Shown here in pieces: positions 1 through 64,000 of a stretch of DNA of 64,000 nt. The notes under the pieces were generated by a model, which worked only from the letters and a program-made list of their open reading frames with translations, made no database searches and was not told the DNA's origin. The stretch's first letter is position 1, and every line of letters begins with the position of its first letter. Position numbers and translations under genes: made by a program. This DNA is from Deltaproteobacteria bacterium (GTDB taxonomy: Bacteria; JAGRBM01; JAHCIT01), in assembly GCA_026129095.1 (NCBI GenBank), contig JAHCIT010000003.1, positions 310,001-374,000 of the forward strand. The letters are read 5' to 3'.

Positions 1-198
1 CATCTGCGGCATCCGGAAATCGCTGATGATGAGATCATATGGCCGTTTCCGCAGCGCATCGAGAGCGTCGGCGCCGTTGGCGACCGCATCCACCTCGTAG
101 CCCTGCTTCTTCAGCACGGCTCCCAGCATGATCCGGATATTCTCCTCGTCGTCCACGACGAGAATCCGTGTATGAGCCTGGCTGGCGGCGTTCGCCAT
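1..198 (-). CDS. Response regulator receiver domain protein (partial, runs off left edge)
   Basis: Only the first 66 residues lie in the window. They form the start of a CheY-like receiver domain: strand 1 with the acidic pair D16-D17 (RILVVDDEEN) and the phospho-acceptor Asp at about residue 60 in the context LIISDFRMP. It starts at ATG 198, five bases after the stop of the upstream histidine kinase, so the two are very probably one operon and a cognate pair. The missing C-terminus decides whether it is an NtrC-type sigma-54 activator, an OmpR/NarL regulator or a stand-alone receiver. The kinase being NtrB/AtoS-like makes NtrC-type the first guess, which is inference only. Confidence 0.9.
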   Translation of the reverse strand, partial: MANAASQAHTRILVVDDEENIRIMLGAVLKKQGYEVDAVANGADALDALRKRPYDLIISDFRMPQM

Positions 199-203
199 GG
201 TGT

Positions 204-1724
204 CTACCGCTCCGCCACCGGCAGGCGCATCAGGAATACCGTGCCTTCGGGAGAACTGCGCTCGACCTGGAGACTGCCGCCGTGAGCCTCCACAAGCCGT
301 GCCGATATGGCGAGGCCCAGCCCGGTCCCTTTGCCCGGCTCCTTGGTCGTGAAAAACGGATCAAAAATCTTCACCAGATCCTCCTGCCGGATTCCGCTCC
401 CATGGTCTCTAACCCGTGCCTCGACCCAGCGGCCATCCTGTGAATCGGAAATCCGGATGTCGAGACGGCCGCCTGACCCCATTGCGTCGGCCGCATTCAG
501 CATCAGGTTGATGAAAACCTGTTCGATCTGTCCGGGCTCACCGGCAACGCGGCTGCTGGAACTGCAGCTATAGTCCACCGTAATACCATCGAACAACCCG
601 CGGCCCCGGCACAGTTCCACCGCCTGCGCGGCAACCTGACCCGGTTCGAACCGCAAATCCCCGCGGGAACCGGCCCGCGCATAGTCCAGCAGCCCCCGGA
701 TGATCCGGTCGGTCCGTGCCAGTTCGTCCTGCATCCGCCTGACGATATCGGCACGGGCGGCCGGTTCCAGTGTCTCGTCATCCAGAAGTTCCGCAAAACC
801 GGTCAGCGCGGCAAGCGGGTTTCCGACCTCATGGGCAATCCCCGCCGCCAGCCGCCCGATGCCGGCCAGCTTTTCGGCCTGAATTGTCTCGTCACGTGCC
901 TGCCTTATGGCCTGGTTGGCCTGCTCCAGTTCCTGCATCCGCCGGCCCAGTTCGGCGCTCTTTGTTTCCAGGGCCGCCGTCATCACGTTGAACTGTGCCG
1001 ACAGCTCACCCAGTTCGCGGCAGGTCCGCTCATTCACCCGGACCCCGAAATCACCCGCCTCGACCCGCCGCATCGATCCGATCATGCGTGCAAGGGGGTT
1101 TTCCACGAGGGTGCGGAGCCGCCACCAGCCCAGCCCCGTCAGCAGCACCACCAGCGCAACGAGATAGGCAAGCAGCCAGGGGCTCCGCAGGTCACCGAAG
1201 AATGCGGGTTCCCTCGGGTGTCCCCACATTACGATCATACGCGCAGGGCGGCGGGCTTCGTCATGTCCGGCAAAGGCGACCGCATGAAACGGGATGGGCG
1301 ACCACCACGGGCCGATACGCAACGGTGGCGTGGGACAGTCGCCGGTGCGAAAGCAGATTTCGCCGTCGGCGGCGAAATCCTGGACTTCATCCCGCGGAGC
1401 ACCGCCGCCGGACAGATGGTTCCGTTCCCCCGCCCGGTACCATGCCCAGCCGCGAACCAGCCCTTCGTCCAGGGCCGGGCCCAGCAGGAGCTTGATCCGT
1501 TCACGGGGAGGCCGGCCAGCCAGTTCGTCCTCATGCACGGAGGCCGCCACCGTCGCCGCCAGCGTCGTGGCCTCGGCGTGATCGCGCCGTACATTCGAGC
1601 GGTAAAGGACTATTGTCAGCACCCCGACGACGAGAAACAGGATGAGCAGCAGCAGCCAGCCCAGTTCCAGAAGAACATGGTCGGCCAGCGGCCGGTTCCG
1701 GTCGCGCTCGCGTCCCCAGTTCAC
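204..1724 (-). CDS. Membrane sensor histidine kinase (HAMP, HisKA, HATPase)
   Basis: A 506-residue two-component kinase. It has two membrane segments (about 20-41 and 182-202) around a periplasmic sensor region of about 140 residues, then HAMP (about 202-255), a coiled-coil linker, a HisKA domain with the phospho-acceptor in [12 protein letters not shown] (H298), and an ATPase domain with N box [13 protein letters not shown]1 DHGSGI and G2 [10 protein letters not shown]. Architecture and motifs fit the NtrB/AtoS/ZraS group. It begins with GTG 1724, overlapping the prepilin peptidase stop by 4 nt (GTGA), and is followed 5 nt later by a receiver protein. The ligand cannot be read from the sequence. 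Confidence 0.93.
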
Positions 1725-2548
1725 AGCAACCTCTGCATCAGGTTGACCATCCCCAGCCGGAGCAGCAGTTCGATCTTCCCGCCGCCCAGAAACACCACAA
1801 AGGTTCCAGCGGCCAGGTACGGACCGAACGGTATCTCGGTAAACCGGCCAGCCCGGCCTGTGGCAATGAGCACCAGCGCCACGACGAAACCGGTCAGCGA
1901 CGCAGCCAGAATGGCCACGCAGACGCCGAGTGGCCCCAGCAGCGCGCCTGCCAGCGCCATCAGCTTGACGTCCCCCATGCCAAGCCCCTCACGGCCGGTC
2001 ATCCGGTAGTAAAGCTCGCGAACGCTCCAGAACATGCCGGCTCCAAGGAGCATCCCCAGTACGGCCGGTTCTGTACCCGTCCGCCCCGGCAGCCATGACG
2101 TGCCCAGGACCAGGGCCACGCCCGGCATCGAGATCGAATCCGGAATGATCTTGTGGTCGAAGTCGATCAGGCTGATGGCAACAAACGCCCAGCCAACCAT
2201 GAGCCCGGTCGCCACGGGCCATGGACCGGACTTGAACCAGACGACCAGCACGGCGACGGCGGCTCCGGCCAGTTCCACCGCAGGGTACCGGAACGGGATT
2301 GGCCACCCGCAGGCCCGGCATTTCCCGCGCAGCCAGATGAGCCAGCTGACGACGGGTATGTTGTCATACCAGCGGACCAGGGCCCCGCACTCAGGGCACC
2401 GGCTTGAAGGCGTGACCACGGAAGCGCCGCCGGGAAGACGGGCGATCACCACGTTCAGGAAACTGCCCGCGCACAGCCCGAAACAGCCGGCCACCGCCAG
2501 GCGAAACACCGGATCACTGAACGCTGAACTGAGGATATGGATCATCAA
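1721..2548 (-). CDS. pilD: Type IV prepilin peptidase / N-methyltransferase
   Basis: An integral membrane aspartyl protease of the PilD/GspO family that cleaves the leader of type IV pilins and type II secretion pseudopilins and methylates the new N-terminus. It has the N-terminal methyltransferase domain with a zinc-binding four-cysteine set (C51, C54, C77, C80). The two catalytic aspartates are in LIDFDHKIIPD (about D129) and GLGMGDVKLM (D193, the GxGD motif). About eight membrane segments follow; 275 residues is normal for the family. The gspLMN genes at 7.8-11.3 kb are a plausible source of substrates. It is first in a minus-strand operon with the kinase and receiver downstream. ATG 2548 and ATG 2545 are both possible starts. 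Confidence 0.95.
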   Translation of the reverse strand: MMIHILSSAFSDPVFRLAVAGCFGLCAGSFLNVVIARLPGGASVVTPSSRCPECGALVRWYDNIPVVSWLIWLRGKCRACGWPIPFRYPAVELAGAAVAVLVVWFKSGPWPVATGLMVGWAFVAISLIDFDHKIIPDSISMPGVALVLGTSWLPGRTGTEPAVLGMLLGAGMFWSVRELYYRMTGREGLGMGDVKLMALAGALLGPLGVCVAILAASLTGFVVALVLIATGRAGRFTEIPFGPYLAAGTFVVFLGGGKIELLLRLGMVNLMQRLL

Positions 2549-2613
2549 CCGTCCGATTAGGAAGGGAGTTTAATGCCCAAAGTCGCCACGGAACAAGGCA
2601 GCGGCTATCCTCC

Positions 2614-3717
2614 TTGCCTGTGGAAACGTGGGCCACACCGCCATTCCGTCCGTCCGCCCCGGTAAACTGGGCAGCCTGGGGAGTATCAGCCCTTTTGCAT
2701 GGATTGGCCGCATGGCTGCTTGTCACCAGCGGTGCTTTTCATCCGGTAACCGACGGGCTCAGGAAATGGGCCGATGACCTTGTGCTGGTGGAGTTCGAGC
2801 CCCCGCCCCAATCCCCGCCGGGTGATACCCCCCTCCTGCCTGCCACCACCGTTTCCCAGTTGCCTCCATCGCCTCCTGCGGCAATCTCCGCTGGCCGCCA
2901 GATCGTCGATCTCCCCGCCGCTAACGACCAGGAACCTGAAACCGATACCCCTTTTGTCGCCGAACGGGCCTCCCGCGTCGAGCAGGAACAGCGCGGGAAA
3001 TACGGTGCGGCTCCTGAACTGGTAAATCCGGGGCTGCCCGGCGAGTCACCGGAGCCCGATACGGCAGATACTCCTGTCACCGCTCTGAGACCTCCGGAAG
3101 CCCGGCCCCGTGTTCCGGCGCTCTCTATTCCACCCGAACTGATGCCGGACTCTCCGCCTCTTCCCTCCGCTTCCACCAGCCCGGATGGAACGTCTGTCGC
3201 GCTGGTGAACCCCCGCAAGGAAGAAACGCCTCCGCCCCTGCCGCCGGGAACCGCCGGGCGGGGCGGCTCCTGCCCCAACCCGCCGTGCGGGCCGCAGGTT
3301 ACTGCCGACGTATCGGGCAGCACCATCGATTTCCTTGCCGGGATCGAAACCACCGGCAACATCACCCTGCTGAACGCCAAGTCGGTCACCTACGCCGGAT
3401 TTGTCCGTCGCGTCGCCACCAATGTTTTCAACCAGTTCATCCGGTCGTACCGGACCCGCGGCTGGCGCATCGATCCCGCACAGCTTGGCGAATCGCTCCG
3501 GGTGGACGCTCTCCTCGCTGCGGACGGGAACCAGGAGATGGTATTCATCCGGCAGTCTACCGGCCTCAGGCTCTGGGACGAGATGGGCCTCGACGCCATG
3601 AAAAAGGGCGCTTGGGATTCAAACCCGCCCAAGGGAGCGCTTGCCGCCGATGGCAAGATTCATTTTGTCTTTATTGTCGATCACCGTCAGGGGATCCTGA
3701 GGGCCGGGATACTGTAG
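2614..3717 (+). CDS. TonB-like energy-transducer protein
   Basis: A 367-residue protein with TonB-type layout. One N-terminal membrane segment (about 18-42) contains S-x3-H (VSALLHGLAAWLL), the hallmark through which TonB contacts ExbB/ExbD. A long proline-, serine- and glutamate-rich periplasmic spacer of roughly 190 residues follows, then a folded C-terminal domain (about 255-367) whose strand pattern (adenines aside: ADGNQEMVFIRQSTG, then DGKIHFVFIV) resembles TonB_C/TolA domains but is divergent. The start is unclear: TTG 2614 or GTG 2620, neither with a strong ribosome-binding site. It sits alone, convergent with pssA (1-nt gap), while exbB-exbD-tonB are at 16-18 kb. Its partner outer-membrane receptor is unknown. 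Confidence 0.6.
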   Translation: MPVETWATPPFRPSAPVNWAAWGVSALLHGLAAWLLVTSGAFHPVTDGLRKWADDLVLVEFEPPPQSPPGDTPLLPATTVSQLPPSPPAAISAGRQIVDLPAANDQEPETDTPFVAERASRVEQEQRGKYGAAPELVNPGLPGESPEPDTADTPVTALRPPEARPRVPALSIPPELMPDSPPLPSASTSPDGTSVALVNPRKEETPPPLPPGTAGRGGSCPNPPCGPQVTADVSGSTIDFLAGIETTGNITLLNAKSVTYAGFVRRVATNVFNQFIRSYRTRGWRIDPAQLGESLRVDALLAADGNQEMVFIRQSTGLRLWDEMGLDAMKKGAWDSNPPKGALAADGKIHFVFIVDHRQGILRAGIL

Positions 3718-3718
3718 G

Positions 3719-4633
3719 CTACTTCCCGTTTCCCGCCTCATCCTCGTCCTCATCATCATCCGTTTCCGGATCAGGCACCGCATCCGCGCCTTCCGGCAGC
3801 GCCTCGCGACGGGGCCGAACGCCCGAAACGAGCCACATGAACAGCTGAACCCCCGCATAAAAGTACATCATGCTGAACAGCATCAGTTCCGTATAAAGGA
3901 AAATGGCCGCCAGGAGGACGATGAACACCGGCAGCACGATGAAGGGCTTCTTGTCCTTCAGGTTGATGTCCTTGAAGGTCCGGAACGGCACTTCGCTCAC
4001 CATCATGAACCCGCAGAAAAACGTGAGTCCCAGGAAAAACGGGTGCCGGATCGTTCCCTCGATCGAGATGATCCCGAACAGGCTTTCGAAAAACTCCGGA
4101 TACTTCGTATGCAGCAGCACCGGGGTCATCATGAGGCCGGCTGCCGCCGGTGACGGCGTGCCGAGGAAATAGACCGCTTCGGTTTTTTCCTCCGCCCCCA
4201 CGTTGAACCGGGCCAGGCGGATCGCCGCGCACGCCACGTAGACGAAAGCCGCCACCCACCCCCACTGCCCGTAGGAACGGAGCACCCAGTGGTAAACCAG
4301 CATCGCGGGGGCGATACCGAAGCTGATAAGGTCGGCCAGTGAGTCGAGGTTCATGCCGAAAGCGCTTGTGGTCTTGGTCATGCGCGCCACGCGGCCATCC
4401 AGCATGTCGAAAATGCCGGCGATCACGATGGCCCAGGCCGCCTCGCGGAAGCGGAGGTCCATCGACGTCATGATCGAATAGAACCCGGCGAACATCGCCG
4501 TGGTCGTGAAGATCGCCGGGACGACATAGATCCCGCGTTGCCGGGCGGCCGAACTGATCCGCTGCCGGCGGCGGCGCAGCGCCTGGAGCGGCCCGCCCCC
4601 GGTGGCGGGGGCCTGTCCTGTCGCTTCGGCCAC
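3719..4633 (-). CDS. pssA: CDP-diacylglycerol-serine O-phosphatidyltransferase
   Basis: Makes phosphatidylserine from CDP-diacylglycerol and L-serine, the first step to phosphatidylethanolamine, in the inner membrane. The CDP-alcohol phosphotransferase signature DGxxAR-x8-GxxxD-xxxD is intact (D79-G80, A83-R84, G93, D97, D101). Several hydrophobic helices follow, and the C-terminal 25 residues are strongly acidic. The start is GTG 4633, preceded by a good GGAGG. It is the last gene of the minus-strand run ribH-nusB-ilvC-pssA; ilvC next to a phosphatidylserine pathway gene is an arrangement also known from Geobacter-type genomes. A decarboxylase (psd) is not visible in the window. Confidence 0.95.
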   Translation of the reverse strand: MAEATGQAPATGGGPLQALRRRRQRISSAARQRGIYVVPAIFTTTAMFAGFYSIMTSMDLRFREAAWAIVIAGIFDMLDGRVARMTKTTSAFGMNLDSLADLISFGIAPAMLVYHWVLRSYGQWGWVAAFVYVACAAIRLARFNVGAEEKTEAVYFLGTPSPAAAGLMMTPVLLHTKYPEFFESLFGIISIEGTIRHPFFLGLTFFCGFMMVSEVPFRTFKDINLKDKKPFIVLPVFIVLLAAIFLYTELMLFSMMYFYAGVQLFMWLVSGVRPRREALPEGADAVPDPETDDDEDEDEAGNGK

Positions 4634-4693
4634 GGTGATCCCTCCAGATGTGGACAGGGAGTATAACCTATCGGTCCCCGACAGGAACCATCC

Positions 4694-5719
<1,026 letters not shown>

Positions 5720-5819
5720 TCAGTTTTCTCCAGTAAACACCGGGAGTTCCCGGCGATTTGTTTCCGTTTCCGGACCACCCCGTTTGCCACACGGGGACAG
5801 GCCGCGCAAGAGCCGGTTT

Positions 5820-6311
5820 TCACCCTCTCCGTTTGGCCGTTTCCGGGGCCTTCAGGGACCGGATATCCAGCTCGCGGATCATCCGGTCCAGCAGGCCGTT
5901 CACAAAGGAAGCCGTCGCGGCGTCGCCGAACAGCGCGGCCAGTTCCACCGCCTCGTTCAGGGTGACTTCCACCGGGATATCCGGCCGGAACCTGAGTTCG
6001 TAGGCGGCGAGGCGAAGGACACACCGGTCAATCACGGCCATGCGGTCGATCCGCTGCCGGGCCGCGAACCGGACGAGCATCGAATCCAGTTCGTCGCGGT
6101 TGGCAACAATGCCCTGGACAAGATCCACGGCGAACGAGCGGATTTCGCCCGAAAGGCGCCCTCCGCCCGGCTGTGGACGATTGACCACCTCTTCAGCCGG
6201 AGCCGGGTTCAGCTCGATTTCGTACAAGGCCTTTACGGCCTCCTCACGGGCACGCCGCCGCTTGCTCCGCCGGCTGGAGTCCGGGCGGCTTCTGTCCTTG
6301 GCATCCTGCAT
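5820..6311 (-). CDS. nusB: Transcription antitermination protein NusB
   Basis: An all-helical RNA-binding protein that, with NusE (S10), binds boxA in rRNA leaders and supports antitermination. The chosen start ATG 6311 gives 163 residues beginning MQDAKDRSRP. The basic N-terminus (RRSKRRRAREEAVKALYEIE) and the conserved C-terminal half (RMAVIDRCVLRLAAYELRF, then VEVTLNEAVELAALFGD) are typical. A longer frame to 6392 would overlap ribH by 60 nt and adds only non-conserved residues, so I rejected it. It follows ribH by 20 nt, the common ribH-nusB pairing. Confidence 0.93.
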   Translation of the reverse strand: MQDAKDRSRPDSSRRSKRRRAREEAVKALYEIELNPAPAEEVVNRPQPGGGRLSGEIRSFAVDLVQGIVANRDELDSMLVRFAARQRIDRMAVIDRCVLRLAAYELRFRPDIPVEVTLNEAVELAALFGDAATASFVNGLLDRMIRELDIRSLKAPETAKRRG

Positions 6312-6331
6312 TGTGAACTGGTTGGCGCGGT

Positions 6332-6808
6332 TCAGGCCGGGATCGTGCGGTAGAGATCGGCCATCTCGATGGCCGCCACGGCCGCTTCCCACCCCTTGTT
6401 GCCGGCCTTGGTCCCGGCCCGCTCGATCGCCTGCTCGATATTTTCGGTCGTCAGCACGCCGATGGATACCGGCACACCAGATTCAGATGCCTGCGCCGCG
6501 ACGCCCTTGAACACTTCCGATGCGATGAGATCGAAATGCGCCGTCCCGCCCCTGATCAGCGCGCCCAGCACGATCACCGCCGAGGGCTTGAGCGATTTCG
6601 ACTTCAGCACCTCGCCCAGAACGGCGGGCAGCTCAAATGCGCCCGGCACCTTGACGACGCTGATGTCGGCATCCTTTGCCCCGTGGCGGACGAGCGCGTC
6701 CAGGGCGCCCTCCAGCAGGCGGTCAGTAATGAAGTGGTTCCACCGGCTCACGAGAATCGTGAACTTCATCCCCGTGGCGACAAGTTTTCCTTCGTAGATC
6801 TTCGGCAT
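6332..6808 (-). CDS. ribH: 6,7-dimethyl-8-ribityllumazine synthase
   Basis: Penultimate step of riboflavin synthesis: condenses 5-amino-6-ribitylamino-uracil with 3,4-dihydroxy-2-butanone 4-phosphate. The 158-residue length is standard. Family motifs are present: the N-terminal SRWNHFITDRLLEGA, the substrate-binding VPGAFELPAVL and GALIRGGTAHFD, and the C-terminal NIEQAIERAGTKAGNKGWEAA. ATG 6808 opens the ribH-nusB-ilvC-pssA run. No FMN riboswitch is recognisable in the 155 nt between it and the divergent gene at 6964. Confidence 0.96.
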   Translation of the reverse strand: MPKIYEGKLVATGMKFTILVSRWNHFITDRLLEGALDALVRHGAKDADISVVKVPGAFELPAVLGEVLKSKSLKPSAVIVLGALIRGGTAHFDLIASEVFKGVAAQASESGVPVSIGVLTTENIEQAIERAGTKAGNKGWEAAVAAIEMADLYRTIPA

Positions 6809-6963
6809 AAAGACAGTAACGGGGCTCCCGAAATCCCCACAAGTTACGCCACACTACGGCTACAATGGCGCCGGGTCAAGGTGATGGGGTTGGCCTTGCC
6901 ATCCCCTGTCCGTTACCCTGCGTCTGCTATCAGCCCCGATATAACTTCCGGAGGATTTTCCCC

Positions 6964-7632
6964 ATGCGTGTCCATGTTTCCCTGATACCGTGCATCGCCG
7001 CCCTAGCCGTGCTCGCCGCCCTGCCACCCCGGGCCTTCAGCGAGGAACCGCCGCTCACGCCCACCCCGGAAGGCATGGCACAGGCGATCCGCGACGGAGA
7101 GTCCGAATCGAAGGAATACGTGCGCGAGGCAGCCTCCCAGCCCGATTCGGGTGCCATCGCCATTCTCTCGGCTGCCGTCGAGCCAGGCGTCAAGGCGGAT
7201 ATCCGGAAGGCCGCCATCGATGTCACCCTCAAGCACCGGCCCGGCGTGGCCGACAAGGTGCTCGGTCAGGTCATGAAATCTGGCGATCCGGCCGACAAGA
7301 GCCTGGTCATCAAGGGTGCCGACAAGCTGGACGAACAGGTGCAGTTCAACGTCCTCAAGGCAGCGCTTGAGGACCGCACCACGAAAGTGCGTGAGGAAGC
7401 GGTTGACACGATCCTCAAGCTCCGCTCGCCGGGCAACAAGGTGCGCCTCATGGTCGAAGCGGCCAAAACGCCCGAACGCCAGCTCAAGATAAAAATCCTC
7501 ACCGAAGCCGAAAAAATGGACCGCCAGGCCGCCTACAATGTCGCCCATACCTTCCAGTCCGACCGCGACGGGGCCATTCAGGATCTGGTCAAGCGGATCA
7601 AGGACAAGCACGATCTGCACGGAAAGAAGTAA
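6964..7632 (+). CDS. Secreted HEAT-repeat-like protein of unknown function
   Basis: A 222-residue protein starting at ATG 6964, behind GGAGG 9 nt upstream. It has a signal peptide (hydrophobic stretch to about residue 20, then A-F-S-E) and a mature part made of regular helix pairs of about 30 residues, such as KADIRKAAIDVTLKHRPG and TKVREEAVDTILKLRSPG, which read like short HEAT/ARM-type repeats. An open frame continues upstream to 6865 but only adds an implausible N-terminus. It lies just ahead of the gspLMN genes, with a promoter-like sequence between, so a link with secretion is possible but unproven. I do not recognise a family. Confidence 0.7.
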   Translation: MRVHVSLIPCIAALAVLAALPPRAFSEEPPLTPTPEGMAQAIRDGESESKEYVREAASQPDSGAIAILSAAVEPGVKADIRKAAIDVTLKHRPGVADKVLGQVMKSGDPADKSLVIKGADKLDEQVQFNVLKAALEDRTTKVREEAVDTILKLRSPGNKVRLMVEAAKTPERQLKIKILTEAEKMDRQAAYNVAHTFQSDRDGAIQDLVKRIKDKHDLHGKK

Positions 7633-7688
7633 CCTCTTTCCCATTAACCTTGTTTAACTTTTAATATGGATTAACCCATTGAAATTGT

Positions 7689-7718
7689 TTGACTTATCCC
7701 AAGCTGACTCTTTAGTTT
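7689..7718 (+). promoter_or_regulatory. Candidate sigma-70-type promoter of gspLMN
   Basis: In the notably AT-rich 123-nt gap before gspL, TTGACT (7689-7694) is followed after 18 nt by TAGTTT (7713-7718), about 38 nt before the ATG at 7756. The -35 matches well and the -10 only partly. The composition change against the GC-rich coding flanks supports a real promoter region. Confidence 0.4.
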
Positions 7719-7755
7719 AAGTAGATTACTTTCTTTTGGGGTCCGCCGCTGAAGT

Positions 7756-9834
7756 ATGCCGATTGAGTTCACGTCCGTCGAGCTAAACCACTGGGGTATC
7801 CGGTGGATCAAGGTCGGAGCCACGCTCCGGACGCTGGAGCTTGTCGAGACGGGCCTCCAGCCGCTGGATGAACTGACCGAAGCTGTCGCCGATATCACCG
7901 ACGAAACCGGAGCCGAACCGGCTCCCGGAGAGGGCGAGACCGGTGCTGACGAGGCGGCCGGCGACAGTGAGTCTGGCGGCGAAGAAGAAGGCGAAGCACC
8001 TCCTCCCGTTGCCGCCACCGCCCGCCCCGATGACGACGGCCTCGCGCCCTGGAGCGAGATCGAGCGCCGGCAGATTGCCACGCTCCGGCGGCTCGTGGCC
8101 GAAGGCCATATCCCCCACGAATTCGTCATCACGGCCCTGCCAGGCACGGCGGTGTCGGCGCGGCTCGCCACCTTCCCCTTCGACAAGCGCGCGAAGATCG
8201 AACAGGTGCTGAAGACAGAGGTGGACAGCCGCCTGCCGTTCGACATCGATGATGTGGTGACCGACTTCGTGGTGCTGGGAAAACTCCCCGCGCCCGGCGG
8301 CGAAGTGGACGAAGACGCAGGTACCTCCGTCCTGGCGTTCGCCGCTTTCAAGGGCGCTGTGGGCCGCCTGCTCCGGCTGTTCCGCGCCGCCGGAATCGAA
8401 CTCCGCCAGATCAGCACGCAGCCGGTGGCGCTGGCGGGACTCGCCGGTACTGCATCGGTGCCGGGGCCCCATCTGCGCGTCTATCTCGGCGAGAAGGAAA
8501 CATCAGCCGTCATCATGGATGGCGGCGGGCGTCCACTCTATGTGCGGACGGTGCCGCTCGGCCTTGAAAGCTCGATACTCCGATGGGAAGTTCCCGAGTC
8601 GGAGAAGGGCCGCTACCGCGAGTTCCTGGAACGAGGCACGGCCATTCCCGACGGCCCGGCCCGGCCCGATCACAGCCTCTATACAGGCCGCATACGCAAG
8701 GATATAGCCGCGGTCGTGCGGGCATTCGAAGCCCAGTTCTCCATTGATCTTTCCACCGTGACCTGGTTCGGACCCGGCAGCACGGACCCGGAACTGGTCC
8801 GGCTCGTGAGCGACGGGCTTTCGCTATCGACAGCGGAGTTCCAGCCCGACGCCGCGGCGCTCGGCGAGCTGGACTTTCCGCCGGACCGTTCGCCTTCGCT
8901 CTGGGGCCCCGCAACGGCGATGGTTCTCCGTCTTGCCCGGCCGGAAAAGGCCGCCACCGGCGTAAACCTGCGGCGCGAGGAGTTCGCCTACCGGTCCCGG
9001 TTCCGCGACCTCGGCGAAAAGCTGCTCCCCGCCACCTACTTCGTCGTCGTGGGCGCGATCCTGTTCGCCATTGGCACGATGGTCAGCATCTGGTCACTCC
9101 AGGAAAAGCTCGGCGAATCGCGTGTCCGCGTGGCCGAAGCGTACCGGCGCACCACCGGGAAGGACATCTCCAACTACAGCGAGGCCACCCGTGAACTGCA
9201 GAACCAGCTCGCCGCGCGCGAGCGGCTGCTGGAGGTCATGAGCGAGATCAGCGGCGTGTCGATCCTCAACCATTTGTCGGAGATTTCGCGGACCATCAAG
9301 AGAGAAGTCACGGTCGATACCGATAGCCTCTCCGTCGAGCGCGACCGAGTCCTGCTGGATGCCCGCACGGCTGACTACAACACGCTCGGACTGATCGAAA
9401 GCTACTTTGAAAAGCATCCGGTCTATCGCAAGGTGGAAGTCCGCAATACCCGGCGTCTGCCGGACGGCAAGGTCGGCTTCCGCATGGAACTGTATGTCAG
9501 CTCCGAGGAGGAACAGGCCAAGGCCCTGGACGAACAGAAGAAGAAGGAAGCCGCCGCTGCCGGTGCCACAGGCACTCCGGCCACTGACGCAGGCGTTTCC
9601 GGCGACGAAGCAGAAATGATCCCGGACGAACCGGCCGCGACGGAACCCGAAGGTGCCCCGGCTGAAACTCCCGGTGCCGCGGCACCAGGCAGTGACGGTC
9701 CCCAACTGGAGATCGTGCCGGTGCCTGCCACTCCGGCCGAACCTGCCGTTTCGCCGCCGGCTGCTGAAGCCGCGCCGGCTCCGCCCGAGGCCCCACGCAC
9801 CCGGCCCACCCGCCCCCGAAGGGAGCGCCAGTAA
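7756..9834 (+). CDS. gspL: Type II secretion system protein GspL-like (PilM/PilN-type), extended
   Basis: An inner-membrane assembly protein of the type II secretion machine that links the cytoplasmic ATPase GspE to GspM. An actin-like cytoplasmic region (to about 420) is followed by one membrane segment (about 427-448, VVVGAILFAIGTMVSIW), a coiled coil, and a small periplasmic ferredoxin-like domain (about 500-590, ISRTIKREVTVDTDSLSV to KVEVRNTRR). Two features are unusual. An acidic Glu/Gly/Ala-rich insert interrupts the N-terminal domain at about 50-90, and the last 100 residues are a Pro/Ala/Glu-rich tail ending in a basic stretch. At 692 residues it is far longer than typical GspL (about 400). 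gspM follows after 3 nt. Confidence 0.85.
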   Translation: MPIEFTSVELNHWGIRWIKVGATLRTLELVETGLQPLDELTEAVADITDETGAEPAPGEGETGADEAAGDSESGGEEEGEAPPPVAATARPDDDGLAPWSEIERRQIATLRRLVAEGHIPHEFVITALPGTAVSARLATFPFDKRAKIEQVLKTEVDSRLPFDIDDVVTDFVVLGKLPAPGGEVDEDAGTSVLAFAAFKGAVGRLLRLFRAAGIELRQISTQPVALAGLAGTASVPGPHLRVYLGEKETSAVIMDGGGRPLYVRTVPLGLESSILRWEVPESEKGRYREFLERGTAIPDGPARPDHSLYTGRIRKDIAAVVRAFEAQFSIDLSTVTWFGPGSTDPELVRLVSDGLSLSTAEFQPDAAALGELDFPPDRSPSLWGPATAMVLRLARPEKAATGVNLRREEFAYRSRFRDLGEKLLPATYFVVVGAILFAIGTMVSIWSLQEKLGESRVRVAEAYRRTTGKDISNYSEATRELQNQLAARERLLEVMSEISGVSILNHLSEISRTIKREVTVDTDSLSVERDRVLLDARTADYNTLGLIESYFEKHPVYRKVEVRNTRRLPDGKVGFRMELYVSSEEEQAKALDEQKKKEAAAAGATGTPATDAGVSGDEAEMIPDEPAATEPEGAPAETPGAAAPGSDGPQLEIVPVPATPAEPAVSPPAAEAAPAPPEAPRTRPTRPRRERQ

Positions 9835-9837
9835 GAC

Positions 9838-10377
9838 ATGTTCGACCGGCTGCAACCCCGTGAGCGCGCGCTGATCATCGCAATGGCCGCCGTGCTGGTC
9901 ATCACGGCCCTGTTCATGTTCGTGCATGTGACCGGCAAGAAGCGCCGCCAGCTTGCCGACCGCATCCAGCAGGCCAGTACCGACGTCGAGATGATCTACC
10001 GGATCGGAAACCGGCTGACGGACATCGAGGCGACGATCGGGAACATCAAGCTCCCCTCGGGAACGACCTGCGACCGCAACCTCTACGGCTCGATCGAATC
10101 CCTCGCCCGCCGCGAGGGCATCACGGACCTCACGATCCGTCCGCTCCAGTCCCAGGAAAACGACTATCTCGATGAACAGTCGGTGGAAATCGAGGTCCGC
10201 AAGGTGCCACTCGTGAACCTCGTCAACTTCCTGTATGCAATTGACCGCTCGCCCCAGGCCTACCGGGCCTGGCGTTTCAATGTCCGGCGGCGGTTCGATG
10301 ACGCGAACCTGCTTGACAGCCGCTTCCAGGTCTCCCTGTTCTGCGGCAAGCAGCAGGTGCCGGAAGGAGGTGGCTGA
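9838..10377 (+). CDS. gspM: Type II secretion system protein GspM-like (PilO-type)
   Basis: A 179-residue bitopic membrane protein: short cytoplasmic N-terminus beginning MFDRLQPRERALI, one membrane segment (about 14-35), a coiled-coil stretch, and a periplasmic ferredoxin-like domain (about 90-175, including EIEVRKVPLVNLVNFLYAID, a PilO/GspM-like pattern). It partners GspL to form the inner-membrane platform. Start ATG 9838 is 3 nt after the gspL stop, and its stop overlaps the gspN start by one base (TGATG), so coupled translation is likely. Confidence 0.85.
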   Translation: MFDRLQPRERALIIAMAAVLVITALFMFVHVTGKKRRQLADRIQQASTDVEMIYRIGNRLTDIEATIGNIKLPSGTTCDRNLYGSIESLARREGITDLTIRPLQSQENDYLDEQSVEIEVRKVPLVNLVNFLYAIDRSPQAYRAWRFNVRRRFDDANLLDSRFQVSLFCGKQQVPEGGG

Positions 10378-11333
10378 TGGAACTGAGCCTCCCCGCATCC
10401 CTGTCAAAGCTGACCGCACGCCAGCGCACCGCGCTCAAGATTGGTGGCTATGTCCTGTGGGGACTGATCTTCACCCTCGTCTTCGTCGCCATGAAGTTTC
10501 CCGACAACCGGCTGCGGGAACTGGCCGAAGCCGAGATGTCGGTCATCACCGGGAAGGAAGTGAAGGTCGAGAAGGCCGGTCTGTACCGGCTGAGCGGACT
10601 CGACATGACCGGCGTCGATTTCTACTCCACAGGAGGGTTCGCGCAGCCCCTCCTCCGCCTGAAGCGCCAGCGGATCCGGATGTCCATCCTGCCTGCGCTC
10701 ATCGGACGGCTGTCGGCCTGGGGCATCACGGAACCTGAAGCTGGCGGCACACTGGAATTGAATGTCCGGGCGAAATCCAGCGACGCCAGCCTCGGTCTCG
10801 ATTTCCGCCAGTTCCAGCTTTCCGGTGCGCGCCTGGAGCCAAAATCGCCGGATCATCCTCCGACCGAAATCGATGCCACCATTTCCGGAAAAGTCAGTTA
10901 CTCGGTCGATCCGGGCGGCGAGGTAGGACTGGCTGACCTCGGCTCGGTCCTCGCCCAGATCTATGGAGCCACGGCCGGTATCGATCTCACGATCACCGGA
11001 GTCCGGCTTGCCAACCTCGCCTCGGAAACCCTCCCGCTCTCCGAACTGCGGTTCGATACCTTCACGATCAAGGGGGATATCGCCGAAGGACGGCTCAACC
11101 TGTCCGAATGTTCCGGCACCGGTCCCAAGGGCGATCTCTCCCTGCAGGGCCAGATCAGCTTCACTGATCCCATCAGGCAGTCCGGTCTCCGGCTCCAGAT
11201 CCGCTACCAGCCGGATGAAGAAACGCGGAAAACCCTCGGCCCGGTGATCGGTCTCAAGCTCCGCGACGACGGTCGCGGCGTCTACACCGGCTACATCGTC
11301 GGCCAGTTCGGATCGCCCCAGGTTCACAAATAG
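10377..11333 (+). CDS. gspN: Type II secretion system protein GspN
   Basis: A 318-residue inner-membrane-anchored periplasmic protein of the GspN family common in deltaproteobacterial type II secretion loci. One N-terminal membrane segment (about 22-41) precedes the family-typical FPDNRLRELAEAEMSVITG (like the LPYDRLR..A region of homologues). A long beta-rich, AsmA-like region follows with VSLR-type strands and LxGxxxFTDP near 260-275 (LSLQGQISFTDP). It is last in gspL-gspM-gspN. The rest of the secretion system (gspC-K) is not in the window. The GspN family is a modest taxonomic pointer to the delta group. Confidence 0.88.
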   Translation: MELSLPASLSKLTARQRTALKIGGYVLWGLIFTLVFVAMKFPDNRLRELAEAEMSVITGKEVKVEKAGLYRLSGLDMTGVDFYSTGGFAQPLLRLKRQRIRMSILPALIGRLSAWGITEPEAGGTLELNVRAKSSDASLGLDFRQFQLSGARLEPKSPDHPPTEIDATISGKVSYSVDPGGEVGLADLGSVLAQIYGATAGIDLTITGVRLANLASETLPLSELRFDTFTIKGDIAEGRLNLSECSGTGPKGDLSLQGQISFTDPIRQSGLRLQIRYQPDEETRKTLGPVIGLKLRDDGRGVYTGYIVGQFGSPQVHK

Positions 11334-11428
11334 CCGGAACGGTGCCGTTTGGGGTTTCCCACCGGTTCCGTATAGGATTACCACGCTCCCTGAAGTGAGG
11401 CGGCGCCCAGAAGCGCGAGGTAACCCCA

Positions 11429-13111
11429 GTGCCCCGACTGGTATTCGCAAGCGACCCGAAACGGGTATTCGACATCACCAAGGACATCATCTCCATCGGG
11501 CGCATGCCGGAGAACGATATCGAGATCAACGATTCGATGATCTCCCGCCGACACATCGAAATCCGCCGGGAAGGCGGCGGATGGATGCTCTATGACAACA
11601 ACTCTCTGAACGGGACCTTCGTCAATGGTGACCGTGTGCAGAAAACGGTTCTCCGCGCCGGCGACGTGGTGACGGTCGGACGCGAGAAGCTCACCTTCGA
11701 GGATACCACCGAACCGTCCGCGCCCAAGGTTCCGGACGAACTGTTCGACGCATCGGTACCGGCAGCCAGTCCGGCTACAGGGCCGAATGCCCCGAAGTCT
11801 CCGGGCGAGGTCGTGCTTTCCATCGACAAGGTGAACGATATCTACGGCATGAGCCGCGACGGCATTGCTGTTCGCCGCCAGCCGCCGCCGGCAGCGCAGG
11901 ACAAGTCCCGCCATTTCTATATCCTGTACCAGATCGGACGGCTGATTAACGCGAACAACGACCTCGACGATCTCCTCGCCACGGCGCTCCAGCTCATTTT
12001 CGAGGTCATCAACGCCGACCGCGGCGCGATTTTCCTTGTGGACGCAAAAGGCCCGCCAGTCATCAGGACCTGGCGGAACCGCGCCCAGGGTTCCCAGGCC
12101 GAACAGTTCCGCGTGAGCCGGACGATCCTGGACAAGGTAATCGGCGAGCGGATCAGCATCCTCACCTCGGATGCCAAGTACGATCCCCGGTTCGAGGCCG
12201 GCGAATCCATCGCCCAGTTCGCCATCCGGTCGGCCCTCTGCGTCCCCGTCTGGGAACGGTCGGAAATCTCCGGCGCCATCTATCTGGACAATGTCGAGGC
12301 GAGCGCCTTTTCAGAGAACGACCTGGAACTGCTGACCGCCATCGCCAACCAGGTGGCGATTGGCGTTTCAAACGTCCGCCTGACCGAGCGGCTCGCCCGC
12401 GAGGCGGTCGCCCGGACCAAGCTGGAGATGTACCACTCCCCGGACGTGGTGGAGATGCTGCTCCGCGAGGGCTCCGACGGCACCCAGATGACCTCGATCA
12501 ACGCCCAGGAGCGGGACGCCACCATCCTGTTCAGCGACATTTCCGGCTTTACGAGCATGTCCACGCGGTTCAGGGCAGCGGAAATCGCCTTCCTGCTCAA
12601 CGGCTATTTCGACGAGATGACCAAGGTGATCTTCCGCCACCGCGGCTCGATCAACAAGTTCATCGGCGATGCCATCATGGCCCTCTGGGGCGCGCCGCTG
12701 GCGCATGCCGGAGACCCCGCGCTGGCCGTCGCCTCCGCCATCGGCATGTTGCAGCGGCTTGACGCCTACATGCAGCACGTGGACGAATCCAAGCGGTTCA
12801 AGATACGGATCGGCATCAACACCGGACCGGTGATCGCCGGGAACATCGGCTCCACCAAGCGGATGGAATACACCGTCATCGGTGACACCGTGAACACCGC
12901 CCAGCGGCTTGAGAGCGTCGCTCCCAAGAACGGCATCCTCATCGGCGAAAGCACCGCCAACCGCGTGAAACACCTCTACCGGCTGAAAGACGTGGGACTC
13001 CTCAAGCTCAAGGGCAAGGAAGGCGGCACCCGAGCCTATGAAGTCCTCTGGCAGGAAATGGCCCAGCTTCCGAGCGTGCTGGAAAGCTCCGAGATCCTGA
13101 AGCGGCTATAG
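11429..13111 (+). CDS. FHA-GAF-adenylate/guanylate cyclase
   Basis: A 560-residue cytoplasmic signalling enzyme. The N-terminal FHA domain (about 5-95) carries the phosphothreonine-binding core GRMPENDIEINDSMISRRHIEI. A GAF domain follows (about 170-310, ATALQLIFEVINADRGAIFLVD). The C-terminal class III nucleotide cyclase domain (about 360-545) has metal-binding Asp in ATILFSDISGFTSM, the second Asp in FIGDAIMALWGAP, and the region IGINTGPVIAGNIGS followed by YTVIGDTVNTAQRLE. It likely makes cAMP in response to phosphoprotein binding and/or a GAF ligand. Start GTG 11429 follows GAGG. It is monocistronic. A cyclic-nucleotide-binding protein is encoded at 27.3 kb, a possible effector. Confidence 0.93.
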   Translation: MPRLVFASDPKRVFDITKDIISIGRMPENDIEINDSMISRRHIEIRREGGGWMLYDNNSLNGTFVNGDRVQKTVLRAGDVVTVGREKLTFEDTTEPSAPKVPDELFDASVPAASPATGPNAPKSPGEVVLSIDKVNDIYGMSRDGIAVRRQPPPAAQDKSRHFYILYQIGRLINANNDLDDLLATALQLIFEVINADRGAIFLVDAKGPPVIRTWRNRAQGSQAEQFRVSRTILDKVIGERISILTSDAKYDPRFEAGESIAQFAIRSALCVPVWERSEISGAIYLDNVEASAFSENDLELLTAIANQVAIGVSNVRLTERLAREAVARTKLEMYHSPDVVEMLLREGSDGTQMTSINAQERDATILFSDISGFTSMSTRFRAAEIAFLLNGYFDEMTKVIFRHRGSINKFIGDAIMALWGAPLAHAGDPALAVASAIGMLQRLDAYMQHVDESKRFKIRIGINTGPVIAGNIGSTKRMEYTVIGDTVNTAQRLESVAPKNGILIGESTANRVKHLYRLKDVGLLKLKGKEGGTRAYEVLWQEMAQLPSVLESSEILKRL

Positions 13112-13144
13112 CACGATTTACAAAGTTGATAGAGCCCATCAATC

Positions 13145-13870
13145 TCAACTTTTAGGCTCTTCTAACTCTCCGAACATCGCGGCCACAAATGTTCTCACTA
13201 TGGCGGGAACATCCTCATCTGGCGGACGGAAGTGGCAGTCGTGGTGTTTTAGCAAAAACCTGATGCACTCAATATCCTTACACATCTGATCCGCTATCTG
13301 TACCAAATCGGAGATATCGACCCCTCTCTGCATGATTTGCTTGCCAGTCGGCATCTGTTCAAACGGATGTGCACTTATGTTCCGGAAATTGCGGATATCC
13401 GCAAATCGGTTCGTGAATTTTTGCAATAAATTATCGACATCCTTTTTAGTTGCTCCTCTGCACTCAGTCGTTGTTCCACTGTGCCCAGCCGTTCCGAACA
13501 GTTCTTGGAACTTCGATCTGCACGCCTCAGCGATCAACTTCCTATGTGGGGGTGGCACCTCACCATAAATGGCCTTATCCGGAATCTCGTCTTCAGATTT
13601 GCACCTTAATATCTGCGGGTTAGCCCGCAATTTATTGAATAGCCCGACCTCAAGACTTTTCTGGAGCGATGCAAGGTGGATAAAAAGTTGTGCATAGGAA
13701 TCCCAAAACATGAAAAAGAGCATGTTGCTGGCAACTGGTTTTCCTTCGTAGGCCCGAAGCTGGAGGAAACACTCCTGAATGTAATGAAGCCGATGGCGAA
13801 CCCGAATAAAGCGCCTTTCGAACTCGTCGATATCATGATACAACTCATTCACAAGTTCGGCAGCAGGCAT
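13145..13870 (-). CDS. Uncharacterised protein with HEPN-type R-x4-H motif
   Basis: A 241-residue helical protein (ATG 13870). I trimmed the N-terminus because upstream codons only mirror the neighbouring quinone reductase. No family is recognised. The C-terminal half contains FADIRNFRNISAHPFE: R163-x4-H168 matches the R-x4-6-H signature of HEPN RNases, with further polar residues (N161, N164) before it, and the surrounding helices are of HEPN-like length. Codon use and GC are lower than in both neighbours, which suggests recent acquisition. There is no partner nucleotidyltransferase next door, so a HEPN/MNT toxin-antitoxin pair is not complete here. It follows the quinone reductase stop by 2 nt but probably does not belong to it functionally. 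Confidence 0.65.
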   Translation of the reverse strand: MPAAELVNELYHDIDEFERRFIRVRHRLHYIQECFLQLRAYEGKPVASNMLFFMFWDSYAQLFIHLASLQKSLEVGLFNKLRANPQILRCKSEDEIPDKAIYGEVPPPHRKLIAEACRSKFQELFGTAGHSGTTTECRGATKKDVDNLLQKFTNRFADIRNFRNISAHPFEQMPTGKQIMQRGVDISDLVQIADQMCKDIECIRFLLKHHDCHFRPPDEDVPAIVRTFVAAMFGELEEPKS

Positions 13871-13872
13871 TC

Positions 13873-14850
13873 CTACCCCATCACCAGCACCGATTTTCCG
13901 AGCACCTTGCGCCCCCCGAGGTCGGCGAGTCCCTCGACCGCCTTTTCGAGCGGGTAGGTCTTGTGAACGGCCGGCCTGATCTTCCCGGCCGAATACAGGT
14001 CGAACAGTTCCTTCTGGGCCTCCCCGACGAGCGCCGGATTGTGCTTGCGGTATTCGCCCCAGTGGAGCCCCACGACGGCGATGTTCTTGAGCAGTATCCG
14101 GTTCGCCTGGATGGACGGTATCCTTCCGCCCGCGAAACCAATCACCAGCAGCCTCCCCTCGAAGGCAATGCACTTGGTGGAAAGATCAAAGATATCGCCA
14201 CCCACAGGATCGTAGATCACGTCCGCGCCGTGACCGCCGGTGATCTCCTTCACCCGGTCCACCCACGCTCCGTCCCGGTAGTCGAGGGCCTCGTCAGCGC
14301 CCTGTTCCTTCACGAAGGCGAACTTGTCCGCCCCGCCCACGCAGGCGATCACTTTTGCCCCCATCGCCTTGCCGATCTGGACGGCGGCCGAGCCCACCCC
14401 GCCCGCCGCCGCATGGACGATCAGCCATTCGCCTGCCTTGAGATGGGCGCGATATTTCAGGGCGAAATAGGATGTCTGGTAGACGATCGGCATGGCCGCC
14501 GCCTCGGCAAATCCCATCGTGTCCGGAATCCGGTAAGCCGCGTCCGCCGGGACCACGGTTTCTTCCGCGTAGCCGCCGGTGCTCACCATCGCCATCACCC
14601 GGTCGCCCGGCCTGAACGCCGTTACCCCCGGCCCGACGGCCTCCACGGTTCCGGCCACCTCGCCTCCCGGCGTGAACGGGAACGGCGGCTTGTGCTGGTA
14701 TTTCCCCTGCACCATAAGGATATCGAAGAAGTTGAGCGCGGCCGCGCCGTTACGGATCCTGATTTCGCCTTTTCCTGGTTGCGAGGGTGCAACCTCGACG
14801 AGCTTCATCTGCGAGGGCTCGCACCACTCTGTGACCTGCCATGCCTTCAT
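13873..14850 (-). CDS. NADPH:quinone oxidoreductase family protein (zinc-independent MDR)
   Basis: A 325-residue medium-chain dehydrogenase/reductase of the quinone reductase (QOR) type. The N-terminal GroES-like domain includes FPFTPGGEVAGTVEAVGPGV. The Rossmann nucleotide-binding motif AAAGGVGSAAVQIGKAMGA lies at about 148-166. The catalytic-zinc cysteine/histidine set of alcohol dehydrogenases is absent, as expected for this subgroup. Predicted reaction: NADPH-dependent one- or two-electron reduction of quinones or enoyl/enone substrates; the true substrate is unknown. Start ATG 14850 is 17 nt downstream of the preceding minus-strand gene's stop (14868), so the two may be cotranscribed. 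Confidence 0.9.
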   Translation of the reverse strand: MKAWQVTEWCEPSQMKLVEVAPSQPGKGEIRIRNGAAALNFFDILMVQGKYQHKPPFPFTPGGEVAGTVEAVGPGVTAFRPGDRVMAMVSTGGYAEETVVPADAAYRIPDTMGFAEAAAMPIVYQTSYFALKYRAHLKAGEWLIVHAAAGGVGSAAVQIGKAMGAKVIACVGGADKFAFVKEQGADEALDYRDGAWVDRVKEITGGHGADVIYDPVGGDIFDLSTKCIAFEGRLLVIGFAGGRIPSIQANRILLKNIAVVGLHWGEYRKHNPALVGEAQKELFDLYSAGKIRPAVHKTYPLEKAVEGLADLGGRKVLGKSVLVMG

Positions 14851-14867
14851 GATTTCTCCTGGAACTG

Positions 14868-15803
14868 TCAGTCGCTGGCGCCAAGCTGCACCCGTATCAC
14901 GTACAAATGCTCCTCGGCCTCCTCGGATGCCCTGAGAGGCACCAGGTCTGTCACATCGAGGATGTACCGCACCTGCTTGTGGAGCACATCCAGATTGCGC
15001 ACTTCGTCGCGGATCAGCTTCGAGTCCGCATAGAAGCCACCCGACACCGCGTACCGGGACTGCCGCTTGAGACGGTCCAGGATCACCTGCTCCATCTCGG
15101 ACGGCGTGACGCTCCCCAGAATGCCCGCGTTGTCGATCCGGAACGACGGGCGGATCTCCTTCCCGGCAAATCCGATCGCCCGGAGCTGCTGGGTGAACTC
15201 GTCCAGCGCGATATAGGCCTCGATGGTCACGCCGCGCGGGGATGTTTTTTCCGAAATCTCCTTCACCGTATCCGATACGGCATCGGTCACGGCAGCCCGC
15301 CAGCCCGCCGGGAACCGGTGGAAGTCATCACGGCGGGCCCCACGCTGACCGTTGCCGAACGCCTCGGCGATGACCGTCTCGCGGGCCTTCTTCGCGTCGG
15401 CGCCGCAGGCCGTCACGTTCAGCCGCCGGGTGCCCGGATCGAGCCGGCTCACCATCACCTCGTTGGCGCACTTTTTCACCGGTACCGGTTTTGAAGGCTC
15501 GGGCGGCGGAGGTTCCGGTTCGGGCTCCGGAGGAGGAGGTGGTGGTGGTGGTGGCGGTTCCTCTACCGGGCCAAGCTTCTTCAGTACGATGGCCGGCGGC
15601 GGAGCTGGAGGTGGTGGAGGCGGAGGCTGGAGCAGCTCGCGCCAGATGGCGAAACCGGACGTCAGAAGCAGCCCCATCACCGCGAAATAGCCCGCGGGCC
15701 GGCGCGACCCTGACAGGACGGTAATCAGCACCGGAACACCGGCAAGAAGGCCGAACAGTCCGGCGTACTCGATAAACCTCAGAATAAAACCGGGGAATTC
15801 CAT
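14868..15803 (-). CDS. Proline-rich membrane-anchored protein of unknown function
   Basis: A 311-residue protein from ATG 15803 (AGGGACAGG just upstream; a frame open to 15956 adds only an unlikely N-terminus). Two hydrophobic segments (about 10-32 and 38-56) are followed by about 60 residues of almost pure proline/glutamate with runs of 7-10 prolines, then a folded domain with two cysteines (KKCANEVM, TACGADAKKAR) and a helical C-terminus. The layout (anchor, rigid spacer, folded domain) recalls periplasm-spanning proteins such as TonB or TolA, and exbB-exbD-tonB lie divergently just beyond it. Homology to them is not evident. Function unknown. Confidence 0.65.
   Translation of the reverse strand: MEFPGFILRFIEYAGLFGLLAGVPVLITVLSGSRRPAGYFAVMGLLLTSGFAIWRELLQPPPPPPPAPPPAIVLKKLGPVEEPPPPPPPPPPEPEPEPPPPEPSKPVPVKKCANEVMVSRLDPGTRRLNVTACGADAKKARETVIAEAFGNGQRGARRDDFHRFPAGWRAAVTDAVSDTVKEISEKTSPRGVTIEAYIALDEFTQQLRAIGFAGKEIRPSFRIDNAGILGSVTPSEMEQVILDRLKRQSRYAVSGGFYADSKLIRDEVRNLDVLHKQVRYILDVTDLVPLRASEEAEEHLYVIRVQLGASD
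15529..15557. repeat. GGA/GGT triplet microsatellite inside the proline-rich gene
   Basis: A 29-nt stretch of GGA and then GGT triplets on the plus strand encodes the longest proline run of the minus-strand gene. A second, less regular tract lies at about 15596-15632. Triplet slippage would change spacer length without shifting frame. Confidence 0.7.
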
Positions 15804-15961
15804 CCTGTCCCTGCCGCCGGGTGCCCCCTTTTGAGCTGAATCCCGTCCCCGGAAGCTAACACAACTTTCATGCCAATGGGGACACACCACTGGTTTATCC
15901 CGCCTTGCCTCACCGTCCCGAAGCGGCTTAAAGGAAAGACCGGAGGCCGAACACACGCATT

Positions 15962-16597
15962 ATGCAAACCCTCCTCTCGACCGGCGAACATGCCCTGCTG
16001 GCCCTGCTGGGTCTTGCCAGCTTCGCCTCGCTGGCGATCTTCATCGAACGGTTCGTTTACCTGCGCGCCGCCACCTTCGATGGCCGCCGCGAACTGGACC
16101 GTCTGAACGAGCAGGCCAACGCCGGCACGCTGGATGCCTATGCCAGCGAGGCTGAATACCGGCTGGGCGCCGCCGGCAAGGCAGTTGCCGCCGGTATCCG
16201 GAGCAGCCATCTCGGCAAGGCTGGCGTCCGCGAGACCATCGATTCCGCCCGGGCCTTCCTGCGCCTCGATCTGGAGCGCCGGGTGGCGGTCCTGGGCACG
16301 GTCGGCAGCAATGCCCCCTTTGTCGGCCTTCTGGGAACGGTTCTCGGCATCATCCAGGCATTCCGCGACCTCGCCGCTGCCATCCACAGCGGCAGTGCGC
16401 AGCCGGGAGCCGTCATGGCCGGGATTTCGACCGCGCTCGTCGCAACGGCGGTGGGGCTTATCGTCGCCATCCCCGCCGTCATCTTCAACAACATCTGCCG
16501 CCGCCGCATCGCCCGCATCGAGCGCGAACTGGATGGCCTCGCCCATGCCGTCATCGCCCATGCGCCGGACCACCCGGCCCCCAAAAAGGGAGGCTGA
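15962..16597 (+). CDS. exbB: MotA/TolQ/ExbB proton channel family protein
   Basis: A 211-residue inner-membrane proton-channel subunit that, with ExbD, powers TonB. Three membrane segments are seen: N-terminal (about 8-30), then the conserved block VGSNAPFVGLLGTVLGIIQAF (about 112-132), and STALVATAVGLIVAIPAVIF (about 158-178), the last two being the family signature. It starts at ATG 15962. exbD follows after 4 nt and tonB overlaps exbD, giving a compact exbB-exbD-tonB unit. Assignment to ExbB rather than TolQ rests on the adjacent tonB and absence of tolA/tolB/pal here. Confidence 0.92.
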   Translation: MQTLLSTGEHALLALLGLASFASLAIFIERFVYLRAATFDGRRELDRLNEQANAGTLDAYASEAEYRLGAAGKAVAAGIRSSHLGKAGVRETIDSARAFLRLDLERRVAVLGTVGSNAPFVGLLGTVLGIIQAFRDLAAAIHSGSAQPGAVMAGISTALVATAVGLIVAIPAVIFNNICRRRIARIERELDGLAHAVIAHAPDHPAPKKGG

Positions 16598-16601
16598 CCC
16601 C

Positions 16602-17054
16602 GTGGCAGGCGGTACACCGGACACCGGCGACGGGATGATCGAGGAGATCAACATCGTCCCGCTGGTGGATATTGTCCTTGTGCTTCTCATTATCTTCATG
16701 CTGACGGCGAACTTCCTCGACCAGCAGGCCATCCGCATCAACCTGCCCGCTGCCGCCGCCGGAGACGGCGCCGTGCCCGGCACTTTCTCCATCGTGATCG
16801 ACGAAAGCGACCGCCTGTACCTGAACGGCGCGCCCGCCACGCCTGAAGCCATTACTGCCGAACTGGCGAAAACCGGGGGCGGTCCCGCGCAGGCGACCGT
16901 GCTGATACAGGGCGACCGCCGCGCCAGTCACGGCCGCGTGACCGAGGTGATGGGACTTCTGAAAGCGAACGGCGTCACCCGCTTCGGGATCAATCTGGAC
17001 CCCGGCGTCCAGCCGGTCCCGTCCGCGCCGCCCCAGGGAGAACCTCCGCCGTGA
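16602..17054 (+). CDS. exbD: Biopolymer transport protein ExbD
   Basis: A 150-residue single-span subunit of the ExbB-ExbD motor. The start GTG 16602 follows GGAGG 8 nt upstream. The short cytoplasmic N-terminus ends in EEINIVPLVDIVLVLLIIFM, where the Asp in PLVDIVLVLL is the essential proton-carrying residue. The periplasmic domain follows, with the standard region VLIQGDRRASHGRVTEVMGLLKANGV, and a proline-rich tail. The stop overlaps the tonB start by 4 nt (GTGA). Confidence 0.93.
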   Translation: MAGGTPDTGDGMIEEINIVPLVDIVLVLLIIFMLTANFLDQQAIRINLPAAAAGDGAVPGTFSIVIDESDRLYLNGAPATPEAITAELAKTGGGPAQATVLIQGDRRASHGRVTEVMGLLKANGVTRFGINLDPGVQPVPSAPPQGEPPP

Positions 17055-17830
17055 GCGCTGCCCGTGAGCAGTTGGTACGGCCTGCGGCCATCAGCCCCCG
17101 GAGGCTCCTTCTGGCGAGCCTCGCCATTTCAGCCGCTGTTCATGCCGCCGTGCTGGGGCCCATGATCAGCAGCTTCGGTGAAACCACCTACTCCGCCAGG
17201 CCGCCCGAACTGGTGCTCGTGGAACTGCTGCCCGATGCTCCCGCGCCAGTTCCGTCAGAACCGGGCGCCGACGAGCCACTGATCACCACCGTCAGCCCTG
17301 TCCCGGAAGCACCTCCGCCGCCCTCGCGCAGTGCGGTGGCCGCAGCCACCGGCGCGACACCGGTCAAGTTCGGCGTTGCGCCGGAAAGCCTGAATCCCCT
17401 GCCGGAGACCGGCGCTGCCGAAGCACCCGCCGGGAACACGCTGGCCGTTCCGCCCGATACCGGCCGTGATATTCCGCCAACGGACGCGCTCGCCTACTCC
17501 GGCGGCGGCGTTCCCACCACCGAACCGCCCGCCTTTGCATCCCTGTCGTCAGTCACCGAATTCCCCCGCTTTCTCGACTTCGCCCCGCCCCGCTACCCCG
17601 AGGCTGCCCGCCGGAGCGGACACGAAGCGATCGTGCGGATCGAGGTGGACATTGCGCCGGACGGCTCGGTCATCGCCGCCAGGCCGGCGGCGGGCGAGGC
17701 GGCCGACCCGCTCTTTGTCGAAAGCGCCCTTCGCTCGGTCCGTGCGGCCCGGTTCAGCCCGGCCCGCATTGGCACGAGACCGGTCGCCGTCCGCGCCACC
17801 CTTCCCGTCAAATTCCAGCTCAGGAACTGA
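17051..17830 (+). CDS. tonB: TonB energy-transducing protein
   Basis: A 259-residue protein carrying energy from ExbBD to outer-membrane receptors. The N-terminal membrane anchor (about 20-42) has the S-x3-H signature in LAISAAVHAAVLG. A Pro/Ala/Glu-rich spacer (about 60-160) leads to a C-terminal TonB domain (about 175-259) with FAPPRYPEAARRSGHEAIVR, then DIAPDGSVIAARPA and a final ARFSPARIGTRPV followed by KFQL, all family-typical. GTG 17051 overlaps exbD by 4 nt. Together with the TonB-like protein at 2.6 kb, the window carries two transducers but one ExbBD motor. Confidence 0.93.
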   Translation: MSAAREQLVRPAAISPRRLLLASLAISAAVHAAVLGPMISSFGETTYSARPPELVLVELLPDAPAPVPSEPGADEPLITTVSPVPEAPPPPSRSAVAAATGATPVKFGVAPESLNPLPETGAAEAPAGNTLAVPPDTGRDIPPTDALAYSGGGVPTTEPPAFASLSSVTEFPRFLDFAPPRYPEAARRSGHEAIVRIEVDIAPDGSVIAARPAAGEAADPLFVESALRSVRAARFSPARIGTRPVAVRATLPVKFQLRN

Positions 17831-17839
17831 AAAGCCCCC

Positions 17840-19651
17840 GTGAACCGAACCCCTCCGCCTCCGGCACATCCCTCTGATCTGGCTTCACCTCCAGTGACCG
17901 GTCGCGGACTCCGGTCCTTCGGCCGGCGAACCCGGGACCGGATACTCGAATCGCCCGAGTTCGGCGCCCTGGTCGTGGGCGCTGCGGTCGGCCTGCTCGC
18001 CATCGCCTTTACCGAGGCCACCCACGGCCTGCGCGAACTGGTCATCATGGCCGCCTCGCCGGACGGGACCTGGGGACTGCCGGGTCTCATCTCGCTCGTC
18101 GCCATCACCGCCACCGGCTGCGCCGTCGCGACAGCGATCGGCGCCTGGCTGCTCGGCGAGGCCGCCACCGGCGGGATCAATGTCGCCATCGCCCGTTATC
18201 ACGATGGCAAGCGGCTGAAGACCCGCACACTCTGGCACAAGTTCATCCAGTCGGTGCTCGCCCTGGGGAGCGGCAGCGCCGGCGGCGGCGAAGGCCCCAT
18301 CGGCTACATGGGCGCTGCCGTCGGGGCCACTGTCATCAAGTTCATGCGGCTTCCGCCACTTCCCCGCCGGGCCCTGCTGGCCGCCGGCATGGGCGCCGGC
18401 ATCGCCTCGCTCTTCAAGGCGCCCATCGCCGGCGCGATTTTTGCTGCCGAAGTCCTGTACCGGTCCATGGGCATCGAGGCCCGCGTCCTGTTTGTGTCGG
18501 TCCCCGCCTCGATCGCCGCCTTCTGTGTTTACGCGACGGCATACGGCTTTGGCCCTGCCCTGCCGCTCGACGCCCAGCCGTTCGACCATCCATCCGAACT
18601 GATCGGTTATGCGCTGCTCGGGGCCGCCTGTGCTGTCACGGGCCGCTTCTTTCACGGGCTGATCCACAAGGTCCAGAAATATGCGGGAGACTCGTGGCGA
18701 CGTACCGGAATCTCCCTCGCAGGAGGGCTTTGCCTCGGGACCACCGTCGCCCTGATTATCCAGTCGGGAATAAACCCTGAAAAAGCGCTTGCCCTGCTGG
18801 GCGACGGCTACCAGCTGTTCCGGGCCGGTGCTGTCGATCCCCACCTGGACAATGCGCTCATTCTGCTCGCGGCCGTGCTCGGGCTCAGGATCATCTTCTC
18901 CGCCATCGGAATCGGCACGGCCACCGGGATCGGGGATTTTGCTCCCGCCGTGACGATCGGAGGCCTGCTGGGTGCGCTCGTCTCCACCGCCATCGGCACG
19001 CTCTATCCGCCTTTCGCCCCGCCCGTCGCGGCAAGCGCCGTCGTCGGAATGGCGGCCTTCTATGGCGGTCTCTCCCGGGCCCCCCTGTCGGGTGTCCTGC
19101 TCGTGTCCGAAGTCACGGGGCGTTACACGCTGATGATCCCCGCCCTGTGGACGACGTTCATCACCTTCCGGCTTCTCGGCAACACATCGTTTTATTCCGC
19201 CCAGAAGGACCGGCCCGAGTCGGCCGAGGATATCTGGCTCAAGCCAACCGGAGAGGACCTGCCCGTGCGCGACGCGCTCCCCGTGAGCGCCGCCACCATA
19301 CCGGTGCTCGATCCCGGGGAACCCGCCACGCGGCTAATCCTCATGCTGGCCCCGATCGCCCTCGTGAAGGGGAAGGACGACCCGCCGGACTCCGCGCTCC
19401 GGTTCCTGCTGTCCAACGATATTCTGCACTATCCCATTGGCAGTGCCGCCATTGATCTCGCGCTGGCCGGTGCGCTGGCCCGCACCGACCTGCATCCCGT
19501 GGCCGAGGACGACTCCCTCTCCACCGCGTTTGCCCTCATGCTCCGCGACGGTGTGAACGCCATCCCGGTCATCCGCAAGGACGGGACTTTTACGGCTCTC
19601 ACCCGGGATGAAATACTCCTGCATCTGAAGGTCCGCCCCCCTGCAGACTGA
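17840..19651 (+). CDS. ClC-type chloride channel / antiporter with C-terminal CBS region
   Basis: A 603-residue membrane protein of the ClC family. Family motifs include GSGSAGGGEGPIGYMGAAVG (the GxExP region with gating glutamate, following the first selectivity-filter serine), FKAPIAGAIFAAEVLYR and GDFAPAVTIGGLLGAL (the GxFxP filter region). The soluble C-terminus (about 470-600) resembles a CBS pair, ending with DSLSTAFALMLRDGVNAIPV. The conserved gating glutamate leaves H+/Cl- exchange possible, but channel versus antiporter cannot be decided by eye. GTG 17840 is 9 nt after the tonB stop and may be the last gene of that transcript, or unrelated. Confidence 0.9.
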   Translation: MNRTPPPPAHPSDLASPPVTGRGLRSFGRRTRDRILESPEFGALVVGAAVGLLAIAFTEATHGLRELVIMAASPDGTWGLPGLISLVAITATGCAVATAIGAWLLGEAATGGINVAIARYHDGKRLKTRTLWHKFIQSVLALGSGSAGGGEGPIGYMGAAVGATVIKFMRLPPLPRRALLAAGMGAGIASLFKAPIAGAIFAAEVLYRSMGIEARVLFVSVPASIAAFCVYATAYGFGPALPLDAQPFDHPSELIGYALLGAACAVTGRFFHGLIHKVQKYAGDSWRRTGISLAGGLCLGTTVALIIQSGINPEKALALLGDGYQLFRAGAVDPHLDNALILLAAVLGLRIIFSAIGIGTATGIGDFAPAVTIGGLLGALVSTAIGTLYPPFAPPVAASAVVGMAAFYGGLSRAPLSGVLLVSEVTGRYTLMIPALWTTFITFRLLGNTSFYSAQKDRPESAEDIWLKPTGEDLPVRDALPVSAATIPVLDPGEPATRLILMLAPIALVKGKDDPPDSALRFLLSNDILHYPIGSAAIDLALAGALARTDLHPVAEDDSLSTAFALMLRDGVNAIPVIRKDGTFTALTRDEILLHLKVRPPAD

Positions 19652-19675
19652 CACGACGGGCAACGGAGCCCAGTT

Positions 19676-20536
19676 GTGGCCCCCCGTGCCGGGTGCTATG
19701 GCGGAATGGCTGAAGTGCTTATGACTGCCGGAACCGAAGAACAGTTCGAGAGCGAGTTCGACTACGACCTTGAGCTTCCGCTCTTTGAAGGGCCGCTCGA
19801 CCTGCTGCTTCACCTCGTCCAGAAAAGCCGCGTCAACATCTTCGACATCCGGATTTCGCTCATCACCGAGCAGTATCTCGAGTACATCGAGCTGATGAAG
19901 GAGCTCAATATCGACATGGCGGGCGAGTTCCTCGCCATGGCGGCCGAACTCGCCCGCATCAAGTCGAAAATGCTGATTCCCGTGGAAGACACCGGTGAGG
20001 AGGCCGAGGCGGAGCCCCCTTGGGCCGAACTCCAGCGGCGGCTGATCGAATACCAGCGGTTCAAGGAAGCGGCCATCGAACTGGGCAAGCGGGATATTCT
20101 GGGCCGCGATACCTTCACCCGCGAACTGCCCGTCGAGGAAAAGCTCCCGCCCGGCGAGGAGACCATCGAGCCGGTCGAGTTCATGGGCCTGTTGCGCGCA
20201 TTCAAGAAGGTTCTGGAGCGGCTGCCAGAAGCCAACCTCAAGGAAGTCGCCCGCGAGGAGATCACGATCCGGGCCCGCGTCATGCAGCTGATTGACGGGC
20301 TGAGGTCCGGCGGCCGGCGCCAGTTCACCTCGCTGTTCGCCGGCGACCGGAACCGCCAGCAGGTGGTCATCACTTTCCTCGCCATCCTGGAACTGGCACG
20401 CCTCCGCATGGTCCGCATCGAGCAGGGTGCCGGCGAGGACGAATTCTGGATCGACCCGCGTGAAACCCTGGATGCGGAGCACGCACAGGCTGCACTGGGC
20501 AATACCGAGGAAGAAGGCGGCGGATACCGTGGCTAG
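19676..20536 (+). CDS. scpA: Segregation and condensation protein A
   Basis: Kleisin subunit of the bacterial SMC condensin, bridging SMC heads and binding ScpB. Conserved N-terminal block LPLFEGPLDLLLHLVQKSRV followed by NIFDIRISLITEQYLEYIELM, and the helical AGEFLAMAAELARIKSKMLI. The winged-helix C-terminus binds the SMC cap (VVITFLAILELARLRMVRIEQ). GTG 19676 has GGAG 7 nt upstream; ATG 19706 or 19721 are alternatives nearer to the usual family N-terminus. scpB overlaps by 8 nt, the standard scpA-scpB operon. Confidence 0.94.
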   Translation: MAPRAGCYGGMAEVLMTAGTEEQFESEFDYDLELPLFEGPLDLLLHLVQKSRVNIFDIRISLITEQYLEYIELMKELNIDMAGEFLAMAAELARIKSKMLIPVEDTGEEAEAEPPWAELQRRLIEYQRFKEAAIELGKRDILGRDTFTRELPVEEKLPPGEETIEPVEFMGLLRAFKKVLERLPEANLKEVAREEITIRARVMQLIDGLRSGGRRQFTSLFAGDRNRQQVVITFLAILELARLRMVRIEQGAGEDEFWIDPRETLDAEHAQAALGNTEEEGGGYRG

Positions 20537-21302
20537 GAAAAACGAGCAGGAAGAGACCGGAACCGTGACGGAGGGGGGCGACAACCCCGCGCCGCGCCAG
20601 AAGCTGCCGCCTGAACGGCTGCGGTCGGTCGTGGAAAGCCTCCTGTTCGTGAACGGCCGCCCGCTCCGGGCCTCCGACCTCGCGGCCGCCATTCCGGAAA
20701 CGACGAAGAAGGAACTTGAAAAGCTGCTCGCCCAGTGGGCGAAGGAAGAACCCGGCGAGGGCCGGGGCGTGCAGATCGTGGCCGTCGCGGGCGGCTATCA
20801 GGTCCGCACGATACCGGAGAACGCCGCCTGGATCCGCCGGCTGTCGGGCACCCGGCTGTTCCGCCTGACCCAGCCTTCCCTCGAAACGCTCGCCATCGTC
20901 GCCTACAAGCAGCCCGTGACCCGGGCCGAGATCGACGAGGTCCGCGGGGTCGATTCGGGTGCCGTGATCCGGGCGCTTCAGGAGCGCAAGTTCATCCGCG
21001 CCGTCGGCACCAAGGACGTCCCCGGCCACCCCGAACTGCTGGGCACCACGGCCGAATTCCTGGAGTTCTTCGGCCTCGAATCCCTGGAACAGATGCCGCC
21101 GCTCAAGGAAATCCTCGAACAGAAGTCCGAGGAAATCACCGAGAACGTCCCCGATGGGCCCTTCGCCGCCCACACGACGAGCCAAGGGCTCTCGTTCGCC
21201 GACCTCGAAGCCCGCCTTCCGCCCCCGCCCCTTGAGGACGACGAGATGGACGACATCCCCGACGTTCCCAAGACCAGCGTGGACGACGCGGGGAAGGTGT
21301 GA
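20529..21302 (+). CDS. scpB: Segregation and condensation protein B
   Basis: A 257-residue dimeric winged-helix partner of ScpA in the SMC complex. Conserved regions are RLRSVVESLLFVNGRPLRASDLA, and the second winged helix TQPSLETLAIVAYKQPVTRA followed by EIDEVRGVDSGAVIRALQER, all hallmarks. The ending is an acidic, low-complexity tail (about 200-257). I set the start at GTG 20529, inside the end of scpA (8-nt overlap); the frame stays open to 20427 but that part mirrors scpA. Confidence 0.94.
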   Translation: MARKNEQEETGTVTEGGDNPAPRQKLPPERLRSVVESLLFVNGRPLRASDLAAAIPETTKKELEKLLAQWAKEEPGEGRGVQIVAVAGGYQVRTIPENAAWIRRLSGTRLFRLTQPSLETLAIVAYKQPVTRAEIDEVRGVDSGAVIRALQERKFIRAVGTKDVPGHPELLGTTAEFLEFFGLESLEQMPPLKEILEQKSEEITENVPDGPFAAHTTSQGLSFADLEARLPPPPLEDDEMDDIPDVPKTSVDDAGKV

Positions 21303-21498
21303 AGTCCCGCCCCCGGTGCTGACCCGCCAACAGATCGAACGCTGGCAGGTCATCGTTTATGCCGGAGCCATTGCCGCCGGTGCCGCTACCAGACCGGACG
21401 CGCCTGATCCCCGCCTTTCCACCTCAAGCCCCCTTGCCCTCACGGCGGCGACTGGCTATCAAGTGGCCCCGGCGGACTTTTTTGCGGCCCGCTGACAC

Positions 21499-21574
21499 TC
21501 CGGTGTAGCTCAGTTGGTAGAGCAGCGGACTGTTAATCCGCCTGTCCCTGGTTCGAGTCCAGGCACCGGAGCCA
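21499..21574 (+). tRNA. tRNA-Asn (GTT)
   Basis: A full cloverleaf can be drawn. Acceptor stem TCCGGTG pairs with CACCGGA (7 bp), the D-loop region is TAGCTCAGTTGGTAGAGC, the anticodon loop CTGTTAATC has GTT as anticodon, and the T-arm contains GGTTCGAGTCC. The discriminator base is G and the CCA end is encoded (21572-21574). It stands alone between scpB and mgtE. Confidence 0.96.
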
Positions 21575-21690
21575 AACTTTTCAACGAAACCCTTTTCGCC
21601 CCGCTCCGCCGGAGCCTGTCGCAGACAACGTGAACCCGCCGCCGGTCTTGCCGGCCCGCTTCCACGCCCCTGTCCCTAGGGAGGTTTCAC

Positions 21691-23016
21691 ATGCTGCCCG
21701 AACCGGCCCCCGAACGCCTCACGGTCGATGAACTGCGCGATGTCTGGTCCGCGCTGTCGGCCGAGGAGCGCGCCGAGGGGTTCATCGTTCTCGCCCGCGA
21801 CGAGGCCGGGGAGTTCTTCCAGAGCCTCGATCCGCTCGGGCAGGCACAAATTCTGGAGCGTGTCCCCCCTGGTGAAAAGCGGCTGTGGATCCGGCTTCTC
21901 GCCCCGGACGACGTGGCCGACGTCCTGCAGGAAACGGACGAGGAGCACCGCCCCGAACTCCTCGCCCTGCTCGACGAAACCACGCGCCGGGAAGTGAATG
22001 CCCTCATGGCCTACGCCGAGGACGATGCCGGCGGCCTGATGAGCCCCCGGTTCGCCCGGATCCGGGCCGACATGCAGGTGGACGAGGCGATCCGGTACCT
22101 CCAGAAGCAGGGCCGGTCGCACCTGGAAACGATCTACTACATCTATGTGCTGGATTCGGCCCAGCGGCTGATCGGCGTCGTCTCGTTCCGGGACCTTTTT
22201 GCCTCCCCCCCCGACAAGCCGGTGCGGGAGATCATGAACCCCGAGCCCGTCGCCGTCCGGGCGGACATGGACCAGGAGGCCGTCGCGGCCCTGTTCAAGC
22301 AGCACAGCTTCCTGGCGCTGCCGGTCGTCGATGCCGACGGCAAGATGCAGGGCATCGTCACTCTGGACGACATCGTGGACGTGGTTCAGGAAGAGGCCAC
22401 CGAGGACGCCCAGAAGTTCGGCGGTATGGAGGCCCTCGACGCGCCCTACCTCCAGACCGGCCTGTGGGAGATGATCAAAAAACGGGGCGGCTGGCTGACC
22501 CTGCTGTTCGCGGGCGAGATGCTGACAACGGGTGCGATGGCCCGCTACGAGGACGACATCACCAAGGCCGTCGTGCTCGCGGTGTTCATCCCGCTCATTA
22601 TTTCGAGCGGCGGCAACTCCGGCTCGCAGGCGGCCACGCTGGTGATCCGCGCCATGGCTCTTGGCGAAGTCCGCCTTCGTGACTGGACCCGGATCATCCG
22701 CAGGGAGATCGGCGCGGGCTTCGGGCTGGGAATGATTCTCGCCCTGCTGGGACTGTCCAAGATACTGTTGTGGGAGTTCCTGTTCGACAGCTATGGCGAC
22801 CACTCCGGGCTTCTGGCCCTCACCGTCGGCAGCAGCCTTGTCGGCGTCGTCCTGTGGGGAACGATTGCAGGCTCGATGCTTCCGTTCATCATCCGCCGGT
22901 TCGGGTTCGACCCCGCCAGCGCATCGGCCCCGTTCGTGGCGACGCTGGTCGACGTCTCTGGACTCATCATCTACTTTACCGCCGCCCAGATTTTCCTCGG
23001 CGGGACGCTTCTCTAG
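21691..23016 (+). CDS. mgtE: Magnesium transporter MgtE
   Basis: A 441-residue Mg2+ channel/transporter of the inner membrane. An N-terminal acidic superhelical domain (about 1-115) precedes a CBS-domain pair (about 120-240, with DSAQRLIGVVSFRDLFASPP and DADGKMQGIVTLDDIVDVVQ), a plug helix, and five membrane helices. The family motif ISSGGNSGSQAATLVIRAMA (about 306-325) and the C-terminal FVATLVDVSGLIIYF are clear. Cytoplasmic Mg2+ sensing by the N/CBS domains is known for the family. ATG 21691 has GGGAGG 7 nt upstream. Confidence 0.96.
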   Translation: MLPEPAPERLTVDELRDVWSALSAEERAEGFIVLARDEAGEFFQSLDPLGQAQILERVPPGEKRLWIRLLAPDDVADVLQETDEEHRPELLALLDETTRREVNALMAYAEDDAGGLMSPRFARIRADMQVDEAIRYLQKQGRSHLETIYYIYVLDSAQRLIGVVSFRDLFASPPDKPVREIMNPEPVAVRADMDQEAVAALFKQHSFLALPVVDADGKMQGIVTLDDIVDVVQEEATEDAQKFGGMEALDAPYLQTGLWEMIKKRGGWLTLLFAGEMLTTGAMARYEDDITKAVVLAVFIPLIISSGGNSGSQAATLVIRAMALGEVRLRDWTRIIRREIGAGFGLGMILALLGLSKILLWEFLFDSYGDHSGLLALTVGSSLVGVVLWGTIAGSMLPFIIRRFGFDPASASAPFVATLVDVSGLIIYFTAAQIFLGGTLL

Positions 23017-23041
23017 CAAGAAACTGCATCTTTCCCTCTAT

Positions 23042-23066
23042 GAAACACGGTTAATCTTAGTGTTTC
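23042..23066. promoter_or_regulatory. Inverted repeat GAAACAC-N11-GTGTTTC
   Basis: Perfect 7-bp arms (23042-23048 and 23060-23066) 26 nt after the mgtE stop in an AT-richer gap. No T-run follows, so a terminator is doubtful. It precedes a weak promoter-like pair (TTGCAT 23086-23091 and GATACT 23110-23115) for the gene at 23153, so it could be an operator. Confidence 0.3.
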
Positions 23067-23152
23067 GTTACGGTTCATTTTCCCGTTGCATCGGCCCGTT
23101 CCTGTACCGGATACTAGATGCACATTCGATCAGGTGATGGGAGGCAAGGCGC

Positions 23153-23614
23153 GTGGATAACCGCGAGAAGATGCAGCGGCTGGCATCGGCTGTCCGCCAT
23201 TTCAGGATGGGCCACCCCTACGATGCGCTCAAGGTGCTCCGGCAACTGGACACGGAAAGCCCCGGCGATACGCTTGTCCAGTCATATCTGGGGCTTGCGC
23301 TCACCCTCTCCGGTGCCGACACCGACCGTGGCATCCATCTTTGCGAGGCGGCAGCCGAAAAATCATTCCACCGGCCCGAATGCATGGCGAACCTGGTGAA
23401 GGCCACTCTTCATGTGAAGGACCGCTCGCGGGCCTCCGACGCGCTTCTGCAGGGGCTTGCCATGCACGGCGACCACAAGGAACTGAACCTGCTTGCGCAG
23501 AAAATGGGGCTCCGCCGCCGGCCCCTGTTCGGCTTCCTGCCACGCAGCAACTTCATCAACCGCCTGACTGGACGCTTCACCTGGTGGCTCGGCGTCGGCC
23601 GTCAGGCGGAATAG
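23153..23614 (+). CDS. TPR-like hypothetical protein
   Basis: A 153-residue protein from GTG 23153. The first 110 residues are helix pairs with tetratricopeptide spacing (HFRMGHPYDALKVLRQLDTE, VQSYLGLALTLSGADTDRGI, CMANLVKATLHVKDRSRA). A basic C-terminus follows (LRRRPLFGFLPRSNFINRL) with a weakly hydrophobic end. There is no signal peptide, so it is likely cytoplasmic and perhaps an adaptor. No specific function is recognisable. It is convergent with comM (21-nt gap). Confidence 0.75.
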   Translation: MDNREKMQRLASAVRHFRMGHPYDALKVLRQLDTESPGDTLVQSYLGLALTLSGADTDRGIHLCEAAAEKSFHRPECMANLVKATLHVKDRSRASDALLQGLAMHGDHKELNLLAQKMGLRRRPLFGFLPRSNFINRLTGRFTWWLGVGRQAE

Positions 23615-23635
23615 GAAAACCCGCCGCCCTCATTT

Positions 23636-25171
23636 TTACGCGGCCTCCTGCCTGAGCGGCCGGTCGAGACTCCGGTACTGGACCGCCTCGGCCAGATGCG
23701 CCGGACCGATGATATCGGAGCCGTCCAGGTCGGCGATCGTCCGGCCCACCTTGATGATCCGGTCCCAGGCCCGGGCCGAAAGACCCAGCCGGTCCACCAC
23801 CCGCTCCATGAGCCGCTCGGCTTCCGGGGCCAGCGGACACTGTTCTCGCCGGAGGGCCGGGGTCATCCGGGCGTTGACATGGATGCCGCTGCGGGAGAAC
23901 CGGCGGGACTGGACCTGCCTCGCCTCCACCACCCGTTTCAGCACCTCGGACGATTTTTCCCCGCGCCGGGTGTCGGCAAGGTCCCGGTACCGGACCGCGC
24001 CCACCTCCACCTGGATGTCGATCCGGTCCAGCAGCGGGCCCGATATCCGCGAGCGGTAGCGCCGGATCTGCTCGACCGAGCAGGTGCACTCATGGAACGC
24101 ATCACCCAGATAGCCGCAGGGGCACGGGTTCATCGCCGCGACCAGCATGAACTTCGCCGGATAGGTGAGCGAAACGGCCGCCCTCGAAAGGGTCACATGG
24201 CCCTCCTCCAGCGGCTGCCGGAGGACTTCCAGCACGTTGCGCTGGAACTCCGGCAGTTCGTCGAGAAACAGCACGCCGTTGGTGGCGAGCGACACCTCGC
24301 CCGGCTTGGGAATCGCGCCACCGCCGATCAGCCCCGCATCCGAGAGCGTATGGTGCGGGGCCCGGAACGGGCGCTCGCGCAGAAGGCCACCGCCCCTGGG
24401 AAGCATCCCCAGGACAGAGTGGACCTTGCTCGTTTCGAGGGCCTCCTCGAAGTTGAGCGGCGGCAGGATCGTCGGGAACCTGCGGGCGAGCATCGTCTTG
24501 CCCGCCCCCGGCGGTCCGATCAGCAGGATGTTGTGCCCACCGGCTGCGGCCACCTCCAGCGCCCGCTTGGCGTGCTCCTGCCCCCTGATGTCCTGCAAGT
24601 CGGTCGCCGCCAGTGGCGGGGCCTCTGGCGGCGGAGCCGGTCTGGCCGGTCCGATTTCCAGCTCTCCAGCGAGGAACTTCACCACTTCGGTCAATGTCTG
24701 CACGGGAATAACCCTGAGCCCCGTCACGACGGCCGCCTCGGCGGCGTTCTCCCGCGGCACCAGAAGCCCCTCAACCTTGAGACGAGCGGCGAGTGCCGCC
24801 ACGGGCAGCACGCCCCGCACCGGACGGAGCGCGCCATCCAGCGACAGCTCGCCCATGAGGAGAAACCCGGAAAGGCGGCCAGCGGGTGCCTGTCCGGTGG
24901 CAGCCAGGATCGCAATGGCAATCGGGAGGTCCAGCGCCGAGCCGTCCTTCCGGATATCGGCGGGGGTAAGGCTGATCGTCACGTGCCGGCCGGGAAAGTC
25001 GAAGCCGGAGTTCTTCACCGCCGCCCGTACCCGGTCCTTTCCCTCCCGAACGGCCGCCTCGGCGAGCCCCACTGTCGAGACATGCGGAAGCCCCAGTTGC
25101 AGATCCACCTCGACCCCGACCGGATAGGCGTCAATTCCCAGCACGGCGGCACTCCGGGTAACAGCCAGCAT
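23636..25171 (-). CDS. comM: YifB/ComM family Mg-chelatase-like AAA+ ATPase
   Basis: A 511-residue protein. The N-terminal Lon-substrate-like domain (about 1-165) is followed by an AAA+ domain with Walker A GPPGAGKTMLARR (about 217-229) and Walker B GVLFLDELPEF, then a C-terminal Mg-chelatase-type region holding a four-cysteine-like CPCGYLGDAFHECTCS. In naturally transformable bacteria ComM is a helicase that extends heteroduplex during integration of transforming DNA. The family is also widespread in bacteria not known to be competent, so natural transformation is not implied. ATG 25171 gives the canonical start MLAVTRSAAVLGI. Confidence 0.93.
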   Translation of the reverse strand: MLAVTRSAAVLGIDAYPVGVEVDLQLGLPHVSTVGLAEAAVREGKDRVRAAVKNSGFDFPGRHVTISLTPADIRKDGSALDLPIAIAILAATGQAPAGRLSGFLLMGELSLDGALRPVRGVLPVAALAARLKVEGLLVPRENAAEAAVVTGLRVIPVQTLTEVVKFLAGELEIGPARPAPPPEAPPLAATDLQDIRGQEHAKRALEVAAAGGHNILLIGPPGAGKTMLARRFPTILPPLNFEEALETSKVHSVLGMLPRGGGLLRERPFRAPHHTLSDAGLIGGGAIPKPGEVSLATNGVLFLDELPEFQRNVLEVLRQPLEEGHVTLSRAAVSLTYPAKFMLVAAMNPCPCGYLGDAFHECTCSVEQIRRYRSRISGPLLDRIDIQVEVGAVRYRDLADTRRGEKSSEVLKRVVEARQVQSRRFSRSGIHVNARMTPALRREQCPLAPEAERLMERVVDRLGLSARAWDRIIKVGRTIADLDGSDIIGPAHLAEAVQYRSLDRPLRQEAA

Positions 25172-25376
25172 GTGTTTCGGTTCTCCTTGCCCAACGGACC
25201 TATCGACACCTCCCGCAGCTTCAATTTCCGCGCCCTGCCGGATAGATATTTACGCGAGTGATTTCAGTAGCTTGAATGAACCCGATTTCACCCGGAGCGG
25301 TTCCCCGTTCAGATTCCGAACGGCTACACTCGAAACTGCCCGCACTAGCTGGCCGCACCATGACGAGGCTGCCCGA

Positions 25377-26738
25377 TTGATACGGTTCCGGTTCATCCTG
25401 CTCCTGTCGCTCCTTGCAGCCGGACTGCCGGGTACGGGCGCAGCCCAGCACCCGCCCTCCGATCTTCCGAGCGGACGGCCTGACTCTACCGGAGACCCTG
25501 CCCAACTCCCCGATCTCCCCAGCGGCAAACCCTTCACGCCGGAAACCCCCGATCCTGCCGTCCCGGAACACGAACGGCTGCTCCGGCCCGATCCAGGGAA
25601 AGAAGAAACAGCGGCTCCGAAACCGTTTACGGTCCGCCAGATTACGGCCGACGGCCTCAGCCACACGCCCTGCTGGGTAGAAGGCGACCGGTTGCTCTAC
25701 ATCCGGTCGGAACCGGACTACGACCCTGCCGGAACCGATTCCGCCTTCTGGCAGAAAGTGGAAACCGGAGACACCGGACCCGGTTCGCCGGTCGTTCACC
25801 CCCTTTTCTATGCACGCGGACAGGTGGTTCTCCGCGAGCCAGATGGAACCAGCCGGGTGCTCACCCGGTTCGAAGGCAAGCACCTGCGTACACTCCGGTG
25901 CCCCCCGTCTGGGCCGTTCGCCGCGTTTCTCCTTGGGGAGCCGGGCGAAAACCCTTCCGTGCTCGCCATCCTGAGGTGGGATGCCGATCCCGCTCCCGAT
26001 CCGGTGCTCATCGACGCCGAGGGGATCGATGATTTTTCATGGAGCGACACCGGAAGCCGCCTTTACTTCCTCAAGCAGGGATGGCCCTGGTATCTCAATC
26101 CGGTCACGGCGGCGATCAATCCCGTTACGTCATCCCCCGCACTCAGGAAAAACGATTTCATCGCCCTCTGGGGCGGACCCCGCGAGCTTGACCTTGTCCT
26201 GGCCACGCTTCAGCGGGACAAGGCCGGAAAGCCCGCCGGCAATTCGCTCCTGTTCCTGAACACCCAGACGCTCAATACCGTCCGCCTCCCCGCCGCCAAA
26301 CCGGGCCTCGGCAGCCGGTTCGAGCAGTGGATGCCGCCGCGAACCATACTGCTAAGTTCGACCGATTTCGTCCGGTTCCGGCTGTTCCGGCATGACCTCT
26401 CTACCGGCCAGCGGACCGAGCTGCGTCCGCTCCCCGGAGATGCCGATGGCCACTGGCGCTGGAGCGGCGGGCGGGGCTTCTGGGCCCGGTGGAACGGCTC
26501 GGCCTTCGACGAACTGACCCTGCTGGGGAAGGACACCGAGACGGGCGAGGTCATTCTCAGGGCCAATATCCGCTACGCCCTCTGGTCGCCGTCCGGCACC
26601 CGCATCGCCGTTGACACTGGCTCCGGCGGCACGCCCCTGAACGGCATTGATATCCGCCGGGATATCACCGTCGTGGAGTTTGCGGACGGGAAAAGCCCGG
26701 CCCCAAAACCGCCGGCGGGGAAACCGCCCGCGCCCTAG
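25377..26738 (+). CDS. Secreted TolB-like beta-propeller protein
   Basis: A 453-residue protein from TTG 25377 (GAGG 8 nt upstream) with a clear signal peptide (RFRFILLLSLLAAGLPGTGAA). A low-complexity proline-rich part with two PSG(K/R)P repeats precedes beta-propeller-like blades (TADGLSHTPCWVEGDRLLYI, LIDAEGIDDFSWSDTGSRLYF, ANIRYALWSPSGTRIAVDTG), the pattern of WD40/TolB-type repeats. The ending is a basic proline tail. The frame is open back to 25170 but the upstream part is not signal-like. A partner is unknown; there is no pal or tol operon here. It overlaps the convergent Rrf2 gene by 4 nt. Confidence 0.72.
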   Translation: MIRFRFILLLSLLAAGLPGTGAAQHPPSDLPSGRPDSTGDPAQLPDLPSGKPFTPETPDPAVPEHERLLRPDPGKEETAAPKPFTVRQITADGLSHTPCWVEGDRLLYIRSEPDYDPAGTDSAFWQKVETGDTGPGSPVVHPLFYARGQVVLREPDGTSRVLTRFEGKHLRTLRCPPSGPFAAFLLGEPGENPSVLAILRWDADPAPDPVLIDAEGIDDFSWSDTGSRLYFLKQGWPWYLNPVTAAINPVTSSPALRKNDFIALWGGPRELDLVLATLQRDKAGKPAGNSLLFLNTQTLNTVRLPAAKPGLGSRFEQWMPPRTILLSSTDFVRFRLFRHDLSTGQRTELRPLPGDADGHWRWSGGRGFWARWNGSAFDELTLLGKDTETGEVILRANIRYALWSPSGTRIAVDTGSGGTPLNGIDIRRDITVVEFADGKSPAPKPPAGKPPAP

Positions 26739-27196
26739 ATGTAGTACATGATCTGGATTGGGCGGCCTTCGCGCTGCGAACGGGAACGGTCGATGACATT
26801 TTCCAGCGTGGTCGCGTCCACGATCCGGCTAATGGCGTCGCGCACCTCGCCCCAAACGTCGTAGTAGGAACACTCCGACTCGGCGCACTCCTTCGGCCGT
26901 TCCCCGGCGAGGCACTTGATCGGCGCCACTGCCACCGGCCCGTCAATGAGCCGCAGTACCTCGCCCAGCGTGATTTCAGCCGGTTTTTTCGCAAGGTAGA
27001 ACCCGCCCCGCGCCCCCTGTACGCTCGTCACCAGTTTGGCCCGCTTCAGCAGGACAAGCAGGTTAGCCAGCACCCCTTCGGGGACGCGCTGCGCACGGGC
27101 AATCTGGCCGACAGTCAGCGGGCGGCCGCCCGGCTTCTGGAGTCCCAGCTCGAGCAGGGCCCGGAGGGCATACTCGCATCTTCTCGATACTCGCAT
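26735..27196 (-). CDS. Rrf2 family transcriptional regulator (IscR-like)
   Basis: A 153-residue winged-helix regulator. The DNA-binding domain covers about 1-75 (MRVSRRCEYALRALLELG, then TVGQIARAQRVPEGVLANLL and the wing VQGARGGFYLAK). Three cysteines follow in a loop (C-x8-C-x4-C, IKCLAGERPKECAESECS), which in this family bind an Fe-S cluster (IscR, NsrR) for sensing cluster status, NO or redox. No isc/suf or other Fe-S genes are adjacent, so its regulon is not evident. ATG 27196. Confidence 0.9.
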   Translation of the reverse strand: MRVSRRCEYALRALLELGLQKPGGRPLTVGQIARAQRVPEGVLANLLVLLKRAKLVTSVQGARGGFYLAKKPAEITLGEVLRLIDGPVAVAPIKCLAGERPKECAESECSYYDVWGEVRDAISRIVDATTLENVIDRSRSQREGRPIQIMYYI

Positions 27197-27347
27197 GGTG
27201 TATGGTGTAATTCATGGCCCGTACCGGAGCCAAGGCCTTTTGCATCCTGCCCGGGCCGCCATATGGAAAACCGCCGCGGGGGCGGCTATATCCTGCCCAT
27301 CAGCCGTCAACACTGTGTGAGGCAGAATCAGACGCGGCCGGAGCCCC

Positions 27348-27812
27348 ATGGACGCCGAACAGCTCAAGAAAATGTATCTCTTCGAAGGCCTGGACGAGGA
27401 CGGTATCGCCAAGATCGCCGCCATCTGCAAGGAAGAAACCTTCAAGGCAGGCGACAGGATCTTCAATGAAGGCGACAAGGGCGACAAGCTCTACATGGTC
27501 TTGTCGGGCGAGGTCCGCATCTCGAAGATGATACCCGGCGTGGGCGAGGAAGCTCTCGCCATGTTGAAGGAAGGCTCGTTTTTCGGCGAAATGGCCCTCA
27601 TTGACGACATCGAACGCTCGACTCACGCCATCGCCAACAAGGCGACCAAATGCGCCACCATATCCCGGGGCGACTTCGAGCAGCTCCTGTTCGTGGACGA
27701 GAAGATTGCCACCCCTATCCTGTGGACATTCGTGCGGACCCTGTCGTCCCGCCTCCGCGAGACGAACGAGAAGATCAAGGCGTTCTTCGCCATGACCGGC
27801 GGCTTCAAGTAA
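27348..27812 (+). CDS. Cyclic-nucleotide-binding domain protein
   Basis: A 154-residue single-domain protein: a CRP-type beta-roll with KAGDRIFNEGDKGDKLYMVLSG, the phosphate-binding cassette region GEMALIDDIERSTHAIA, and a C-helix. There is no helix-turn-helix, so it is not a transcription factor by itself. In the cassette the arginine (R in ERSTH) that contacts the cNMP phosphate is kept. It may act as a soluble cAMP/cGMP receptor for the two cyclases in the window (11.4 and 43.6 kb), which is inference. ATG 27348 with GGAG upstream. Confidence 0.88.
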   Translation: MDAEQLKKMYLFEGLDEDGIAKIAAICKEETFKAGDRIFNEGDKGDKLYMVLSGEVRISKMIPGVGEEALAMLKEGSFFGEMALIDDIERSTHAIANKATKCATISRGDFEQLLFVDEKIATPILWTFVRTLSSRLRETNEKIKAFFAMTGGFK

Positions 27813-27815
27813 AGA

Positions 27816-27837
27816 GGCCCGGCGCTGCCGCCGGGCC
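27816..27837. terminator. GC-rich hairpin between convergent genes
   Basis: GGCCCGGC (27816-27823), a six-base loop, and GCCGGGCC (27830-27837): a perfect 8-bp stem directly after the stop at 27812 and before the convergent lipoprotein gene. No good T-run on either side, so its efficiency is uncertain. Confidence 0.45.
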
Positions 27838-27862
27838 CCAGGCTTCAATACCAGGCAATCCG

Positions 27863-29341
27863 CTACTCTTTCACGACGCTGGGGATTTCACCGCCGCTGT
27901 CGTCACAGGCAGGGCGCAGCTCAACACCGTAGTAGTCGGCCATCTGGAAGAATTCGTACAGGTTGCCCCACGGCAGGCGGGCACCGGTCGGGTCCTGCCC
28001 CGGCCCCAGCGCGAACAGGCTCTCGCGCCGGGTGAACTCGGGCTTGGCCGACTGGACGAGAATCGGGTCGAAATTGCAGAGCTTCACGCGCAGGTCGCCC
28101 GGCATGACCAGCCTGCCGTCCTGCACCAGGATCGGAACCTGAACATAGCCCATGCGGGGCCGCACCAGTTCCAGCGCAACCGAGAACTTGTCCACCACGT
28201 TCCGGAACTGCAGCGGTGTCACTTCCTTCAGTGCCGTTCGGTACTGCACCAGCTTGCCCATCACGCGGTTATACATCTCCAGCCGGAGCACCCGCGTATC
28301 GGCATGCATCTGCGGCTTGGTGTGGAGAAACTCCAGGTAACCCGCCTGATTGAGCTGGAGCTGCAGATATACCGTTCCCACATCGTTCGTGGGGTCATAA
28401 ATGATGTTCAGCGTCACCGGCTTCTTGGTATAAAGCTGTAGTGTCGATTCCAGGTCGATCCGTTTCGCCGCCTCGGCGAAGTAGCCCTGGAACTGCGGGG
28501 TCAGGTTCGTGTATTCGAACCTGAGCTCGAACGTGCTTTCGGCGTCGGCGATCTCTTCCTCGTAGAAATCGAGAATGCGGGACACACGCACGATCTCGTT
28601 TTCCACGTAACCGATCAGCACGGTGTCGTCGCTGCTCAGCACACGGCGCTGGCCAAACTCATACTCTTTCTGAATCTTCTGCATCACCGCCCGGGCCCGT
28701 GACAGCTCGCGGGCGATGCGGTCCTTTTCCGCCTTTTCCAGTGTGCGGAACAGCGCCACCGGCGGAAGCGTCTCGCGGACCGTGCCGTCGGCGTATTTGA
28801 GCTTGAGCGCGGCGCGATCTTCGTAGCGACGCACGATCTTGACTGCGTCATAGACCGCGAACTGGTTGGGGTCGCGGTAGCTGGCCAGCATCTTCGACTC
28901 CAGCGACATCCACACGCCTTCGGCCGAACCGCCCTGGACGGCCTCGTTGAATACCGCCTGGCCGACCGTGGTGTTCAGGATGCGGACACCGCCGGTAAAC
29001 GTGTTGCCGCTGAACTGCCCCTCGATCACCAGTATGTCGTCAACGTCGTTAAGGGCACCCGTGAACAGCACTTTCTGGAAATCCAGCTCGCCAGCATCGG
29101 CCTGGAGTGGAATGGTGCTGGTCTGGTAAAAAGTCCGGAACCGCTCGACCACGTCGTCCAGAAACGCAGTGGCCTGCTCCTGCGTCGAGGAGGCCGACAC
29201 GTTGACCTTGTAGACATATCCGTATTTGCGCTCACGCGCATAGATGACCGGCGAGAGTTCCTGCCGGGACTTGACGGCGCAAGCACCCATCAGTCCGGCC
29301 AAAAGAGTTGCGGTTACAAGAAACGAAATCGATCGACGCAC
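27863..29341 (-). CDS. Large lipoprotein of unknown function
   Basis: A 492-residue protein starting at GTG 29341 behind a perfect GGAGG 5 nt away; an open frame to 29395 is not needed. Signal peptide with lipobox LAGLMGAC (Cys at about 21) and +2 Ala. The mature part is mixed alpha/beta with a long helical stretch (LFRTLEKAEKDRIARELSRA, KIQKEYEFGQRRVLSSDD). It has no family I can name. It ends with YGVELRPACDDSGGEIPS. It is followed on the same strand only by the hairpin at 27.8 kb. Probably envelope-located. Confidence 0.7.
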   Translation of the reverse strand: MRRSISFLVTATLLAGLMGACAVKSRQELSPVIYARERKYGYVYKVNVSASSTQEQATAFLDDVVERFRTFYQTSTIPLQADAGELDFQKVLFTGALNDVDDILVIEGQFSGNTFTGGVRILNTTVGQAVFNEAVQGGSAEGVWMSLESKMLASYRDPNQFAVYDAVKIVRRYEDRAALKLKYADGTVRETLPPVALFRTLEKAEKDRIARELSRARAVMQKIQKEYEFGQRRVLSSDDTVLIGYVENEIVRVSRILDFYEEEIADAESTFELRFEYTNLTPQFQGYFAEAAKRIDLESTLQLYTKKPVTLNIIYDPTNDVGTVYLQLQLNQAGYLEFLHTKPQMHADTRVLRLEMYNRVMGKLVQYRTALKEVTPLQFRNVVDKFSVALELVRPRMGYVQVPILVQDGRLVMPGDLRVKLCNFDPILVQSAKPEFTRRESLFALGPGQDPTGARLPWGNLYEFFQMADYYGVELRPACDDSGGEIPSVVKE

Positions 29342-29477
29342 GAGCGCCTCCTGGTTCACGGCAGCGGGCACGCCCCACATTTCCCGGCTTGTCAAAGATT
29401 ACACATCACCCGGCTGGATGTAAACGCTTTATCCGGTTTCCGGCCCGTCTCGCGGCCGGCTCTGCTTTAACAAATAC

Positions 29478-32429
29478 TTAGTGAAGCACGTGAGCGTCGC
29501 TGCCACTGATCACAATGAAATCCGGCTGCCCGTCGCCGCTCACATCGGCCGCACCATGATACGCGGCGGGTGGAACGGTGAAGTAGCCCGCCTCCGGCGG
29601 CCGCCCGGTGGTGAGCACCGGCCCCCACACTTCCCGGGACTCCAGCGGCAGCCGGTTGATATGCACCCGCACTGTGTTTTCGTTACCGGCGTCGGGCGCG
29701 GCTTCCTCCAGCCGGCGGAAGAACCGCGGAGCGGCGGCGATCGGCTCCACGTCGATCGTCACGCGGCCCCGGAAATCCCGCCCCACCGCGCCCAGCGATC
29801 CGTCATTGCCGTCCAGCACCGGATCGATCCCCTGCTGCGCCGAGGCCCGGCCCCTGATCTTCCCCCGCACACGTGGAAGCGCGTCGCAGGTCCGGCCCCG
29901 GAGCGCGGACTCGACCGCCAGCGCCACATCCTCGGGTTTGGAATAGATCTGAACGACCCGGACAAGCTCCGTGATGGTGCAGACATCGGCATCCGGAGCC
30001 ACCCAGGGGGCGGTTCCTGCCACGAGGCCATTCAGCACCACCGGGACGGTCCCGGCGGGGGTTTCCGCCAGAAAGGAAAGATCATCGAGACCATCCGGAA
30101 TCGTGTCGGCCGCGAACAGGGGTCCCGTCACCACCGCATCCGGGCCGCCCACCATCGCCACCTGCGGCAGACCGAAGATGTCGGGCTCGGCGAGGTTCAG
30201 GATGCAGAACACGCACCGGTCCTCGTGCGGATCGAGCAGGCTGTCGCCGTTCAGGTCCACGCGGCGGTTCACGTCCCTGTTGCCCATGTTGATCGTCTGG
30301 ACCGGGTAGAACGGCGAACCGCCCGTTACGTCCGGATCCACGACATACGCCTGAGGCGGGGCCGGATGGTAGGGTGTCACCAGGAACTGGTACAGTATTC
30401 CCTCGCCGCCTGTTCCGGCGCCCAGCACGGCGAGATCGGCGACCGAATCCAGGTTGAAATCGCCCCCAAGTTCCAGCGCAAGGCCGATGCGGTCCCCCGC
30501 CTCCGCGCCCCAGATCTCGAAATGCCCGTGATCGGAAAGAAGCGGCCCGTCCGGCCCGTCCGGGTCGCTGAAGTTGTAGACGCCATCGGACAGCGAACCC
30601 GGCGCCCGCCAGTCCCGCGACTTCAGGTAGCGGTCCACGAGAAACGCATACACTTTCCCGGCCGAAGCCCGGCCGTCCGCAACGGCTCCGGGCGCACCCA
30701 TCGCCAGCCCGAAATACGGCACCATCGGGTCTTCGGCCTCCGGCGTGGCGGGGTTCGTCCGGGCCGTGACGCCCGTGGCCACCGAGGTACCCAGCCGGTC
30801 GCCTGCATTTTCACCAAGAAACACGACATCCGGGCGGGCATCGAAGCGCGCCAGATCGCGGATGCCGCTGGGCAGCGTGTTTGGCCCCTCGCCGGTGATC
30901 GCCGTGAACCGCCCGTCGCCAAAGAGCACGAACACCGCGCCCCGTTCGGCGAGCGGCACGTCGCGTTCGGCCCAGGAGACGCCATCCAGTCCCGACAGCC
31001 CCAGCACCACGTCGGCGATGCGGTCATCGTTGATATCACCCCGCGCCTCGATCACCTCACCGAAACCGGACGGCAGGCTGTTCGCCACCGGCACCGGGCC
31101 CAGGATCGCGAGCTGCGGAACGCTGGTCCCCCCTGCGCCCGTGAGCGACAGCGCCGTCACCGGCTTCCTGAGTCCGCCCATGACGAGGAACGGACTGTCT
31201 TTCACGGTCACCAGCGTCCGTCCGGCGGCAAGATCGCGGTAAATCCTCCACGACTGGCCCGTGGCCGGAGTCAGCGCCTGCGCGTTCCGGACGGCCGGGT
31301 CGCACCGGACGATCCGCAGCACGTCAGGCAGCACCGCCTCCAGCCCGTGAATCCGGCACCGGAATCCCAGGTTCGGTCCGCTGGTGATCTCGAAGAGCCA
31401 GCCCTCCTGCACTCCGTCCAGGAGGCGGCCGTTCACGACATGGTGAACAGGATCGGCGAGCGATGCCGCGTCCGTGCCCGCCAGCATCGGCGTGCCGCTG
31501 TAGTAGGTCCACTGCTGCTCGCGGTTGCCGGCCACCGATTCGGTGAACCGGTTGGCGAACCGGATGAACGGCGGATCGGACGACATCACCTTCGAGACAT
31601 AGCCCTGCTGCGGACCGGTCTGGATCGACAGGAAATCGCCCGGCGCGGACCGCTGCCCGCCGGCGCGGACGAGGAACACCGCCCCCCGGGGGCCGAGGCC
31701 GTCGTTCCGGTCGAAATCCGGCGCGCCGATCAGCAGTTCCCCTGCACCATCGCCGTCCACATCGCCGATGGAGAGCGCCGCGCCGAACCGCCCGCCCAGT
31801 AGCGCACCGTCCAGCACCGCGTCCGGCTCGCAGAACCGCGCCGCCGGAAGCAGGTCGAACGGCCGGTAGGGTTCGCCATAGAACAGCAGCACCCGGTTGT
31901 TGTCCGGGTCGCCCACGGCGATGTCATCGCCCGGCAGTCCGTCCAGATCGCCTGCGGCGATGGCCGACAACGACGGCGTGCTTCCCAGCGGGCACACAAG
32001 GTCGAGCAGGTTGGTGAAGACCGAACCGTCCGCGTTTTCATCCGTACCCGAAGCCGTGGCGAAGGGTCCAACGTTTCCCACCTCGTCGCGCTGCGCGACG
32101 AGCAGGAAAACCGGACGCCCGAGGCTGAGGCGTCTCACCAGATATTCACGCGGCGTCTGCGACAGGCCCGATCCCGGCACGTTTTCCATCACCACCGTGT
32201 CAGCAACGTTCTCCGGCCGGAACGCCGCCTGGCTCGCGTCATCCGGGTCGAAGGCGGCGCGGACGTCGGTAAGCGCGCCGCGGCCGTGATCGCCGTCGTC
32301 ACCTGTCGAAACCCAGGAGAGGTGCCTGAGGTTCGTATCGAACAGCACGCTCGACGGAGTTCCCGGCGGCACATCGTCGCCCAGCGTGCAGGCAGACAGG
32401 AACAGGAGAAGTATGGCGGCCTTCTTCAA
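29478..32429 (-). CDS. FG-GAP/VCBS-repeat lipoprotein
   Basis: A 983-residue protein from TTG 32429, which overlaps the upstream deacetylase stop by 4 nt (TTGA). The signal peptide has lipobox LLLFLSAC (Cys about 13). The body contains repeated FG-GAP-type, Ca-binding-like units of integrin/VCBS style, e.g. AIAAGDLDGLPGDDIAVGDP, LSIGDVDGDGAGELLIGAPD, EARGDINDDRIADVVLGLSG, GGDFNLDSVADLAVLGAG and DVSGDGQPDFIVISGSD, consistent with a seven-bladed propeller plus extra segments. It is predicted as an extracellular-facing lipoprotein. A longer frame to 32627 reads through the deacetylase and was rejected. Confidence 0.82.
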   Translation of the reverse strand: MKKAAILLLFLSACTLGDDVPPGTPSSVLFDTNLRHLSWVSTGDDGDHGRGALTDVRAAFDPDDASQAAFRPENVADTVVMENVPGSGLSQTPREYLVRRLSLGRPVFLLVAQRDEVGNVGPFATASGTDENADGSVFTNLLDLVCPLGSTPSLSAIAAGDLDGLPGDDIAVGDPDNNRVLLFYGEPYRPFDLLPAARFCEPDAVLDGALLGGRFGAALSIGDVDGDGAGELLIGAPDFDRNDGLGPRGAVFLVRAGGQRSAPGDFLSIQTGPQQGYVSKVMSSDPPFIRFANRFTESVAGNREQQWTYYSGTPMLAGTDAASLADPVHHVVNGRLLDGVQEGWLFEITSGPNLGFRCRIHGLEAVLPDVLRIVRCDPAVRNAQALTPATGQSWRIYRDLAAGRTLVTVKDSPFLVMGGLRKPVTALSLTGAGGTSVPQLAILGPVPVANSLPSGFGEVIEARGDINDDRIADVVLGLSGLDGVSWAERDVPLAERGAVFVLFGDGRFTAITGEGPNTLPSGIRDLARFDARPDVVFLGENAGDRLGTSVATGVTARTNPATPEAEDPMVPYFGLAMGAPGAVADGRASAGKVYAFLVDRYLKSRDWRAPGSLSDGVYNFSDPDGPDGPLLSDHGHFEIWGAEAGDRIGLALELGGDFNLDSVADLAVLGAGTGGEGILYQFLVTPYHPAPPQAYVVDPDVTGGSPFYPVQTINMGNRDVNRRVDLNGDSLLDPHEDRCVFCILNLAEPDIFGLPQVAMVGGPDAVVTGPLFAADTIPDGLDDLSFLAETPAGTVPVVLNGLVAGTAPWVAPDADVCTITELVRVVQIYSKPEDVALAVESALRGRTCDALPRVRGKIRGRASAQQGIDPVLDGNDGSLGAVGRDFRGRVTIDVEPIAAAPRFFRRLEEAAPDAGNENTVRVHINRLPLESREVWGPVLTTGRPPEAGYFTVPPAAYHGAADVSGDGQPDFIVISGSDAHVLH

Positions 32430-33466
32430 CCGAGCGCCCCCCAGTATGGCCGGAAATGGTGGATGAGTTCCTTCGTGTATTCCCGGATGCCGGGGGCGGC
32501 GGTTTCCGGGTCGGTCACCGGCTGGGCGGGGTCGCCCAGCAGTTCGCCCACGACCTTCCCGACGCTCGCGGCGAGCCCCTGCGTGTGATAGCCGCCCTCC
32601 AGCGCGAACAGCACCCGGCCTCCGCACAGATCGCCTGCCGCCCGGACCAGAAGCCGCGACAGTTCGGCGAATCCCTGCTCGGTCACCTTCATGCCGCCCA
32701 GGGGGTCCAGCCGGTAGATGTCGAAACCGGCCGACACGATGATGAGGTCGGGCCGGAACTTTTCCAGCGCCGGACGGACGATGCGCTGGTACAAGTACAA
32801 GAACTCGGCGTCCCCCTGCCCCGGCGGCAACGGGATGTTCAGGGTCTTTCCCTCGCCTGCTCCCGTGCCGGTTTCGCGGAAATGGCCCGTGCCCGGATAG
32901 TAGGGATACTGGTGGGACGAGATGTAGAGAACCTCGCCCTTTCCGTAAAAGGCGTTCTGCGTGCCGTTACCGTGATGGATGTCGTAATCGACGATGGCGA
33001 CCCGCTTCCATTCGGTCTGACGGAGCGCATGGTCGGCCGCCACTGCCACGTTGTTGAAAAAGCAGAACCCCATCGCACGCGACGGCTCGGCGTGGTGGCC
33101 TGGCGGACGGACCAGCGCGATGCCATTCTGTACCGTACCGGTGGCGATCGCCTCCACCAGATGCAGCAGCCCCCCCGTGGCCAGCCGCGCCACCTCGAAC
33201 GTCTCCGGGGCGGCATAGGTGTCGCCATCCAGCCCGCCGCCGCCCCGGCTGGAGAGGAACTCCACCCGGTGGTACAGGGCGGGGTCGTGAATCCGCACGA
33301 TGTCGGCCTCGCCCGCCGGGCGGGCTTCCAGATGTGTGAGGCGCGGCATCAGGTTCAGCCGGTCCAGTTCCCGGTGGATATCCCGCAGCCGGTCGGGCGA
33401 TTCGGGGTGGCCCGCTCCCATGTCGTGGGCGAGAAACCGGTCGTCTCGGATGATCCCTGTGGCCAT
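32426..33466 (-). CDS. Histone deacetylase family protein
   Basis: A 346-residue zinc hydrolase of the arginase/deacetylase fold (AcuC/HDAC/acetylpolyamine amidohydrolase group). Motifs: GHPESPDRL near the N-terminus, LVRPPGHHAEPSRAMGFCFF, the metal-binding IVDYDIHHGNGTQNAFY, ISSHQYPYYPGTG, and SAGFDIYRLDPLGG followed by LEGGYH. The metal ligands D, H and D of the family are present. Substrate (acetyl-lysine or acetylated polyamine) cannot be told. ATG 33466 lacks a good ribosome-binding site. An open frame reaches 33547, but the family N-terminus fits the ATG. Confidence 0.9.
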   Translation of the reverse strand: MATGIIRDDRFLAHDMGAGHPESPDRLRDIHRELDRLNLMPRLTHLEARPAGEADIVRIHDPALYHRVEFLSSRGGGGLDGDTYAAPETFEVARLATGGLLHLVEAIATGTVQNGIALVRPPGHHAEPSRAMGFCFFNNVAVAADHALRQTEWKRVAIVDYDIHHGNGTQNAFYGKGEVLYISSHQYPYYPGTGHFRETGTGAGEGKTLNIPLPPGQGDAEFLYLYQRIVRPALEKFRPDLIIVSAGFDIYRLDPLGGMKVTEQGFAELSRLLVRAAGDLCGGRVLFALEGGYHTQGLAASVGKVVGELLGDPAQPVTDPETAAPGIREYTKELIHHFRPYWGALG

Positions 33467-33567
33467 ATGATTAACGTAACTATGCGAAAAGGCCGGGATT
33501 GCGGCCCGTCCGAAGCCGTCTATGCTATATCCCCGGTGGCAATTCAACGCCGCCAGGCGGGGGCACC

Positions 33568-34029
33568 GTGTTCAACATCGGCTTCGGCGAAATCCTCGTC
33601 ATCCTCGTCATCGCCTTCGTGGTCGTGGGACCGCGCGGGTTGCCGGGGCTGGCCCGCTCGGCGGGCCGCCTGTGGCGCGAAATCCGCCGCTACGCCGAGG
33701 AGATTTCCGCCGAGCTGCGCGAGAACGTGGGCGACCTTGAGAAGGAACTGGGCGAGATGCCACGGGAGATCCGCAAGACGGCCGCCGCCCTCGACAAGGT
33801 GAGCGACACCATCGCCGGGAAGGTGGAGACGCGGGATTTCCTCGGGCTCGATGCCGGCGGCCGCAGGCGCAAACCGGCAAAAGACGGGAAAGATGAAACC
33901 GGCAGCACCGGACCAGTCCCGGCGGATGTGCCCGGCGCTGCCACCAGGGCGGCCGCCAGCACCGAAGTCGTCGCCGACCCTGACCTCGAAACCTTCGTCA
34001 CCGGGAAACTGCCGAAGGGGGACGGATGA
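33568..34029 (+). CDS. tatB: Sec-independent protein translocase TatB
   Basis: A 153-residue TatA/TatB-family protein. GTG 33568 is behind GGGGG. The N-terminal membrane helix FNIGFGEILVILVIAFVVVG is followed by the hinge GPRGLPGLARSAGR (GPxxLP, TatB-like rather than the F-G hinge of TatA), an amphipathic helix and a charged tail. It overlaps tatC by 4 nt (ATGA). TatA is not visible here, so this protein may serve as TatB with TatA elsewhere, or do both jobs. Confidence 0.88.
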   Translation: MFNIGFGEILVILVIAFVVVGPRGLPGLARSAGRLWREIRRYAEEISAELRENVGDLEKELGEMPREIRKTAAALDKVSDTIAGKVETRDFLGLDAGGRRRKPAKDGKDETGSTGPVPADVPGAATRAAASTEVVADPDLETFVTGKLPKGDG

Positions 34030-34799
34030 CGGACGAAACCCCCGAGCCGCGCCCCCCCGGCGACCGGGAGATGCCGCTCGTCGAGCATCTGGAGGAGCTG
34101 CGTTCCAGGATCATCAGGATCGTGATCGCCCTCGGCGCCGCGTTTTTCGCCTGCTACAGCCAGTCGGACAAGCTCGTGGCGTTTTTCGTCAAGCCCCTGA
34201 AGGCCGCCCTTCCGCCCGGCGGCACCCTCCAGTTCACGAAGATCACCGAGCCTTTCATGGTCCACCTCAAGGTGTCCCTCGTCGCCGCGCTGGTGGTGGC
34301 CTTCCCGTATGTCTGCTGGCAGGTGTGGGCGTTCGTCTCCCCCGGCCTGTACAAGAAGGAGAAGCGGCTCGCCCTCCCCTTCGTCACCGCCGCCAGCCTC
34401 GCCTTTGCCGCTGGCGTCGCATTCTGCTTCACCGTCGCCTTCCCGTTCGGTTTCCGGTTCCTCGTGCAGGGCTATGCAACCGATGACATCGTCGCCATTC
34501 CCAAGCTGGAGGAATACTTCACGCAGGCGACCACCATGCTCGTCGCCTTCGGCCTCGTGTTCGAGCTTCCCGTCGTGTCTTTCGTTCTCGCCCGCCTCGG
34601 CGTCATCACCGCCCGCGGGATGCTCGGCGGCTTCCGGGTCGCGGTGCTCCTCATCGCCATCATCGCGGCCGTGCTCTCGCCGCCCGACGTGATCTCCATG
34701 AGCATCCTCGGCGTCCCGATGCTGCTGCTCTACCTGGGCAGCGCCGGGCTCGTGGCTCTGGTGGAGCAGGACCGCCCGCCAGACGGGGAAGTATCCTGA
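34026..34799 (+). CDS. tatC: Sec-independent protein translocase TatC
   Basis: A 257-residue integral membrane receptor for twin-arginine signal peptides, with six predicted helices. Family motifs include MPLVEHLEELRSRIIRI at the N-terminus (the conserved E for signal-peptide binding), FMVHLKVSLVAALVVAFPYV, WAFVSPGLYKKEKRLA, and FGLVFELPVVSFVLARLGV. It is coupled to tatB by a 4-nt overlap. It exports folded proteins, which may include some envelope enzymes. No Tat motif was obvious in the lipoproteins here. Confidence 0.96.
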   Translation: MTDETPEPRPPGDREMPLVEHLEELRSRIIRIVIALGAAFFACYSQSDKLVAFFVKPLKAALPPGGTLQFTKITEPFMVHLKVSLVAALVVAFPYVCWQVWAFVSPGLYKKEKRLALPFVTAASLAFAAGVAFCFTVAFPFGFRFLVQGYATDDIVAIPKLEEYFTQATTMLVAFGLVFELPVVSFVLARLGVITARGMLGGFRVAVLLIAIIAAVLSPPDVISMSILGVPMLLLYLGSAGLVALVEQDRPPDGEVS

Positions 34800-34810
34800 A
34801 AAATCACAAG

Positions 34811-34840
34811 CCCCGTCTCCTCTGTCATGAGGAAACGGGG
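34811..34840 (-). terminator. Hairpin terminator between tatC and the converging lipoprotein gene
   Basis: CCCCGT and CCTC (34811-34822) pair with GAGG and ACGGGG (34829-34840), with a two-base internal bulge on each side and a six-base loop. On the minus strand it is followed by TTGTGATTTTTC, making it a credible Rho-independent terminator for the gene ending at 34873. Confidence 0.55.
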
Positions 34841-34872
34841 CCGGATATAACTGCGATTTCGATTAAACGGGA

Positions 34873-35700
34873 TCAGGGAACGTAGGTGATTGCCGCGATG
34901 TCTCCCGGCAGCACGCCGATCTCCTCTGTCTCTCCGGTCTCGGGGTCGATCTCGACGAGAATCGTGTCCTCGGCGGTTTCATAAACCACCAGCCCGAGCA
35001 GGCGGCCTTCCACGAAAGTCAGGTCGGTAATGTAGGAGCCATCATCGGTATTGTTTTCCCACTCGGCGATCTCCTCGTCCACCGAACCGTCATCCGGGTC
35101 GATCGTGACGAGGAATTCGTTCAGAATGCCGTAGATGGTCCCGTCGCTGTCGGTGGCAATACCGGCACCATAGGAACCGTAACCTTCGGCGGTGCCGAGT
35201 TCTTCCATGATGCCCGTCTCGGGATCGATCGAGTAGAACGCCGGATCTTCGACATCGGTTTCATGCCCGTACAGCGTCCCGTCGATATACACGAGTCCGG
35301 CAATCACATAGCCGGGAGCGTCGGTTTCATTTTCCTCGGCGATCTCGTCCAGGTCGCCGACCAGTTCAGCTTCGAGCGTCTGGGTGGCATTGTCGGAGAC
35401 AAACCGGTAAAGCCGCAGGTTGCCCGCGCCGTCAGTGTCGGTAGTCATATAGGACGTGACACCGTAGATCGTCCCGTCGGGAGCGGTCACCATCGCCGTG
35501 AGGCCGCGTGGCAATGTCCCCACTTCATCCCCGATTTCGCCGGTTTCCGGGTCAATGGTATAGATGCTGCCATTAACGCCTTCCTTGCCGTCAGCGACGA
35601 TCAGCTTGCCGCTGAGAAAACTGCCGCTCCCGCTGCTGCCGCACCCGGCGGCGAATACCATCGTGGCGGCACAGGCCGCCGTGAGAAAACGGTTCGTCAT
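34873..35700 (-). CDS. Lipoprotein with propeller-like repeats (paralogue of 37019 gene)
   Basis: A 275-residue lipoprotein from ATG 35700 (AAGGAG upstream). Signal peptide and lipobox FAAGCGSSG, with Cys at about 20. The mature region is very acidic and repeats a unit of the form x-YSIDPETGIMEELGTAEG, YTIDPETGEIGDEVGTLPRG, VEIDPETGETEEIGVLPG, which reads as blades of a beta-propeller (DPETG repeats). The closest relative in the window is the protein at 37019, on the other strand past the epimerase: both share the lipobox context, the ADGKEG segment and a C-terminal I-x-x-(I/L)-x-Y-V-P end. Function unknown; a surface lipoprotein is likely. Confidence 0.8.
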   Translation of the reverse strand: MTNRFLTAACAATMVFAAGCGSSGSGSFLSGKLIVADGKEGVNGSIYTIDPETGEIGDEVGTLPRGLTAMVTAPDGTIYGVTSYMTTDTDGAGNLRLYRFVSDNATQTLEAELVGDLDEIAEENETDAPGYVIAGLVYIDGTLYGHETDVEDPAFYSIDPETGIMEELGTAEGYGSYGAGIATDSDGTIYGILNEFLVTIDPDDGSVDEEIAEWENNTDDGSYITDLTFVEGRLLGLVVYETAEDTILVEIDPETGETEEIGVLPGDIAAITYVP

Positions 35701-35811
35701 TTTTTCTGCTCCTTGAAACTGGCCCCTTCGGGCGGATGTGAGGCCGACACTAAAAGACTCCAAGGGAACCGGCAATAGCCAGCTTGAATTTGCCGCTCGC
35801 AGTCGGAAGGT

Positions 35812-36804
35812 TCAGTAGTTCTCCGAACGCTGCCGGACATATTCACGGTCCTGGGCGTATCCGGCGATCAGCGCCGCCGCTGCCTCGGCCGGAGTCGCCC
35901 GCGGCTCATAGCCGATCATCCGGCGCGCCTTCTCCACGGAGTAGTGATTGGGGTTGAACAGGTAGCCGTCCTGGTCCGGCGGAAGGTCGTGGAGGCCGAG
36001 CGTTCTCGCCAGCCGGATACCGCCGCGTGCCGCCCATACGGGTATCCGGACGATTCTTGACGACGACCCCGCCGCCCCGGTCATCGCCCGGATCACCTCC
36101 AGTTGCGACGAGGCCCCCTTGCCGGAAATGTTGAACGGCTCGCCGGGCGCGGCGGGATGATTCGCGGCCAGCATGAAACCCTGGACCACGTCCTCCAGCA
36201 GCACGAAATCCCCCGGAACGGAGCCGTCGCCGATCACCGCCACCGTCTTGCTGTCGAGAATACGGTCCATCAGTTTCAGCAGGGGCCGGTTGTTGTAAAA
36301 GCCCTGGCCGCAGATCGTGGGCATCCGCAACGCGACCGACGGGAGTCCGGTTTTTTGGCTGAAGTCCCACAGCATCTGCTCGCAGATCCACTTGTGCCGT
36401 CCGTACCAGCCGACCGGCTCGTCCTTGGGCGCGTCCTCAAGGCACGGGAACGGCGGCGTCACGCCGTAAATCTCGATGGTGGAGGTGTAGACAAACCGCC
36501 TTACACCTTCCGCATGGGCGGCTTCCAGAAGGTTCGTCATTCCGCCGATGTTGATCCGGTACCGCTCGGCCTCCGGGCGGCGCGACATGGACTGGACGAA
36601 CGCGATGTGGATGACCCGCTCGATGCCGCGCATGGATGCCCGCACGTCTTCCGGGCGGGACATATCCCCCTCGAAAAACTCCGCCCCGGCCGGACAGTAG
36701 GGCGTCTTCTGCACGTCGAGAATACGGACCCGCCGCCCGTCCGCCATCAGCGCGGCTACCACATGGGAGCCGAGATACCCGCCGCCGCCCGTCACCAGAT
36801 CCAT
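35812..36804 (-). CDS. NAD-dependent epimerase/dehydratase (extended SDR)
   Basis: A 330-residue extended short-chain dehydrogenase. ATG 36804 gives the Rossmann motif VTGGGGYLGSHV right at the N-terminus (GxxGxxG). The catalytic pair is in GWYGRHKW (Y-x3-K), preceded by the active-site VYTSTIEIYG. The family acts on nucleotide sugars (UDP-glucose 4-epimerase-like) or 3-beta-hydroxysteroid-type substrates; C-terminal YEPRATPAEAAAALI is typical for this fold. The actual substrate is unknown. It is flanked by two paralogous lipoproteins and is otherwise isolated. Confidence 0.88.
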   Translation of the reverse strand: MDLVTGGGGYLGSHVVAALMADGRRVRILDVQKTPYCPAGAEFFEGDMSRPEDVRASMRGIERVIHIAFVQSMSRRPEAERYRINIGGMTNLLEAAHAEGVRRFVYTSTIEIYGVTPPFPCLEDAPKDEPVGWYGRHKWICEQMLWDFSQKTGLPSVALRMPTICGQGFYNNRPLLKLMDRILDSKTVAVIGDGSVPGDFVLLEDVVQGFMLAANHPAAPGEPFNISGKGASSQLEVIRAMTGAAGSSSRIVRIPVWAARGGIRLARTLGLHDLPPDQDGYLFNPNHYSVEKARRMIGYEPRATPAEAAAALIAGYAQDREYVRQRSENY

Positions 36805-37018
36805 CCGGAAAATCTCCCCCTGGCCGCCCCGGCACCGCCGGAGCCCGCGCATCCTAACGTAAAAGCCCGGCCGCCGCCCGTTTGGGGATCAAGAACCGGG
36901 CAGGCCGTATCCCGAAACCTTGCCCACCCGCCTTTTTTCGCGTATGGACAAGCGCGAGCAAGGCTCACGGCTTATCAAGCCTGTCCTTGCATTGCCCAGA
37001 ATAAAGAGGAGTTTTTCC

Positions 37019-37852
37019 ATGTTGAAGTCCAGCATCAGTTTCCTGGGTGCGGCGCTCGTCGCCGTCACCATCACCGCCTGCGGAAGCAGCGGCGGCCGCA
37101 ACGGCTTTCCCCAAGGCCTCTACATCGCCGACGGCAAGGAAGGCGAGATCGGCCGCCTGTACCTGGTTGATGAAACCACCGGCGACGTCCTAGAAACGAT
37201 CGGCGATCTGCCCGCCTGCATTACTGCCCTGGCGCTGTCTCCGGACGGCTCCATTTACGGAACTACCTGCGGTGCGGCACCCAATAGCCATCTGAACCTG
37301 CTCTACCGGCTGACCTACTTAGGCGAAGACGATTCGGTTGACGTCAAGAAGGTCGGCGCCATTGATTTCGGCGACGAGGATGAGGCAGACGCCATCTCCG
37401 GTCTCGCCTTCATCGGTGACGTCCTGTACGGCTGGGAAGGCGGCACCAGCGCACCAAGGTTGTTCACCATCGACACGGACACCGCCGAAGCGGAGCTGGT
37501 CGGATCGGATAGCGATATCGACAGCTACTATGGCAACTCCCTTGCCGCCGACAGCGACGGAACCCTTTTCGCATTCGAATACATTGGGACGGAAAAGTAC
37601 ATGATTCTGGACCCGGATGACGGTTCCGTGCTCGAGGAACTGGGTGAGGTCGATTACGGTACCGACGGCGCCTATGGCGTCGGCGACATGACCTTCATCG
37701 GCGACCAGCTTTACGGCATCGAGGTGGACGATAGCGGCGTCGATGACGACGACTACCCGTCGGGGCTGGTGCGGATCAATCCGGAGACAGGAAAGAACAC
37801 CCTGATCACCGAACTCCCCAGTTCAATCAGCGCGCTCGTCTACGTGCCCTGA
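37019..37852 (+). CDS. Lipoprotein with propeller-like repeats (paralogue of 34873 gene)
   Basis: A 277-residue lipoprotein from ATG 37019 (GAGGAG upstream). Lipobox VAVTITACGSSGG, with Cys at about 21. It has acidic, glycine-rich repeat units (LVDETTGDVLETIGDLPACI, YMILDPDDGSVLEELGEVDY, VRINPETGKNTLITELPSSI) and the terminal ALVYVP. It pairs with the gene at 34873, likely an old duplication. A strong terminator follows. Function unknown. Confidence 0.8.
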   Translation: MLKSSISFLGAALVAVTITACGSSGGRNGFPQGLYIADGKEGEIGRLYLVDETTGDVLETIGDLPACITALALSPDGSIYGTTCGAAPNSHLNLLYRLTYLGEDDSVDVKKVGAIDFGDEDEADAISGLAFIGDVLYGWEGGTSAPRLFTIDTDTAEAELVGSDSDIDSYYGNSLAADSDGTLFAFEYIGTEKYMILDPDDGSVLEELGEVDYGTDGAYGVGDMTFIGDQLYGIEVDDSGVDDDDYPSGLVRINPETGKNTLITELPSSISALVYVP

Positions 37853-37881
37853 TCCGCCGCCTTTTGTCCCTTGAAACAACG

Positions 37882-37917
37882 GCAGGCCCTCCGGAAACCG
37901 GGGGGCCTGCTTCTTTT
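37882..37917 (+). terminator. Strong Rho-independent terminator
   Basis: GCAGGCCCTCCGG (37882-37894), loop AAA, and CCGGGGGGCCTGC (37898-37910): a 13-bp stem with at most one mismatch/wobble, followed directly by TTCTTTT. It lies 30 nt after the lipoprotein stop at 37852. Confidence 0.9.
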
Positions 37918-37969
37918 GGCTGTTCCTTTGGCCAGCCGCCGGAGCTATGACACTGTTTCAAGGAGACTG

Positions 37970-38698
37970 GTGAACCTGATGAACCCGTTACCCCCGCACG
38001 CCCGCGCCCTCCTGCTGCTTGCCGCCCTTACCCTTCTGCCGCTCCAGTCCTGCAAAAAGAAGGAACCGGAGCGCACGCCCGAACAGGCCGCCGCCATCGA
38101 GGCCCGCAAGCAACGGGCCGCGGAGCTCCGCGAATGGCAGAAAAAGGCCCGCGAGCGCCGCGAGGCCAACAAGGACAAGCCGCCCGTCCCCAGCCGCTGC
38201 ACCGGCCGTATCTCGAAGGAGTTGCGTCTCGTCAGGGGCGAAATGGTCATCTGGACGAAGCCCAACACCGAGGTGGTCCGGCTTCCCGGCTCGGTCACGC
38301 CCGAAAAGCGCGGCAAGCCGCTGGAACTCCGAACCTGGATTGCGATGGAGAATCTCATCCCCACCGGGGAGAAACCCGCCGCCGTCGAGATGGTCCCCTG
38401 CCGGGGCGAGCCGTTCCGGATCGCCGCCGCCGACCTCGCCGCCTCGCCCGGCCGGTTCCGCCTCTCGGTGAACCGGCGCGGCATGATCAAGCTGATGGAC
38501 ATGGCTGCCGTCCAGGGCGGCGCCACCGGCGAGCCGGATACCGGTGAAACAGACGACGACGCCGAAGGCGACGGGACCGGTCCGGCCGGTGAAGGCGCGC
38601 AAAGCGGGGCTGACAGCGAACCCGAAACTCCCGCCCCCCGCTCCAAGCGGCGCGATGTCGGGCGGAACTTCCACGAACTGAGGCTCGTCGTCGAGTAG
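37970..38698 (+). CDS. Lipoprotein of unknown function
   Basis: A 242-residue protein. GTG 37970 is 4 nt after AGGAG; ATG 37979 (three codons later) is an alternative. Signal peptide with lipobox LLPLQSC followed by KKKEPERTPEQ. A charged helical stretch (AAAIEARKQRAAELREWQKK) and a central domain with VIWTKPNTEVVRLPG lead to a very acidic Gly/Thr/Ala-rich tail, then a short basic end. No family recognised. It is followed by a convergent IMPase-family gene (14-nt gap). Confidence 0.75.
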   Translation: MNLMNPLPPHARALLLLAALTLLPLQSCKKKEPERTPEQAAAIEARKQRAAELREWQKKARERREANKDKPPVPSRCTGRISKELRLVRGEMVIWTKPNTEVVRLPGSVTPEKRGKPLELRTWIAMENLIPTGEKPAAVEMVPCRGEPFRIAAADLAASPGRFRLSVNRRGMIKLMDMAAVQGGATGEPDTGETDDDAEGDGTGPAGEGAQSGADSEPETPAPRSKRRDVGRNFHELRLVVE

Positions 38699-38712
38699 AG
38701 CCCCGCCGGTTT

Positions 38713-39498
38713 CTATTTTGGCAGCAGTTCGAAGTAGGGCCTGAACAGGCCGAAGAACCCCCGCTTGCAGGCGATCATGTCCTGCGGGGCGCGCCCGGCG
38801 TTCATGAGGGTGCGGAAATCCAGTTCCGTGCCGTCCAGGTTGTAGAGCGTTCCGCCCACGGCGTAGACAAGCGCCATCGGGGCAGCGAGATCCCACACGC
38901 GGCAGCGCGGCACGTGGCTCGCCACGAATCCTCCGGCGGCGAGGTAGCCGAGTTGCGAGGCCACCGACCCCAGCGCCCGCACCTTGCCGGGGAACGTGAT
39001 CCGGAACTTCCGGTGCGAGCCCGACTGCACGGCGATCTGCGTGTTCTTCCCGATCACCGGATCGCGCAGGCCGGTGAGTGCGGCGCCGTTCAGCCGCGGC
39101 GTGCCGCCCGGAGCGAGCAGGAACAGGTCGCCCGATCTGGGCACGTTCATCACTCCGCCCACCGGCTGTCCCTGGTGCAGCAGCCCCGCGCAGATCGCCC
39201 AGGACGACAGCGCCGCCGTGAAGGCTGCCGTCCCGTCGATCGGATCAATGGCCCAGCAGAGGTCCGCGCCCGATGGCGCGGGGCCCGGCATCGGTCCCTC
39301 CTCCTCGGCGAGGAAGGCATGGCCGGGGAACGCCTCGTGGATGCGGCTGACTACAAGCTGCTGGACGCGGCGGTCGGCCTCGGTAACGAGCGATTCGTCG
39401 TCCTTCACGTCGAAGCTGACCTTTGTGAAGAGCGAGAGCGCCAGTTCCCCCGCCTCGCGCCCCAGGTCATGCAGGAATGTCTCGGTGACGTTCTTCAC
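38713..39498 (-). CDS. Inositol monophosphatase family protein
   Basis: A 261-residue Mg2+/Li+-sensitive phosphatase fold. The metal/phosphate site is seen as FLAEEEGP (E-E motif), CWAIDPIDGTAAF (DPIDGT, signature 1), and C-terminal RVWDLAAPMALVYAVGG (signature 2 with the W-D-x-A-A). Likely substrate: inositol phosphate, histidinol phosphate or a sugar bisphosphate. GTG 39498 overlaps the methyltransferase stop by 4 nt, so both are made from one transcript. Confidence 0.92.
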   Translation of the reverse strand: MKNVTETFLHDLGREAGELALSLFTKVSFDVKDDESLVTEADRRVQQLVVSRIHEAFPGHAFLAEEEGPMPGPAPSGADLCWAIDPIDGTAAFTAALSSWAICAGLLHQGQPVGGVMNVPRSGDLFLLAPGGTPRLNGAALTGLRDPVIGKNTQIAVQSGSHRKFRITFPGKVRALGSVASQLGYLAAGGFVASHVPRCRVWDLAAPMALVYAVGGTLYNLDGTELDFRTLMNAGRAPQDMIACKRGFFGLFRPYFELLPK

Positions 39499-40133
39499 GC
39501 GGCGTCCTCCCTGCCGGCCGCCTGCCTTCCGGCGCGGCGGGCCACACCCTCGAACGACCCCGACCGGAGCCTGCGCCAGTGGACGGTTTCCAGTTTCACG
39601 GCGCGCAGCGTATCGCGGAATTCGTCCTCGGAGAACATCATGTCGTACGGGTGGTCCGTCACTGCCCGCAGGACCGGCCCCAGCGGAAGCCGGGAGAAGA
39701 ACTCGATGGGCGTGTCGGTGAAAATGAAATATCCGCCCGGCCTCAGGACACGGCTCACCTCGGCCAGGGCCGTGCGCCAGTTGGGAATGTGGTGGAACAC
39801 CTGGAACTGGAACACCGTGTCGTATGTGCCGGGCGGCGCGGGTATGGCCGCCGCCGATCCGGTGCCCAGCACGACACGGCCGCCTTCCGCATCGAACTTC
39901 CGGCGGGCACGTTCAAGCTGCCGCTCGTCCAGATCGAAGGCATCCAGAACCGACGGGCGGACGGCCTTCAGGATCGGTCCGATGGCCGCTCCCTCCCCGC
40001 AACCGATCTCCAGCGCCCTTCCGTCCGGTGAAATGTCCCTCAATGGCGCGACCAGCCGGCGGACCGATCGCGCCCGCAGGCTGCGCCGCACCGGCGAGTT
40101 GACGAACCATCTTTCGACCGGGTTCAGTTCCAT
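39495..40133 (-). CDS. Class I SAM-dependent methyltransferase
   Basis: A 212-residue Rossmann methyltransferase of the UbiE/BioC-like Methyltransf_11 group. Motif I ALEIGCGEGAAIGPI (about 36-50), acidic loop LDAFDLDERQLE, post-motif TVFQFQVFHHIPNW, and motif III LRPGGYFIFTDTP. Substrate unknown. It precedes an IMPase-family gene (4-nt overlap) and is divergent from the membrane protein at 40305, with 171 nt between that must hold two promoters. Confidence 0.9.
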   Translation of the reverse strand: MELNPVERWFVNSPVRRSLRARSVRRLVAPLRDISPDGRALEIGCGEGAAIGPILKAVRPSVLDAFDLDERQLERARRKFDAEGGRVVLGTGSAAAIPAPPGTYDTVFQFQVFHHIPNWRTALAEVSRVLRPGGYFIFTDTPIEFFSRLPLGPVLRAVTDHPYDMMFSEDEFRDTLRAVKLETVHWRRLRSGSFEGVARRAGRQAAGREDAA

Positions 40134-40304
40134 GGCTGAAATTTGCGGTTTCCCCGCCGTCCGGCTGTGTTATCTTCCTGTCCGGCGGCGGTGACTTCAC
40201 TCACCTTGATTGTGTAGACTTGGGCAAAGCAAGGGCTTCTCATTGAGCGTCACGGCCGGGGCGGGGGATACGGGTTACGGCTGCCGGGACGGAACGAGGG
40301 GGAT

Positions 40305-41759
40305 ATGACGGTAGCGGCTGAAAGCGAACTGCCCGGAGCGGCCGTCTCCCGGCTGGCCAACCGGGTCCGCTTCCGGGTGCTGACGGCGAACTTCGCCGTT
40401 ACGGTCATCGCCACGGCCTTCACGGGAATCCTCGTCCCCTTCATTGTCCAGATCCGCCTGAAGGATCTCGCCTCGCTGGCCCCGTTCGTCATGGCCATTA
40501 TCGCCATTGCCGGCGTCACCCAGATCTTCCTGAACGAGCGCGACTTCCAGAAGATCGTCCTCTACTCCAACCCCGACCGCCCCGAGGCCCGCGAGCTGGA
40601 GCCGATCCACTGGGTCGTGATCCGGATGCTGCTGGTGCTGTCGCTGATCGCAATGGTGTTCATCCCGGCAGTGCTGTGGGCATACAACGTCACCGTCGCC
40701 GACATGATCCGCATCGGCATGACCGGGATCGTGAACCTCCTCATCGCCGACGTGGTGGTGGTCATCATCCTCGCCATCGGGCTCATCCTGCATGCCCGTC
40801 TCCGGAAAGACGTGGAAGCCAAGGCCCCTGAGGCGCACAAGCACGTCCACCCCATCGAGGTAAAGGCGCTGGCCGACAACTTCGCCATGCGGGCCGCCCT
40901 CGTCTCGACCGGCCTGTGGGGGTTCGGCGCCGTCTCCGGGGCGCTCGTCGCCCTGCTCATCCTCCACTGGGGCGACTTCTTCGCCCTGTTCATCCTGACG
41001 GTGACGGCCGGGATCGGGATTGCCGTCTTTCCGTTCCAGTATTTCGTGTTCCGGTGGCTGTTCGGCCCCCTGCGCCGCGAGGTGATCAAGTCCCTCAGCC
41101 GCAGCTACGAGGTGGCGAGCCTCCACGAGGCATCCCATCTGATGCAGGGCGACGTGCTTGAAAAGGGCCGCATCCTCGTCGTGGTCCGCCTGCTGGCCGG
41201 CGTGTTCACCGCGGCAGCCCTGTTCATCTTTGGCGATGCCATCCCCACCTACATGTTCTGGACCGGCATCGGCTACGCCGCCGCCATCACCGTCTGTCTT
41301 GCCCTCACCTTCACCGACGAGCGCGGCGAGCAGCTCTCCGAGGGCCTCCGGCTGCTGGCCGACGGCGTGGCCCTGATCCTGCTGATCCAGTTCGCCGGTT
41401 CCATGACGACGCCCGCGCCCGGCATCTTCTTCGTCATCATCTTCTCTGTCTGCCTCCACAAGAGCTACGAGGCGGCCATGGTCGTGACGATCTTCTTCTC
41501 GGCCATGTACGGAAGCATCCTGGTCCTCGAATACCTGGGAATTATCCCCTACGCACCGTTCATGCCGGACAACCTCCTGCTCGACACCATCCTCAGCAAG
41601 GGGCTGTGGGCCAACTACGGACGGCCGGTGCTGTTCGCCATGAACTTCACCATCGTCGCCGGGGGCATGCTGCTGTCCGGTTTCATCGGCCGCCACTACC
41701 GCCGCCGGTTCCAGCTTGACCGCGACGAGCAGGAAGACCTCCTGGACAAGTGGGGATAA
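40305..41759 (+). CDS. Multi-pass membrane protein carrying the PYAP sensor-like module, no output domain
   Basis: A 484-residue protein with about 10-12 predicted membrane segments, in two halves of six separated by a basic cytoplasmic stretch (LHARLRKDVEAKAPEAHKHV). The C-terminal half resembles the membrane module found in the cyclase at 43567 and the kinases at 49612 and 51037: it shares GIIPYAPFMPDNLLLD (PYAP at 415-418), hydrophobic order and a final basic-acidic helix (RHYRRRFQLDRDEQEDLLDK). But it stops where those proteins have their kinase or cyclase domain. It may act as a partner or decoy of the sensor proteins. ATG 40305 follows a GAGGGGG. The TetR gene follows after 8 nt. Confidence 0.72.
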   Translation: MTVAAESELPGAAVSRLANRVRFRVLTANFAVTVIATAFTGILVPFIVQIRLKDLASLAPFVMAIIAIAGVTQIFLNERDFQKIVLYSNPDRPEARELEPIHWVVIRMLLVLSLIAMVFIPAVLWAYNVTVADMIRIGMTGIVNLLIADVVVVIILAIGLILHARLRKDVEAKAPEAHKHVHPIEVKALADNFAMRAALVSTGLWGFGAVSGALVALLILHWGDFFALFILTVTAGIGIAVFPFQYFVFRWLFGPLRREVIKSLSRSYEVASLHEASHLMQGDVLEKGRILVVVRLLAGVFTAAALFIFGDAIPTYMFWTGIGYAAAITVCLALTFTDERGEQLSEGLRLLADGVALILLIQFAGSMTTPAPGIFFVIIFSVCLHKSYEAAMVVTIFFSAMYGSILVLEYLGIIPYAPFMPDNLLLDTILSKGLWANYGRPVLFAMNFTIVAGGMLLSGFIGRHYRRRFQLDRDEQEDLLDKWG

Positions 41760-41767
41760 GCGCCCCC

Positions 41768-42610
41768 ATGCCCCGCGCCGCTTCCACCCGGACAACGCCC
41801 GCCGGTTCCCGGCGCGGACGCCGCCGCAAGCCCGGCACCCGACCGCAGCCCGACCGCGCCGGCACGAGCGCCGAGTCGCTCGCGCTGCTCAAGCGCCAGA
41901 CCACCGCCTTCGTCCGGCAGTTCCGCACACTCAGCCCCGAGGTGTTCCGGGCGCTGATTCTCCCCGGCGAGGAGATCACGCCCCGCCCTGCCTCCGGTTT
42001 CAGCCGCGACCGGTCGTTCGACTACGTGGTCCGCATGTCGGAAAGCATGGGGGTGAACCAGAGCTACGGCCGCATCCTGCGCGGCGCGGCGGCCGAGTTC
42101 GGCGAGAAGGGCTACGACGCGACCAGCATTGACGGCATCCTGGAGGCCTCTGATGTCGCCCGCCGCACCTTTTACCAGTTCTTCAGCGACAAGGGGGACG
42201 TGCTGGACGACCTGTTCGATCTCGTCATGGAGGTCTGGGGCGAACTGTTCGCCGAAGCCGCCCGTTCGGAAGCCCCCCCGCAGGTGAAACTCAAGCGGGC
42301 CGTGCGTGTCTGCATCGGGGGATTCAGCTTCGCGGGCCGCCTGATCCGGGTGCTGCTCACCGAGGCCCTCCGGCCGGGCTCGCCGCTCGAAGGCCGCTAC
42401 CGGAAGATACTCGACGGCCTCACCGCCACGATCCAGCCGGCCTACGAGGCCGCCGTCGGCCGTGAGGTGGACCCGAAATACATCCGCGCCCAGCTCGTCG
42501 CCGTCTTCGCCATCGCCCTCGACCTGAACCTGTCGCCCGCCAGCACCCGCGCCGAGCTGGAGGAGGCCCAGCGGCTCATGATCCGCATGATCGCCGCGCT
42601 GGGGAGGTAG
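41768..42610 (+). CDS. TetR/AcrR family transcriptional regulator with N-terminal extension
   Basis: A 280-residue regulator from ATG 41768 (GTG 41750 also possible). The helix-turn-helix sits unusually deep, at about residues 95-140 (ILRGAAAEFGEKGYDATSID, then ILEASDVARRTFYQFFSDKG), after about 90 residues of basic/low-complexity N-terminus. A ligand-binding alpha-helical domain follows. It probably forms an operon with the membrane protein 8 nt upstream. Ligand unknown. Confidence 0.85.
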   Translation: MPRAASTRTTPAGSRRGRRRKPGTRPQPDRAGTSAESLALLKRQTTAFVRQFRTLSPEVFRALILPGEEITPRPASGFSRDRSFDYVVRMSESMGVNQSYGRILRGAAAEFGEKGYDATSIDGILEASDVARRTFYQFFSDKGDVLDDLFDLVMEVWGELFAEAARSEAPPQVKLKRAVRVCIGGFSFAGRLIRVLLTEALRPGSPLEGRYRKILDGLTATIQPAYEAAVGREVDPKYIRAQLVAVFAIALDLNLSPASTRAELEEAQRLMIRMIAALGR

Positions 42611-42616
42611 GAAACC

Positions 42617-43336
42617 GTGGACAATCCGATTAATCTTGGCTTCTTCGTCTTGATGCTCGTGCCAGGATACATTTTTGCACAATCGAAGGATATCCATCTG
42701 CTTCGAGAGAATGTCCCCCAATTCGAAAAGACATTCGAAATAATCTTGTACAGTGCAATGATATGGGCACTTGCAATCATGATCCCGTATTTCCCATTCA
42801 GAGAGAACGTAGTTTCTAGTGTCACCAATGCGACGAAAAACGGAACGGTCGACTGGACTGAGGTAATCAATGATTCCACAAGCTATTTTTATCTCGTCAT
42901 TCTAGTTGCCACATTTTTGCTTGGAAATGTATGGGGCTATTTGCGAAAAAAACCATTAATAGACTCTCTTATCAAGTATTTTACTGGCCGCGATTGGTAT
43001 CCTTCAGTCGCGTTTCGATTTTTCCAGGAAAACATCAATCGCGGCGTAATCGTCAGCATGGATGGTTTCAAATACTTTGGCGTACTGTTTAGTGCCCCCG
43101 ACACAAAGGATGATTCTTTCATTTTACTTAAGGACGTTTACGTAGTACTGATATCTCAACCCAATCAGCCCCCTCAGAAACTGACGTTTGTGGATTCTGT
43201 TCTAATTAGAATTACCGATATAAATGAAATCCAGTCTGTAGTTCCTAAGGCCGTAATTCCCCCTCTGCCCAAATCTTTCTGGAAAATTTTAAAGGAATTC
43301 TTCAGCAGTTTTTGCAATGAGCAGCATCATCGGTAA
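42617..43336 (+). CDS. DUF6338-like membrane protein (low-GC islet)
   Basis: A 239-residue protein from GTG 42617. Hydrophobic N-terminus with the phrase LGFFVLMLVPGYIFAQ (like DUF6338 proteins, which start LPGF/PGYIF), a second membrane stretch at about 45-60, another near 90-112, then a soluble C-terminal domain rich in beta strands (GVLFSAPDTKDDSFILLKDV). Its codons and base composition are clearly more AT-rich than the flanks, pointing to horizontal acquisition. The assignment to DUF6338 is from memory of the family's N-terminal pattern; function unknown. A small gene follows. Confidence 0.6.
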   Translation: MDNPINLGFFVLMLVPGYIFAQSKDIHLLRENVPQFEKTFEIILYSAMIWALAIMIPYFPFRENVVSSVTNATKNGTVDWTEVINDSTSYFYLVILVATFLLGNVWGYLRKKPLIDSLIKYFTGRDWYPSVAFRFFQENINRGVIVSMDGFKYFGVLFSAPDTKDDSFILLKDVYVVLISQPNQPPQKLTFVDSVLIRITDINEIQSVVPKAVIPPLPKSFWKILKEFFSSFCNEQHHR

Positions 43337-43363
43337 CAATTATCCTCACGAATGGAGATTATT

Positions 43364-43564
43364 ATGCCTGGCAAACGTCTGGACGAATCATTCTCGGCTG
43401 AAACACTGCAAAAGTCACTTACGGGGCAGCCCGGTGCAAAAATCGATTCAGAATTTATTCAGTCTGTGGCTGTAGACCCAAATGCGGGCGGACAATTGGT
43501 ACCTAAGCCGCCGCCCTCGCCGCCTTCCAGCACCAATGGCTCCACTTCAGGGGATGGCAATTAG
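43364..43564 (+). CDS. Small proline/serine-rich protein
   Basis: A 66-residue protein from ATG 43364, with GGAG 7 nt upstream; ATG 43352 is an alternative four codons earlier. No signal peptide or membrane segment. It is a helical start (KRLDESFSAETLQKSLTG) with a Pro/Ser/Gly/Asp tail. It shares the lower GC of the DUF6338-like gene 27 nt upstream and is likely its partner. Function unknown. Confidence 0.6.
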   Translation: MPGKRLDESFSAETLQKSLTGQPGAKIDSEFIQSVAVDPNAGGQLVPKPPPSPPSSTNGSTSGDGN

Positions 43565-43566
43565 CC

Positions 43567-44937
43567 CTACCCCGCCTCGTACGTCTTGACCGGATGGTGG
43601 ATGCCCTTGACGGTGATTTCACCTTGGGGCTGACACTCAATCTCGTCCTTCACCAGCGCCCAGGTGGAGTGGCTCATCAGGATCCTGCCGGGAGTGCAGC
43701 TGGACTCAAGGCGGGCGGCGAGGTTCACCTGCCTGCCGATCGCCGTGTAGTCCATGCGCCCCTCGGAGCCGAAGTTCCCCACGGTGGCGACACCGGTATT
43801 GATGCCGATCCGGATCTGGAACGGGTTTTCGATCCCCTCGTCCGACCACTTGCGGGCCAGTTCCCCCATGCGGGCCTGCATCTCCAGCGCCATGCGGACG
43901 CACCGGAGCGCATGGTCGCGGTCGTCGGTGGCCGCCGGCGCGCCGAAGAAGATCATGATCGCATCGCCCACGAACTTGTCCAGCGTCGCGCCGTACCGCT
44001 CGGCGATGGCCGACATTTCGTAAAGGTATTCGTTCAGCACGCGGGAGAGGTCCTCGGCCTCCAGCTCGTCGCTGGCGTCGGTGAACCCCTTGATGTCAGA
44101 GAAGAACAGCGTGAGCTTGCGCCGCTCCCACTTGCCTTCGTGCTCAAGGTCGCCGGAGAAGATCCGCTCAGCAAGCTGCCTGGGCACGTAGCGGCGGATG
44201 AGATGGGCCGCCTCCTCCATCCGGGTGTTGGAGGCGCGGAGCAGGACGTGGGCCTCGGCCAGTTCCTCCTCGCGGCTCCGCCAGTGGTGGAAGAAGTAGC
44301 CGAACAGGACCATCGTGAGCAGCGTCATGAATATCGAGAGCGGCCAGCTCACCAGCAGCCAGTTCAGCAGGAGCTTGCCGTCGCGGACCGCCACCACGTT
44401 GAAGAACGGCGCGTAAGGAATCATCCCGTTCCACGCGGCGGTTTCCAGGAGAATCCCGATCCCCACGAACGTGCTCATGCCGAGCAGTGTCGGGAACCAG
44501 CCCAGCACAAGCACACCACCGATGGCCCCCGTCACCGACACGAAACCGAGCATGAGGCTCGTCGTGGGACCGAAGGCGTAGCAATGGACGGCGAACGTGA
44601 ACCCCCACACCTGGCAAACCAGATGCGCCCAGAGGCGGCTTTCGGGAAACCGGTTCCGCAAGGCAAAGCTGGCCACGGCCAGCAGGCCCCATATCCCCAC
44701 GAACAGCCCTGTCCAGAACCGGGCGGTCTGGATCACAGCCTGATCGGCTTCGGACAGCTCCATCACCCGGAGGCCGGGTATGGCATTGAGCAGGATGAAC
44801 CGGCCGAATGCCCACCAGCCGGTCAGGATCAAGGCCACCGGCCAGCACCGGTCGGCCTGGCTCCAGTCGAGCGGTATACCGATCCGGTCCACCAGACGGC
44901 CCAAATGGCCGGGCCCGTTCTTTGAGGCTTCGGACAT
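43567..44937 (-). CDS. Membrane adenylate/guanylate cyclase with PYAP sensor module
   Basis: A 456-residue protein from ATG 44937 (GGGGA upstream). A six-span membrane module (about 30-220) has RIGIPLDWS at its start and GMIPYAPFF at 171-179, leading into a signalling helix (HHWRSREEELAEAHVLLRAS), then a class III cyclase domain (about 265-455) with metal Asp in LFFSDIKGFTDA (about 279) and KFVGDAIMIFFGAP (about 324), and IGINTGVATVGNFGS with YTAIGRQVNLAARLES. The module is shared with kinases at 49612 and 51037. A longer frame to 45345 is antisense to the next gene and not used. Predicted product is cAMP or cGMP. Confidence 0.9.
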   Translation of the reverse strand: MSEASKNGPGHLGRLVDRIGIPLDWSQADRCWPVALILTGWWAFGRFILLNAIPGLRVMELSEADQAVIQTARFWTGLFVGIWGLLAVASFALRNRFPESRLWAHLVCQVWGFTFAVHCYAFGPTTSLMLGFVSVTGAIGGVLVLGWFPTLLGMSTFVGIGILLETAAWNGMIPYAPFFNVVAVRDGKLLLNWLLVSWPLSIFMTLLTMVLFGYFFHHWRSREEELAEAHVLLRASNTRMEEAAHLIRRYVPRQLAERIFSGDLEHEGKWERRKLTLFFSDIKGFTDASDELEAEDLSRVLNEYLYEMSAIAERYGATLDKFVGDAIMIFFGAPAATDDRDHALRCVRMALEMQARMGELARKWSDEGIENPFQIRIGINTGVATVGNFGSEGRMDYTAIGRQVNLAARLESSCTPGRILMSHSTWALVKDEIECQPQGEITVKGIHHPVKTYEAG

Positions 44938-45043
44938 GCTTCCCCTTCGTGCGGCAGGGGAAGGATATCCGGCCGCCGGTCCGGAAGGAACCGGCAGGCT
45001 TGGACTCCCGCCTTGGGGAACGGCCATCCTTGTCATTACATCC

Positions 45044-46324
45044 ATGACCCGCACCGCCCCTGAAACGCCGGACCCGTCGCCGGTCCGCTTTGCGTGGATC
45101 GACAGCCGCACGTCCGATCTCGTCTGGTATATCGGCTCGGCCGCCGCCGGGTGGCTGTACGCGGCGCTCATCCTATGGCTCGGAAGCGGCCTCGAAAACC
45201 CGGAGACCGATCCCGTTTTCACATTCCGCGCAGGCGGACTGGATATCCCGGTCACGCTGACCGTGATCGTCCTGTGGAGCTGGGCGTTCGTGCTCGATGG
45301 GCCGCACCTGTGGGGGACGCTTGGCCGGACCGTGATGGACCCCACCGAGCGTGCAACCCGCGGCCCGGTACTGTGGAAGTCGTTCCTGTTCTTCCTCGCG
45401 GGACCGGTGACGATCCTGGGCCTGTGGCTCGCGGGGGCCGCCGCCGGAGCGCCCCGCCTCGCGCTCGCCGGAACGCCGGTCTTCTACTTCCTGTTCCGGT
45501 TGTGGGCCTACTACCATGTCGTGCGCCAGCACTGGGGGTTTTTCAGGCTCTACAAGCGGAAGGCCGGCGATTTCGACCCCGCCGGGGACCGGGCCGACGC
45601 CTGGTATTTCAACCTGGCGATGTATCTCCCCGTGGCGCTGTTCCTCACGGCGCCGTGGTACCCGCCGCCGACGGGCGGTTTCCCTGATCTCGGCCTGAAC
45701 ACGGCTTTCGTCGGGGGCCTTTCCGTCGCCCGGATCATCCGCCCGCTCTCATGGATTCTGCTCGCAGCCGGGACGGCCGCCTATGCCGGGTACCAGATCA
45801 TGCGCTACCGGCGCAGCCAGACGGTCAATGGCCCCAAGCTGATGCTGCTTCTCGCCACCGTACCGCTGCACGCGGCCGCCCTCTCGCACCCGGTGCTCGC
45901 CCTGTTCACCATCCCGCTCGTCACCGCCGGGCACAACCTCCAGTATCACCGGATCGTCTGGAGCTATGCCCGGAAGAAATACCATTCGGCGGCAGGCGGC
46001 CCGCCGCCACGCGGGAAACGCCAGAGGCCGGAAAACCCGTACGGGCTCGCCCGGCGGATTTTCTCGCATCCGGCTGTCTATGCCCTGACCGGCCTTGTCT
46101 TCACGTTCGCGCTGTTCCGGGGGCCGTGGATCGACTTTCTCCAGTCGGACATCGGCGCCGGGCTCGACGGCGCGATGGACCGGCCGGGATATCCCGCCGT
46201 CGGCCAGGCCCTCTTCGCCTCGTTTCTCGTCGGCTGGTCGCTGCAGCACTACTACCTGGACGGCATCATCTGGCGCGTCGGCTCGGATGCCGGCGTGAGG
46301 AAGCACCTCGGCATCGAGGGCTAA
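45044..46324 (+). CDS. Multi-pass membrane protein with conserved-looking histidine motifs
   Basis: A 426-residue protein from ATG 45044 with about 9-10 membrane segments. Histidines cluster in AYYHVVRQHWGFFRLYKRK, VTAGHNLQYHRIVWSYARK and LQHYYLDGIIWRVG, which look like metal- or heme-coordinating or catalytic positions, placed at membrane interfaces. I cannot name a family; a desaturase/hydroxylase-like or Brp/Blh-like di-iron role is only a guess. It diverges from the membrane cyclase (106 nt between starts) and converges with mscL. Confidence 0.65.
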   Translation: MTRTAPETPDPSPVRFAWIDSRTSDLVWYIGSAAAGWLYAALILWLGSGLENPETDPVFTFRAGGLDIPVTLTVIVLWSWAFVLDGPHLWGTLGRTVMDPTERATRGPVLWKSFLFFLAGPVTILGLWLAGAAAGAPRLALAGTPVFYFLFRLWAYYHVVRQHWGFFRLYKRKAGDFDPAGDRADAWYFNLAMYLPVALFLTAPWYPPPTGGFPDLGLNTAFVGGLSVARIIRPLSWILLAAGTAAYAGYQIMRYRRSQTVNGPKLMLLLATVPLHAAALSHPVLALFTIPLVTAGHNLQYHRIVWSYARKKYHSAAGGPPPRGKRQRPENPYGLARRIFSHPAVYALTGLVFTFALFRGPWIDFLQSDIGAGLDGAMDRPGYPAVGQALFASFLVGWSLQHYYLDGIIWRVGSDAGVRKHLGIEG

Positions 46325-46333
46325 CGCACATCA

Positions 46334-46351
46334 CCGCCGGATGTCCGGCGG
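46334..46351. terminator. Hairpin between convergent genes
   Basis: CCGCCGG (46334-46340), ATGT, CCGGCGG (46345-46351): a perfect 7-bp stem between the stop at 46324 and the mscL stop at 46375. No run of T on either side, so terminator function is plausible only from position. Confidence 0.4.
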
Positions 46352-46374
46352 CAAAAGCGAAACGGAGCGAAGCC

Positions 46375-46839
46375 CTAGGCGGCTTTCATCTCGCTCGTGC
46401 AGTGCGGGCAGCGGGTCGCCTTGATATGGATTTTCGAGAAGCAGTGCGGGCATTCCTTTTCCGTTGGAGCCGCCGGGGCCGCGGGAGCTTCCTTCCGTGC
46501 CAGTTCGGTTTTCACCCGGTTGAACTGCTTGATGATCATGAACATCACGAACGCCGTGATCGTGAAATCGATCACCGTGTTCATGAACAGGCCGTAGTTG
46601 ATGGTCGCCGCACCCGCCGCCTTGGCGTCGGCCAGCGACTTGAAATCACCACCCGACAGGCTGATGAACAGGTCGCTGAAGTTGACCCGTCCGACCAGCG
46701 CGCCGACCGGTGGCATCAGCACGTCATTGACGGCGGAGGTCACGATCTTTCCGAACACGCCGCCGATAATCACACCGACGGCCAGATCGATCACGTTCCC
46801 CCGGATTGCAAAATCACGGAACTCTTTCGCTATCGACAC
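46375..46839 (-). CDS. mscL: Large-conductance mechanosensitive channel MscL with C-terminal zinc ribbon
   Basis: A 154-residue channel that opens under membrane tension during hypo-osmotic shock. N-terminal amphipathic helix and TM1 ([40 protein letters not shown]) and TM2 ([20 protein letters not shown]) are canonical. After the usual C-terminal helix it adds a CPHC-x12-CPHC zinc-ribbon-like tail (about 127-146), not found in the E. coli protein though similar tails exist in some other bacteria. ATG 46839. Confidence 0.93.
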
Positions 46840-46880
46840 GGAATGTCTCCTTGCACTGCTTATGGTGCGTTTTGAACTGG

Positions 46881-46900
46881 AAAAACCCCAGCTTGCTGGG
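46881..46900 (-). terminator. Rho-independent terminator of the OmpA-like gene
   Basis: On the minus strand, CCCAGC-AA-GCTGGG is followed by GTTTTTCC, 28 nt after the stop at 46929. An outer AAAACCCC/GGGGTTTT pairing (46882-46910) gives an alternative fold. Confidence 0.75.
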
Positions 46901-46928
46901 CCGGGGTTTTCCGTACGGTATCAATCTA

Positions 46929-47810
46929 TCAGTTCTGGGCGGGTTCGAGAACCAGAAACTCGACCCGGCGGTTCTGTGCCTGCTTGTCCGGGGTATCGTC
47001 GGGGGTAACAACCGGCCTTTCCTCCCCGTAACCAACCGGCGAAAGGCGGCCACCCGCCACACCCTTTTGCACGAGATACGCCTTGACCGAATCGGCACGG
47101 GCCGCGGAAAGCCGCTGGTTCGCGGCAGCGTCGCCGACCGTATCCGTATGGCCAGCCACCTCGACCTTCGTGATCTGCGGGTTGTCCACCAGTACCCGGG
47201 CGACATCGTTCAGAAGGTCATATGACTTCGCCAGGATGTCGGCCTTACTGGTTGCGAAGTAGACCGGCTGAAGGATCACGATCCGGTTGCCTTCCACCCG
47301 TGCCAGGGCCTTGCTGCTTGGCAACAGCGTGAAATCCGTCACTGTCTTTTTACCAGCAGCGACTTTCACGTCCTTCACTTGCGGCTCATGATCCTTGGCG
47401 GCCGCACGGACATGGTAGTTTCCCTCAGGCAGTTCCTCGCTGTAGGCAGCATCCCTGGCAGAAACATTCCTGACGGTTTTCCCGTTCTGCTCGAAGGCAA
47501 GGGAGGCCGAAAGCGGCGATCCATCAGCAGACGTCACCTTGCCCTCAGCCGAACCCTGCGTCTTGGCGGCAGCAGCCACCGGTGCCTTGACGGCAGGCTC
47601 GGACCTTGCCGTATCCTGGGCAGGAGCCTTCTCCGCCTGCCTTCTTCCCCAGCCACTGCCGCATTCATCCCAATACCTGCAGCGGCGCATCCCGCGCTCA
47701 TTCAGGGTGCCGCGGTAGTTTTCGTATTTCCCCGCTCCAAGATCAGCACATCCCGCGGCAAATACCGACAAGACCAAAGTGAACAGAAGTTTTTTCAAGT
47801 TTGTCTCCAT
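46929..47810 (-). CDS. OmpA-family lipoprotein (Pal-like) with a carboxypeptidase-regulatory-like domain
   Basis: A 293-residue lipoprotein, ATG 47810. Lipobox LVLSVFAAGCADLG with Cys at about 21. A cysteine pair in the following stretch (RRCRYWDECGSGWG) may form a disulfide. A beta-sandwich region resembling CarboxypepD_reg (about 85-160, EGKVTSADGSPLSASL, SEELPEGNYHVRAAAKDHEP) precedes the C-terminal OmpA peptidoglycan-binding domain (about 170-293) with VEVAGHTDTVGDAAANQRLS and the C-terminal VGYGEERPVVTPDDTPDKQA followed by QNRRVEF, all canonical. It anchors the outer membrane to peptidoglycan. Confidence 0.92.
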   Translation of the reverse strand: METNLKKLLFTLVLSVFAAGCADLGAGKYENYRGTLNERGMRRCRYWDECGSGWGRRQAEKAPAQDTARSEPAVKAPVAAAAKTQGSAEGKVTSADGSPLSASLAFEQNGKTVRNVSARDAAYSEELPEGNYHVRAAAKDHEPQVKDVKVAAGKKTVTDFTLLPSSKALARVEGNRIVILQPVYFATSKADILAKSYDLLNDVARVLVDNPQITKVEVAGHTDTVGDAAANQRLSAARADSVKAYLVQKGVAGGRLSPVGYGEERPVVTPDDTPDKQAQNRRVEFLVLEPAQN

Positions 47811-47913
47811 CGTTTAGTAGTTTTGTCAGCCAGTCCACATCCCCGGCCAAACGCCCGTAGCATCCCTCAGGGCAGACCAGCCCCGCCATGACCAATATCA
47901 TTACACAACCGGT

Positions 47914-48582
47914 TTACTCAACCGTATGGCTCCCGTCCTTCAACTGCGCGTATACCATCCCCGCCAGTTCGCTAACCAGTTCCTCCCGGGAGACGTCCGC
48001 CGGGCGGTTCAGCGCGATCCGTATGACCGCCACGGCAGCCATGCTTAGCAGGAGGAAAAACCGTGCCCGGCGTCTGGATTCCGGCTGCCTCGCGTCTATC
48101 TCCCGCCAGCCGAGCTGGCTGACCGCCACCAGAATACGGGTTTCGATCTGCCGTGCGACGGCCGCCTGCTCGATCATGGGAACCCCGGTGAGGATTGCCC
48201 GTGCGTACACCCGGTTATGCTCGATAGCCGCCACCGCCGTCTCGACAAGTCCGTGGACGGTTTCCTCCAGGGAAGTCCTGGACAGGAGCGGAGCGCCGTG
48301 AAGGACGAAATAGCCGGTAGTCTCGGAAATCGCATGGTCTGTCATCGCCTCGATGACCGATTCCTTGTTGGGGAAATAGTGATAGAGCGAGCCGATGCTG
48401 ATACCCGCCCGTTCAGCGATCCGGTTCGTCGTGGTCCGTTCATAGCCTTCGGCGAGCAGCACTTCGGCAGCCGCCTGGATTACCGCCCGGACAGTCTCCC
48501 GCGAGCGGTTCTGCACCGGCGCCCGGCGGGCAGGCGTCACGGCCGGCCTCCCGGCCCTTTTCCGGGTGCGTTTCCGGTTCAT
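47914..48582 (-). CDS. TetR family transcriptional regulator
   Basis: A 222-residue regulator, ATG 48582. Basic N-terminus, then the helix-turn-helix domain at about 29-75 (TVRAVIQAAAEVLLAEGYER, TTTNRIAERAGISIGSLYHYF, PNKESVIEAM). C-terminal domain of the Tetracyclin_repressor_C type. It is divergent from the Coq4-like gene, with two inverted repeats in the 188-nt intergenic region, which suggests autoregulation and control of that gene. The ligand cannot be deduced. Confidence 0.92.
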   Translation of the reverse strand: MNRKRTRKRAGRPAVTPARRAPVQNRSRETVRAVIQAAAEVLLAEGYERTTTNRIAERAGISIGSLYHYFPNKESVIEAMTDHAISETTGYFVLHGAPLLSRTSLEETVHGLVETAVAAIEHNRVYARAILTGVPMIEQAAVARQIETRILVAVSQLGWREIDARQPESRRRARFFLLLSMAAVAVIRIALNRPADVSREELVSELAGMVYAQLKDGSHTVE

Positions 48583-48603
48583 GCAGTCAGTCTATCCATA
48601 TTC

Positions 48604-48615
48604 GAGCATTTGCTC
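48604..48615. promoter_or_regulatory. Palindrome GAGCA-TT-TGCTC, candidate TetR operator
   Basis: Perfect 5-bp arms separated by two bases (extends to TTGAGCAAATGCTCGAA on the minus strand, nearly palindromic). It is 22 nt upstream of the TetR start, the usual place for an autoregulatory operator of this family. Confidence 0.5.
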
Positions 48616-48626
48616 AATTTTCAGGA

Positions 48627-48647
48627 GCCCATTTCCCTGAAATGGGC
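48627..48647. promoter_or_regulatory. Inverted repeat GCCCATTTC-CCT-GAAATGGGC
   Basis: Perfect 9-bp arms with a 3-nt spacer (48627-48635 and 48639-48647), in the shared upstream region of the TetR gene and the Coq4-like gene. It is either a second operator or a hairpin in the leader transcript of one of the genes. No T-run follows. Confidence 0.5.
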
Positions 48648-48770
48648 AAAAGGAGCCCTTCAAGGCATGAAAACGAATGCGAGTAGTTCCGGGCGAACGG
48701 CCGTATATCCTTATAAATAGCGAAGCGGAGGCTGTGCAGGAGCATTACAACCCCGGTCGAAGGAGCGTTC

Positions 48771-49568
48771 ATGAGCGTTTACAGCAAGCCATCAAGAAAG
48801 GGCGGCCTGTTCAGTGATCTCGGCAAATACCGCGAGATGCTGTTCTCGCGCAGCAGCATGCTGCCAGACGGGATCATGGACCGGCTCCTGTCAGCGAAGA
48901 ACCTGCTCGTCACCATCGACAACCCGTGGAACTCCGACATCGAGCAGGGGATCAATGCGCTCATCAATACCACCCTGTCCAGAAATCCCGTGAGCGACGC
49001 TGAGGTGGCCTCAAAGGCGCACCCCGCCCTGTGGTCAATGTACAAGGAGCGGTACGATCCGCCGGTCGATCTTGCCCGTCTGGAGAAGCTCCCCGACGGC
49101 ACCCTGGGACGAACCTACGCCCGGTTCATGTCGGACAACGGCATCCAGCAGCTGCAAAGCATGGTAAAAATCCGGCAGCCCCGGAACTTCAGCGAATGGG
49201 TCATCCGGCGGGCCTACAAGCTGCACGATGTAATGCACGCCATACTGGGCTGCGACGCCGAGATCATGGGGGAAGTCAGGATCAATGCATGGTCGGCCGG
49301 TCAGGCGATGGCGGATGCTACGCTTCAGGGAAAAGGCCGCCAGGGAGCCGGCTCTCATGGGTTCATGGGTGTTGGCGTGCTTCTCATGCACGTCGCCTAC
49401 AAGCGCGGGCAGGATTTCCCCGAGGCTCTCTCGCTTGCCGTCGAGTGGCTGGAGCGCGGCAGGAAGGATCCGTTCCACATACCGCTCAAGGTCGAGGAGC
49501 TGTGGGAAATGCCCCTTGGCGATGTGAGGGAGTTCTACCGGTCCGGGCGGTTTCTAGCAGCAGACTAA
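48771..49568 (+). CDS. Coq4-family protein
   Basis: A 265-residue protein with the signature of the Coq4 family (ubiquinone-biosynthesis scaffold / C1 decarboxylase in eukaryotes). The zinc motif HDxxHx11E is intact: H152-D153-x2-H156-x11-E168, in KLHDVMHAILGCDAEIMGE, and LEKLPDGTLGRTYARFM matches the family's conserved region. ATG 48771 is behind AAGGAG. It is divergent from a TetR regulator. No other quinone-biosynthesis gene is adjacent, so its physiological role here is open. Membrane association as in Coq4 is inference. Confidence 0.88.
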   Translation: MSVYSKPSRKGGLFSDLGKYREMLFSRSSMLPDGIMDRLLSAKNLLVTIDNPWNSDIEQGINALINTTLSRNPVSDAEVASKAHPALWSMYKERYDPPVDLARLEKLPDGTLGRTYARFMSDNGIQQLQSMVKIRQPRNFSEWVIRRAYKLHDVMHAILGCDAEIMGEVRINAWSAGQAMADATLQGKGRQGAGSHGFMGVGVLLMHVAYKRGQDFPEALSLAVEWLERGRKDPFHIPLKVEELWEMPLGDVREFYRSGRFLAAD

Positions 49569-49611
49569 ACCGGGCAAGCAAGCGGCCACAGACTCCTGCC
49601 AGCAATGGCTG

Positions 49612-51030
49612 CTACGCCGCGAGTTCCTCCTGGCCAGCCGCACTGCCAAGGGGGATATCCACCGTTACGGTTGTACCGCGCCCCTCCTCACTGTCGAGAC
49701 CGATACTTCCTCCAGCCCGGTGCACAAGTTCGTTTACCACGTACAGACCCAGGCCGACATTCCCGCTAGCCCCCTCACCCGTAATGAATGGCTTGAAGAT
49801 CTCTGCCTGGAGTGCCTTTGGAATGCCCCGGCCCGTATCTGAAATCTTCAGCCGGAGCGAATGGCCATGTAATGATGCCGCGAGCCTGGGTTCCTGTGCG
49901 CCGCCTGCTCCACGGGCATTATCCAGCAGGTTCCGGAGCATGGTGAGTGTCATCCGCTCATTGACGGGAGCCTGGTCCACGCCCGCCTCCGTATGAACAG
50001 CAATACCGGGATACTCGGACCGGATCGTGTCGAGGATAGTGGACAACGGCCGCGACGAGTCTTCAGGAGCCAGCAGGTCGGCCAAAAGATACAAACGGCT
50101 GGCAATATTCGCCGCCCTCGCCTGCCCTGACAGGCAACTATCAATGCTTTGCAGGACTTCCCGCTTCTGGGAAGCCGTGGCACCCGACTGCTCGACATCC
50201 TCCTTCAGCATCTGGAACAAGGCCCCGCTGGATGAAAGCGGGTTCCGGAGCTCATGGGCGGCACCCGTTACCAGCGAACCCATCGCTGCCAGCGACTCGG
50301 CACGCACCAACTGGTCCTTCTGTTCCCGAAGGAGTGCGTATGCCGCTTTCAACTGCTCCTCCCGCTTTCGCCACTGTTCGACCAGATATATCGCAAAGAC
50401 GAACATACTGAGCTGGAACACCGTTACCCAACTTCCCGTGAACAACAGCCAGGAAGAGTGAAGCCTTCCGTCAATCACCAGATCGTCCCGCATTAGCGGA
50501 GCGTACGGGAACCACCCAAACTGCGAACCCGCAATGGAAATCGCCTGGAATGAGACGCCCGTAACAACCGCATAAACAACCGGACGGATTCCAAACAGCA
50601 GCCCGCCCAGGAGCACTCCTGATATTCCAAACAAGACCGCATAGGGAGTGGTGAACAGCCCGAAACCGTGTGCCGCCAGCATGGTATGAACGGTGCATAG
50701 CTGAATGACTGTATGCATCATCACTGTTTCGAGAGATTTCACCTTGCGCACCGCAAAACAGATCATCGCCAGAACTGCCCATCCGGCAATGAACCCCATC
50801 TCGATCTGGTCGGCGACATGTGCCGCAGCCGGTTCAAGATATGGTGCCCGCAAGGGATCAGCCAGCAACCATTTGAACATCAACCCGTGCGCACCCGAAA
50901 GACCGAGACAGATCACCGAAGCCAGCGCCGTCCGGTCCCCGAGGCTCCACTCCAGCAGGTTGCTGAACTTCTGGCTAACCCCATCAAGAAACGACTTCCC
51001 GCTGAAAGCGGCTTTCGAAACACCACTCAT
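49612..51030 (-). CDS. Sensor histidine kinase with PYAP membrane module
   Basis: A 472-residue kinase (ATG 51030; GTG 51033 one codon earlier is possible). A six-span membrane module (about 28-220) contains TVHTMLAAHGFGLF and GSQFGWFPYAPLMR (motif PYAP), then a cytoplasmic helix (QWRKREEQLKAAYALLREQK). HisKA-like region with H259 in LVTGAAHELRNPLSS, and HATPase with N box LRNLLDNARGAG, G1 SDTGRGIPK and G2 NVGLGLYVVNELV. It is 6 nt downstream of its paralogue at 51037, so the pair is probably cotranscribed. No response regulator is nearby. Confidence 0.9.
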   Translation of the reverse strand: MSGVSKAAFSGKSFLDGVSQKFSNLLEWSLGDRTALASVICLGLSGAHGLMFKWLLADPLRAPYLEPAAAHVADQIEMGFIAGWAVLAMICFAVRKVKSLETVMMHTVIQLCTVHTMLAAHGFGLFTTPYAVLFGISGVLLGGLLFGIRPVVYAVVTGVSFQAISIAGSQFGWFPYAPLMRDDLVIDGRLHSSWLLFTGSWVTVFQLSMFVFAIYLVEQWRKREEQLKAAYALLREQKDQLVRAESLAAMGSLVTGAAHELRNPLSSSGALFQMLKEDVEQSGATASQKREVLQSIDSCLSGQARAANIASRLYLLADLLAPEDSSRPLSTILDTIRSEYPGIAVHTEAGVDQAPVNERMTLTMLRNLLDNARGAGGAQEPRLAASLHGHSLRLKISDTGRGIPKALQAEIFKPFITGEGASGNVGLGLYVVNELVHRAGGSIGLDSEEGRGTTVTVDIPLGSAAGQEELAA

Positions 51031-51036
51031 CACCCG

Positions 51037-52446
51037 TCACATCCCATGCGGTGCTCCATCTACGGGAAGCAGTATTGAAACCGAAGTGCCGCGGCCTGCC
51101 TGGCTTTGCAGATCGATGGTCCCCCCGGCCCGATGGACCAGTTCATGAACGATGTACAGTCCAAGCCCCAATCCGTGTCCCTCACCAGCCTTCTGTCCGG
51201 TAAAAAACGGCTTGAACACCTCGCTTTGCATCGCCTCCGGGATTCCTCTCCCCGAATCACTGACCCTGATATCCAGGAAGCGATCCGCCAGCGACGCCAC
51301 AACCCTCGGCGGCGTGTCCCCACCTGCGGCAACTGCGTTCTTCAGAAGATTCCGGAGAACCGTTGCAACCAGCCGTTCATTGACTGGTACCGAAGCTGCC
51401 TGCGGCGATACCTGAAATACAGATTGCGGGTAGTCGCTCCGGATAAGGTTCATGACCGCATCCAGTGGATGGCTTTCACCCCCCGGAGCAAGCGCTTCTG
51501 CGATCGAGTTCAGCCTGCCAGCAATATCCGCTGCACGCTCATGCCCTTTCAGCGACATCTCGACAATCCGCAGCGCTTCCGATTTCTGGGATTCGGGAGC
51601 ATCTGATGCGGCGATATCTGTCCGGAGCTTCTGGAAACTCGTCCGGGCGAAATCGAGCGGACGCTGCAACTCCCTGGCCGCTCCCGATACCAGTGAACCG
51701 ACCGCCGCAAGCGATTCGGCCCTGACCAGCTGGGTTTTCTGCTCACGCAGCAGCACGTATGCAGCCTCAAGCCGTTCCTGCCGGCCTCTCCACTGGGACA
51801 GGATGTAGAGGCCGACCACCATCGTCGCAACCTGGCAAATCGTCACCCAGCTACCTGTCAGGACGAGCCAGGAAACCGGGAGGCGTTCATTAATGACCGG
51901 AGTTCCACGCAATAACGGAGCATAGGGGAACCAGCCGTTCTGGCTGCCGATGGTCGACAGGACCTGGATCGCGACCCCCGTCAGCACGCCATAACTCACT
52001 GGCCTGACGCCCATGAGGAGCACGCCCAGCAGCATTCCACACACACCGAAAAGAACCCCATAGGGCGCAGTGAACAGCCCGAAGGCATGTCCAACCAGCA
52101 TGGTATGCACGGTGAAAAGCTGGGCCGTCAGGTATACCAGCGGCTGGCCAAGAATCCGGAGCCTGTCAGACCGCGCCGCCAGGCAAATGCCCAGGAATAC
52201 GGCCCATATCACAACGAATGCGTTCTGGAGATTTCTCGCAAATAACGCCGCCTGAGGTTCCATGTACGGAGCCCGGGACGAATCCTCGACAAGCCAGTAA
52301 AAATATACCGCCCAGGAGAACGCAAGACCGAGACAGGTCCCGCAGGCAAGCGCCGCCTTGCCGGCAGGGCTCCACTCCAGCGGATTACCAATCCGCTGGA
52401 TCAGGGAGTCAACTGCACCTGATGAAGCTGACGGCTTTTCGGGCAT
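51037..52446 (-). CDS. Histidine kinase paralogue lacking the phospho-accepting histidine
   Basis: A 469-residue protein, ATG 52446. Same plan as its neighbour: RIGNPLEWS start, TVHTMLVGHAFGLF, WFPYAPLL (PYAP at 174-177), then WRGRQERLEAAYVLLREQK. But in the H box GAARELQRPLDF, the histidine is replaced by arginine (codon AGG, R258) and R-N-P becomes Q-R-P. The ATPase part is complete (LRNLLKNAVAAG, SDSGRGIPEA, GHGLGLGLYIVHEL). So it can probably bind ATP, but cannot autophosphorylate in the usual way. It may heterodimerise with the intact kinase downstream, as its transmembrane partner or phosphorylation in trans. Confidence 0.88.
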   Translation of the reverse strand: MPEKPSASSGAVDSLIQRIGNPLEWSPAGKAALACGTCLGLAFSWAVYFYWLVEDSSRAPYMEPQAALFARNLQNAFVVIWAVFLGICLAARSDRLRILGQPLVYLTAQLFTVHTMLVGHAFGLFTAPYGVLFGVCGMLLGVLLMGVRPVSYGVLTGVAIQVLSTIGSQNGWFPYAPLLRGTPVINERLPVSWLVLTGSWVTICQVATMVVGLYILSQWRGRQERLEAAYVLLREQKTQLVRAESLAAVGSLVSGAARELQRPLDFARTSFQKLRTDIAASDAPESQKSEALRIVEMSLKGHERAADIAGRLNSIAEALAPGGESHPLDAVMNLIRSDYPQSVFQVSPQAASVPVNERLVATVLRNLLKNAVAAGGDTPPRVVASLADRFLDIRVSDSGRGIPEAMQSEVFKPFFTGQKAGEGHGLGLGLYIVHELVHRAGGTIDLQSQAGRGTSVSILLPVDGAPHGM

Positions 52447-52561
52447 GCCAGACTGATAACCGGGAAAGCAGCCTCGCGCCAGCTAAACACGTAAAGGAAC
52501 CGGTATGTCCACTGTGTTCCGGCAAGATTGTTTATAAAGAGGCGTGGACCCCAAGAAGAAA

Positions 52562-52593
52562 AACGCCAGAGCTTTCATAGCTCTGGCGTTTTT
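52562..52593 (-). terminator. Bidirectional Rho-independent terminator
   Basis: AACGCCAGAGCT (52562-52573), TTCAT, AGCTCTGGCGTT (52579-52590): a perfect 12-bp stem with T-run on both sides (TTTTTC plus; TTTTTCTTC minus). It ends the lipoprotein gene at 52617-53117. Confidence 0.92.
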
Positions 52594-52616
52594 CTTGCCG
52601 TTACGAGCACTACTCG

Positions 52617-53117
52617 TCAGTTACAGCCCGGGCTCTCGGTGCTTGCATCTCCGATATTGCAGTCCACAAGCGACATGACGTAGTCCTGCGACTCACCGCC
52701 GGGTATCCCGTCGTAGTAGACCGTAATGTCCCAGCTCTCCGTGCCTTCATTATAGGACATGTCGGTGATTTCGAGCGTGACATCGCCGCTCTCGCCATCA
52801 AGGACCACATCGATACTGTCCTCACCCGTGAATTCGTAGGTTCCGTCGTAAGCGCCGCCCCGTTCCAAGTTGGTGCTGTCATAAAGTGAACCCGACACGA
52901 TCACCTGGGCATCGCCATCACCATACAACGCGATCTTCAGGGCAATCGAACTGGTCCCGGCACTCTCCCAGTAGGATGTCCCGGTCGCAGCGGTAGCACC
53001 GGACAAAAAGACAGCGAGGGGATGGGGCTCATCCTCTACGGCCGCACGGTTGCTGCCGCAACCCATGATAGTCCCGACAGAAATGATCGCTACGAAAAGT
53101 GCAATGGAACGCTTCAT
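52617..53117 (-). CDS. Small lipoprotein of unknown function
   Basis: A 166-residue lipoprotein, ATG 53117. Signal peptide with lipobox VGTIMGCGSN (Cys about 20). The mature part is acidic, beta-rich (IALKIALYGDGDAQVIVSGS, DSIDVVLDGESGDVTLEI), with two C-terminal cysteines (LVDCNIGDASTESPGCN) that may form a disulfide. It has no recognised family. A strong terminator lies 24 nt after its stop. Confidence 0.8.
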   Translation of the reverse strand: MKRSIALFVAIISVGTIMGCGSNRAAVEDEPHPLAVFLSGATAATGTSYWESAGTSSIALKIALYGDGDAQVIVSGSLYDSTNLERGGAYDGTYEFTGEDSIDVVLDGESGDVTLEITDMSYNEGTESWDITVYYDGIPGGESQDYVMSLVDCNIGDASTESPGCN

Positions 53118-53314
53118 TATATGGAATTCCCCTGTAGTTTGTGTTGTGCGGCTGGAACCTTGAGTTCAGACACATCCGCGAAGGGATCAGCCATAACCGA
53201 AGCCGTGAAAACCTGCAACCCGGCAGACCCTTTTAGTGGAAATCCCGCTGCGTGGGATATACAGCTCTCCCCACGGGCAGCCAGCGGCCATGCTGCCATG
53301 AGACCAGGAGCGAA

Positions 53315-54886
53315 ATGAAACATCTGCTGCTCGGATTACTGGCGACAGCCCTTATCACTGGACTTCCCACCGGGTGCGGATCATCCGGCCATCCCGTGGA
53401 CAACGCTACCGGCTTCGTGACCGGCATTATGGACGAACTGGCTACGCCGACACAGGCCGACTGGGGTTCGGATGGACGGCTCTACGTCGCGACCCTTGGC
53501 GGCACGATTTACGCCTACAGCTTCGATGACGATTACCGGATCACCGGCAAACAGGCCATTGCGACGCTGGCAGGGCTGGACGACCGGTATATCCTGGGGA
53601 TTGCGGGAAACCCGTTCGATCCACCCGGTACGACGACCATCTATGTGTCCCACAGCCGTCTTTTTACCGGCGCACCATGCCCGGTGATCACCCACGAGTA
53701 TGCCGGCCGGGTTTCGATGCTCACGGGACCGGACTTCGATACGCTCACGCCAGTCATCACCGGCCTGCCATCCTCACCCGGCGGACACGGAGTGAACAAT
53801 CTCCTGTTCGACAACGACGGCGACCTGCTGATCGCCCAGGGCGGGCAAACGAATGCTGGAGTTCCCCATTGTGCCCAGGGCGGACTGCCTGAATCCCCCC
53901 TGTCGGGTGCTGTCCTGAAGGCACGGCTGTCCGATCCGGATTTCGACGGCGAAATTACCTACGTCGAGCGTGACGGTGGCACTCCCAACAACGACCAGGT
54001 TGATGGCGACATTGTCGAACTGGCCGAGCCCGCATACGTCGGGGTTTTCGCCGCCGGTCTTCGCAACCCGTTCGATCTCGTACTGACCACGGCGGGCCTG
54101 CTATACGCCACCGACAACGGTCCCAACGGCCCAAGCGGCGCCGAGGGGGATGTTTCCACGGGGCCCGGCACGTCCGCCCCTATCGGGGAGTCTGCCCCGG
54201 ACGAACTGAACCTTCTGGAAGCCGGCCACTACTACGGCCACCCGAACCGTAATCGCGGCATCGATGACGATCGCCAGAATGTTTATTATGGACCGGATGC
54301 AGAAACGGGCGACTTCACACAGGCGATCGCCTGGTTCCCGTCCACCACCAACGGGCTCGACGAATACCGGGCACAGACCTTCGGCGGCGCCTTCCGGGGC
54401 AGTCTCATGCTGGTCCACTGGACGAAAGGACTTTACCGGGCACGGCTTTCCGCAAATGGCCGGTCAGTCGTGACGCATGAGCTGGTCAACAGCGAGATGC
54501 CCGGCATTGGCCTCGTGGCCGGACCGGGCGGTGTCCTGTTTTCAGCGGACTATCTGGGCGGCAAACTGCGGATGGCCGCTCCCCTGGCGGCGGATTCCGG
54601 CGGCCCCCAGGTCCACGATATCTTTCCCTGGCGGGCTCCTTCCACGGGAGGCTCGCGGTTTGTCATCAGCGGATCGGGATTTGGAACTGCCGCCAATACG
54701 GCAGTCACCATCGGTGGCGCAGCCGCTTCGATCACCAGGGTGAGCCCGACCCGTATCATCGGCACCATACCGGCGGAAACGGAGCCAACAGCGGATCTGG
54801 TGGACGTCGTGGTAATCGCCAATGGCGTCTCACGTACGCTGCCGGCGGCTTTTCGGTACCTGATACCGCCGGTTCCAGGGCCATAG
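53315..54886 (+). CDS. Lipoprotein with soluble-glucose/sorbosone-dehydrogenase-like propeller and IPT/TIG domain
   Basis: A 523-residue protein, ATG 53315, AGGAG upstream. Lipobox ITGLPTGCGSSG (Cys about 21). The main part (about 30-435) resembles the six-bladed propeller of GDH/sorbosone-dehydrogenase proteins: ATPTQADWGSDGRLYVATLG, GGHGVNNLLFDNDGDLLIAQ, FAAGLRNPFDLVLTTAGLLY, PDELNLLEAGHYYGHPNRN, and VHWTKGLYRA. PQQ dependence is a family possibility, not evidence here. The C-terminus (about 438-520) is an IPT/TIG Ig-like domain (GSRFVISGSGFGTAANTAVT). Likely a surface or periplasmic lipoprotein. Confidence 0.85.
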   Translation: MKHLLLGLLATALITGLPTGCGSSGHPVDNATGFVTGIMDELATPTQADWGSDGRLYVATLGGTIYAYSFDDDYRITGKQAIATLAGLDDRYILGIAGNPFDPPGTTTIYVSHSRLFTGAPCPVITHEYAGRVSMLTGPDFDTLTPVITGLPSSPGGHGVNNLLFDNDGDLLIAQGGQTNAGVPHCAQGGLPESPLSGAVLKARLSDPDFDGEITYVERDGGTPNNDQVDGDIVELAEPAYVGVFAAGLRNPFDLVLTTAGLLYATDNGPNGPSGAEGDVSTGPGTSAPIGESAPDELNLLEAGHYYGHPNRNRGIDDDRQNVYYGPDAETGDFTQAIAWFPSTTNGLDEYRAQTFGGAFRGSLMLVHWTKGLYRARLSANGRSVVTHELVNSEMPGIGLVAGPGGVLFSADYLGGKLRMAAPLAADSGGPQVHDIFPWRAPSTGGSRFVISGSGFGTAANTAVTIGGAAASITRVSPTRIIGTIPAETEPTADLVDVVVIANGVSRTLPAAFRYLIPPVPGP

Positions 54887-54950
54887 GCAAGACGCAGATA
54901 AAAGGCACGCGAAAGCCAGGCGCCGGACTGCTTATCCGGGGACTCCGGGC

Positions 54951-55688
54951 TTAGGCGGTCAGTTCCGCTTCGATCATCCGGTGCGCGCTGGTCATCAGGC
55001 GGCCGGCGGCTTCAGCGTCATTCCCGTCCGGATGGACAGGCGGCAGCACCACAATCGTCACCCTGCCCGGTTCGTGACCGAGCCTGCGGCCAAGAACGCC
55101 GGGCCCGAGTGCCGGATGTTCCTCGACAACCGCTACCGGAACGACCGGAACATTGCAGGCGACAGCCAGTTCAAACGCCCCGCGCCTGAATTCACCCAGG
55201 ATTTTCCCGGTGGGCCGCTTCCCTTCCGGATACATGAGAATTGAAGTTCCACGTTCCAGGAGCGGCCGGCACTGCCGGATCAGATCGGCCGTCGTGGCCC
55301 GGCGCGGCAGAAAGAGCTGTCCCGTTTTCGCCGAGAAATACCCGCCAAGAGGGAATTTTCGCAAGTCAGCCCGGATCACGGCCCGCCAGTCCAGCCGCAC
55401 AAAATGCGTAAACAGGTACCAGTCCCACTCGCTGCCGTGATTGGAGACGTACACGGCGGGTGTGTCCGGATGTACATGCTCAAGCCCGCGTGCCGACGCA
55501 TTGATCCCGCAGCCCCGGAGCACTCCGCCGGACCACAGGCGGCTCAGATGCTCATAACCCCATTCCGGCGTCTTGCCGGCCGCGAAAAAAACGCTCGCCA
55601 CAGCGCCGACACCGGCCGTGACGCCGGCGATGACCGACATTCTCTGAAGCGTACGGACGGTTTTTGCCGGTGAATGGGGCCTGCTCAT
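54951..55688 (-). CDS. PlsC-family 1-acyl-glycerol-3-phosphate acyltransferase
   Basis: A 245-residue acyltransferase, ATG 55688, overlapping the upstream gene's stop by 4 nt (ATGA). Motifs: the catalytic HX4D in VSNHGSEWDWYLFTHF, the acyl-acceptor region FLPRRATTADL, EGKRPTGK (substrate-binding EGxR variant YPEGKRPTG), and VPVVPVAVVE. It acylates lysophosphatidic acid or a related lipid. Third gene of the operon PAP2 phosphatase - secreted protein - PlsC, so a lipid-remodelling role is likely. Confidence 0.9.
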   Translation of the reverse strand: MSRPHSPAKTVRTLQRMSVIAGVTAGVGAVASVFFAAGKTPEWGYEHLSRLWSGGVLRGCGINASARGLEHVHPDTPAVYVSNHGSEWDWYLFTHFVRLDWRAVIRADLRKFPLGGYFSAKTGQLFLPRRATTADLIRQCRPLLERGTSILMYPEGKRPTGKILGEFRRGAFELAVACNVPVVPVAVVEEHPALGPGVLGRRLGHEPGRVTIVVLPPVHPDGNDAEAAGRLMTSAHRMIEAELTA

Positions 55689-56836
55689 GGCAGCGTCTCC
55701 AGCCGGACCGTCCACGGGGACGGCTGTTCATCCAGCGACCGGGCGAGAGCCGCGGCGAACTCCGGCTTCCGGAGTGCCTCGTACCAGTCCGGACCACCCA
55801 GAACCGCCAGGTTCTGGACCAGCGATACCGTTCCGGCCCCGCCGGCCGCCTCGCTCCAGTTCTTGTCGATCTGCCTGATCCGGTAACCGGCAATGGCTCG
55901 TCCGCTGTCCGTATGGACATACAGCATCGGCCGCAGATGCACCGCCGGACCAGGAAGTTCGAGCCAATGCAGGATCGCACCGGCCGGATTTGCCAGCAGG
56001 ATCCAGTCGTAAGGAAGTTCTTCCTCCACCCGGACGGCCGGGCGGAGCGATCTGCCACCGGGCAGAAGCATTTCCGTACCTTGCGGCAGATCGAAACCGT
56101 TACGCAGCGTGACATCGGCTCCGAGCTGCATGATCAGTTGCGGAATCGCCAGTTCCACTTTCTGCAAGATGGTGTTTCCGCACACGAGCATATTCTGCGG
56201 ATGTGGATCGACATAACGCACCAACGCCCTCACCGATGCATCCGAGCGGCGCAGCGCACACTGCGAACCGGTCTCGAGCGATTTCACTTGCCACCGGAAA
56301 TCACCCTCGTCGCGGTACACCTTGACAAGACCGAACAACCGGGCGTCAAACTGCAGTTTCAATGCGTCGATTATATTCAGGCTCACGCCGGTCATCCGGA
56401 GATTGCTGAAGAACCCGGAGCCGCCGGGGAAATCCAGTCCGAAGACAGGACCGTGCATCGCCCCGGCTTCGAGCCGGTAAGCGCTCTGGACGCTTTCGCC
56501 TTCGACGAGAAAGCCTTCCCGGCGGTCGCCGCCGGAACCGGCCACGACACGCCATCTGGCACCCGGGGGGATTTCGCTCCCGGCCGGGCCCAGGCCGCCT
56601 GCGCGAAAATGCAGATCGTACGCTGCCGGCTTGCGGCCGGGGACCTCGAACGTGTCCACATCGATATCGGTCCACCCGTCAGGGCTCCGGGTGCGTATCT
56701 TCCATGGACCGGGAGCGGCCATTTCTGCCGACACATGATCGAATATCCGGGTGCGGGTAAAATCGGCGGGATTCATGGATGGGCCTTCTCCGTTGGCTAC
56801 GGCGGCGAGCAGGATCACGGCGGCTAGAGGGCCCAC
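55685..56836 (-). CDS. Exported protein of unknown function
   Basis: A 383-residue protein. GTG 56836 (GGGG 6 nt upstream) overlaps the upstream PAP2 stop by 13 nt and gives a short signal-like segment (GPLAAVILLAAVANGEG). The rest is beta-rich with no recognised domain; it includes ARLFGLVKVYRDEGDF and DWILLANPAGAILHWLELPG. An open frame reaches 57085 but lies over the PAP2 gene. It sits between a PAP2 phosphatase and a PlsC acyltransferase, each coupled by overlap, so it probably serves the same lipid pathway in the periplasm or outer membrane. Confidence 0.7.
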   Translation of the reverse strand: MGPLAAVILLAAVANGEGPSMNPADFTRTRIFDHVSAEMAAPGPWKIRTRSPDGWTDIDVDTFEVPGRKPAAYDLHFRAGGLGPAGSEIPPGARWRVVAGSGGDRREGFLVEGESVQSAYRLEAGAMHGPVFGLDFPGGSGFFSNLRMTGVSLNIIDALKLQFDARLFGLVKVYRDEGDFRWQVKSLETGSQCALRRSDASVRALVRYVDPHPQNMLVCGNTILQKVELAIPQLIMQLGADVTLRNGFDLPQGTEMLLPGGRSLRPAVRVEEELPYDWILLANPAGAILHWLELPGPAVHLRPMLYVHTDSGRAIAGYRIRQIDKNWSEAAGGAGTVSLVQNLAVLGGPDWYEALRKPEFAAALARSLDEQPSPWTVRLETLP

Positions 56837-57477
56837 ACGACACCCCGGCGGCGGAACTCCGGCTCGACGACCCGGAAGTGAATGGTCAGGGCGAGTCCCG
56901 CACCGGCCAGCCCGTCGACCAGGAAATGCCGCTTGAGCAGCAGCGTGCTGGCGAACACTAGCGTCCAGATCAGCAACGCGGCGAGTGACACCCAGTGCGA
57001 CACTTTCAGCAGCGAAAGGCAGGCCAGCGTCGCCATGGCGACATGCAGCGACGGGAAGGCGTTCCAGCCCCGGTCGTCCAGCCACGGAAGTCTCGGGAGC
57101 AGGAAACCGTCAATCGGACCCGTGGCGGGTGGCGGAATGCACCGCACGGGCACCAGATAAAACAGCGAGAAACAGATAGCCATCGCCAGAAGATAGGCGG
57201 CAGCCCCCCGGCGGACGAAGTGCATCTCATGGAACGGAATTGCGGGACCGAGAATGATCACATATCCCAGCGTGTAGGGAATCGCCGCCCATCCCGCATA
57301 GGGAATAAACGATTCGACGCCAATCGACAGATCGTAACCGTCCCGTTCGCCGAGTATCCGGGGAATGCCGAGATATCCAGTCACGAACACGACGCCAACA
57401 GATGCCGCCCAGAACAGGAACTCCGGACTGAACCGGGAACCGGCGGCCATCGCTGATATGTCCTTTCCAGCGGGCAT
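56824..57477 (-). CDS. PAP2 superfamily membrane phosphatase
   Basis: A 217-residue protein with about six membrane segments. PAP2 signature: the C-terminal NAFPSLHVAMATLAC (P-S-x-H motif) and LLLKRHFLVDGLAG (x-H-x3-D motif), whose two His and Asp form the catalytic site. The first motif (K-x6-R-P) is not evident. A start at ATG 57477 is chosen; ATG 57450 is also possible. It dephosphorylates a lipid phosphate (phosphatidate, undecaprenyl diphosphate or similar). First of the lipid operon, divergent from the small gene at 57513 with 35 nt between. Confidence 0.88.
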   Translation of the reverse strand: MPAGKDISAMAAGSRFSPEFLFWAASVGVVFVTGYLGIPRILGERDGYDLSIGVESFIPYAGWAAIPYTLGYVIILGPAIPFHEMHFVRRGAAAYLLAMAICFSLFYLVPVRCIPPPATGPIDGFLLPRLPWLDDRGWNAFPSLHVAMATLACLSLLKVSHWVSLAALLIWTLVFASTLLLKRHFLVDGLAGAGLALTIHFRVVEPEFRRRGVVWAL

Positions 57478-57512
57478 GAGTCCAGCGTAACCGAAATCGG
57501 AGGAAAACAATC

Positions 57513-57764
57513 GTGGAAAGCGCCAGTCCAAAGGCCCTGGGCCGGATTTCCTGTGAACTGCGTCCTAACCTGTTTGTGAGGAACGGAGCCGTCGGATATT
57601 CCCTGGTGTTCCCGTTCGACATGATTGCCGAAGGCAACAAAGACGGTGATTGGCGGGCAGCGGGTGACGACCTTGGAACCTTCTGCCTTGACCATGCCGC
57701 CGAACTCAACGAAACCGATGCGCTTATCAGGGAGTTTCTGGTGACCGCTGACAACGCAGCCTGA
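57513..57764 (+). CDS. Small hypothetical protein
   Basis: An 83-residue protein from GTG 57513 behind GGAGG (9 nt). Cytoplasmic by sequence: no membrane segment or signal peptide, mixed alpha/beta with SCELRPNLFVRNGAVGYSLV. It has no recognised family. Normal base composition and a good ribosome-binding site favour a real gene. Its promoter must lie within or across the 5' end of the PAP2 gene. Confidence 0.55.
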   Translation: MESASPKALGRISCELRPNLFVRNGAVGYSLVFPFDMIAEGNKDGDWRAAGDDLGTFCLDHAAELNETDALIREFLVTADNAA

Positions 57765-57900
57765 TTCGTCATTTCCACCGGTTAGCTCAAACGCAACCTC
57801 GCAACCCTTTTCACAACAGTGTCCCTGAAAAGGATACCGTTGTGTCCGAGGGCTTTCTGCACCGTTAGAACTACCGGGTCCTGCCAGTGGAAGAGTCAAA

Positions 57901-57969
57901 AAGCCCCCACCAACCCCTAACTATTCTTCTTTTTCCAAAGAGAAATGAATAGTTACATGGTGGGGGCTT
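57901..57969. repeat. 69-nt imperfect inverted repeat / terminator-like hairpin
   Basis: AAGCCCCCACCA (57901-57912) pairs perfectly with 57958-57969. Then a 5/2-nt internal loop, TAACTATTC (57918-57926) pairs with GAATAGTTA (57947-57955), and a 5-bp inner helix TCTTT/AAAGA. On the minus strand the outer stem is followed by TTTTTGAC, so it is a plausible Rho-independent terminator in that direction. No intact minus-strand gene ends here, so it could also be a mobile-element end or a small RNA. Confidence 0.6.
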
Positions 57970-58402
57970 GGGTGAGTGCCGGGTGATCGCTCCGTGAGGG
58001 TCAGGTTGGAGCGCAAAGGGCGTTTTTCATGGACCACCTTGGACGCTTGAATCTGTTCGTCGGCAAAAGGCTCTGGATATCAACGGGTTGGCAGTGAAGC
58101 AAGGCGCGGCGAAAATCCCGGTTGGTGGGTAGTGTGGCCTGAAAATTACCCCTGCTTTGGAGCCGATAAACTGCGGCACGACGATGGTCTGGTTTGGATT
58201 TCGGCCAAGGTCCAGTACTCAGTAGCCTTTGGTTTCGTAACTGGACGTGGCAAAAGTCGTCGCTGGCAACGGGGAATGTCGGCTGCGGTTCGGCTCTGGC
58301 GGCGACATCAATCGGCACGGGTCAGTTTCCGGGAAAATCACGGGGCGTAATATCTCATGTGGGACTTCCCCAGCCCGAATAAAAGCGGATACCGGCCACC
58401 GA

Positions 58403-58419
58403 GTGACATATTCTGTCAC
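58403..58419. promoter_or_regulatory. Palindrome GTGACA-TATTC-TGTCAC
   Basis: Perfect 6-bp arms with a 5-nt spacer, 143 nt upstream of the Res gene start and within the gene-poor stretch. It has operator-like size and symmetry. No regulator gene lies next to it. Confidence 0.4.
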
Positions 58420-58562
58420 GACCGTGGCTTACCATGGCCTTTTGGGTATTTTCGTAGCCAAAAAGTCGTTGCGGAAACCAGTTGATACTCGCCCAAGTTC
58501 ACTAAAGAATTGGTGCCAAACCAGAGCGCAGCTATTTAATGCAAAGGGGGAGCGCAGGGTCC

Positions 58563-61500
58563 GTGAAACAGGCTGTTATTGAAAATCCTATCCTGAACTC
58601 CCCGTTCAAGGAGCCCGACCGGCATTTCCGTTTTACCGACGAAGGTATCACGAACGAGATCGTCGACGGCCGCCGGAACAGTACCTATTTTGTTCCGATC
58701 CCCCAGCCCAAGAGGGGCAAGAAACAGCTCTCGCTCGATACCCAGTGGACTGCCGACCGGATAGAGGAGAACAAGCTCGTCAACCGGATTCGCCCGCAGA
58801 TCTACAAATGGCGCCAGGGCGGATACATCGGCGTAACCCGGACCACGGCCCGGCTGCTCGAATACTGGAACGATCCCGAGCGCTCCAAGCGGCTCTTCTT
58901 CTGCCAGATCGAAGCGCTTGAAACCGCCATCTACATCACCGAAGTCGCCAGCAAGTACGATCCCTGGATCGAGAACGAGCTTCGGCACGCAAGCGAAGAG
59001 GCTAACCCGCTCCTCTTCCGGATCGCGTTCAAGATGGCGACTGGCAGCGGCAAAACGGTCGTCATGGCGATGCTCATTGCCTGGCAGGCGTTGAACAAGA
59101 TCACCAATTCCCAGGATGCACGGTTCTCCGACGCCTTCCTGCTTGTCGCGCCGGGTATCACGATCCGGGATCGGCTTCGGGTGCTGCTGCCCAGTGAACC
59201 GGACAACTACTACCGTGAACGGGATATCTGCCAGCCGGAAGACCGGGCTCAGCTCCAGAAAGCCAAAATCGTCATTACCAACTATCACACCTTTAAACGG
59301 CGCGAGATCGGCGATGTCTCGAAACTGGGCAAGGCAATCCTCAAGTCAGAAGCGTTTACTGAGACGCCTGCCCAGATGGTTCGCCGCGTTTGCAGGGAGC
59401 TGGGGAACAAGAAGAATCTCATCGTCATCAATGACGAGGCACACCACTGTTACCGGGAGAATGTCGCGGTCGCCGAAGAGGCCCTGTCTGGCGAAGACCG
59501 CAGGGATGCCGAAGAACGGGCCGAAGCGGCCCGTATCTGGATCAGCGGCCTGGAGGCGGTGAAACAGAAGTTGGGCGTTCGGGCTGTCTACGACCTGTCG
59601 GCGACCCCGTTTTTCCTGCGCGGATCCGGTTATCCGGAAGGCACGCTGTTCCCGTGGGTAGTGTCTGATTTTTCGCTCATCGACGCCATCGAGAGCGGGA
59701 TTGTGAAGATCCCTCGTGTGCCGGTCGCCGACGATTCCATGGTCGGCGAACAGCCCACCTATCGCGACCTCTGGCTCCACATCCGGGAAAACCAGCTGCT
59801 CCCGAAGAAAGGCCGTGCCGAAACCGAACGGAAAGGCGCGCCCGAGCTGCCCATGGGACTGGAGGGTGCGATCCGGAGCCTCTACGACCACTATAAGAAG
59901 TATTACGAGACGTGGGAGCAGGATAAACAGGCGCAGCTTGCGGGGCGCACGCCGCCTGTATTTATCGTCGTCTGTGCGAATACGGCCATTTCAAAACTGG
60001 TCTACGACTACATCTCTGGCTGGGACACCGGAAAAACGACTCCCGCTGGCTCGCCGATCTGGGCAGACGGCGCACTACCGCTATTCAGTAATACGAAAGA
60101 CGGCCAGCCGGGCGGTCATCAGAACACGATTCTCGTGGACAGCAGCCAGCTCGAATCGGGCGAACCGCTGAAGGACGATTTCAAGAAGCTAGCGGCCCGT
60201 GAGATCGAGGATTTCAAGCACGAGTACGCGAGACGGCATCACCAGAACGCCGAAGATGTGACCGACGGCGACATCCTCCGCGAGGTGATGAACACGGTCG
60301 GCAAGCCTGGCAAACTGGGCGAGAAAGTCCGGTGCGTGGTGTCGGTATCCATGCTCACGGAAGGCTGGGACACCAACACCGTCACCCATATCCTGGGCGT
60401 GCGGGCGTTCAGCACACAGCTTCTGTGCGAGCAGGTGGTGGGCCGCGGACTCCGCCGGATGAGCTATGCGGAGAACACCGAAGGCAAGTTCGAGCCTGAA
60501 TACGCCGAAGTCTACGGCGTCCCGTTCTCGTTCATCCCGACGGTGGCGAAACCGGCACTCTCCCTGATGCTGAAGCGCACGCGGGTTCACGCCATCGAGG
60601 ACCGGCGTGAGCAATGCGAGATCACGTTCCCCCGTCTTGAAGGCTACCGGTACGACCTGCCCGGAGAAAAACTCACGGCCCGATTCGACGAAAAGGCCCG
60701 AATGTCCGTCTCGACGCAGGATGTGCCGTCGTTCACGGAAGTACAGCCCATCGTCGGCGAGGGAAGCGTTCACACGCAGGAAGATCTGAAGTCCCGCCGC
60801 GAACAGGAGGTCGCCTTCCTGCTGGCCAAGCTGGTGCTTGAGAAATATTTCCGGCAGGACGGCGAGATCCAGAAGGACCGCCCGGCCGAGCACCGGTTCG
60901 ACTCGTCCGTCCAGGCGTGGCTCTTCCCGCAGGTGCTCCGGATCGCGCGGCAGTGGATGGAGCAGTGTCTCCAGCTCAAGGACGACACCTTTCCGCAACT
61001 GCTCCTGCTGATCCAGCTTGCGCACGAAGCCTCGGACAAGATCTACGGGGCAATCGTCCGGTCGGCTGACGGAGAAAAGCGGATCGTTCCGCGCCTGAAG
61101 CCTTTCGACACGGTGGGCAGCACGGCAATCGTCGATTTCGATACGTCCAAAGAGGTCTGGACGACCGATCCCGCCAAGTGCCACGTCTCGCATGTGTCGG
61201 CCGACAGCGGCTGGGAGCAGAAGATGGCCCAGTCACTGGAGACGATGGACGAGGTGGTCTCCTACGTGAAGAACCAGGGGCTCAACTTCACGATACCCTA
61301 CCTGATAAACGGTCAGGAGAAGAACTACGTTCCGGACTTCATCGTCCGTATCCGTGACGAGGCCGGCATAGAGCCGCTCAACCTGATTGTCGAGGTCACC
61401 GGCCAGAACAAGAAGGACAAGGAGCAGAAGGTCGCCACCGCCCGCGACCTCTGGATACCCGCGGTCAACAATCACGACGGGTTTGGGCGTTGGGGGTTCA

Positions 61501-61583
61501 TTGAAATCAGGGATCCTTGGAATGCGAAGACCGAAATCAGAGAATTCCTGCAACGGTACCAAGGCGCTGGAGTCGCCGCGTAA
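58563..61583 (+). CDS. Type III-like restriction enzyme, helicase-nuclease subunit (Res)
   Basis: A 1006-residue protein. GTG 58563 yields the family-like start (V)KQAVIENPILNSPFKEP, with GGGGGAG upstream; ATG 58539 is alternative. SF2 helicase: Walker A ATGSGKT (about 159-165), DEAH box INDEAHHCYRE (about 291-295), motif III LSATPFFLRGSG, motif VI EQVVGRGLRRMSY. A C-terminal PD-(D/E)xK-like nuclease has VPDFIVRI (D925) and IVEVTGQNKKDK (E944). It fits the restriction endonucleases annotated as BPTD_3080-type by memory. Base composition matches the host. The second operon gene starts 9 nt after it. With Mod at 63432 it forms a restriction-modification system, but with Res first and a third gene between. 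Confidence 0.92.
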   Translation: MKQAVIENPILNSPFKEPDRHFRFTDEGITNEIVDGRRNSTYFVPIPQPKRGKKQLSLDTQWTADRIEENKLVNRIRPQIYKWRQGGYIGVTRTTARLLEYWNDPERSKRLFFCQIEALETAIYITEVASKYDPWIENELRHASEEANPLLFRIAFKMATGSGKTVVMAMLIAWQALNKITNSQDARFSDAFLLVAPGITIRDRLRVLLPSEPDNYYRERDICQPEDRAQLQKAKIVITNYHTFKRREIGDVSKLGKAILKSEAFTETPAQMVRRVCRELGNKKNLIVINDEAHHCYRENVAVAEEALSGEDRRDAEERAEAARIWISGLEAVKQKLGVRAVYDLSATPFFLRGSGYPEGTLFPWVVSDFSLIDAIESGIVKIPRVPVADDSMVGEQPTYRDLWLHIRENQLLPKKGRAETERKGAPELPMGLEGAIRSLYDHYKKYYETWEQDKQAQLAGRTPPVFIVVCANTAISKLVYDYISGWDTGKTTPAGSPIWADGALPLFSNTKDGQPGGHQNTILVDSSQLESGEPLKDDFKKLAAREIEDFKHEYARRHHQNAEDVTDGDILREVMNTVGKPGKLGEKVRCVVSVSMLTEGWDTNTVTHILGVRAFSTQLLCEQVVGRGLRRMSYAENTEGKFEPEYAEVYGVPFSFIPTVAKPALSLMLKRTRVHAIEDRREQCEITFPRLEGYRYDLPGEKLTARFDEKARMSVSTQDVPSFTEVQPIVGEGSVHTQEDLKSRREQEVAFLLAKLVLEKYFRQDGEIQKDRPAEHRFDSSVQAWLFPQVLRIARQWMEQCLQLKDDTFPQLLLLIQLAHEASDKIYGAIVRSADGEKRIVPRLKPFDTVGSTAIVDFDTSKEVWTTDPAKCHVSHVSADSGWEQKMAQSLETMDEVVSYVKNQGLNFTIPYLINGQEKNYVPDFIVRIRDEAGIEPLNLIVEVTGQNKKDKEQKVATARDLWIPAVNNHDGFGRWGFIEIRDPWNAKTEIREFLQRYQGAGVAA

Positions 61584-61592
61584 GAGATTACG

Positions 61593-63395
61593 ATGAGCAC
61601 CAAAGAAACCACTATCCAAGTATCGCCGAGGATATTTGACCATCTCGGCCTCGCAGCATACGAGAGTCTCAAAAAATGCTTGGCTGAATTGGCAGCCAAT
61701 TCATATGACGCCGACGCCACCGAAGTGCGAATACACGTTCCAGTACAGTTGGAGGGAGGTTCGGTCATTAAGGTCACTGATAATGGCGAAGGAATGACCG
61801 CCGATCAGATCGAAAAGTCCTATCTTTTTATCGGGCGGGATCGGCGCACGTTGGGGCAACGAACATCAGGCACCAAATCAGGTAGGCCTAGATTAGTTAT
61901 TGGGAGTAAGGGGATCGGTAAGCTCGCGGGCTTTGGTGTGTCATCTCAACTCCGATTGATATCAGTTCGCACAGGCATGAAGTCCACAGTCACTCTCGAT
62001 CGGCATCATTTCGACGATCTTAAAACCCTTGCAGATCAGAAAGTCGTAATCGAGACAGCGCCTACGGATGCAGCGGATGGCACATCTGTCGAACTTCATA
62101 ATCCCAATTCTCAACTCTCCGTCCCCGATGAAGCTACTATTCGCCGACACCTATTTCGTGTTTTGCCGAATACCCCGGATTTTCGTGTCTACGTGAACGA
62201 AAAGGAATGTACAGCTGACGCTCTTGAAGGGACGCGAACACCATTTGACCAAGAAATTCCGAGCGTCGGGAGAGTACATGGTTTCTATGTAATCGCAGGG
62301 AACCGACTACCGAATTTTGGTATGGCCGTCCGGGTGCGGGGTCGTTTGGTTAAGGAGCCAAATCTTTTCGGCATTGACACGACGAAACATTGGTTCTTTT
62401 CCACGAACCGGATTTACGGTGAAATCAACGCTGATTTTCTTGATCCCGAGGATGGAGAAAATCGCGCACATGATGTCATCAATACTAGTCGAGATGGGTT
62501 CTTGGAGGATTCTCCGGTCGTCCAGAAGTTTGAGGAGTGGGTTCGGGAGTTTTTAATAAGAATATTCAGAGCGATCGAAGACGCCGAAGAAAAAAAGCGT
62601 GAATCAGTTGTTTTAAAAAATCCTGAATATGAAGCGAGACTGAACAAACTTCCGGCCCATGTTAAATCAACCGCAGAGCGTGTTGCTCGAACAGTATTTT
62701 CTAAACTCAAAAGCGTTGACCAAGACCAAGCCTCAGAGCTGATCGATTGGATATTGAAATATTACGAGTCGAACGTCTTGCGTGAGTTGATAAGTGCTAT
62801 CGTGAAGGCCGACACGAAAGATGTCGCAATATTGTCGGAGATGATAAGAGAGTGGGGCTTACAGCAGGTCAATGGGGTTGTTGAGCATGTCAAGGATCAG
62901 ATCAGCATCATAAAGCGGCTTGAAGATTTGATCTCCGACGACACGGCGGAAGAAATAGATTTGCATAAACTCGTTGAGAATAACCTTTGGCTAGTTCGGC
63001 AGGGTTTGGAGCTTTGGAGTTCTGACAAACCACTAAAAACTGTTTTGGATAAAAAAGTTGACGAAAATTATAAGGACTACGCAGATATTCGCCCGGATAT
63101 CGTATGTCGTTCAAGAGATGAAGGGCGACAAGCCGTTGTTCTTGAATTCAAACGCCCCAAGGAAAAGATCAGACCAGAACATATTACCCAAGCCATGACG
63201 TACGAAGGGATTATTGCGGCCCACAGACCTGGCATAATCTTTGAGACCTACGTGATTGGTCGGCAATACGATCCCGCTGTTCTTGCCGTGAAGGAAAAAC
63301 AAGCGAAGGCTGGGAACCATCTAGTTTCCTATGAACACCTGCTTCAGGGAGCTCGGAACCGCTTTGAAACAATCTTAGAATTACTCGGCCAGTAG
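61593..63395 (+). CDS. GHKL ATPase fused to C-terminal PD-(D/E)xK nuclease
   Basis: A 600-residue protein, ATG 61593. N-terminal GHKL (Hsp90/MutL/MORC-like) ATPase: N box LAELAANSYDADATEV (residues 30-45), G1 DNGEGM (63-68), and G2 GSKGIGKLAGFG (104-115). Middle domain of about 200 residues with helical, transducer-like features. C-terminal nuclease core: RPDIV (D502), VVLEFKRP (E518-F-K520) and a following QAMTYEG (Q533, Y537), like Shedu/DUF4263 nucleases. It sits inside the operon between Res and Mod, yet is clearly lower in GC than both. So it may be an accessory or second defence effector acquired by the R-M locus. No close named system matches from memory. Confidence 0.85.
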   Translation: MSTKETTIQVSPRIFDHLGLAAYESLKKCLAELAANSYDADATEVRIHVPVQLEGGSVIKVTDNGEGMTADQIEKSYLFIGRDRRTLGQRTSGTKSGRPRLVIGSKGIGKLAGFGVSSQLRLISVRTGMKSTVTLDRHHFDDLKTLADQKVVIETAPTDAADGTSVELHNPNSQLSVPDEATIRRHLFRVLPNTPDFRVYVNEKECTADALEGTRTPFDQEIPSVGRVHGFYVIAGNRLPNFGMAVRVRGRLVKEPNLFGIDTTKHWFFSTNRIYGEINADFLDPEDGENRAHDVINTSRDGFLEDSPVVQKFEEWVREFLIRIFRAIEDAEEKKRESVVLKNPEYEARLNKLPAHVKSTAERVARTVFSKLKSVDQDQASELIDWILKYYESNVLRELISAIVKADTKDVAILSEMIREWGLQQVNGVVEHVKDQISIIKRLEDLISDDTAEEIDLHKLVENNLWLVRQGLELWSSDKPLKTVLDKKVDENYKDYADIRPDIVCRSRDEGRQAVVLEFKRPKEKIRPEHITQAMTYEGIIAAHRPGIIFETYVIGRQYDPAVLAVKEKQAKAGNHLVSYEHLLQGARNRFETILELLGQ

Positions 63396-63431
63396 TTTCC
63401 TACGCGCTCAAATTTAAGGATCACACAGTTA

Positions 63432-64000
63432 ATGCCTCCCAAGAAGACCCCAATATCCTCATCCTCTCCGTCTCTACCGATCGAGTCCGTACGTCACAAG
63501 GACAAGCGGGCGAACATCCCGACGGAGGAGCTGAAGGATTTCATCAAGGACGACGAGAAGGCTCCGAAGTCCATGCTCTACCCGCGCGATCCGTCGCTGG
63601 ATCCGCAGTTGGTCTGGAAGGGGAAGGACGAGCAGGACGCCAAGGACCTCGAAGTGCCGGTGGTGCCGGTTTACATACAGGAGAAGATCCATCCGCAGGC
63701 GCTGATCGAGGATTTCCGCAGTTCCGCCAGAACGGGCGGGCCGGCGCAGGCGTCTCTGTTCAGCGACTTCAACGGGATCGCCTTTGAAGACCTGATCGAG
63801 TTCTACCAGCACGAGCAGAACTGGACGAACCGCATGATCCTGGGCGATTCACTACTCGTGATGACATCGCTGGCCGAAAAGGAAGGGCTCAAGGGCAAGG
63901 TCCAGACGATCTTCATGGACCCGCCGTACGGCATCAAGTTCGGTTCAAACTGGCAAGTTTCAACGCGCAAGCGGGATCTAAATGATGGCAAAAGTGAGGA
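63432..64000 (+). CDS. Type III-like DNA methyltransferase Mod (partial, cut by right edge)
   Basis: 189 residues are in the window, from ATG 63432. An N-terminal region with charged stretches (YPRDPSLDPQLVWKGKDEQD) leads to the start of the DNA adenine/cytosine-N4 methyltransferase: NWTNRMILGDSLLVMTSLAE, then motif IV IFMDPPYGIKFGSNW (DPPY). This organisation is found in type III Mod proteins and similar site-specific methyltransferases. The rest of the gene and any further members of the locus are outside the window. Composition is host-like, unlike the GHKL gene 36 nt upstream. Confidence 0.92.
   Translation, partial: MPPKKTPISSSSPSLPIESVRHKDKRANIPTEELKDFIKDDEKAPKSMLYPRDPSLDPQLVWKGKDEQDAKDLEVPVVPVYIQEKIHPQALIEDFRSSARTGGPAQASLFSDFNGIAFEDLIEFYQHEQNWTNRMILGDSLLVMTSLAEKEGLKGKVQTIFMDPPYGIKFGSNWQVSTRKRDLNDGKSE

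Follow-up and report, generated by a model that had tools for sequence, protein, structure and literature searches.

The principle of a split histidine kinase, with kinase function and phosphate acceptor on separate proteins, is already known. In Rhodobacter sphaeroides, neither CheA3 nor CheA4 autophosphorylates alone, and together they do so (PMC3591291). For FasB and FasC of group A Streptococcus, two-hybrid evidence points to a heterodimer and not to a homodimer, and in the model of this pair the catalytic ATPase (CA) domain of FasB phosphorylates H246 of FasC, the CA domain of FasC itself being dispensable (PMC12675982). Split kinases are predicted to permit ultrasensitive or bistable responses (PMC3591291), and membrane-bound examples therefore matter for circuit logic.

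Kinase-like proteins with a replaced acceptor have also been described, and approximately 1% of histidine kinases carry a substituted acceptor, Arg included (PMC5361649); a His-to-Arg exchange by itself is rare but already known, and not new. DivL has the histidine-kinase fold with Tyr in place of the acceptor and modulates the kinase CckA (PMC5361649, PMC4211667). In the chloroplast sensor kinase CSK, the acceptor His is replaced and ATP binding is retained (PMC5054060). RetS acts on GacS partly via its HExxT phosphatase motif (PMC5992135). Only a small number of bacterial two-component pseudokinases have been investigated. The tandem membrane kinases described in the present study differ from these systems in form, showing reciprocal point-level degeneration of tandem paralogues and true replacement of the acceptor in another setting.

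Results

The window analyzed here, a stretch of 64,000 nucleotides from the Deltaproteobacteria bacterium assembly GCA_026129095.1 (contig JAHCIT010000003.1, positions 310,001 to 374,000 of the forward strand), carries two adjacent kinase paralogues, R and H, the features of which are collected in Table 1.

Table 1 Coordinates of the R and H genes and their motifs in the window
Feature	Coordinates	Strand	Basis or remark
R, protein with 6-TM sensor, DHp and HATPase_c domains	51037..52446	-	ORF/translation, Pfam, AF2, Foldseek
R N-terminal 6-TM sensor and signalling helix, residues 23-236	51739..52380	-	
R H box GAARELQRPL, residues 255-264	51655..51684	-	
R N box NLLKNA, conserved Asn370	51334..51351	-	
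R G1 box DSGRGI	51241..51258	-	
R F box VFKPFF	51202..51219	-	
R ATP lid and G2 box GQKAGEGHGLGLGLYI	51151..51198	-	family-typical
R stop/H start junction TGACGGGTGATG	51028..51039	-	
H, adjacent paralogue with acceptor His259	49612..51030	-	start GTG 51033 or ATG 51030
H H box GAAHELRNPL	50236..50265	-	CAT at 50254-50256
H ATP lid and G2 box GEGASGNVGLGLYV	49738..49779	-	

The R reading frame starts with ATG and encodes 469 aa. The first-pass annotation had reported that the H box of R differs from that of its neighbour, that more than one base change is needed to turn CAT into AGG, and that all ATP-binding motifs are retained in R. Translation and codons (AGG against CAT) bear out the difference, three base changes are required, and the N, G1, F and G2 boxes are all present, the last reading GLGLGL, within a Pfam HATPase_c match of 82 bits (cut-off 26.4). 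Arg258 (AGG codon, 51673-51675, minus strand) occupies the acceptor-His position, and the sequence found there in H and four other family kinases is GAAHELRNPL. The loss in the DHp domain is wider than first described, since five residues invariant in H and in these four family members are changed in R (H258R, R261Q, N262R, S266F and S267A), and not the His alone. With Arg at H+4, R lacks the Asn/Thr phosphatase residue of the HExxN/T motif; with Arg258 in place of the acceptor and no Pfam HisKA match, it has no acceptor histidine in the H box. H302 of helix 2 was considered as a substitute acceptor and is unlikely to serve as such, since two family members in which the canonical His is intact have it as well.

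The AF2 model of R, obtained with moderate confidence (pLDDT 76, pTM 0.44), contains a DHp hairpin and an alpha/beta CA fold, and Foldseek assigned it to the histidine-kinase fold (best match ZraS 9jfj, 7.5e-12). ZraS/AtoS-type kinases gave the best sequence and structure matches to the DHp and CA domains of R (AtoS and ZraS models; ZraS 9jfj) but, unlike R, retain the acceptor and have other sensor domains.

The unusual H box is the only one of its kind in the kinase sets examined. In this genome of 3.67 Mb (23 contigs), HATPase_c was located at 48 places, and in a genome of the same order at 45. Among the 69 DHp-CA domains fetched from these two genomes in which the H-box position could be aligned, His was found at the acceptor position in 68, R being the sole exception, and a separate motif scan covering 45 of the 69 agreed with this count. 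R was likewise alone among the 69 in having Arg at H+4.

R and H are 50-51% identical (51% in the sensors), and H gives Pfam matches to both HisKA (28.5 bits) and HATPase_c. The ATP lid of H is two residues shorter than in the family and the first Gly of its G2 box is replaced by Asn; the N, G1 and F boxes and two of the three G2 glycines are retained. Of the 75 domains of the two genomes with a residue at the first G2 position, 12 have one other than Gly, among them a family member with Ser, and the idea that the Gly-to-Asn exchange abolishes the kinase activity of H was dropped on account of these 12 domains. Since the core motifs are kept and other kinases lack Gly at this position, H may autophosphorylate alone.

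R lies upstream and H downstream on the same strand, with 3-6 nt between the R stop and the H start; this junction and order are consistent with a single transcript, on which R would come first. No response-regulator gene lies immediately beside the pair, the flanking genes encoding a Coq4-family protein, a short protein without a Pfam family and a GSDH/TIG-domain protein. The Coq4-family gene (48771-49568, plus strand) is convergent with the H gene.

The main new evidence obtained in the present study is that R and H diverged reciprocally: in R it was the DHp domain that changed more quickly, in H the ATPase domain. This pattern favours a division of labour between them. The two proteins are sisters relative to four kinases that share their architecture (two from this genome and two from the same-order genome, 32-39% identical to R), which served as outgroups. 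At the sites invariant in all four, DHp helix 1 (22 sites) contained five R-only and no H-only changes, and the CA domain (32 sites) contained no R-only and six H-only changes, with both proteins differing at two sites (Fisher test, 5:0 against 0:6, p = 0.002). The H-only CA changes comprise V to I twice, deletion of a lid Lys, two lid substitutions and His to Asn (R position 434), of which the two V-to-I changes are conservative and three that adjoin the lid may represent one event. Maximum-likelihood branches agreed in direction, being 0.56 for R and 0.31 for H in the DHp domain, and 0.31 for R and 0.80 for H in the CA domain; in the sensor (R 0.54, H 0.37), the asymmetry was not significant. 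A per-column sign-flip test of similarity to the outgroups gave p = 0.003 for DHp, 0.014 for CA and approximately 1e-4 jointly, and a joint p = 0.015 with both the H box and the lid removed, all p values here being indicative only because the partition was picked after the alignment had been viewed and the outgroups number only four. With profiles built from other kinases of both genomes, H scored higher in the DHp domain (59 against 39 bits for R) and R in the CA domain (116 against 99 bits for H), where the score of R ranks second among the six family kinases.

A search of 40 relatives and of the phylum (represented by 2 genomes) gave no R orthologue; His is present in the nearest family members found there. 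GTDB contigs, scanned with single proteins and with a profile, revealed no full-length relative, the seven matches of the profile scan covering a short linker/H-box stretch only. In one genome (G001), contigs C333 and C401 stop just past the kinase genes and C624 stops before the H box, and a second tandem gene is possible there. R is therefore a single case in a single genome, and with no orthologous pair found, selection is not measurable across species or via parallel cases.

Another asymmetric arrangement was observed in the same sensor family of this genome. A 643-aa protein (G000:C1:3197-5128, plus strand) consists of two tandem halves, each with a sensor and a DHp domain, and has no ATPase domain. 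Its first half reads AAAHELGNPL and its second ELIPKLLGPL, which lacks His; the HisKA score of the one His-bearing DHp domain, 24 bits, is just under the Pfam cut-off. Each half has the other as its closest match; of the six kinases, those bearing His are nearer to the first half, and R is the best match of the second. Judging by these sequences, an asymmetric pair of His-bearing and His-less DHp domains has evidently arisen at least once more in this genome, by another way.

Discussion

We consider it an even call that R and H are a duplicated pair subfunctionalised into a heterodimeric, or split, histidine kinase, the heterodimerisation and catalysis being predicted from sequence. As in a split kinase, the candidate donor R lacks the acceptor and keeps its CA domain, and its partner H keeps the acceptor. 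A purely structural partner is not expected to keep all the catalytic CA residues, so that heterodimer subfunctionalisation is the simplest reading. R, encoded first, would then be the ATP-binding donor subunit without an acceptor, and H would contribute the acceptor His259, the residues for phosphatase action and the face on which the response regulator docks, its own ATPase domain being partly dispensable. In the R:H dimer, the catalytic domain of R would phosphorylate His259 of H in trans, as the model requires, and the phosphate would then pass from H to a putative unlinked response regulator. R:R dimers would be silent, and H:H dimers would act as weak kinases or mainly as phosphatases.

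The first-pass annotation had considered R as an ATP-binding pseudokinase that could work as a regulatory heterodimer partner of an active paralogue. Sequence, gene order and rate asymmetry all agree with an acceptor-less R with intact ATP motifs beside an acceptor-bearing H and with H as its plausible partner; the regulatory emphasis is probably misplaced. Conservation of the ATPase domain is higher in R than in H, where this domain has drifted, and R is for this reason the likely donor; it probably resembles a catalytic subunit and not an inert regulator. A more far-reaching version, in which reciprocal point degeneration of the tandem duplicates produced an obligate heterodimeric membrane kinase with R as donor only and H as acceptor/phosphatase only, is put forward tentatively, with somewhat less than even expectation. 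If true, such an obligate R:H kinase would be a natural counterpart of the heterodimers of complementing mutants made in the laboratory, and its family would also hold a single-chain protein that joins His-bearing and His-less DHp domains. Where one copy has suffered the loss and the complementary domain has drifted in its neighbour, the combination offers a simple sequence test for distinguishing a catalytic half from an inert regulator.

Among the described systems, FasB/FasC resembles R/H in that two 6-TM kinases are encoded by one locus, a likeness of architecture and model. However, the FasB DHp domain keeps histidines H241 and H284, whereas R has Arg at the acceptor position, and the FasB/FasC locus includes the response regulator FasA, whereas none is linked to R/H. 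CheA3/CheA4 shares with the proposed R/H kinase the separation of kinase function and acceptor, but these proteins belong to the CheA class, have lost whole domains and are proteins of a cytoplasmic chemotaxis cluster, whereas R and H are paralogous membrane sensors that have lost point residues.

The alternative that R is an allosteric pseudokinase, pairing with H or another kinase and setting conformation through ATP binding with no phosphate transfer, is possible although rather unlikely. Proteins that act without an acceptor provide its precedents, namely DivL, with Tyr for His, and chloroplast CSK, with Glu, Gln or Tyr for His, which binds ATP; the source passages describe no acceptor-bearing partner paralogue for this chloroplast protein, whereas R has H. 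RetS tunes GacS by several routes, and conformational action is conceivable for R as well, but phosphatase action of the RetS type is unlikely, since the HExxT motif is absent and the H+4 residue is lost. The sequence pattern in R is, moreover, opposite to that of DivL, which has lost kinase catalytic functions and senses a response regulator, whereas R keeps the CA motifs and has lost DHp surface residues, including S266 and S267 behind the H box. The ATPase domain of DivL is reported to be unneeded and the ChrS variant lacks a working CA domain, whereas the CA domain of R has no private change at outgroup-invariant sites, beside a drifted CA domain in H, and this strict conservation suggests catalysis.

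It appears improbable that R, as a true kinase, phosphorylates a third protein, such as the double-sensor protein described above or the DHp domain of another paralogue. Having one His-bearing DHp domain and no HATPase match, the double-sensor protein would depend on another kinase acting in trans. Its His-less half is closest to R among the six kinases, and a donor kinase of the R type could have this protein as its acceptor. However, it is genetically unlinked and only 23-31% identical to R and H, whereas H lies next to R and is far more similar to it. R might instead be a non-functional or decaying duplicate whose CA domain has not yet had time to degrade. This reading would fit the occurrence of R in a single genome, with no orthologue found, and yet is very improbable: after divergence to approximately 50% identity from H, R still has an intact frame, normal codon-position GC and the second-best CA domain of six, and a neutral duplicate of such age is not expected to keep a better CA domain than its active sister. 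That the H box of R was misassembled or misread is a negligible possibility, since five clustered in-frame substitutions, with three base changes in the key codon, an intact reading frame on both sides and normal codon-position GC, do not form the pattern of such an error.

The 6-TM sensor domain that R shares with H is apparently undescribed. In R, it is modelled as a six-helix membrane domain (AF2 pLDDT 89), for which no Pfam family and no significant PDB fold match were found. The alignment of 17 proteins (with window parts 51739-52380, 50317-50961 and 44200-44937) contains the motif xIPYAPL. The domain is expanded in the order of R, where it also occurs, here and in the same-order genome, on GGDEF and PAS-GGDEF-EAL proteins and on further kinases; among 290 genomes searched in all, it was found in 3 of the 288 others, once each, on proteins of GGDEF type as read by eye from translations. 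The same sensor is present in a class III adenylate/guanylate cyclase (43570-44937, minus strand) approximately 5 kb from the kinase pair. Additionally, a same-sensor kinase with 39% identity (4125-5543, minus strand, of piece G000:C4:74000-84000) lies among large genes of the opposite strand which, by eye, look like phage head/terminase genes.
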